Shown here: positions 1 through 64,000 of the stretch, in pieces
Numbering within the stretch: position 1 is the stretch's first letter
How the letters are laid out: each line of letters begins with the position of its first letter
NCBI GenBank assembly: GCA_963921825.1
Contig: OY997596.1
Span: 35,579,932-35,643,931 of the forward strand
Source: Erodium maritimum
Taxonomy: Eukaryota; Streptophyta; Magnoliopsida; Geraniales; Geraniaceae
DNA: 64,000 nucleotides
Reading direction: 5' to 3'
Made by a program: the position numbers and the translations under genes
The notes under the pieces: model-generated
What the model saw: the letters and a program-made list of their open reading frames with translations, nothing else
Database searches by the model: none
Told to the model about the DNA's origin: nothing

Positions 1-1470
1 TTTTTTTTGAAATCATAGATTTAAGACGATCTAGGACATTAACGGGGTTCGAATGTGATGAATTACTTAACGTGATTCGGTATACATTTGCAACTAATAT
101 TATTCTAAGTGCAACGAGAATTCTCTCAATGTAGTCCTAACAATCTCACGATCGTATTAGGACCCTAACATACTCGGTCCACCTAATTATCTCTAATCTA
201 GGTGTATAGCGGTAAATAGCATTATAATCTATGAATTCCTCTAACTTTCGGGTTTTACTCCTATAGTTATTGCGCTGGTGTCAGTCTAACCATATTCTGG
301 CTTAGATTAAAACTCGAGCTATCTAATTCCTTTTCCTCTTACTAACCTCATTTCTTAGTTGTTGGCTAACATGATTTAATCAATTATCACGTGATCAAGG
401 CGATAAAGCAATACGAACATAATTACATAGTCAAAATCCTAATACTAGTTTAACAAACGTATAACCGAACCAAGCTAAATCAATTCAACACATCGTTCCC
501 CTAGCCCTAGATCAATAGGTTTTTAGTTCATATCAATGGAATGAGAACACTAAATACGGATTGAAACAATGATAATCATATTAACTTTAAAAGCAATACA
601 AATATCCAATCTTAATCCAAACTACAAAGAACCTTCTATGTAGTTGTCGTGTCTCTCCTTTGATCTTCTCTAAAATCCTTCTCCAAGTCTCCAAGTGTGA
701 TATTTTCTCTCCCAAAAACGTGTTCTCCTATTAATTTCGTGATACCCCTTTTAAACCTAACTTTTGACTTAAATAGGGTTGAAAAAACGAGCCTGAAACG
801 AAGTGGAAAAAGGCCCAGTCGCGCGGCGAGGGACTGGCCCGTGGTCTGCGGGCGAGGCTTTAGCAGAACAGAGAATCAGGAGGGCCTGGCTCGCGGTCTG
901 GTGGGCGAGACCGATGCGGCCTAGCTCGCGGTCTGGTGGGCGAGGCTTTAGCATTCTGACTTTTGGCATTTTTGCTCCAATTCGCTCCAATTTCGTCCCG
1001 AATGTCCCGATTCCTCTGGAGATTGAGCAACTGCACATACCAAGAGAGATACTCATCAAATTTCACCATCCCGGGACTGAAAAGCTCAAGAATGTGGGCT
1101 AAAAACATCTCAAATAGATGTATTTTAAGTTCACATCAACACCAATGAAAGATCCTAGGCTAGATCGCCGTCTGAAAGGACGAGCTTCTTCATGATTCAC
1201 GTTTTTGAACCGTGTAGGTGAATCATGCGTTGTACGTGACCTTATTCCCCGTCAAGCTTTTCACATTGGATTAGATCATTATTTTCTAGTGACATATGAC
1301 CAGATGTGTCTTTTATTCCAGAGACAAACAAAACTTGTTTCCTACTCCATCTTTTTGTTACAAAATTATGTGGTAATCTACTCCAGCGATTGTCTAATAA
1401 ACATAAATGGGAAGGGATGTCAGAGATATGATAATGTTCGGTCATTCCGTTCATTAACGTCAAATAAATA
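1..1470. other. Non-coding, repeat-derived left flank
   Basis: No coding region can be supported here. Positions 1-700 are AT-rich, without long open frames, and read like retrotransposon UTR or LTR sequence. Positions 834-954 hold a GC-rich tandem repeat listed separately. Positions 1205-1470 are open in short frames on both strands, with no family motif that I recognise. The sequence may be the remains of one LTR element, but no TG...CA ends, primer-binding site or polypurine tract were found to prove it. Confidence 0.4.
834..954. repeat. GC-rich tandem repeat, about 34 bp x 3
   Basis: Three diverged copies of a unit built on CTCGCGGTCTGGTGGGCGAG lie at about 834-864, 885-919 and 920-953. 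The first and third copies continue with GGCTTTAGCA. The block is far more GC-rich than its AT-rich surroundings. No function can be assigned. Confidence 0.6.
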
Positions 1471-1682
1471 GGAAGCTATTAATGAGAAGTTAAGTGTTGA
1501 GCTTAAAGAAAATATTGAGGGTCCACAAGAAGATTTACTCAAAAAATTAGAGGTAGTTTTGGAGGGAAAATCGAAATTAATTTCCTCTTCCAATAGTAAA
1601 TTTGTCACTCCTCATCATGCTATCAGCTACAACAGATCCTCAGTCCACATAAAATCAAAAAAAAAAACCACAAGTCTCCTAT

Positions 1683-2030
1683 GTGTATGATACAAGATCT
1701 AGAAGAGGCAAAGAAACCCCATTAGTTACTCCCTCAGTCAAGAAGAAGAAGGGTTTGGAAGCAATTAGCAATAATGAAAAACAAAGGAGCCCCTGGGACT
1801 ATTGTAAAGCTATTGAATTGAAGGCTTTTATGGCAGATGATCTAGTCATTGATCAGTTTGATAACCTGGAAGCTGAAATTAACCAGAAAGCAATTTTTGA
1901 TTCTGACTCTGGTGAAGATTTGGCAGCACTGGTTGAAGAAGAGGTTAGAGAAGAGGTTGAAGAAGTGGGGATATTAGGGCCTTGTCTTGAAGAGATACAT
2001 TCTCAAGCTAGGTCCCCACTGTTTACTTGA
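1683..2030 (+). pseudogene. LINE ORF1 C-terminal remnant
   Basis: A 115-codon frame, acidic in its second half (EEEVREEVEEV), ends just where ORF2 starts; the two overlap by 4 nt. Similar low-complexity sequence is readable upstream from about 1472 in another frame. The position directly before the endonuclease identifies it as the ORF1 end. No RNA-binding or zinc-knuckle domain remains, so the RNA-binding half of ORF1 is missing. Confidence 0.6.
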
Positions 2031-5000
2031 GTAGCACCATGAAACTCCTCTCTTGGAATATGAGAGGAGCCTCCTCTGAACAAAAGAGGAGAGTGCTAAG
2101 AGATGTGATCCAGCAGCACAAACTATTACAAGAGACCAAATATCAAACCTTGCCTCCTTTTTTTTTTCTGAGATCAGTGGGTTTATGCAATGGTTGGAAG
2201 TTGGCTAGTATTGAGGCTCAGGGTTTGTCAGGTGGTTTGATCTCAATTTGGCTATCAGATGCTTTCAAGATGAAGTATGTTAAACCAATAGATCATGCAC
2301 TGATTTGGTTTGGGTTTGTTGAAGAATGGAAGATTGATTTGGCTATTGTCAATATTTATGATCTTTGCTCTACAACTTTGAGGAGAGCTCTTTGGTCAAA
2401 TTTGGTTGAGGAAGCATAGAATCTGGGAGATTACTATATTTTTGCTGGTGACTTTAATGCAATCTTGAACTCCTCTGAAAGAGTACCCCCCTCTAATGCT
2501 ATTATGTCCATCAGAGACTTTAACAACTTGTTAGTGGAAACTCCTTTGGTTGATCTCCCTCTTACTGGTGGACAGTTTACTTGGTTCCACAATAATTCAA
2601 AAGCTTCTAGGCTGGATAGATTCTTACTTGCTCCACAAGTCTTCTCTGATATAAAAAATCTCTCCCAGATTTGTCTCCCAAGATCTATCTCAGACCACAA
2701 ACCTGTGTTATTGGCTGATCCCTTCATTGATTGGGGGCCTAGACCCTTCAAATTTTTGAATGCTTGGTTGGATCATCCAATGTTCTACACAGATGTGAGC
2801 CAATTTTGGTCATCCTTGCATATAGTGGGCGAGCCTTGTTATGTCATCTGGATGAAGTTAAAGCTGTTAAAGGGGTTCCTAAAGACTTGGAATCTTGAGG
2901 TCTTTGGGTTCTTAGAGAGGGATATTGCCTCTCTCCAAGTTCTGATCAACAATTTTGATAGCATCCTGGAGGGTAGAAGTCTTACTGAAGTGGAAAGATC
3001 TGATAGAGCTCTTTGTAGTGCACATCTTATTCAGAAATTGAAGGCCTTGGCAAAAGTGTGGAGACAAAAGCCTAGATCAAAATGGATAAAGGAGGGTGAA
3101 AGATGCTCCAAATATTATTATATCATAGCCAAATTTTCCTCAACCAGAAAAAGAATTACTCAGATTCTTGTTGGAGACACAGTCATTTCCTCTCCTTCAA
3201 AAGTAAAAGAGGCAACCAGAACTCATTTTGCCAGTAGATTCAAGAAGAACTCCTCTATAGTTGTTGATCTCTCTCAGCTGCCCTTCAACAACATTTCTTC
3301 TTCCAAAGCAGATTTCTTGGAAAGACTTTTCTCAGATGAAGAAATTCTCAGTGCTGTATGGATTGCAATGGTGATAAAGCTACTGGCCCTGATGGGTACA
3401 CCCTCAAATTTTTTCAGAAATGCTGGAGTTTTCTACAAAGGGATGTCCTAAACTTTTGTCATCACTTTCACACAACTGGTTCCTTGGGTAAGGGTATCAA
3501 TTCATCTTTCTTCACCTTGATTCCTAAGGTCTCTAGTCCCTCCACTTTTGACGACTATAAACCTATTAGTTTGGTGGGAGCTTTATATAAAATCATTTCA
3601 AAAGTGTTAGCTGCAAGATTGAAAACTGTGATGGACTTCCTAGTAAGTGATGTGCAAACTGGCTTTATTGGTGAGAGACAAATACTAGATGGTATATTGA
3701 TAGCTTCTGAGGTACTACACTATGTCAAAGCTACAAGGGAAGAAGTGATATTATTCAAGGTAGATTTTGAAAAAGCCTATGATCACTTGGATTGGGGTTA
3801 TTTGGAATCAGTTCTCACAATTATGGGTTTTGGGGCCAGTGGTGTTATTGGATGAAATCTTGTTTTAATGCTTGGGCTTCAATGCTGATAAATGGCTCTC
3901 CCACAATTGATTTTCAACTCACTGGAGGTCTTAGGAAAGGTCGCTCTTTATCCCCATAGCTCTTTGCTTTAGCTGCTGAAGGATTACACTTAATTCTAGA
4001 GCAAAGGATCAGTTTTGGCAATCTTCAAGGGATCACCTGTGGAAGTGGTGGACCAATTATTTCTCATCTCCAGTTTGCTGATGATACCCTCATCTTCTTA
4101 AAGGCCAATCTCAACCATGTGCAGAATCTCAAGACCTCACTTCTGGCCTTTCAGTTGGCCTCAGGTTTAAAAATCAACTTCTATAAATCTAAAGTAGTGC
4201 TATTAAATGCTTCTTCAGTGGTTGAGTCCCAGATTATTTCTATATTAGGCTATGAGGGTGTACAGCTTCCCTTGGATTATTTGGGGTTTCAGTTGGTGGC
4301 AAACCCAAGAAGATATAGTACTTGGTTACCAGTTATAAAAAAGTTCAAGAAGAAGTTAAATTTATGGCAAGCAAAAAATATGAATTTTGGAGGGAGAGTC
4401 ACACTAATAAAGTCATCACTTTCCTCTCTCCCATTGTATTACATGTCACTTTACAAAAGCTCCTAAGAAGGTGTTAAGAGAAATGGAAATGTGGCAAAGG
4501 AGATTTCTTTGGAATGGCTCAGTTACAAAGAAAGTGTTACATAAGGTCAAATGGGACTTAATTTGCACTCTAAAGGATAAGGGAGGTTTGGGAATCAAAA
4601 GCTTGTATATTATGAATTCTGCCCTTTTAGCTAAATGGTGGAGGAGATTTGCTTTGGAGACAAATTCCTTATGGAAAAGATTCATATGTGCAAAGTATGG
4701 TTGGTGTGTAGAGGATTGGGACCTGTCCAAAATCACTATCACAGGGAATCAAAATTTTCCCAGCCATGTCCAGTCTTTATTAACTGATCAAAGGTTCTGT
4801 AGTGCTGTGGGTTTTGCTGGCTTGGAGTGGTTTGTCCATAATGGCTTGAGGGTCAGTTTCTGGGAGGACATCTGGTTAATAGATGAGCCTTTAAAGATTA
4901 GATTCAGGAGGCTTTATCACCTTTGTTTGCACAAAAAGATGAAAGTAGTACATTTTTGGAAGTCTTTGGTTCATAAATTTCAGGAGGGCTCTAAGAGGTT

Positions 5001-5686
5001 GGGAGATTGGTTTGTTTAGAGTGCTTTCAGAAGCTCTAAACCTGTTTTCTCTGCAAGATATTGGGAAGGATAAGATCATCTGGAAAATTCATGAAGCAGG
5101 TTTCAGAGTTAAAAGAATGTATAATCATCTGGAAGATTGCTCCCTTCAGGACCAACCTTGGACCAAATTCCTTTGGTCTCCTCTTGTTCCTCCAAAAATT
5201 TCAGCATTTGTTTGGCTGGCTTGTCATGGTGCAGTTCCCACAAAACTTTTCCTAGATACCAGAGGATTGAACATGGCCTTTGAAGACACTCTTTGCCCCT
5301 TTTGTGCCTTGGACTTTGAGGAAATAAATCACCTGTTCTTGACTTGCAACAGAGTTTGGCTCATTTGGACAGTTGTTCTGAATTGGTGGAGGATTTCAGG
5401 AGTAATGACTGATAATTTCATCAGCTTTTTATATAGCTGGATGGAGCTAGGTCAAGCATCATCTAGAGATCAATGGAGAATTACCTTATTGGTCACATTA
5501 TGGTTTATTTGGTTGTCCAGGAATGATCTGGTTTTCAACTGCTCATCCACAACAGCAGTGATCATTCTTCAAAAAATTCAGAGCTACACCTTCAATTTGG
5601 AGTGGATCCTCTTCAAAAAATTCCATCCATTCTTATTCAATGATTGGTTAAAGTCCCCTTTCCTTTGTGCAAGAAGAAAGATCTGA
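2027..5686 (+). pseudogene. LINE ORF2 (endonuclease, reverse transcriptase, zf-RVT), broken
   Basis: ORF2 nicks target DNA and copies element RNA in target-primed reverse transcription. The endonuclease part shows the opening LLSWNMRGA, GDFNAI (about 2450), RLDRFL and SDHKPV. The reverse transcriptase follows from about 3350 (ATGPDGY, the FEKAYDHLDW block, QFADDTLIF at about 4075-4100). A CPFC...H...C zinc-binding region lies near 5300. Breaks seen: an in-frame TAG at 2417, a frameshift near 3358, another near 3840, a TAG near 3957, and frameshifts near 4453 and 5010. The endonuclease is also shortened between its first block and LLQETK. Confidence 0.9.
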
Positions 5687-6473
5687 GTTTCAGATTTTGG
5701 TGGCTGATTGTTTTGGGGGGACTGGGTTTATGGGGTGGTTTTTTTGGGGTCTTTTGCTTCTAGTGGTGAGGTTAGGTCACTTTGTGGGGTTAGTTTTTGC
5801 TCAGCTTTGTTTTGGCTGATTTGTTTGGGTGTGGGGGTAGTGGTGAGCTTGGTTTAGCTCCTCTCTGTACTTTCTTAGGCTGTGTGAGGGTATTTTTCTT
5901 GTATAGGTTGAGTGGAGTGTTTGTTGTGTAATTGTTTGTTGACTCTGGCTCAATTGTCCTTGGTGAGCTCTGGTTTTGTGCAGATACTAGGAGCTCAAGC
6001 TGATTGAAGACAGTTGGTGCTGGTAGGAATTTGCTGCTGAGGGATTACTATTCTCACAGTTCTTGTTGCATTTTCTCCTCTTCTTAGATGGCGCGAGATG
6101 GTTTTTGTTTCAAAGGCAACTTCAGGCAACTTCTGATCCTTGTTTAGTTAGGATCAGGTTCCCCCTAGGTATCCTATTTGGTTGGTTGGGTTTAGTTGAG
6201 AAAAATCACTGGTAGCTGAGGCATAGATGCTTCAGTTGGTCCTTTGTCTGTTTGTATGGGTTCGGTTGGTTTGGCTTGCGGAACAAGCAAGGGTTTCAGT
6301 TTAAATTTTCAAACCGTTGGGTGGTTACTTGTGGGTTAAGCAAGGTCGATTAGATTGGCTTTGTAGTTTTAAGTTGATGTTTGGTTTCTCTTGAGTGGTT
6401 GTATAGGTCACTTGGCCCTTTCTTCATTTTGAAGAATTGGTCTCCCAATAATACAATTGCTGATAATAAAAAA

Positions 6474-6797
6474 TAGGTCACTAGTGTTAGAATTGGTTGC
6501 CATTAACGAGAAACCAGCAAAAGGATGTCCAATTAGTATTTGAGGAACATATAGTTGTTAACCAAATATGACCATATTTGAGGTTAGTCTTAGTCCTAAA
6601 AAATTCTTCGAACCCAGTCTAGTTGTGTTTCCTAAGTCTAGACAAAATAAGTAACTTCTTTCCCATTCATATTTTCTTAACCCTTCATTGAGCGATCTTG
6701 CCTCATTCAATACTTATTTTCTCTTTGCAATATAAATATGACGACTCTTTTTTATTATCCAAGCATATGTCAAGTATAAGGGCTGTAAATATTTTGG
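6474..6797. other. Spacer between two LINE copies, nothing recognised
   Basis: About 320 bp of AT-rich sequence without a credible frame, RNA gene or repeat boundary. It begins immediately after the A-rich end of the preceding LINE. Confidence 0.4.
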
Positions 6798-7449
6798 GTA
6801 CCCGGAACGGATTATGTGCAGTGAACAAGGTCAACAGGTCCAAAAGCAAGGGACGCAGAAGGAACCTCAGGGCCAAGCTCGAGGGATTGGTCATATTCGG
6901 TCAAAGACGGGTAAGGTACTTCTGCGTCTACCTCCCGTTGAAGTGGATCGGATGACATCACGTCCCCAAGGGAAGTTGGAAATCTGCTCCATCATGCACC
7001 CAATAAGGGACGAGGAGAAAGTTTAGGAGCCATAGGTGAAGGTGTCACAGCCTTCTTCGGAGCAATGAGAGGATCCGGCGGGGGTGGAAAGGCTCCATTA
7101 AGGCTTATACAAACAGACCCAAGATTGACGGTGTTGGGAAGTCTCGGGAAAGCCGCAATCAGAGCATTATCTTCAGGCTTGCTTTATGCTTTTTCTTACT
7201 TTAGTTTGGGTTGGTTAGTTTCTTTCGATTGTTGGACTATTTATTTTATGTTTCGTACCTTTGAAATGCTGGTAAAGGGATGTCCTGAGTTAGTATCTCA
7301 ATCCAAAAAATTATTTGTCTACGGGTCCATGAGCGCCGGGTTGACTATGGGAAACCAGGACATATATCTGAAACCAAGGGCTTTACACCCTACCTTGTAT
7401 GGTTTACATTTTGCATTAATTCACTTTCCCTGTTACTCGTTTAAAAAAA
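6798..7449 (+). mobile_element. 5'-truncated ORF1-only LINE, 3' part
   Basis: The last part of a LINE ORF1 (basic, glycine- and serine-rich) is followed by a short 3' tail ending CTCGTTTAAAAAAA. The segment 7065-7449 is homologous to 54540-54930 and 53000-53387: all share a GGCGGGGGTGG-like start, a GGGTCCATGAGCG-type motif and the same terminal GTTTAAAA. As in those copies, ORF1 sequence runs directly into the 3' tail with no ORF2 between. The 5' edge is approximate and no clear target-site duplication was found. Confidence 0.65.
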
Positions 7450-7502
7450 CTAATTATTATCATTATAAAACTAGTTGTAGAATATAATTCTCTCTCACTA
7501 AC

Positions 7503-7690
7503 TAGGGGTGGGCAAAAAAAACCGAAACCGCAAAAACCGACCACCCCCAACCGGAACCACCACCGGAGAACCCGGAACCGGAAGTTCCGGCAAAATTTTC
7601 GGTGGAGAAAGTGCCGAACCGCTAGCTTGTTGGTTGGTTTCTGGTTCTGAATGAGCCGAACCGGTAAAAACCCAACCAACCGACACTGTA
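7503..7690. mobile_element. hAT-like MITE, left end only
   Basis: The sequence begins TAGGGGTGGGCAAAAAAAACC, the terminus shared with the hAT-like elements at 8665-9221 and 50354-53610. It continues as CCG/GG-rich sequence to about 7690. No matching right terminus and no 8-bp duplication were found, so it is probably truncated by the LTR remnant that follows. Confidence 0.5.
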
Positions 7691-7740
7691 GCAGTGTGTA
7701 CGTGGCACAGTTAGAGCCACAACTTAGACATTTTTAGCAA

Positions 7741-8418
7741 TCAATCAGCTGCTGAGATTGGGAATCCAGTTTCTAAAGCTAAGGAAACTGTTGGGACGAC
7801 CAAGGATTTGACTTCAACAAAAATCAATGCTAACGACCCCCTAGTGATGATGAAGCATATGGTCCGGGTCACAAGTGTATGCAGTTTTTTTGGTTGGAAT
7901 TGATCGAGGACGAGGACGGAGTTGCCTGCAAGGACATGAATCCATCTGAGACGCTTGAGGTCAAGCGTCATGTGCAAGGGGGGAGTCATGTTACGGGTCG
8001 TACGGCCCATATAAGGTGGAATAAAACCCACCAAAGATGTTGTCGCCCAACACCAAAGCTGCTACCGGCTAGGGTTTATATTCCCTTTTAATTAATGTCC
8101 TACTTTGAGTTTGTATCCTTTTAATTATGTATTAGGATTTGGTAAGTTAGTAGTTTATTCCTTTGAATGTATTAGGACTTGGACTAAAAGTAATCTCTTT
8201 AGCTATATATACCAAGAGAGAACAAGAAATAAAACAGACTTAGGAATTATAAAGAAATACTTTGGTCTCTACGAGGTCCTCGGCTTCCCTCTATAACGAG
8301 TCTGTAATTTTTACAATTGGGAAGAAGAAGAACAAGGATTCCCCCACGCGAAGCTTTGGAATCAATCTGAAGTCATACATTGGTTCCATAACGAAATCCA
8401 TCAATCAGGCCCCTAACA
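7741..8418 (+). mobile_element. LTR retrotransposon 3' end: internal remnant, PPT and LTR
   Basis: A polypurine tract (AAGGGGGGAG, about 7976-7985) is followed by an LTR candidate at 7989-8418 that starts TGTTACGGG and ends CCCTAACA (TG...CA, 430 bp). The LTR has a TATA-like AGCTATATATACC followed by an A-rich stretch, as expected of an LTR promoter. The preceding 250 bp read as the C-terminal end of a pol or gag-pol frame, with no diagnostic motif. The 5' portion of the element is missing. Copia versus gypsy cannot be decided. Confidence 0.6.
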
Positions 8419-8664
8419 CACTTTTAATTTTTTGGTAATTGACTATTCGTAACCAATACGTTGACTTCCTTTTTACAAACATATGTTTTCCGTAATAAAA
8501 AAAAAACATCTTCAAACGTCGGGATATATGTTGCATAAGTTGCTACCACATGTTCAAGAACCTCTCGAACCAAAAATCTCTTCAAATTTAAACTTAATTA
8601 ACCATTTTCTTTTTTTCAGATCATGCCAAGATTCAACCCATCAAGTTGATAAGCTTGACGTAAC

Positions 8665-9221
8665 TAGGGGTGAGCATCGGCCGGTACCCGCCCAAAATCC
8701 CAAACCCGTTACCCAAACCGTTTTTCCCGGTTACATAAAACCCGTACCCATACCCATCACCGGTCGCTAAAGGAAAGGCCGATAACCGCCCGTCCTCACT
8801 ACCGGCCGGGGACGGTTATAACCAACCAACCCAGGCCCAATGGACTCTTATTGGGCCTACTGGAATGAACATTCAAACATTCAACTTAATTCCTACAATT
8901 CAAACTTAATTTCACACAATTTAACTTAACTCGATAAACCTGCATATTATAAAACTGATTTCAGTTTAAATACTTCAAACATTCAAATAAAACACAACAA
9001 TTCCTACAACTAATACCTCATAATCATATAAAACACCCTACCGGCCGGTTCGGGTAGGACCGGTTTTTTGGTGTGAAAACCGGTCAAACCCGTTGACCAG
9101 GCCGGTTCACCTATTTCCAACCCATACCCGCCCGTGGTCAGGTCGGTTTCGGGTTTTTCGGTGACGGGAACAACCGGAGATGGTCGGTTTATGGTGATGG
9201 ACGGATTTTTGCTCAGCCCTA
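8665..9221. mobile_element. hAT-like MITE with perfect 8-bp TSD
   Basis: A 557-bp non-autonomous element. Left end TAGGGGTGAGCATCGG; right end, read on the complement, TAGGGCTGAGCAAAAATCC. It is flanked by identical GACGTAAC at 8657-8664 and 9222-9229. An 8-bp duplication and a TAGGG(G/C)TG terminus are typical of the hAT superfamily. The interior is rich in CCGG and ACCGGT strings and has no transposase. Confidence 0.85.
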
Positions 9222-9229
9222 GACGTAAC

Positions 9230-9625
9230 AATAGACCCAAAAAAACATGGAGTATATGAACAGTTTACCTGTCATCTCATTTGACACCCTTCTGAAGAGT
9301 TGGTGCCTTCTCCTTTATTGCAATATTTATCACCACGTTACATATTCCAAAACTATTGTTTTCATACACCGTCAAATGACTTTAGAGTCCTATGATTCTA
9401 GTCCAACAAATCTTGTGAATGCAATTCTTTTGGCTCATTGCAATATCATTGGTTGATAATAATGAATATGAAAAAAAAAACACAAACATATAGTTTCGCA
9501 CAAACTGTCCTATTTTTTCTGCGATTCTAATCAATAATGAAAATTATTTTTTGTATTAGTTATTCAAATGTACCAACTTCTTCATTTACATTACCGTGCA
9601 AAACATGAATAATATTAAAAGGAAG
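9230..9625. other. Unannotated spacer
   Basis: AT-rich sequence of about 400 bp between two MITEs. Short open frames only; no motif seen. Confidence 0.4.
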
Positions 9626-9635
9626 GAAATTTTTT

Positions 9636-10565
9636 AATTTAATATCCTGGTAAATTTTTATTTGCAATATAACACTCTAAGTCCCTAACATGTTATTTTT
9701 GCATTATAATACCCTGACAAACTATTATTTTCAGTTTCATACCCAACCGTTAACTTTTCATCCAAAATGGATGGAAAATGGTCATGTGCTTTGCACATGA
9801 CGTTTCTTTCAAAAAAAATACAAAAACACTCTTCAACCTTTGATTTTTAAAACATATAAAAACTGATTTAAAAAAAATATTTTTTGAAATATATAAAAAT
9901 CTGTTTTTTGTAATATATATATATATATATATAAACTGATTTTAATCTTTTTAAAATAAATCTGATTTTTTGAATTATATAAAAATATGATTTTTGAAAT
10001 ATATAAAAACTTTTTTTTAAATATTTTTTAAAATATATAAAAAAATCTGATTCTTGTAATCTATAAAAATTGATTTTTAAAATATTTTTTTAAATAAATA
10101 TGATTTTTTGAATTATATAAAAATATTATTATGAAATATATGAAAATTGATTTTTCAAATATATAAAAACTGATTTTTAAAAAATATTTTTTGAAATAAA
10201 ATATATTTTTAAAATATATAAAAATATTTTTTTTAATATGTAAAAACTGTTTTTTGAAATAAATCTGATTTTTTGAATTATATAAAAATAAGATTTTTTG
10301 AAATACATAAAAAATGATTTTTTTTCAATTTTTTTGAAATAAAAAATAGTTTTGTGAAACATATAAAAAGTCTGATTTTTTTGTGGTAGGTTTTGAAATT
10401 TTGATTGGTGTCAAGGGGTATTTTTGACTTTCCATCCATTTTGGATGGAAAATTAACAGTTGGATATGAAACTGAAAATGATAGTTTATCATGATATTAT
10501 TATAATACAAAAAAAACATACTAGGGTGTTATATTACAAATAAAAATTTGTTATGATATTAAATT
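9636..10565. mobile_element. MULE-like MITE, 930 bp, 10-bp TSD
   Basis: Long terminal inverted repeats start AATTTAATAT(C) at both ends and extend about 150 bp with mismatches, reaching the CCATCCAAAATGGATGG palindromic core. The target-site duplication GAAATTTTTT is identical at 9626-9635 and 10566-10575; 9-11 bp is typical of Mutator-like elements. The interior (9840-10390) is an AT-rich array of short ATATAAAAACTGATTTTT-like units. The 17-bp palindrome at 9783-9799 is shared with other elements in the window. There is no transposase. Confidence 0.85.
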
Positions 10566-10575
10566 GAAATTTTTT

Positions 10576-11095
10576 CTAAAAAGAATCAGTCAATGTGAAT
10601 AGATAGTAGAGGAATTAGCCAAGTATGTATATAGATATACTTACAAACTTGTGATTAAAACTCTGTCCAAGTGGGTCTGCCTCTAAAACCACTGTTCTTA
10701 AATTGGAACTAGCATTAATGTTAGTGGATGACAAGTTTAAGAGAATAAAAATGAATCGAAGTGACAAATTTAGAAATTGATAGCAACTAGTAACTTGCAA
10801 TTACACAACATATGTTAAATGTTACTAATATATATACGTGTCACATGCATGCAATCTCAACCTACCATACACCTATTAGCTGTGACCTCGATATATATTT
10901 ATATTATATGTAAAAGTTAATTCAGATTTCAGGTCACAACTACCTCTGTATTTCTATGAAGTGGAATGGGACTAGACATTAATGCTATAATTATGGCAAG
11001 AGGGGCAATTCTGTAATTTCCAGGTCATGGAAGAAAACCATGTCAGATCATTTAAAAGATGCAAGATGAATTGAATAGGGTTCCAGTGGAGAAAA
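10576..11095 (+). promoter_or_regulatory. Upstream region of the PROPEP-like gene
   Basis: The 520 bp between the MITE and the PROPEP-like start codon have no coding potential. A TATA-like stretch (TATATATTTATATTATA, about 10892-10908) is the only core-promoter candidate seen, about 190 bp before the ATG. A TTGAC/GTCAA core lies near 10585. The start context GAAAAATGG fits plant initiation preference. Transcription start is not determinable from sequence. Confidence 0.3.
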
Positions 11096-11702
11096 ATGGA
11101 GGAAGAAGAGAAAGGTGTGAGGTTTCTAGTGTGCCCATGTTGTGCTCTTCATGAAACATTTAGAGCCATCCTCAAGATTTTGGGTTTGGGAAGTGCACTC
11201 CATGATAGCTCCTCAAGTTCATCATCAGAAAAAGATGACCCTAACACTGCAGAACAAGTGGTGGTAAGAATTAAACTTTTTTCTCCTTTTACTTGCTTAA
11301 TTTACACAAGTTTATTTGATCAAAACTAGAGTATAATCATTATTTGTACTAAGTGAATATCTCGGGGTTAAATATGATGTAGTGTATATGTAACTTATTT
11401 CACTCACTTACGTGTAAAACCCTCAATGATGATGACCGATTTTACTTGCGGTCGTTCGACAAAAATGTCGTCGATCTCTAAATACACTCACCAATCAGAA
11501 GATTCTATAGTCAGAAAACTCCCGTCGATCGACGGATATATTATTACCCTTAACACACTAGTGACTATTCAGCATGTAAAAGTGTAAGAGATGTTTTGTA
11601 CAGGAAGAGGAGGAGGAAGAAGATAATGCGAGCTTGAGACTTTTAAGGGGGCCTCCAAAAAAACCAACAATAAGCACTGGGAGTGGTCCGAAGCACAATT
11701 AA
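11096..11702 (+). CDS. Plant elicitor peptide precursor (PROPEP-like)
   Basis: Two exons, 11096-11263 and 11604-11702, join in phase 0 across a GTAAGA...TACAG intron into an 88-residue protein. It is recognised by its overall plan. An N-terminal amphipathic segment (FRAILKILGLG, residues 22-32) resembles the RAILKCLGL stretch of Arabidopsis PROPEP1. A serine-rich and then strongly acidic middle follows (EEEEEED), and a basic, Pro/Gly-rich C-terminus ends RGPPKKPTISTGSGPKHN. The terminal SG-x-GP-x-HN fits the family's SGRPGQHN-type signature. In the known family, damage-activated metacaspases cut the precursor after Arg or Lys, and the released peptide of about 23 residues signals through PEPR receptor kinases to amplify defence; arginines at 67 and 70-71 offer such sites here. 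There is no signal peptide, as is usual for PROPEPs. Function is inferred from the C-terminal motif and gene plan. Confidence 0.87.
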
Positions 11703-12200
11703 CTTGAGAATTTGGGTTCGTTCCTAAGGACAAGAATATTGGATGGTTATATGTAATTTAAATTCTCTCTTTCACCTGCTTTTCACATTTCCTTTAATTT
11801 ACTGTTTTGTGTGTATGCGGAAGAAATGTATTTAAGGTACATGATCTAAGAAACTAGTTTCAGATCCTTATTTCCTGTTGCATCTATTCTTCATAGGATC
11901 TTACTCCCTTGATCAATTTTCTAACTGTGTCAAACTATGCGTGTTTTCCACGTGTATATACCGAACAGAAATTGTTTGCGTTTAGATAACCTAACTATTT
12001 TTTATTTGCACCGTACATATCTTCTGTTGGTTTTTCATTTAAAACACATGAGGAGAAATCTAATAGAAACTCTTCTTATCCTAAAAACTGCGTGAAACCA
12101 ATCTTAGCCACACACCCTTTAGATCCAACATTCACCATAATGACACATCATCACGCCAATTTCATCATAACTCACGCCACTTTCATCCTCTCTCACACAA
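11703..12200 (+). other. 3' flank of the PROPEP-like gene
   Basis: Presumed 3' UTR and downstream spacer. No further coding exon, RNA gene or repeat boundary was recognised before the inverted-repeat element that follows. Confidence 0.35.
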
Positions 12201-12202
12201 GC

Positions 12203-13434
12203 AAGGGCATAATTGTAATAGCATGGTGCCATGTGGACAAGTGTCCATTTTTTTCTTAACCAATTCACTAATTTAATATTTCCCGATTCGTTTGAACTCC
12301 GATTAGCTTCAAACTTGCGCCAATATTTTTCTTTTTCCAAGGGCTTTAAATCAAGATCAGTCATGAATATATTTTGAAGCACGAAAATAAAAAGTTATAT
12401 TGGGGTGATAAAACCAATGTTGAGTGTTGATAAATGTTCACTAATAAAAATTTTATATCGGGGTATCAAACTAGTGCTAAATAGTGTTTAGTGTTGATAA
12501 AACTAGTTCTTAGTGTTCATAAAAAACGCGTGATGATGTGATAAAAATCATGTTCGATTTTGGAAAATGAGGTGATAAAACCAGTGTATAGTGTTGATAA
12601 ACCCAGTGTATAATGTTGATAAAAATTACCCAGACTTAACTTTTTTTTTAAATCAGCCACGAAATAAGGGTGAGAACCTAGAGTTTAGTATTAATAAAAA
12701 AAAACATGTGATGGGATGATAAAAACACATGTAATTTAATGATAAACATAATGTTTAGTGTTGATAAAACTAGTGCTTAGTGTTCATAAAAAAACATGTG
12801 ATGATGTGATAAAAATCATGTTCGATTTTGGAAAATGATGTGATAAAACTAGTGTTCAGTGTTGATAAACTCAGTGTATAGCGTTGATAAACCCAGTGTA
12901 TAGTGTTGATAAAAATTACCCAGACTTAACTTTTTTTTAAAATCAGCCCCGAAACAAGGGTGATAACCTAGAGTTTACTGTTGATAAAAAAACATGTGAT
13001 GAGATGATAAAAACTCATGTAATTTAATGATAAACATAGTGTTTAGTGTTGATAAAACTAGTGCTTAGTGTTCATTAAAAAACATGTGATGATGTGATAA
13101 AAATCATGTTCGATTTTGGAAAATGAGGTGATAAAACTAGTATTCAGTGTTGATAAACTCAGTGTATAGTGTTGATAAACCCAGTGTATAGTGTTGATAA
13201 ACTCAGTGTATAGTGTTGATAAAAATTACCCAGACTTAACTTTTTTTTTAAAATCAGCCCCGAAATAATTTTTTTCTCGTGCTTCAAAATATATTCATGA
13301 CTGATCTTGATAGAAAGCCCTTGAAAAAATAAAAATATTGGCGCAAGTTTGAATCCAATCGGATTTCAAACGAAGCGGGAAAAATTAAATTTGTGAATTG
13401 GTAAAAAAAATATGATAGTTTTACCAAAAAGCCC
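12203..13434. mobile_element. Fold-back element with internal tandem arrays
   Basis: Two inverted arms of about 140 bp lie at roughly 12252-12391 and 13268-13407. They share CAAACTTGCGCCAATATTTT and TATATTTTGAAGCACGA in opposite orientation. The outer limits are approximate (about 12203 and 13434), and no convincing target-site duplication was seen. The arms enclose an 880-bp tandem-repeat block. Long arms plus internal tandem repeats suggest a fold-back or Mutator-like non-autonomous element. Confidence 0.7.
12392..13266. repeat. Higher-order tandem repeat, about 290-310 bp x 3
   Basis: The marker CAGACTTAAC recurs at 12631, 12921 and 13231, giving periods of 290 and 310 bp. Each large unit is itself made of 20-24-bp subunits of the type CAGTGTATAGTGTTGATAAAC, with variable numbers of subunits per copy. 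No coding frame runs through the array. Confidence 0.85.
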
Positions 13435-13686
13435 CTACAACTTATTAAAAAATGCTATTTTTTTTTTCAGTCAACAACTCAATTGCATCTCATCCATCCA
13501 TTCTTAAATTGGATGGCTTGGATTGGTTCACACGGTTTTTACGTTAAGAGGTGATTTCTATTTGATTTTTCCTCTAAAACACATTAAATAGAATAAAAAT
13601 ATGCTTGAGGTAGTTATTTTCAAAACTACGAAAAAAATGTGTAAAACAATGATCGTGGATACTAAGTATCGAGAGAGTCTAATAAA

Positions 13687-14012
13687 GGGGAAACCATGAG
13701 TCCTAACCCCCCTTGAGGTTTGTTTTTGCGATCGTAACTGGGCTTGACATTTCCTTGCACTTCTCAACTACGCTTGACCTTTTTTTGCGAAAACTAACAA
13801 TTTTCGTCTATTTTAACGGATTCCGTTAGGTTTTTGACACATGTTGGTCACGTGCACAATAACATTTTTTTAACGGAATAGTCAAAATAGACGAAAAATA
13901 TTAGTTTGCGCAAAAAATGGAAAGGTCACAGTTGGGAAGTGCAAGGAAAGGTCAAGCACAGTTAGGATCGCCAAAACAAACCTCAAAGGGGGTTAGGACC
14001 CATGGTTACCCC
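13687..14012. mobile_element. MULE-like MITE, 326 bp, perfect 9-bp TSD
   Basis: Terminal inverted repeats: left GGGGAAACCATGAGTCCTAA, right (complement) GGGGTAACCATGGGTCCTAA. The TSD TCTAATAAA is identical at 13678-13686 and 14013-14021. The whole element folds into a near-complete hairpin around an ACGTGC centre. Its termini resemble those of the element at 17039-17528, so the two belong to one family. Confidence 0.88.
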
Positions 14013-14223
14013 TCTAATAAACACAATATGTTAGAAGATGATATGTGAAATTGCGGCAGATCACATGCATATTGAGGCCTCTTACTCATGATCATCCATT
14101 TGAGTAAAAAAAGGTGAACCCCTTTTGAGCCTTACTGAATTGAGAAATTTTAGGGGTAAAACCAAGCATAACTCATCTCTATCATATGTTCTCATAAACG
14201 TATTAGGAAGAGTCCATCTTATG

Positions 14224-16743
14224 GATATGTGACTCGAATTATTTGTTGTTAGGGCATAATTTTTCTTTCAACTAGCTACAGTACAACCTCAAGAACTTGA
14301 AGAACACCATCAATCTTCATAGCTCGATCTCATGTCCTCCGATGCAGTGTTCATGATGGACTCTCAATGAGTCATCGAACCATCGAGGGTTAGTACGCAT
14401 TTCAGGAGCCAATCAACCTTCAAGGTCACTTGCAGCCATGTCTTCGAAGAAGTTTCTCTGAAGTTGGGCAAGAAGCTCAAGATTTGCAGTTCCTTTGAGT
14501 TTTCTCTGTTTAAGCCTGAGTGTTTCTGGTCCCTTTGTCATTCATGGAGCTAGCAACCACCCACTTGGACAATATGGTCTCAGCTAAGTCCCTCACTTTG
14601 AAGAAAGTTTTTAAGAAGAAGGGTAGAAGAAGTAGACAACCCTTTTCTTCCTCGTCTTACCGGACTCAAGAATATTCTCCGGCAGGTCGAACCAAACTAA
14701 TCGACGGGAAAAAGATGTTTTATGACAAGTATTTTCACCCCGTCATCTCTGATCCAGACTCTACTCCCACCTTTCAAGTATCCAGAAGCAATAGACATGC
14801 AGGGCCTTCAAGAAGACATGCTCTACAAAGAACAAACATGGCCTCATTTGTTCAACAAGACTCTTCTTCTCTGGGAGACAGGTACATTGCTAAAAAGAAG
14901 TCAAAAGCATAGTGGTTTCCCCTCAGATCAACCAAAAGAGTCAGTTTTGAAGACAAGCTAAAATCCATAATCATCCCTCCCAAAGGACAGACTGAGGAAG
15001 AGTCCTCCTCCATGGGTTATCCCCCTCCAGGGCTTGAATCCTTCAAGCCAGCTCTGTTAGAAGAGAGAAGCAAGAAAAGAAAGTGCATACATGCTCTTGC
15101 TAGCCCTTGGGTAGCCTTTATCTATAATCTCCCTCATTTTGCATCAAATAAGTGGCTATTTGAGGTGTTCTCAAGCACCAGAGGCTTGGTTAAAGCAATT
15201 GTGGATCCTAAACAAAATCGAGCAGGAAAATGGTTTGGTTTCTGCCACTTCTCAGATCTTCAGGGCCTTCAGCAAGCTATCTCCTTATTCAATGGAGCTG
15301 TCTTTTCCTCTCATAAGTTGTTTGTTACTAAGGTTTGGAACAAGGAAGACAAATCTAAGGGCCCTGGTTTCGAAGCATCTAGTTCTGAACCACTTCTTCA
15401 AGGCTCTTTGGTGCATGCTCTTGACAATCAACTAAGCAATTCATACTTGGCTGTAACTCATAGTATTTACAATGATGATACAATTTTGTTTGAGATCACC
15501 AATGAAGGTGTTTTTGAAGTTCAGATCAAATCTCTTGGAAATAGAGTTGTATTAGTACATTGCCCTGGTCCTCTTTTTGATGCTGAGCTGCTAAAGGATG
15601 AAGGAGGATGGATAAATTAATGGTTAACCATTCTCCCAGGAAAGGCTCAACTCTGTAGAAAAAGTGGCTCATTCATATGGATTGTCATCCATGGCATTCC
15701 TTATCATGGTTGGAGTCTTGAGACAATGGAAACTTGTGTTCGAAATTTTGGTTCCTTGGTTTATACTCACCCAAGAGCTTGCTCTGGTGTTCATATGGAT
15801 GTTTCTCATGTTCTGATTCATACATCTAAACTCTCAGCCATCTCAAAGGAATTTCAGATTATGGTTGGTAATACTCCCTTTGACATTTGGGTTCACTCTA
15901 TTGATTTTGCTGTTATCCCAGTTATTACTGGAAGAGAGCCTATCTCTTCCTCCTGTACGCAAAGCACTAGCAATTCAGAGTATTTGGCCTGCACAAACAA
16001 AGACTCTAAGGTCTCTTCTTCCATTTTAGGCACTAATTGCTTAAAGTCAGATAAAGTCTCTCCTTTAAAATACTCATTGACTCCTTTATTTAATGAGAGG
16101 GACAAAGATTTCCTTTCCCTGGTCCACTCCTCTCATTCTATGGAAAATTTAGTGGTAAGAGACACTTATTCCTCAAATGCTTCTGGATTGAAGACAACAT
16201 TAATGGAGTTGCATGGAGAAGATGGTTTGGTAAATTCAGTTGCCCCTACAGCTGAGGTTGTGGGAATGGAAAGGAATGTCGATCTGTTAATTCCTTCTGC
16301 TCCATCATTAGTGCAGACCATGGTCCTGGATTTGGACACTCCTTTGGGAGTCCTTTGGGAGGGGATTTGTTTGTCGATACTGTGTGCCCCCTCAAGCAAA
16401 AGACTCAACACCTCTACGTCTTCAGCTGCTTTTTGGTTCAGCCTTTATTCATTTTAGGGAGGATCTTAAGCAAGCTGCAGTTGCCACTCTCAATCAAAAA
16501 CAACATCTCAACCTCTCTATCAACTGTATCTATATTAGAACCTCCTCAAATCAATCAAGTTGCTCGGTCAATCGCAACACCCTTTAAATTCTTTGATCTT
16601 TGGTTATTTTGGTCTGTCTTTAGTTGTATATATTCTTGTTTGTTGTAATCTGGTTCATCCTCTTTAGTTGGGTGGATGATACTTCCCTCCTATATTCATC
16701 CTTTGAATTGGAGGTTTTATAAAATTTATTGGCCTATATAAAA
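14224..16743 (+). mobile_element. LINE with ORF1 only, perfect 16-bp TSD
   Basis: The insertion is bounded by the 16-bp direct repeat AAGAGTCCATCTTATG at 14208-14223 and 16744-16759, and ends in an A-rich tail (TATATAAAAA). It holds a 5' leader, an ORF1-type frame with an RRM-like domain, and about 280 bp of 3' untranslated sequence. The endonuclease, reverse transcriptase and zf-RVT regions of ORF2 are absent. The intact duplication shows the copy landed in this form by target-primed reverse transcription, rather than losing ORF2 together with a flank. Confidence 0.82.
14520..16457 (+). pseudogene. LINE ORF1 with RRM-like domain
   Basis: A basic N-terminal part (14520-14912) is followed after a frame change by 15012-15620. 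That segment contains an RRM-like block: WVAFIYNLPHF (RNP2-like) and KWFGFCHF (RNP1-like), about residues 35-105 of the segment. A TAA at 15618 interrupts the frame, which then continues (DUF4283-like IHGIPYHGW...) into 15726-16457. Plant L1 ORF1 proteins bind element RNA as chaperones. The missing zinc knuckle and the stops make a functional protein unlikely. Confidence 0.65.
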
Positions 16744-16759
16744 AAGAGTCCATCTTATG

Positions 16760-17029
16760 CGTAAGCCTAGAAAAATTTAAATGCACACTTCTCTAACTAT
16801 CCTAGGAAGAATGCGGTCAAATTACATGTTCTTTCTTGTACGCTTGGTATATACATATCACATTAACGAGATTATATTATGACGTTGTGATCTAACTTCT
16901 TTCTAGCAGTCTATATCATCCATTTAACCAATTCATGTGAATAAAACTAAAGATATGCATAAGGAAAATTATATATGCTCTTCAGTATATTAATATATGA
17001 TTTGTGGATAAGAAGAAAAGAAGTATTCA
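16760..17029. other. Spacer between LINE and MITE
   Basis: AT-rich, short frames only; nothing recognised. Confidence 0.35.
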
Positions 17030-17038
17030 AACTATCAA

Positions 17039-17528
17039 GGGGTTACTCCATGTCCTAACGCCCAACTTTCAGAAATTGTTAAATCCTAACCCTATAAAAC
17101 TGACATTGCCATGTAGTAACGGTCAATTAACTGAAATTGCAAACTGTTTCTAATTTTAAACGGATGTTAACTTGGCCAAGTGAAAAGTCAAATTTTCCCT
17201 CAAATATGTTCTTCCTTCGGACGTTAACTTGGTCGAACTTCATCTCTTTGTGACCTCATCTCTTCATCTCAGCTCTTCGAACTTCATCTCTTTGTGTCCG
17301 AGCTTCGAACTTCATCTCTTCGTGACCTCAGCTCGCCCAAGCTCCATTATAAAATGAGTCATGTGAGACGCACGTGAGTCACTATTCATGGAAACAGTCA
17401 ATTTAAACGATACTTTTTGGTTTTTAATAATTCAGTTTTGAAATTTGTTACTATTTGACAGATTTCCAAAGTTTGGGTGCGGATTTGACAATTAAGTGTA
17501 GTGCGGCGTTTAGACATGGAGTAACCTC
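17039..17528. mobile_element. MULE-like MITE, 490 bp, perfect 9-bp TSD
   Basis: Terminal inverted repeats GGGGTTACTCCATGTC (left) and GAGGTTACTCCATGTC (right, complement) are flanked by AACTATCAA at 17030-17038 and 17529-17537. The interior at about 17220-17345 contains a CTTCGAACTTCATCTCTT-type tandem repeat. The termini resemble the 13687-14012 element. Confidence 0.87.
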
Positions 17529-17739
17529 AACTATCAAATAGTATATTAGCATCTTAGTCATATAATAGACATGTACTTTAAAAAAATTGATTTCATCCTG
17601 TTGTGCTTCTCTTCACAATCATAATTTATTTGTCTTGGGTATTTTCAAAAAAAAAATTGATAAGCTCGATATTATATTAAGAAGACATATTCCAAACGAG
17701 GAACGAGGTCCGAAGTGAAAAGGTCTGAGAAAGACCAAG

Positions 17740-18900
17740 ACGAAGATAGCTAATGATTACAAAGGAACTCTCTAAAGAGCTAAAGGGTCAAACCCCGATT
17801 TTTTTTTACAAAACATCAACCCTTGTCAGTGACCCATTCTTCACCTTCCGAAGTCAAAGTCGGGTCGTCGAAAAGTTTCTCTTGAGCAGGCTGAGAATAT
17901 TGAGCTTTTCGAGCTTGTTCAACTTGCTTCCAAATGTCGACAAGATTAGAGACTCTTTCACGACTCTAAGATTGCGCTCTTGACCTAGTGTTATAATAAA
18001 GGGAACTCGACAAAAGAGGTGTCGATAAAATCTTAAGGGGAGACCCTTACTTTTCGGGGGTTTGAGAAGGGCGTCCTTCCAAGGACTACCCTTGTGTCTT
18101 TCTGCACCCGATGATTGACACGGCTCAACCGCACTCGGGCCTCGACCGTACCTGCAACGACCTTAGAATTGTCCATAATCGAACCATCTAACAACCTAAC
18201 AGATTGGGCCTCATCTTGGGGCTAAAGGTTTTGCTTGCTCACACACCTGTAACTGGCCCAACAACACACCATCCTCAATAGACAAGTTCCCCAAAACCGA
18301 AACATCTGCCACAACAAACTCACCCGAAGCCGTTGAATCACTACATAGTACATCCGTTATACTCTGTTCATGAACAACATCAGTAACTTTGGCCACTAGC
18401 TCTTCCACAGAATGGGCTAAGGATTTGGGCTGGACTTCTGCTAAAACCTGCTACACCCGACATCGTCTCTACCAAATTCTGCTCCTCCGAACCAGACGCA
18501 GCAAAGGAAGCGGGCGCCACAAATACATTAATAGGTGGAACAACCTCGGGAGGAATAAAATTTGAAATCAAATCTGATTGTGTAATCGATAATCTTACCG
18601 AGGATCTCTCAACTATACCCAAATAGAAACGGAAACATCGTTGGCCGTCGGTGACACATCCATCATGAACTCACATGCCTGATCACACTAGACTCGCAAC
18701 ACAGGATTCAGAACCGCCCGATCCTCAACAACCTGGACATATGCCTCTGTTTTGACAAGAGCCTGAGTTGTTGTGACCTTACCAAGCTTTGGCTTCTCCG
18801 ACCGATCTAGAGCAACCAGAAGAGCATGTCCATTCACCTTAAAACCGTGGAGGCTATAGACAGCTTGACTAACTGCAGCCGAAGAAGGATAAATTTTGAT
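17740..18900 (-). pseudogene. Degenerate LINE ORF1-like coding remnant
   Basis: Read on the minus strand from 18900, the sequence opens with an RRM-type end (SQAVYSLHGFKVNGHALLVAL, partial). It then gives a long, hydrophilic, stop-interrupted linker through the frames at 18622-18380 and 18408-18211, to about 17740. The RRM end plus variable linker fits a plant LINE ORF1; a decayed RNA-binding protein gene is the alternative. At least five stops or frameshifts are visible. Confidence 0.45.
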
Positions 18901-19155
18901 TTATAATTCTTATAATTTGTTTGGATGTCCATTAAATTTTAAACTAATACAAGTTTATGAGTATTATGGAGTCGAAGGTCATCTAGAGTTTTAGCCTTGA
19001 AGTGAAGGCTAATTGTCAAACGTTGTTTATTTGATGTAAGAAAATATAAATTTAATCTAGTCTAGTTTTAACAGAATCTTCACCTAAATCTGCACTCGAA
19101 CGGATATACCCACTAGGGTTGAACCACTTAGCATCAAGCGAATCCAAACGGGCAA
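18901..19155. other. Spacer downstream of a minus-strand LINE end
   Basis: Sequence between the ORF1-like remnant and the poly-T (3' end) of the next minus-strand LINE. No feature recognised. Confidence 0.35.
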
Positions 19156-19390
19156 GCTTTTTTTTTAAACGTAGAAACTTGGATTTTTATTTCAATTGTC
19201 TCAAGATACAAAGCAATGCATCTGGAATCATAAGTCCATATTACGTTAGAACAGACATAGAACGGGTCTCTGGTGCTAGCTAGTGAGCAGCCTCGTTCGT
19301 AGCTTTAGGGATAAACTCGAGTTTGACATCCTCGAGCCAAGATAGTATGGACCGACACTCTTCAAGAATGCTGAAAGCCCAGATCGCATA
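19156..19390 (-). pseudogene. LINE RNase H C-terminus and 3' end
   Basis: On the complement this reads as the tail of a plant LINE RNase H (FIPKATNEAAH, then IPDALLCIL), followed by about 30 bp and an A9 tract (T-run near 19158-19167). It is the 3' end of the LINE whose 5' ORF2 half lies at 21281-24107. The zf-RVT region and most of the RNase H between the two halves are missing, replaced by copia sequence. Confidence 0.6.
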
Positions 19391-21280
19391 ACAAATCCAA
19401 ACATGTACTACGGCGTATCCATCTAATCAGAGAAATACTGAATTGAGGTGAAGTGAAGATAACCTATATTGCAACAGATGATAACATAGCCAACCCTTTG
19501 ACTAAGGCGGTGTCCCTGCCTGAACATGTTAGACATGTAAAGTCGATGGGGACATATTGGAGTTTAGATTGGAACTAGGGCAAGTGGGAGATTGTTAGTC
19601 TTAGTGCCCATAGTTCAATCCTAAATGTCGAAATGTATATATCATCGTTAGCAATAAAATCAAAACGGCTTTATATTACTTATGTGTTGGAGTAATATAT
19701 CGATGTGTGCTCTGATCTATGCCCACCATGCGAATAGAACCATAGATTTAGATAGATCATACTCGATGGGTCCCTAGTCAACAAAGCTTCATTAGAAGCG
19801 ACTAGTATGAAAGATGGCTCTTTATGGCTTACGTTATGTTAGTCATTGGAATGAGATTCCGGAGTCTGATCATAGATATCATGTGGGACATGATATTGGA
19901 CGACCCGCCCTGAATATGTGCCATAGATTAAGTCATGAACATATTCAGTGTCGTAGCTTGTCATGTATCCTTAGACCAAGGAGTCTTTGTGATCGCTATG
20001 TAGTCAACAACTGAGTTTGACCTGAGCCTAACGTTGTCCGTAACAGGGCTTCCATAACGGCCAGGATTGGCTTGGGGACGGGCTACATGAGTGACACGAA
20101 AGACGGCTAAGGGATTTATCCCTCATACTGAGGTATGAGAAAGATATCGGTTCTCGGCCGCTTGATCGAGAGTGACTGAAAGAATAGCATGGCCATGCAC
20201 ATGATACTGGGTATCATATCTTTAGTCATCTCACATATCAAGGAACATTGCTTGAGAATAATAAGGATGACGGCTCTATGCCTTATCTCAATCAGGATAT
20301 CGGAGATAAAAGGATAATGACAGGGATGACGGAAAGGTTAGAATCGACAAGGTCGATTCGTTATGCAGTGTCAGGCAATACTAAAGTCTCGTTAGTTGCC
20401 ACTTAAATAGGATCAAGTAAAATGGGATTTTACGTTGATCTATTGACATGCATAAACCTAAGGGTCACACCGGAGGATGAAACTCATTGACACATTTATG
20501 GAGAATGGCCAAAAGGGAGTTGTCTCGGGACATGACCAAAACTGGGTTTTGGGTCATGTGCCCGTAAATGAATAGGACTTTACGGATCGAGACAAGGCTT
20601 GGAGTCTTGGGATTGATTGTGTTGGATAATATTGGACATTTCCGGTATGGAAGGCTTGGAGGCGATGAGCGAATCACGGGACCTCGTTGGAAATGGCCAC
20701 GGGCCATGTTCCAAGAGGCCCATGAAAGGCCCATGCAACCAAGGCCCATGGAACTAATTAATCAAGTCTTGATTAATTAGTACTAAGCAAACAAGACAAG
20801 GATTAAGGTGTTGGTGATTCACCACCTAACCCAATCTTGTCTTGCCATACTTTGTCCTATTTACACCTTACTTGACACCATACTTGTCCCATGCCTTTAG
20901 TTGGACAAGTATGGGTTTTGTTATGTTTAAGTCATCTTTTTTCAACATAACAAACACAAGACAAGAATAGGAAACACAACTTCTCTCTCCCTTCCCTTGC
21001 AATTTCGGGTTTGGCAAGCTCCCACCTCCATTTTTGTGTTCTTGAGTCCTCAAAGAGAAGAACTACGTGGCTTTGATTCCCATGTGGATACGTAGGCGTC
21101 TTGGAGACTCAAGCCAATCATTCGTTACCCGGTGTTCTTGTTTTGGTAAGAACTAGTGCTGAATTTTTCTCTTGTGAATCCATTCTTTGTTAGTTGTTTC
21201 ATGGTTTTAATCGTCTCTTGGTTTTCCTTGATTTTCCGCTGCGAGTTGGTTCATCTCCAACCCTACCTCGAGACCCAACA
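19391..21280 (+). mobile_element. Ty1/copia 3' part: RNase H tail, PPT and 1,688-bp LTR
   Basis: The fragment starts within the copia RNase H end. The diagnostic DDNIANPLTKA...LPEHVRHVKSMG is readable at about 19460-19550. The polypurine tract CAAGTGGGAGAT follows, then an LTR at 19593-21280 (TGTTAGTCTTAG...GAGACCCAACA). The 5' LTR, gag and most of pol are absent. The LTR is unusually long and is homologous throughout to the solo LTR at 56354-58040. Short frames in it (for example 19814-20014) are conserved in the other copy only because the LTR is. Confidence 0.88.
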
Positions 21281-24107
21281 GTACCCTCCACCCTCGTTGT
21301 CTTTCCATCCCCAATTGTGTTCAGAAGCCTTTCCTTCAGAAGGGCTTGAATAGCCCGGAGTCCAGACCATAGTTGGCTCGGATTGAGCCCAGACTTTACT
21401 GTGAGGAAATCCCTTGTTCTGAAATACCTGGCTCTAAAACCCCTTGCCACCAGACTATTCAGATTCGATATAAAGTTTCATCCCATCTTTTCCATCAATG
21501 CAATGTTCAAGTTGTACATATCTTTGCATCCCATTCCTCCCACCTCTTTCGGACGACGGAGTTTTGCCTAGTCCTTCCATATAATAGGTTTACCTGCTCG
21601 TGGAGTGTCATCCCACCAATACCTTTCCAAGGCCAGATGAATCTTGGCCACATACGAGCGCGAAAGTAACAAAACACTCATAGCGCAGATAGGCATGGAC
21701 TACAGGACTAACTTGATCATAACTTCCTTCCCTCTTGTTTGAATCAACTAACCATCCCAAGCTTCTATCTTGGTCAAAATACGGTCATACACAAACCAGA
21801 GACTTTGTCCTCTTCTATGACCAAGCATATTCGGGACACCTAGATAGTTGGATGCCCGTGATATTTCTTGGATCCCCAAAGTGGTATAGTATATGAGTCG
21901 ATTAGTCGGGTAGTACTAGAACTGAAGAATATAGATGAGTTCTTCTTATTGATGACCTGGCCCGATAGATTCCCCTAAGTTTGGAGGATTCCCTATAAAT
22001 GCTCGGTCTCCTTTCTAGCTAGCCAACAGAAAATATACCAGTCATTAGAAGAAAAAAAGATGTGAGAAATGGCAGGCGCACCTCTAGCCATGAAGACCCC
22101 ATGTATGTTGCTCTCGTGTTCTGCTTGGGTCAGTAGACGAGAGAGTCCTTCCATGCAAGAAAGGAGATACGGTGATAACGGGTCCCTCTGATGTATTCCC
22201 CAACCCTCCGTGAAAGGCTTTGTCCTTCAACCCCCTAACTTGATTATTAATTGAATAGACTACATGCAAGCGTGCACCAGGGTCCTCTAGCGGGACCCAA
22301 AGCCGAAGGCTCCGATCATAGCTAATGTAAATGACCACTCGACCCGATCATATGCCTTTCTAATGTCCATCTTGAGATCCATGAAGCCATTCAGACCCTA
22401 GGTGCGACGTCGAAGAGAGAGAATGATCTCGTAAAGATAAACACATTCTCTTGTATGGCCCTGCCCGGCACGAAAGCACCCTGGTTGACTGAGCTAATGG
22501 GGTCAAGGAGGGGCTTCAATCTATTTGCAAGCACCCTGGATAGGACCCTGAAAATGACATTACACAGAGCTATGGGTCAGAGATCGACTATCCTCTTCGG
22601 GTTTTGGTTCTTCGGAATGAGAACCAACGTTGTGTGATTGATGTCTCGATCAATGGTGCACGTAGCCACTGCCTCCCAAACAAAAGCTATCACCTCCTTA
22701 TTGAGCATTGGCCAGTAGTGTTGGTAGAACATAGGGTTTAGGCCATCGGGCCTTGGAACTTTATTAGGCCCCATCTGGAAAACCGTTGTCCGAACCTCCT
22801 CATCCACTACCTCGGTGCCTAACTGTATATTCTGAACCATTGTAATCAATTGGGGGACGACAATGGGTATTTCACGCATCCATTTTGTACCTTCTGTGAA
22901 GATCTGCTCAAAATAATAGATCAGCATAGCCTGCATTCTTGTATCCCATGTCACTTCCGTACCCTCATCGGTCTCTAGGGTTCTAATATTGTTTCTCCTC
23001 TGTCTCTTAGTCGTCGTAGCCTGGAAGAACTTGGTATTTCTGTCTCCGTCTACTAATCAGTGTTGCTTGACTATTTGATTCCATAAACTTTCCTGTCTAG
23101 ATAGGGCATGCTCGTACTGTTTCTGGATGGCTAGTCTCAATCGAATACCCGGCCTATCTCGAAGATTGTTCAGTTCCATCGGAGTACGTTGGCATCTACG
23201 GATCGTGTTGATTGTCTACTTGTAGATTGTCTGCCCCCATATATCAATGAGCGACCAATCTCTAGTATATCGGTTTTTATATGATGACCCCTTAGTTGAG
23301 CCAATTCCTGCTGTATAAGCCTCCCACAATCCGACTCCTCAACCATTCATTCTCAAGCTGGAACAGCCTCTCCAACGGACCCCTCTTCTCTAAGTTAAAG
23401 TGGACACTATCGGCATATGATCAGATATAGTGTACCCAATATTACAGAGTCGTTCCTGAGGAAAACACTTTCAGAGAGATGGGGACATAAGTCCTTTATC
23501 TAATCTGACCTCCAAACGTGTTCTCGGGTCCTTTCCCTTCGTCCATGTAAACTGGTAGTCTTCCATAGACATGTTGCCGACCCCAATATCCATTAGAGCA
23601 TGACGGGAACTCTGTATAAGATGTACAGGATATGGCCAACCCCCTCGTTTCTCATCTGGATGGAGTATGTCGTTACAGTCCCCCATGAGAACCTAGTCCC
23701 TAGTACGAGCATCCTGTCCCAGTCTACGTTACAGCTCCCACGTACGGTTCCAGTGTTCTCGCATCGGTTCTCCATAAATCCTGTAAAACGAAACAAAGGC
23801 TCCCGACATAAAAAGACATGCACGTCAATGTGGGTCTATGTAGGGGTGATCACATCAACCGACAACGATCCTACCATAGAAGCACGACGCCCCCATTTCG
23901 CCCCTCGACCAATAATCTCATGCCCCCGTGAAACCCTAGATTACAATGCAATAATGCCAATCTAAATCGGGAATGTCGAGACTCCGAATGGTAGATCTCG
24001 ATCACATTTAACATATCAGACTTGATCCGATTAACAAGGTCTCGAAGTTGTTGGCGGTTCCGATTACCCCCTAGACCTTGATAGTTCCATGCTAATAACG
24101 TGGCCAT
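21281..24107 (-). pseudogene. LINE ORF2 5' half (endonuclease and reverse transcriptase), decayed
   Basis: Minus-strand ORF2 begins at 24107 with LLAWNYQGLGG, a typical L1 endonuclease start. It continues through MGDCNDILHPDEKRGG (about 23650) and RLDKGL. The reverse transcriptase shows PNKVPRPDGLNPMFYQ and LVLIPK (22577-22954), then NRLKPLLDPIS...QGAFVPGR near 22500. It ends near 21290 with LLNTIGDGKTTRVEG. Many stops and frameshifts are present. The sequence stops exactly at the LTR end of the copia fragment. Confidence 0.85.
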
Positions 24108-25149
24108 GAACCCTCAACCTCGACACAGATCAGAGCAACAACAGACACAATGCAGGGAGCAAACACAATAGCAACAAGTTGGCGGCAGACCAAAAACCAC
24201 CACCGACTAAGCAGTATAGGAGACAGTCGGGGGTAAATGGTAATCCGAAGAACAAATAGACACGATACGTACCAGGAGGAAGAGACGCTGCGCAGAGCGA
24301 CGTTGCTCAGGATAAGAAAACCTTGACGGGAGAGCGGGTGGCAAAAACCGGAAATAATTTTGAACGTTTGCATAATTACAAGATTTTTTAAGAGTTAATT
24401 GAAAGATGATTATGCTGATGAATTGATCACATACACAACATATACAGACAAAAAAAAGAGTAAATACTTATAAACGTGAGATTCCAAATGACCGTTTTAT
24501 AGGCACAAACCTTTCTGAACAACTACGTAGATATTAAAATAACAGGTAAATATGATCTAGATACCAAATGAAAACTTGCCCCTTAAATTTAAGAAAAAAT
24601 GATCAAACAAGAAAAACGGTAAAGAAATTATATCATCTACAAGGAAGCATAAACTATTTTGAAAGAGGTAATTTTGGAACTCACCTTCAATTCTCTCTTC
24701 CTATTTTCTTTCGTTCTGTGTTATTTACTTGCTTCAGCAGACGAGTTTGTGGTTGACAGATCGGACAATCGTCAGGGTTCCAAAACATCCATTATACAAG
24801 GGATAGGTTAAGTTCCAAACATCTTTCTCAAGAATCTCCGTAGCACACAAATCAATATACGTTCTAGCATATAATTTAATTCTTCGCTCCAAAAACAAAT
24901 TTCAAGAATACAGAATAGTGCAAATGGGGGTATATATAAATGTCCAACAGAAAGAGAGGCCAAAACATTGTCGGATCGCATAACTTTTATATAAAGGTCC
25001 CACTCGGACTATTGCATCAACCTACAACACCTTGCAAAGCAACTGTAACAGCATTGATAAGATTTACTGCAACAGAATGATAAATGATATCGGGAAAGGA
25101 GATGCACCATGAAGCAGGGAAAGAAGCACTGTCGGCTGCACACATTGAA
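24108..25149 (-). other. SEC6 3' flank and LINE 5' leader
   Basis: From 25149 downward lies the presumed SEC6 3' UTR and intergenic sequence, AT-rich and without exons. The 24092-24373 minus frame directly upstream of the LINE ORF2 is probably leader or ORF1-end sequence of that LINE; no domain is visible. Confidence 0.4.
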
Positions 25150-49973
<24,824 letters not shown>

Positions 49974-50345
49974 TCCGAAAAATTGTACAGAATCTCGAAC
50001 TCCTAAATTCTGCAAATCTGCGGTGAATTTTGATCTGATATCTAGAGTTTGGAAAGGATAAAGAGCTGGAAACGAGAGAGAGACCCTAGGTAGCTCTCGC
50101 TATGCAAGTTGTGGTGGTTTGGAGGAAAAGCAGAACGAGTTGCGAAGAGAGGAAGAGGAGGATCTGGCGGAGGCAAGAGGCTCGTTTTGTGCGAGTTTGT
50201 AGTTGGGCTGCCTTGGGCGACTTGACTTGACTTGACTTTGATGCAGAACGAAAACTCTTTCATTTAGTGTCTTGATAATGGTCTTCCATTTAATTATTCT
50301 TTTAGTTTACTTTTATTTCTTCTTTTTTTAATAACGGTACCGTTA
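49974..50345 (-). promoter_or_regulatory. SEC6 5' UTR and promoter region
   Basis: An in-frame upstream ATG at 50015 would add 14 residues (MQNLGVRDSVQFFG) before the family start. A TTGACTTGACTTGACTTTG tandem at about 50223-50240 contains four overlapping W-box-like TTGAC cores. The AT-rich stretch beyond 50260 runs to the hAT-like element at 50354. The transcription start cannot be read from sequence. Confidence 0.4.
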
Positions 50346-51000
50346 CTTTTAGGTAGGGCTGGACAAATATCCGACCGTCATCGAAAACCGGCCGTCGCCG
50401 GCCGTCTCGATCACCGGAATCACCCGAACCGGTGTCTCCGACGACGGTTACGGTTTAAAAAATACCAACCCGACAACATTTTGGATGGGTACGGTTTTTT
50501 ATCTTCCAAACCGGTAAAAAACCGACCGACGGGCTTTAGGTGTGTATATAAAAATGTTTATGCTTTTTTTACTAATTTGATGGTTATAGTATTACAAGAG
50601 GTTTAAATTAAATGTTGACACTAGTATACATTAACAGTGTAACAGAGGTAAAATGTAGGAGATTAGTTTAATTTTAATCATAAAGTTGATTGTTCAAGTT
50701 AAAATAAATTAAATGTTGACACTAGTATTAGTGAATTTATTTGATTGTAATGAACTTGAATTTAAATCCTTCTACTCGAATAAACATACATTTTAATCTT
50801 TTATTATTGTTTGTAGAATGTATTTAACTTAAAGGTTATTTTTCGAAAATGAAGGTTTTTGTTTTCAGAGACTATTAAAGACTTTTAAAAAATGTTTTTC
50901 TTGATGTAATAGCTTAATAGAAAATTATTGGTAATAATTGATTGTGTTTTTGTTGTAAATTGATTTTATTGTTCTAGTTGTTTTAGAAATTGATGTTTTT

Positions 51001-53387
51001 AACTAAACGATAGAAAAAAAAATAGACAAAAGCTATCTTCTACCTCTTCGTGAGGTCCTCTCTACCCTAGCTAGGGTTCGCCGCCGCCGCCACCGTTGTT
51101 TCTCGCCTCCCTCTTCGCCATCTTCATCGTTGTCATCCAGCCGCCCTCGAGCCCCGACCTCGCTCTTGTTCTCCTGCTGCCCCACGCTGCATCTGCCCGT
51201 CTCTGTCACCCTCATCGACCCCCCTGCAGTCGGCCGTCGCCATTTCTGCCCACACACCACCGGATCTACCTATCCCCTGTCGTGCCCAGTCAGAAATGAC
51301 GTCCAATGGCCAGTTCCAATAAGGTGCTGACGACTCTCAACAGCACGTTGTCCCCGACCAGCGAGGGTTCCCCTACAGCGACTTTAGCATGCCGTTGTCC
51401 GAGACACCTCCAACTCTTCCCCTGCCGGATCCCCGGCGGCCGACAGGCCTCCTGGCTCTGAAGGATAAACCGGGTGCGAACCAGACAGAGCCCGTGGATC
51501 CTGAGACATCGGCGACGGCCTCGGCTCAAGACGGACGCCACCTGATAGCGAGGGAGACCCATCGGGATCTGCCGCCCCACCCTCGGCCTCACTCCTCAAT
51601 GGTGGTGCCTAGATACCGCCCTCCGTCAAATCGAACATCGGACTCGAGTCCTAGGTCCTCAAGTGGACGGGGATCGACGGGTTGCCCATCTGAGATCCAA
51701 TCGACCCGTATATCCCCGGTCCCGGATTGGGAGGACGAGGATGACGAAGTGGTGGTCTCGGAGGAAGGGGTCCCACTTTTCAACAAGGGCACGTACCAGT
51801 TCTCCCTTGCAGCCAAGGTTGCAGGGGACCGGATCTACAATCAGAACGTCGTCTGTGCGCTGATGCTGCAGAAGTGGAAGGTGACTGGGATCCAGTTGGA
51901 GTTCATGTCCCCAGAGGTCACAGGCTATCATTTCCCGTCCGCAGAGACGATGGAAAATATCCGTCATAGGGCTCCCTGGAGCTTCAAGGGTTTTCCTCTC
52001 CTGTTGGAGCCGCTCAGACAATTTGTCTAGGCCAATGAGATTAACTTCAATCATGTGGAGATCGGTGTCCGGGCGCTCAATATCCCGGGGGGAGCCAGGA
52101 ACGACTATATTTGCGGCCTCATTGCAGACAGTATTGGCACCCAGGTCCCTTCGCCCCCGATCTTGTTGGCTCGACGGGAGGATATGTTCTTATGGCTACG
52201 GGTCCGGATGGAGCTGCACCGACCTCTACGGCGAAGGCTCCGTCTCAGATTCCCAGGTACCACAACATCCGATGTGATTGACTTGGAATATGAGAGGGTA
52301 GTGGATTTTTGTCGCAGGTGTGGAATGTTAACCCACAGAATCTCGGGTTGCACAACTCAGTTGCTGGGAATTGGTCGGGAAGAGATTCGGTATGACCCGT
52401 CTATCCTGGCCCCGAGGCAGATGAATGTGGATCGACTGCTGAGGACGGTCTGGAATACACCCCCCAATGACACACCCGACTATTACGTATCTCCTGAGTG
52501 ACCTGTCCCTAAACCGGATGATTCGCTCTAGGGAAATCACTATGGGTGAGGATCTACCCGGCACAGACATTCCGAAGTCTGACAATCTGGCTAAGGCTAC
52601 CCTAGGAGGGGAAACCAATGTAATGCAGGAGGGAGGGCGTCGAGTCTCTGGACCGCCACCAGGCTTCACGAAGTCTGACAATCTGGCTAACGACCACCCT
52701 ACTGCTGATACTGTGGACCGAGCTAAACCCGGAGCTATCGCAGTGACCGGGGAAGGGAAGGAGAAAGATCTCTTGGGGCAACAGAAAGATCCCTATGTTG
52801 GACTAGGGAAAGGAGGGCCCATCCGAAGAAAGGGTAATATGACCACCTTGAAGACCAGAAGCGGGTCGTTGTATGCGCGTCCGCCAGAGTCGAAGAAGCT
52901 GCTGGATGATCCGACCCCCAACATCACATAATGTGGCCGGTCTACCAGAAGGAGGAGATGGAAGAGCAGACGGAGGCACAACAGCCTCCGATGGAGGAAT
53001 GAACATACCCGACAAGGGTGGGTGGAGTCGTCCTCAGACTATACCTACAAACCCGAGACAGCCAGTGCTGGGAGGTCCCGGGCAGCCTGCACATTCAGCA
53101 AAGTTTATTTATATGTTCTCTTATTATCTGTCTTATCTTTGGGACATTTTATTTCCTGTTGGTTTTAGGATTTTTTATTTTATGTCTCGTTATGTTGGGA
53201 CGATGGTAAGGAGTTATCTTGAGTTTGTGCCCACGATTTCAAGTGGGCTATTATTATGGGTCCATGAGCGACGGGCTTGCTACTATCGGCCCGGACATAC
53301 ATTTGGAACCCGAGGCAGTCACGCCTCATCCTGTTTGATTATCTATTGGTATTAATGAAAGTCTCCGGTTGCCCGTTTAAAAAAAAA
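51001..53387 (+). mobile_element. ORF1-only LINE nested in a hAT-like element
   Basis: The flanks AGAAATTGATGTTTTT (50985-51000) and AGAAATTGAAGTTTTT (53388-53403) are a 16-bp TSD with one change. The element has a GC-rich 5' leader, one ORF1 with DUF4283-like and CCHC zinc-knuckle regions, and a 3' tail of about 300 bp ending CCCGTTTAAAAAAAAAA. No endonuclease or reverse transcriptase is present. It is the most complete of several such copies in the window. Confidence 0.85.
51389..52931 (+). pseudogene. LINE ORF1: DUF4283-like and CCHC zinc knuckle
   Basis: A Pro/Ser-rich N-terminus (51389-51750) precedes a DUF4283-like block (residues about 135-213; RHRAPWSFKGFPLLLEPL). An in-frame TAG at 52028 interrupts it. 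The frame continues with YICGLIADSIGTQV, LRVRMELHRPLRRRLRLRF and the zinc knuckle CRRCGMLTHRISGC near 52310. After a shift, a basic/Gly-rich tail (52467-52931) follows. In plant L1 elements this protein binds element RNA. Confidence 0.78.
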
Positions 53388-53618
53388 AGAAATTGAAGTT
53401 TTTTTCCTATTTTGGGCTTTAATTAAAGGCCCAAAAGAAAGCCCAATGGGCCAGTTAAAAACAGTAATCGTCCGGCTCCGTGACGGTCGTTTTTAGGTTT
53501 CCCGTTGTAACCCGGTGCGGGGACAGTTATGGATTTCAAGTAACTGGTCCTCCCGATTTGGGTTACGAAAAATGAAAATATTGTCGGGTCCTGGCCGATG
53601 TCCACCCCTACTTTTATG

Positions 53619-53774
53619 TTTTTTAAGTAATCATATTGAATTGTTAAATTATCTTGTTTTATTTAATCTTTTTTAAACAGTGAACAGATATATTAATAAA
53701 AAAAATTCCCAAGAAATTAGCTTTAAGTTGGTCATCTTTTTGGAGCCTTATGGAGAATATGACACATTAGAAAT
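53619..53774. other. Short AT-rich spacer between two elements
   Basis: Only sequence between the hAT-like element and the next LINE's flanking repeat; nothing recognised. Confidence 0.4.
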
Positions 53775-53783
53775 TCATGATTT

Positions 53784-54930
53784 TTAATACATCTAAATTA
53801 AACTTCAATAAAATAATGACACTCATGTTGTTCGGTTTAAGCGTTCTCCTTGGGAGCCGGCCCAAAAAGCTTCGAGCTCTCTCAACTATGGCTTCCATAG
53901 ATCAACCTTTTAGGGTTTCGCATCGTACCCCTCAGGGGGTTGACCTCTCGCCGTCGTCAGTCACCCTTCCACTCGACGTGTGCCACCGTGGGCCTACTTC
54001 AGGTTTTCCAACTTTCCTGTCTGCCTTCTAACTTCCCCTCGCGTCGCGCCCCACCTAGGTTTCTTACATTGTCGCCCTTCCATTCACGACCGCCGATGAT
54101 CTGTCGGCCATCCATGGCGTCCGGTCATCGTCTTCAACGCTTCTTGTCTGGGCTCCCGACACCTGCTGCCCTGTCTTTGGAGAATCTCCTCCTGGAAAAG
54201 GTCGGAAACCCCCCCCCCCAATGAACGCCGATCACCGCCTCCATCGCATCACGAAGATATTCCCGCCAACCAACGTCCCGAGCACGATCTGTAACCCCGT
54301 CGTGGACTCCAACTAGGCTAACAACGGGATCATGGTCGTGATCTCGGCAGCCTCCGGTTCTCCGGTGGCTGTATTTTTTTGCTAACCGTCGCAGGCACGA
54401 AGTTTCTGTCGGAACCGCCTCGTCGTCGCCCACAAGCTCTGCCGGACGAACATGGGATTTCGATGGAAATTACCCAGCAGTTACGAGTCGAGGAGGACAT
54501 CCAGAATCCACAGACGGAGGCGGTTCAGCCTCCTTCGGAATAATGAGAAGACCCGGCGGGGGTGGGAGGGTCCGTCTACGGACTATACCCACAGACCTGG
54601 GACTCCGGGTGCTGGTGAGTCTCGGAAAAGCCGCAATCAGAGCATTATTTCCAGTTTTCTTTAATGTTGCTTATTACTTGTCTTTAGTTCAATTAGGTCT
54701 TTGGTTGTGTTGGTTTAGGTATGTCTTTTCCTGTATTTTTGAAATGTCGGTAAGGGGAACTCTTGAGTTCCAGATCTGCGGGCAAAAACAGACTTTTTTA
54801 CGGATCCATGAGCGCTTGGTGGACTACGGTCAACTGGGACAAATATCTGGAATCCTGGGCAGTTATGTCCTAACCTGTAAGGGTTACCTTTTACAGTAAT
54901 ACAATACCACATATACTCGTTTAAAAAAAA
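53784..54930 (+). mobile_element. Second ORF1-only LINE copy, shortened
   Basis: GC-rich leader and ORF1 C-terminal sequence (54452-54664 ends SRKSRNQSIISSFL) run straight into a 3' tail of about 270 bp ending CTCGTTTAAAAAAAA. TCATGATTT at 53775-53783 and 54931-54939 is a plausible short TSD. The 3' 400 bp are homologous to 7065-7449. The DUF4283 and zinc-knuckle parts are missing, so this copy is internally deleted or 5'-truncated. Confidence 0.65.
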
Positions 54931-54949
54931 TCATGATTTAAAAAATTAT

Positions 54950-56353
54950 GGTCGATGAACCAAAGAATCTCTGATTCCCCTATCTCGAAATTGAGACCTA
55001 AACTTAGTCTTAACCCTAGCCAACTATGGTGCTTTCTGACTCCGTCGATGTCGTGTCGTCTGTCGTGGCTCCACCTGGCGTTGTTGGTGCTGCTACGCCG
55101 ACTCGACCTTGTCAAATCCCTTGTAGACTGTGTCTGGTGCGGTGGATAAGACCCGTCAAAGGAGACGCCACAAACCACTCGGTTTAAGCTTTTCACCCCT
55201 GCTTCCCTCTCCTCTTACTTCGGCGATGCTTCCGGCCCTCTCAACTGCGTTGGTGCCCTTTTCCATGGGGGTAGTCTCCCCTCAGTCGGCGTCAAAACCA
55301 AGGAGAGGACGTCCAACACGGAGGACCACGGTTGCTTCGCCTCTAATTAACCCACAACCGCTTCCTCCTACGCCACGTGTGGTCCTTGCTTCGTCTCCAC
55401 GCAACCCTATCATGCTGTGTTCTGAGTCTTAAGCTCTACATCCAACCGGCCTTGGCGGCGCAGCTTCTAGGGTTGTAGCTCATGTTCTAAACCTCTCCTC
55501 ACCCCCGTCTTCTCTCGACGCCATCGTCCTTCTGGCTGATGTCCGCTTTCAAAGGGGTCCGACGAAAGGCAAAGCGCTGATGGCAGACCATCCTCGGACG
55601 GTGGTGGAAGCCCTAGGGTTGGGTAGGTTCCTCCATAATAGGGATCAGATCCCCCTTTTCCCTGCTGCCCTTACGATCTCGGGAGGGATGTGTCGGGGTC
55701 GGGCACCGACCCGAGGATTGTCAGAGCCTGCGCTGACCTATACCGATGGGGATTCGGACCTCTATGCCTCTCTGGCGGCTTTTCAATATGGGCTATTGTC
55801 ATGCTCCATTGAGGATGATGAGGAGGCTGAGGTTGTCATGGCATTGCCAAGATACAGTGGGGGATGGTGGGGAAGCTATGGTCGTCGACACCCCCCCCCC
55901 CCGTAAGGAGACAATGTTGTGGATCATCATTACCGCGTGTGGGAGAGCTGCGGGGGGTCTGGTTGTCAAAGAGTTGGGTCCGACCTTCTTTTGCTTCTAC
56001 TTTCGTTCATCGGAAGAACATGCATGGGTTCGCAGCAACGAACCATGGTGTTTCGATGGGCAAGCCCTCCTCTTTAGGGATCTGGATTCTTGCGCCCGAG
56101 ACTTGCCGGTATTGGATCGTATGCAGTTGTGGGCGCATGTTCGGGGACTGCCACCTCTGGTCCGGATGAAGGAGACGGGAATGTTCAATAGGGACGCATT
56201 GGGGACCAGTGTGGAGGTCCCGAGTGACCAGTGGGGGATGGGCTGGGGAGGCACGGTTAGGGTCCGCTTCTGGCACCTCATTGAGTGGCCCCTGTGGCGA
56301 GGACTGGTCTTGCGGTTCAAGGAGTTCTCGGACCCGATAAAGATCGAGATAAC
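54950..56353 (+). pseudogene. LINE ORF1, part before the solo LTR (DUF4283-like)
   Basis: A leader and Pro/Ser-rich N-terminus (about 55130-55560) are followed by a frame change near 55750. The DUF4283-like domain comes next: FYFRSSEEHAWVRSNEPWCF, LWAHVRGLPPLVRMKETG, GWGGTVRVRF, PLWRGLVLRF. The frame ends at the TSD ATAAC where the LTR inserted, and resumes at 58046. Confidence 0.75.
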
Positions 56354-58040
56354 GGTTAGTCTTAGTCCCCGTAGTTCAATCCTAAATGTACAAATGTATA
56401 TATCATCGTTAGCATTAAATTTAAAGCGGCTTTATATTACTTATGTGTTAGAGTAATATATCGATGTGTGCTCTGATTTATGCCCATAATTCGAATAGAA
56501 CCATAGATTGAGATAGATCACACTTGATGGGTCCCTAGTCAACAAAGCTTCACTAGAAGCGACTAGTATGAAAGATGACTCTTTATGGCTTATGTTCTGT
56601 TAGTCATTGGAATGAGATTCCGGAGTCTAATCATAGATATCATGTGAGACATGACATTGGACGACCCGCCCTGAATATGTGCCATAAATTAAGTCATGAA
56701 CATATTCAGTGTCGTAGCTTGTCATGTATCCTTAGACCAAGGAGTCTTTTTGATCGCTATGTAGTCAACAACTGAGTTTGACATGAGTCTAACGTTGTCC
56801 GTAACAATGCTTCCATAACGGCCAGGATTGGCTTGGTGACGGGCTACATGAGTGACACGAAAGGCGACTAAGGGATTTATCCCTCATACTGAGCTATCGG
56901 AGAGATATCGGTTCTCGGTCGCTTGATCGAGAGTGACTGAAAGAATAGCATGACCAAGCACATGATATTATGTATCATATATTCAATCATCTCACATATC
57001 AAGGAACAATGATTGAGAATAATAAGGATGACGGCTTTATGCCTTATCTCAATCAGGATATCGGAGATAAAAGGATAATGACAGGGACGACGGAAAGGTT
57101 AGAATCGACAGGGTCGATTCGTTATGCAGTGTCAGGCAACACTAAAGTCTCGTTAGTTGTCACTTATATAGGATCAAGTAAAATGGGATTTTACGTTGAC
57201 CTACTGACATGCATAAACCTAAGGGTCACACCGGAGGGTGAAACTCATTGACACATATATGGAGAATGGCCAAAAGGGAGTTGTCTCGGGACATGACCAA
57301 AACTGGGTTTTGGGTCATGTGCCCGTAAGTGAATAGGAATTTACGGATCGAGACTAGGCTTGGAGTCTTGGGATTGACCGCGTTGGATAATGTTGGACAT
57401 TTCCGGTATGGAAGTCTTGGAGGCGATGAGCGAATCACAGGACCTTGTTGGAAATGGCCACGGGCCATGTTCTAAGAGGCCCATGAAATGCCCATGCAAC
57501 CAAGGCCCATGCAACTAACCATTCAAGTCTTGATTAATTAGTACTAAGTAAGCATGACAAAGATTAAGGTGTTGGTGATTCACCACCTAACCCCATCTTA
57601 TCTAGTCATACTTTGTCTTATTTACACCTTACTAGTCACCATGCTTTTCTCATGCCTTTAGTTGGACAAGTATGGGGTTTGTTATGTTTAAGTCATCTTT
57701 TTCTAACATAACTAAAAAAGACAAGAATAGGAAACACAACTTCTCCCTCCTCTCCCTTGCAATTTTTGCCAAGGCAAGCTCCCACCTCAATTTTTGTGTT
57801 CTTGAGTCCTCAAAGAGTAGAACTACGTGGCTTTTATTCCCATGTGGATACGTAGGCGTCTTGGAGACTCAAGCCAATCATTCGTTACCCGGTGTTCTTG
57901 TTTTGGTAAGAAATGGTGCTGAATTTTTCTCTTGAGAATCCATTATTTGCTAGTTGTTTCACGGTTTTAATCGTTTCTTGGTTTTCAATTATTTTCCGCT
58001 GCGAGTTGGTTCATCTCCAACCCTACCTCGAGACCCAAGA
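56354..58040 (+). mobile_element. Solo LTR, 1,687 bp, TSD ATAAC
   Basis: It is homologous along its whole length to the copia LTR at 19593-21280, but no internal copia sequence flanks it. ATAAC lies on both sides (56349-56353 and 58041-58045). The terminal TG and CA have mutated to GG and GA. It was formed by recombination between the two LTRs of a full element that had inserted into a LINE ORF1. Short open frames inside (56575-56775 and others) are not genes. Confidence 0.92.
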
Positions 58041-58350
58041 ATAACCTACACCAAACTCTCAAGCTTCTATTACAACTGTGGGAGGCTCGGCCACATCGTC
58101 ATGGACTGTGAGTGGGAAGTCTGAGGCACCCCAAGGTATGATTCGTCCCTCTTGGAGTATCAGAAGGGTAAGTAGGTGAAGCCGTATGCCACATATTGGA
58201 GCGTGTCTTCTCGGTCGTTCGCCCTGCCAGGCTCTGGGGAATTTTCCTCGAGCATTGTACCTAAAGGCTCCCTACCCGTGAGTGGGAGTCCCCGGGTTCC
58301 CTCGAGCAATGTACCTAACTATATTGTGGGTCGGGTTAGCACCCGGTTAA
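58041..58350 (+). pseudogene. LINE ORF1, part after the solo LTR (zinc knuckle)
   Basis: The frame continues the DUF4283-like region with FYYNCGRLGHIVMDCEWEV, a CCHC knuckle whose first cysteine is replaced by tyrosine. Ser/Pro-rich linker sequence with stops follows to about 58350. The ORF1 end and the 3' tail seen in the sister copies are absent. Confidence 0.7.
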
Positions 58351-59025
58351 AGTCATTACATCTACCATCTTTAACATAAGCCATAATGCTAGAATTCATA
58401 CCTAATAATATTAGGGTTTAAAAGCAATTTGAACTAATCTGATGTGGATGAGTTTATACTCTATAAAATTTTGTAGATCCGTTTCACTTAGGAGTTTTAT
58501 TGTTTAAGATTGTTTAGACATTCTAACTGTTTGTTCCATTGTCTTAATTGTCATGCGAAATCTGAAGTTTAACATGCCAATAGTATAAATTTTGCTTTTA
58601 TCTTCTTTAGGGATGGACCACTTATTTAGTTGGTCCATTTTATGTGAAATTCTTCCAACTCTATATTTTTTACCAATTCGTCATGATGATCATTATCATC
58701 AGTATTTGCTTCGAACAAAGACATGCTATATTTAGCAGCAAAAGTGTTGAGATTGGTAGGTTACTTATTGGTATTCATTAGAGAAACATAATCTTCATTA
58801 AAAACCCAGCAAGTCATCTCTGCAAACGACGAATCGTTTAAATATCTACCCAAAGGTATATAAAGGAAATCCCTGAATCAAAGATGCTAAAAATGTCTTA
58901 GCCAAACAATCCTCTCAAAATTGTCCAAAACATGTCTGCAACCTAGCGGCTAAACAGAGAATACAAGGACGACACCAAGACAATTTTATTTCCATACAAG
59001 GTTTTTCAATTTGAATTTTTTTGCC
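58351..59025. other. Unannotated spacer
   Basis: About 670 bp of AT-rich sequence. No coding remnant, repeat boundary or RNA gene was recognised. Confidence 0.4.
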
Positions 59026-59034
59026 TAAGTAATA

Positions 59035-60512
59035 GGGATATTTACACATAACATATCCTACTATTATCGTTTGTTCACATCATCCCTTAACTATTTTTTT
59101 AACATTTAACCCCCTTAACTTTTGTTTTTTTTTTACTTCACTCTTTTTCCATCCAAAATTAGACGGAAGTTAGCATGTGCAAAGCACATGCTGTTAGTTT
59201 TTTCAAAAATTCCTAAACTGCCTTTGTCTTATAAACCTAACTATTTACAACCCTAAATTACATCAGCCACAACCATCATCTATTTACAAACACATCCATA
59301 CTTCTCCTTTCCCCACGCCACCCACCCCTTCCCTCTAGCCCCACCTTGCCTCGCTGGATTTTCACCGGAGATCCACCCCCAAATCAGCAATTCTCCGGCC
59401 TCCACCTCGTCATGCCCCATCTCTGGTCACTAAGTCGTCCCTGCAACCCTACACCAAACTCTCAATTTTTCGTTGTTCATGTTCACAGATTCGAGCTCTG
59501 TGGTTCACCTTGTCGGATCTAGAGGTGGTGAGTGGAGGCCTTGCTCCAGATATGTCTTCGTCGGAATCGCCGCCATGCTCACACAATTTTGGATCTGATT
59601 TTGTGTTTTTTTTTTCATTTTTCTTCTTAGATTTCTCTAAATCGTAGCTGTGTTCTTCAATAATTATTGTAAAATTTTGGTATAATGTTCTGGTAACTAT
59701 TGTACAAATTTGATTCAGTGTTCTGGTAATTAGTGTGGAAATTTGATTCATTTTCTGGTATGGAAGTTTCTAGTATAGAAGAGAAAGAGATGGGTATGGT
59801 GGATTGATACTTGTGGTTGTGGTTATTAGTGGTTGTTGGGTGGGTAATTGGTGAAGAAATTAATAAATGAAAAAGGGGATTAATGAAAAATAGGATAAAA
59901 GACAGTGAATCAAAAAATTAATAATTATTAAAGAAAAATGATTTATGAAAATGAATTTAATTAAAATTAAAAAATCAACTATTTTTAAAAAAAAATGATA
60001 ACCGAAAAATGAAGATTTGACAGAGGTCTCGAACAACCAAATGTAAAGATATTAATTAAAATAAATAAAATATAAAGAAATTAATTAAAATAAAGAAAAT
60101 AATATTTAATAGTTATTATAAAGCAGAATAAAAAGTAATACGAATTAGAATTTATTTTTTAACATGAATGAATAAATATTAAAAAATAATTAACAAAATT
60201 AATTCAGATTTAGGAAAAATTAATAATTTTTAAATTAATTAAAATAGATTTTTTTTTGATGAAAATTAATTAAAATTTAAAACATAATTATTTAATTAAT
60301 TGATGATAAAAATAATTTTAATAGGTTTTGGGCTATGGATTCGAAAATTTGATTATAGTGAGGGGTAGTTTTGTGTTTCTACATGTTTTGGATGGAAAAG
60401 GTAACAACGTTGGACTGAAGAAAAAAAATTAATGGGGTTAAATGTTAAAAAAATAGTCAAGGGGTGATGTGAACAAACGATAATAGTATGGTAGGTTATG
60501 TGTAAATTTCCC
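59035..60512. mobile_element. MULE-like element, 1,478 bp, possible captured sequence
   Basis: Long terminal inverted repeats (about 85 bp) start GGGATATTTACACATAAC (left) and GGGAAATTTACACATAAC (right, complement) and share CTATTATCGTTTGTTCACATCA. TSD TAAGTAATA (59026-59034) / TAATTAATA (60513-60521), one change. The palindrome CATGTGCAAAGCACATG lies at 59174-59190. Positions 59280-59600 are GC-rich, unlike the AT-rich remainder, and could be a captured gene piece as in Pack-MULEs. No transposase. Confidence 0.85.
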
Positions 60513-60587
60513 TAATTAATATAACAAAGTTTCTTACCACCCCAAACAGAAAATTAGCTACCCATAGAGAGATAAAGGATTACCTTA

Positions 60588-60623
60588 GGATCTGATACCA
60601 CTCTGTTACTGGATCTTGATAAT
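60588..60623 (-). other. LTR/primer-binding-site junction of a minus-strand LTR element
   Basis: On the minus strand an LTR end (...CAGTAACA) is followed by GAG and TGGTATCAGATCC, the initiator-Met tRNA binding site pattern. The LTR would extend rightward from 60604, but is interrupted at once by the (TA)n-seated elements. The rest of the retroelement was not identified. Confidence 0.45.
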
Positions 60624-60643
60624 AATATATATATATATATATA

Positions 60644-61007
60644 GGGAGACAATCACGTGCGAACCTCCCTTACGGTGCGAACCTGCGAACCTCAAATCTG
60701 GTTTGCGGAAATAGAGAACATGGTTTGCGGAAATAAGCATCTCAGTTTACGGAAAAAAAAAGTTTGAAAAAACAGCATTTTTTTGTTGTGAAAATATATG
60801 GTTTGCGAAAATAGTGTATCTGGTTTGCGGAAATAAGCATCCCAGTTTGCGGAAAAGAAGTTTGAAAAAAAAAGCATTTTATCTTGAGAAAAATATGGTT
60901 TGCGAAAACACCGCAAACCGAAACCACTATTTCCGCAAACCAGATACACTGCACAAGCAGGTTCGCACGTTCGCACCGTAAGCCATGGTTTGCACCTGAT
61001 TGCACCG
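60644..61007. mobile_element. (TA)n-flanked element 1
   Basis: Inverted ends carry GACAATCACGTGCGAACC (left) and GTGCAATCAGGTGCAAACC (right, complement). A second inverted block, TTACGGTGCGAAC, is nested inside. The interior holds two copies of a unit of about 105 bp starting GGTTTGCGGAAATA and ending near AAAAAGCATTTT. Non-coding. Confidence 0.7.
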
Positions 61008-61033
61008 TATATATATATATATATATATATATA

Positions 61034-61286
61034 AGATTCAGGTACAAACTTGTATCTTTCATACGAAATACAAACTATCAATATATGAGCCTTTCGATCG
61101 CGGATCAAATGTCCAAATTCAAACAAAAATCATTAATGACATAATCATTCATGCATATATTTGTAATTAATTTTGTAATCAATCACCCACACCCCCCTGA
61201 ATTTCGGTGGCCGTCTGATCCCCTAAATAAATGACTCAGATTGGTTTGTATTTCACACCTGAATTTCGGTTTGTACCCGAAAGTTC

Positions 61287-61288
<2 letters not shown>
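61034..61288. mobile_element. (TA)n-flanked element 2
   Basis: Ends AGATTCAGGTACAAAC (left) and GGGAACTTTCGGGTACAAAC (right, complement). The body is homologous to element 3, sharing AACTTGTATCTTTC at the left and CCCCCTGAATTTCGGTGGCC in the right half. Non-coding. Confidence 0.7.
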
Positions 61289-61317
<29 letters not shown>

Positions 61318-61319
<2 letters not shown>

Positions 61320-61578
61320 ATAACAATCAGGTACAAACTTGTATCTTTCGTCAGAACATAGAACTATCAATTTGGGCCCTTGGATCGTAGAATTAATGGC
61401 CTAGATTTAATGCATATCTTTTAATATCTTTTTAATTAATGCATATATTGTAATTGATTTCGTAATCAATCACCCCCCACCCCCCCTGAATTTCGGTGGC
61501 CATCCGATCTGGATAATCAATGGCCCAGATTAGTTCTACGTTCTGACCCGAAATAGGGTTTGTACTTGATTGTTCCCC
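61318..61578. mobile_element. (TA)n-flanked element 3
   Basis: Ends GGATAACAATCAGGTACAAAC (left) and GGGGAACAATCAAGTACAAAC (right, complement): terminal inverted repeats of about 20 bp. It belongs to the same family as element 2. Non-coding, 261 bp. Confidence 0.75.
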
Positions 61579-61599
61579 TATATATATATATATATATAT

Positions 61600-62046
61600 T
61601 ACTTGTTGATTGTTTATTGATGCATAGATAGTTATTTCCCATTCATTAGTCTCCTAGATGTTGGATATTAGGAAATACTTAGTTCTAAGTCCTAACAACT
61701 CATATTATAAGTCATTGCTCATTTTTTAGAATTCTTCACATCTGTTTACCAAGTATTATCTTATTAAAGACCTTCATATCTCTGAAGCCCTAGACTTCAA
61801 GTGAATCTTTTAGGTATCATCATCCCCACCCACTAGAAACGGGGTACGTGATCCTAAAATTCTTAGAAGGTTCGTTGCAGACACAAAAGACGTCTAAAGT
61901 AAAGTTTGGTATAAATTAGTGATATGGACAAAATATACATACTTTTTATAGACGTAGTCACCCACATTTATTGCATCTTTTTTATTTTTTTGTTTCTTGA
62001 ATGAAAATTATTAGTCCCCAAATTTATAACTCAAATTCAAAATCTG
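61600..62046. other. Unannotated spacer
   Basis: About 450 bp between the TA cluster and the LINE 3' end. It may continue the LTR whose edge is seen at 60604, but no second LTR boundary was found. Confidence 0.35.
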
Positions 62047-64000
62047 TTTTTTTTATAAGCGATAAATTTTTATTAAAAAGCAATTTCCAAGGAGGAAAAG
62101 GCTATGGTAAAACGATTACAATAAACTCCAACAAGGAGAAAAAAGGGAGAATGTCCCTTAAGGAGAAAAGTTACAACCCAATAAGCAAACGACGAGGCTT
62201 CCTCCGCAAGCAACCAACTGGATCGTGTTGCCAATCTGCAAAGGACCTATCACTACGAATGGACTTGGAAAGCCAAAAAATACTAAAGGACTGATTCTGA
62301 ATCTTGCCAAGAACCACCCGACTGCTTTCCATAATGTGGTTGAAAACTACCCCGTTCCGCAGGAGCCACAATTGCCAAAAGACCACATAACCAATCTGAA
62401 CCCAATGCTTCCACCACCAATTCGCCCTAACGCCCTTCCACGACAGAATAGCACCGACGACAGTTTTGGGGCATACCCAAACTACCTTCCACCATAAACA
62501 AACCAAACCCCAAATGAGGGCCGCTACAAGACAATGGAGCATGATATGATCGAAGTCCTCTATGCCGGATAGACACATCTTGCAATACACACCAGCCAAA
62601 GTAATTTGGACCCCTCTCGATTCTAAGAAAACCGAAGTAGGAAGAATAGAATGTGAACTCAACTAGACCAACATCGAGAGCTTGGGGGAATAGCTTTAAC
62701 CCACAAAATGGCAGCCCATTCAGACGCCTACAATCCATCATTACCAGATAAAATTTCATAACCTGTCGCAACTGAAAAAACACCCTTATCTTTGTTCTAG
62801 TGAATCTGGTCCTGAGTGAACGGATCCAGAGACAGTCCTTGAAGATTGCCCAACAAAGCAACAAGCTCATCTCTTTCCCAATCCCAGAGATTACGACGAG
62901 GTAAGATGCTCCAAGTCTCGTTAGCCCAAAACTCTGAAACCAAGCCCGTAGTGTTCCTTGCAGCAGCATAGATACGAGGGAAACGAACCTTAAAAGGAAT
63001 AAAACCATGCCAAGGATCATCCCAAAATCGAGCCCTAGAGCCATCACCCACCCTCCAAAATAAATTTTGCCTGCCAAACAATGTACTGAACATCGGATCA
63101 CCGGCCAGGTTGAGGATGTGATGAAAGAGAAACGCATTACCCCTTCGATCCAGCGCCGTAAGAACCCAATCGAGTGACGACCAGCCAAATTTGGAACAAA
63201 TTAGCTGCTTCCAGAGTGAATTGGAATCTGTGGCAAATCGCCAATACCACTAAGCCAGTAACGCGTCATTCATAGCTGCAAGATGCCGGAGCCCCAAACC
63301 TCCCTTCTTCTTCGGCCTACAGACTTGATCCCAACTGAGTTTATTAAAGGATTTACCTGAATGATATGACTTCCAGAGAAAAGAGCGCTGACAACTCTCC
63401 AAGGTGCGGACAAAGGCCTTGGGCGCCTTGAGCAGAGACATGTAAAATAAATGGAGTCCCGATAGAGTGCTTTGAATTAACACCACACGCCCAGCCAAGG
63501 ATAAAAACTTTGTATGCCAAACTGCCATAGACTTCCTATATTTGGTTATAATCGGATCCCAAGTTGTAATACCCTTGGGGGAAGCTCCCAAGCTGAAACC
63601 TAGATAGGGCATAGGTAAAACTGTTGACGTGCACCCCAAGCAATCCTCAACAACAGACGACGATAATAGATTTTCATTCAGAATTACGGGCTTGGACTTG
63701 ATGAAATTAATTTGCAACCCAGAAATCCATTCAAATGAAACGAGAACGGCCTTAAGCCTCGACAGCTCCTCTAAAACGCCATTGATAAATAGCAATGTAT
63801 CGTCTGCAAATTGAAGGTGTGATACTGACAATCTAGTGGTCACTTCCACTCCATGGAATAAGTGTTGATCTTTCCCGAACTCCAAAAGTCTATGGAGACC
63901 CTCTGCTGCAATTAAGAACAAGAATGGTGACAAGGGACATCCTTGTCTTATGCCATTGAACATTTGGAACTCCCAACCTGGTGAACCATTGACAAAAACT
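62047..64000 (-). mobile_element. L1-like LINE 3' half, running off the window
   Basis: The A8 tail on the minus strand lies at 62047-62054, preceded by a short 3' UTR. ORF2 begins beyond 64000. It is more intact than the other LINE copies in the window and related in plan to the element at 1472-6473. Confidence 0.9.
62171..64000 (-). pseudogene. LINE ORF2: reverse transcriptase and zf-RVT, partial
   Basis: Open from the window edge to 63250: FNGIRQGCPLSPFLF, then LQFADDTLLFI with the catalytic ADD, PYLGFSLGA, LSLAGRVVLIQS and KKKGGLGLRHLAAMNDALLA. An in-frame TAG at 63250 follows DALLA. The downstream frame shows GDGSRARFWDDPWHG (63093-62797). After a shift, the zf-RVT region has CKMCLSGIEDFDHIMLHC (62662-62171) and a Trp-rich C-terminus. 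At least one stop and one or two frameshifts in about 1.8 kb indicate recent inactivation. Confidence 0.9.

Follow-up and report, generated by a model that had tools for sequence, protein, structure and literature searches.

The short locus at positions 11,096 to 11,702 raises the question of whether its two open frames form a PROPEP gene, that is, a precursor gene of a Pep-family wound-alarm peptide. Based on the sequence comparisons below, we consider it very probable that they do and that the gene encodes a predicted peptide of this family. The window, by which we mean the whole stretch of DNA analysed, covers 64,000 nucleotides of Erodium maritimum (C9:35579932-35643931), the genome of which comprises 763 Mb in 40 contigs; positions without a contig name refer to the window.

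The start codon (ATG, 11096), a donor GT at 11264, an AG ending at 11603 and the stop codon TAA (11700-11702) were all read in the sequence. Splicing and translation in silico, joining 11263 to 11604, gave the 88-aa product that the earlier note had proposed for a two-exon gene, and the signals and frames needed for it are present. The ATG at 11096 is the sole Met codon within the open frame 11075-11329. The predicted features are as follows.

11096..11263, plus strand: exon 1, the N-terminal part (residues 1-56), with FRAILKILGL, a Ser run and the first acidic part; Pep1_7 profile 38.8 bits alone and 38.2 bits in the genome search
11159-11188, plus strand: hydrophobic FRAILKILGL in exon 1
11264..11603, plus strand: predicted GT-AG intron of 340 bp, phase 0, from sequence only
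11604..11702, plus strand: exon 2 with the stop (residues 57-88), EEEEEEDN and then the basic Pep region; SxGxxxxxN end, likeness to Peps and to the paralogue, no Pfam match alone
11640..11699, plus strand: predicted 20-residue Pep LLRGPPKKPTISTGSGPKHN, expected from a cut after R68 by the metacaspase basic P1 rule and the residue positions
From 11649, plus strand: predicted 17-mer from a cut after R71, an alternative to the 20-residue Pep

The G+C content of the predicted intron was 0.33 vs 0.44 and 0.46 in the exons, and the tract preceding the acceptor was poor in pyrimidines (39%), a point against the predicted gene. Among the acceptors tried, an in-frame AG that starts exon 2 at 11610 would give 86 aa with an unchanged C-terminus, and with exon 2 starting at 11608, behind an AG that is out of frame, the protein would stop at 65 aa, without the Pep. 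The intron also carries a perfect G+C-rich palindrome, CCGTCGATCGACGG, at 11522-11535.

The calculated charge was -2.3 for residues 1-37, -10.5 for residues 38-64 and +4.9 for residues 65-88, in agreement with the acidic middle and the basic C-terminus ending TGSGPKHN that had been described for this product. The intron had been placed between the acidic region and the peptide; in fact it splits the acidic region, and EEEEEED opens exon 2. The amphipathic character of the N-terminal segment was borne out weakly, the hydrophobic moment of residues 16-34 being reached by 4.6% of shuffles. The N-terminus reads MEEEEKGVRF, in which a signal peptide was not evident by eye.

Against the Pfam family PF17232 (Pep1_7), a profile of 82 positions with a curated cut-off of 26.2 bits, the 88-aa protein scored 43.9 bits (E 3.3e-11), residues 2-84 aligning to profile positions 5-82. 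The membership in the PROPEP family claimed at the outset is thus upheld by the profile, and the C-terminal motif, the published Peps and a paralogue described below agree with it. Given the many Glu and Ser residues of the protein and the shortness of the profile, a random acidic, Ser-rich frame might resemble the profile by chance; we regard this explanation as very improbable, since the profile matched none of six shuffled sequences nor the one reversed sequence, and a six-frame search of all 763 Mb gave just one other place over the cut-off. The layout also agrees with that reported for Rosaceae PROPEPs, which have two exons with the Pep in an exon of its own (PMC5782389); the same division into an N-terminal part and a Pep is predicted here around the intron 11264-11603. 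Residues 45-47 read EKD, reminiscent of an EKE or EKD that other PROPEPs are noted to carry (PMC11289955), but a likeness of three residues proves little. A comparison of the 88-aa protein with the PDB sequences (E up to 10) gave 0 matches.

The family assignment rests mainly on exon 1, which alone scored 38.8 of the 43.9 bits (39.3 bits for the exon-1 read-through); exon 2 alone matched no Pfam family. Because of this, exon 2 needed separate tests. The same distribution of the score would suit another explanation, in which exon 1 is a real PROPEP exon of a silent or decaying copy, or one whose true last exon lies elsewhere, and no Pep is made from 11604-11702.

The first of these tests concerned the C-terminal motif. 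The eight AtPeps share SxGxxxxxN (PMC4526913), and exon 2 ends STGSGPKHN, which fits it via S80, G82 and N88. We took every AG in the window, on both strands and in three frames, and kept the open frames that reached a stop after 15-80 codons. Only one of the 2230 distinct candidate terminal-exon stops had an SxGxxxxxN end, namely that of exon 2, and this stop was reachable from four acceptors. A narrower variant, SxGxxGxxN, is described for Brassicaceae, Rosaceae and Cucurbitaceae (PMC13148170). The window peptide departs from it, having Pro85 at the second Gly position, the fourth place from the end. SxGxxGxxN is a variant of three plant families and not a feature of all PROPEPs, since PvPep1 also has Pro at the Gly position. 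For strings including GSGPKHN, no mention was found in the open-licence literature, which lacks most subscription papers. One text match to PKHN alongside PROPEP belonged to a nematode CLE peptide and was rejected.

In the second test, the last 24 residues were aligned with published Peps, with 5000 shuffles for each and with systemin and flg22 as controls. The highest score was obtained with AtPep3 (50, 0/5000 shuffles; 8 of the last 12 residues identical), followed by PvPep1 (48, 0/5000; 7 of 12) and the tomato Pep (44, 1/5000; 4 of 12). AtPep1 scored 27 (116/5000; 4 of 12), and the controls scored 26 (systemin, 208/5000) and 21 (flg22, 175/5000). By shuffle count AtPep1 matched no better than the controls, which argues against a close relation of the window peptide to AtPep1.

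Residue by residue, Arabidopsis AtPep3 shares KPTxSxGxGxKHN with the window peptide but has Gly instead of Pro at the fourth place from the end (PMC4304247). PvPep1 of common bean shares TxSxGSGPxH before the final residue; it ends with Asp rather than Asn, and its N-terminal half is unlike (PMC13048380). The tomato Pep (REF1) shares the Pro-rich, Gly-rich basic end and differs in Gly in place of S80 and in its end QNN (PMC12283378). In AtPep1, S15, G17 and N23 correspond to S80, G82 and N88, and both peptides end HN (PMC4304247).

When the entire genome was searched in six frames with the Pep1_7 profile (E up to 10), four places were obtained from six candidates, all of which were scored. At E up to 0.001 only exon 1 of the window gene was found. 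Besides it, one other place, on C2, passed the profile cut-off, and a second gene on the same contig was reached through a match below the cut-off.

C2:1136652-1138267: second PROPEP-like gene, two exons, 99 aa; found through its exon 1 (C2:1136643, 23.0 bits, below the cut-off)
C2:13340487-13340648, minus strand: PROPEP-like exon 1; Pep1_7 28.4 bits in the genome search and 29.7 bits as protein, above the cut-off

The fourth place, C6:1536752 (19.1 bits), is Ser/Cys-rich and lies opposite a long open frame of the other strand; it was judged to be a chance match, as was a separate genome match at C8:29004507 (E 5.65, 34%).

The second gene, C2:1136652-1138267, has an open exon 1 with FLKCLG, a phase-0 GT-AG intron of 1316 bp and an exon reading EDEVLNLRSTARIKPTKPKIGSGGGPKINSSSSS; its Pep end is PKIGSGGGPKIN, followed by five Ser. 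The joined protein scored 25.6 bits against Pep1_7, just below the 26.2-bit cut-off. Its PTKPKIGSGGGPKIN and the PKKPTISTGSGPKHN of the window gene were identical at 9 of 15 positions in an ungapped alignment, a score reached by 0/5000 shuffles. The Pep exon and the splice of this paralogue were first chosen by eye, the motif scan having missed the exon owing to the Ser tail. As an unbiased check of this choice, all candidates were ranked afterwards against the window Pep: the exon scored 49, the best of 52 downstream candidates (next 22), and none of 2663 other candidates in the window reached 49 (best 40). The alignment of its exon 1 with that of the window gene was weak (190/5000 shuffles reach the score). 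Both genes have two exons, a phase-0 GT-AG intron and an exon 2 that opens acidic, whereas the paralogue differs in Gly in place of S80, in the five-Ser tail after Asn and in the length of its intron. The GSGP of the window Pep is also that of PvPep1 (PMC13048380), and the paralogue has GGGP.

The other C2 place resembled the window gene in exon 1 (1/5000 shuffles reach the alignment score), and no convincing phase-0 Pep exon was found in the ~4 kb downstream, where the best of 84 candidates scored 21. This copy may be broken, or its intron may be long. An exon 1 over the cut-off without a Pep-like exon suggests that incomplete copies may exist, and this speaks for a silent or decaying copy in the window as well. 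Against such a copy, both frames of the window gene are open, the intron is in phase 0, the end fits the Pep motif, and exon 2 of the C2:1136652-1138267 paralogue is related to exon 2 of the window gene. Taken together, we consider a copy that makes no Pep from exon 2 improbable, and we proceed with the reading of the locus as a PROPEP gene whose predicted Pep is encoded by 11604-11702.

Such a peptide would be expected to have a receptor in the same genome. The probe used was a fragment of the AtPEPR1 kinase domain, and 150 of 1622 candidates were scored. At least 154 matches to the probe were obtained, and the two best among the matches listed were read; the best of them lies on C8 (59% identity over 186 residues), and the second showed 49% identity.

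C8:69057808-69061083: predicted PEPR1-like receptor gene with an open frame for 1091 aa, scoring 736 bits against 5gr8

Residues 25-731 of the C8 receptor align along the AtPEPR1 ectodomain (5gr8), at the 736 bits given above, the next structure being GSO1 (469 bits). The second match scored higher against GSO1 (518 bits) than against PEPR1 (403 bits). According to Lori et al., most species have a single PEPR (PMC4526913). Judging from these alignments, the genome holds a matching PEPR1-like receptor.

Arabidopsis metacaspase 4, once activated by Ca2+, cleaves PROPEP1 at Arg69 (PMC7206013), and the residue that metacaspases favour ahead of the cleavage site is Arg or Lys (PMC13157962). AtPep1 needs no more than its last 15 residues for activity, and S15, G17 and N23 matter (PMC4526913). 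A 23-residue peptide had been suggested for the window gene, a boundary that has no mark in the sequence. In AtPROPEP1 the Pep follows immediately on Arg69, where the cut is made (PMC7206013), whereas here N64 precedes A65. As neither A65 nor S66 is preceded by a basic residue, the 23-mer is a doubtful metacaspase product. A cut after R68 would yield a peptide of 20 residues and one after R71 a peptide of 17, both longer than the 15 sufficient in AtPep1, and R68 lies opposite the Arg preceding STAR of the C2 paralogue in the alignment of the two genes. One of these two, R68 or R71, may be the cut site.

The gene structure, the family profile, the C-terminal motif, the paralogue and the receptor gene are read from the sequence; that the gene is expressed and spliced, and that its product is cleaved, released, bound by a receptor and active in wounding, we infer as follows. 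The PROPEP gene would give an 88-aa precursor without an evident signal peptide. In wounded tissue, Ca2+ would activate a type II metacaspase that cleaves it after an Arg of exon 2 (R68 or R71). The Pep, the basic C-terminal part with the end STGSGPKHN, would then escape from the damaged cell. Once perceived by an LRR receptor kinase of the PEPR type, e.g. the one on C8, it would amplify the defence response.

The gene lies between two inverted-repeat elements. The upstream one (9624-10577) has arms at 9703-9777/10429-10503 (75 nt, 88%) and 9624-9679/10522-10577; the downstream one has arms at 12251-12392/13269-13410 (142 nt, 90%) and encloses a tandem repeat of 288 bp at 12573-13201. Both elements resemble fold-back (MITE-like) insertions and lie near the promoter and the 3' end. 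Elsewhere in the window, retroelement pieces were found at 2420-4463, 52031-52498 and 62174-62662 (RVT_1 and zf-CCHC_4, with endonuclease-like and zf-RVT matches below the cut-off), and long frames on the minus strand at 41006-44820 resemble, by eye, a copia-type polyprotein. An open frame at 14913-15617 with RRM_1 (29.2 bits vs a cut-off of 20.7) adjoins retroelement-like frames.

It is conceivable, though we hold it for rather unlikely, that this plant lineage has a Pep signature of its own, [SG]xGxGPKxN, in two otherwise divergent PROPEPs (one with an Asn end, one with a Ser tail after Asn), and that the ligand pocket of PEPR has shifted to match. If so, one receptor would have two ligands of different strength. 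As for the window gene, it adds an ordinary member to a known family and defence system, and it raises no new question on how Peps work. The end of its predicted peptide is closest to AtPep3 and PvPep1. A danger-peptide gene that can be tested is now named in one plant together with a paralogue and a candidate receptor, which may aid annotation and help in choosing a synthetic elicitor for this plant.
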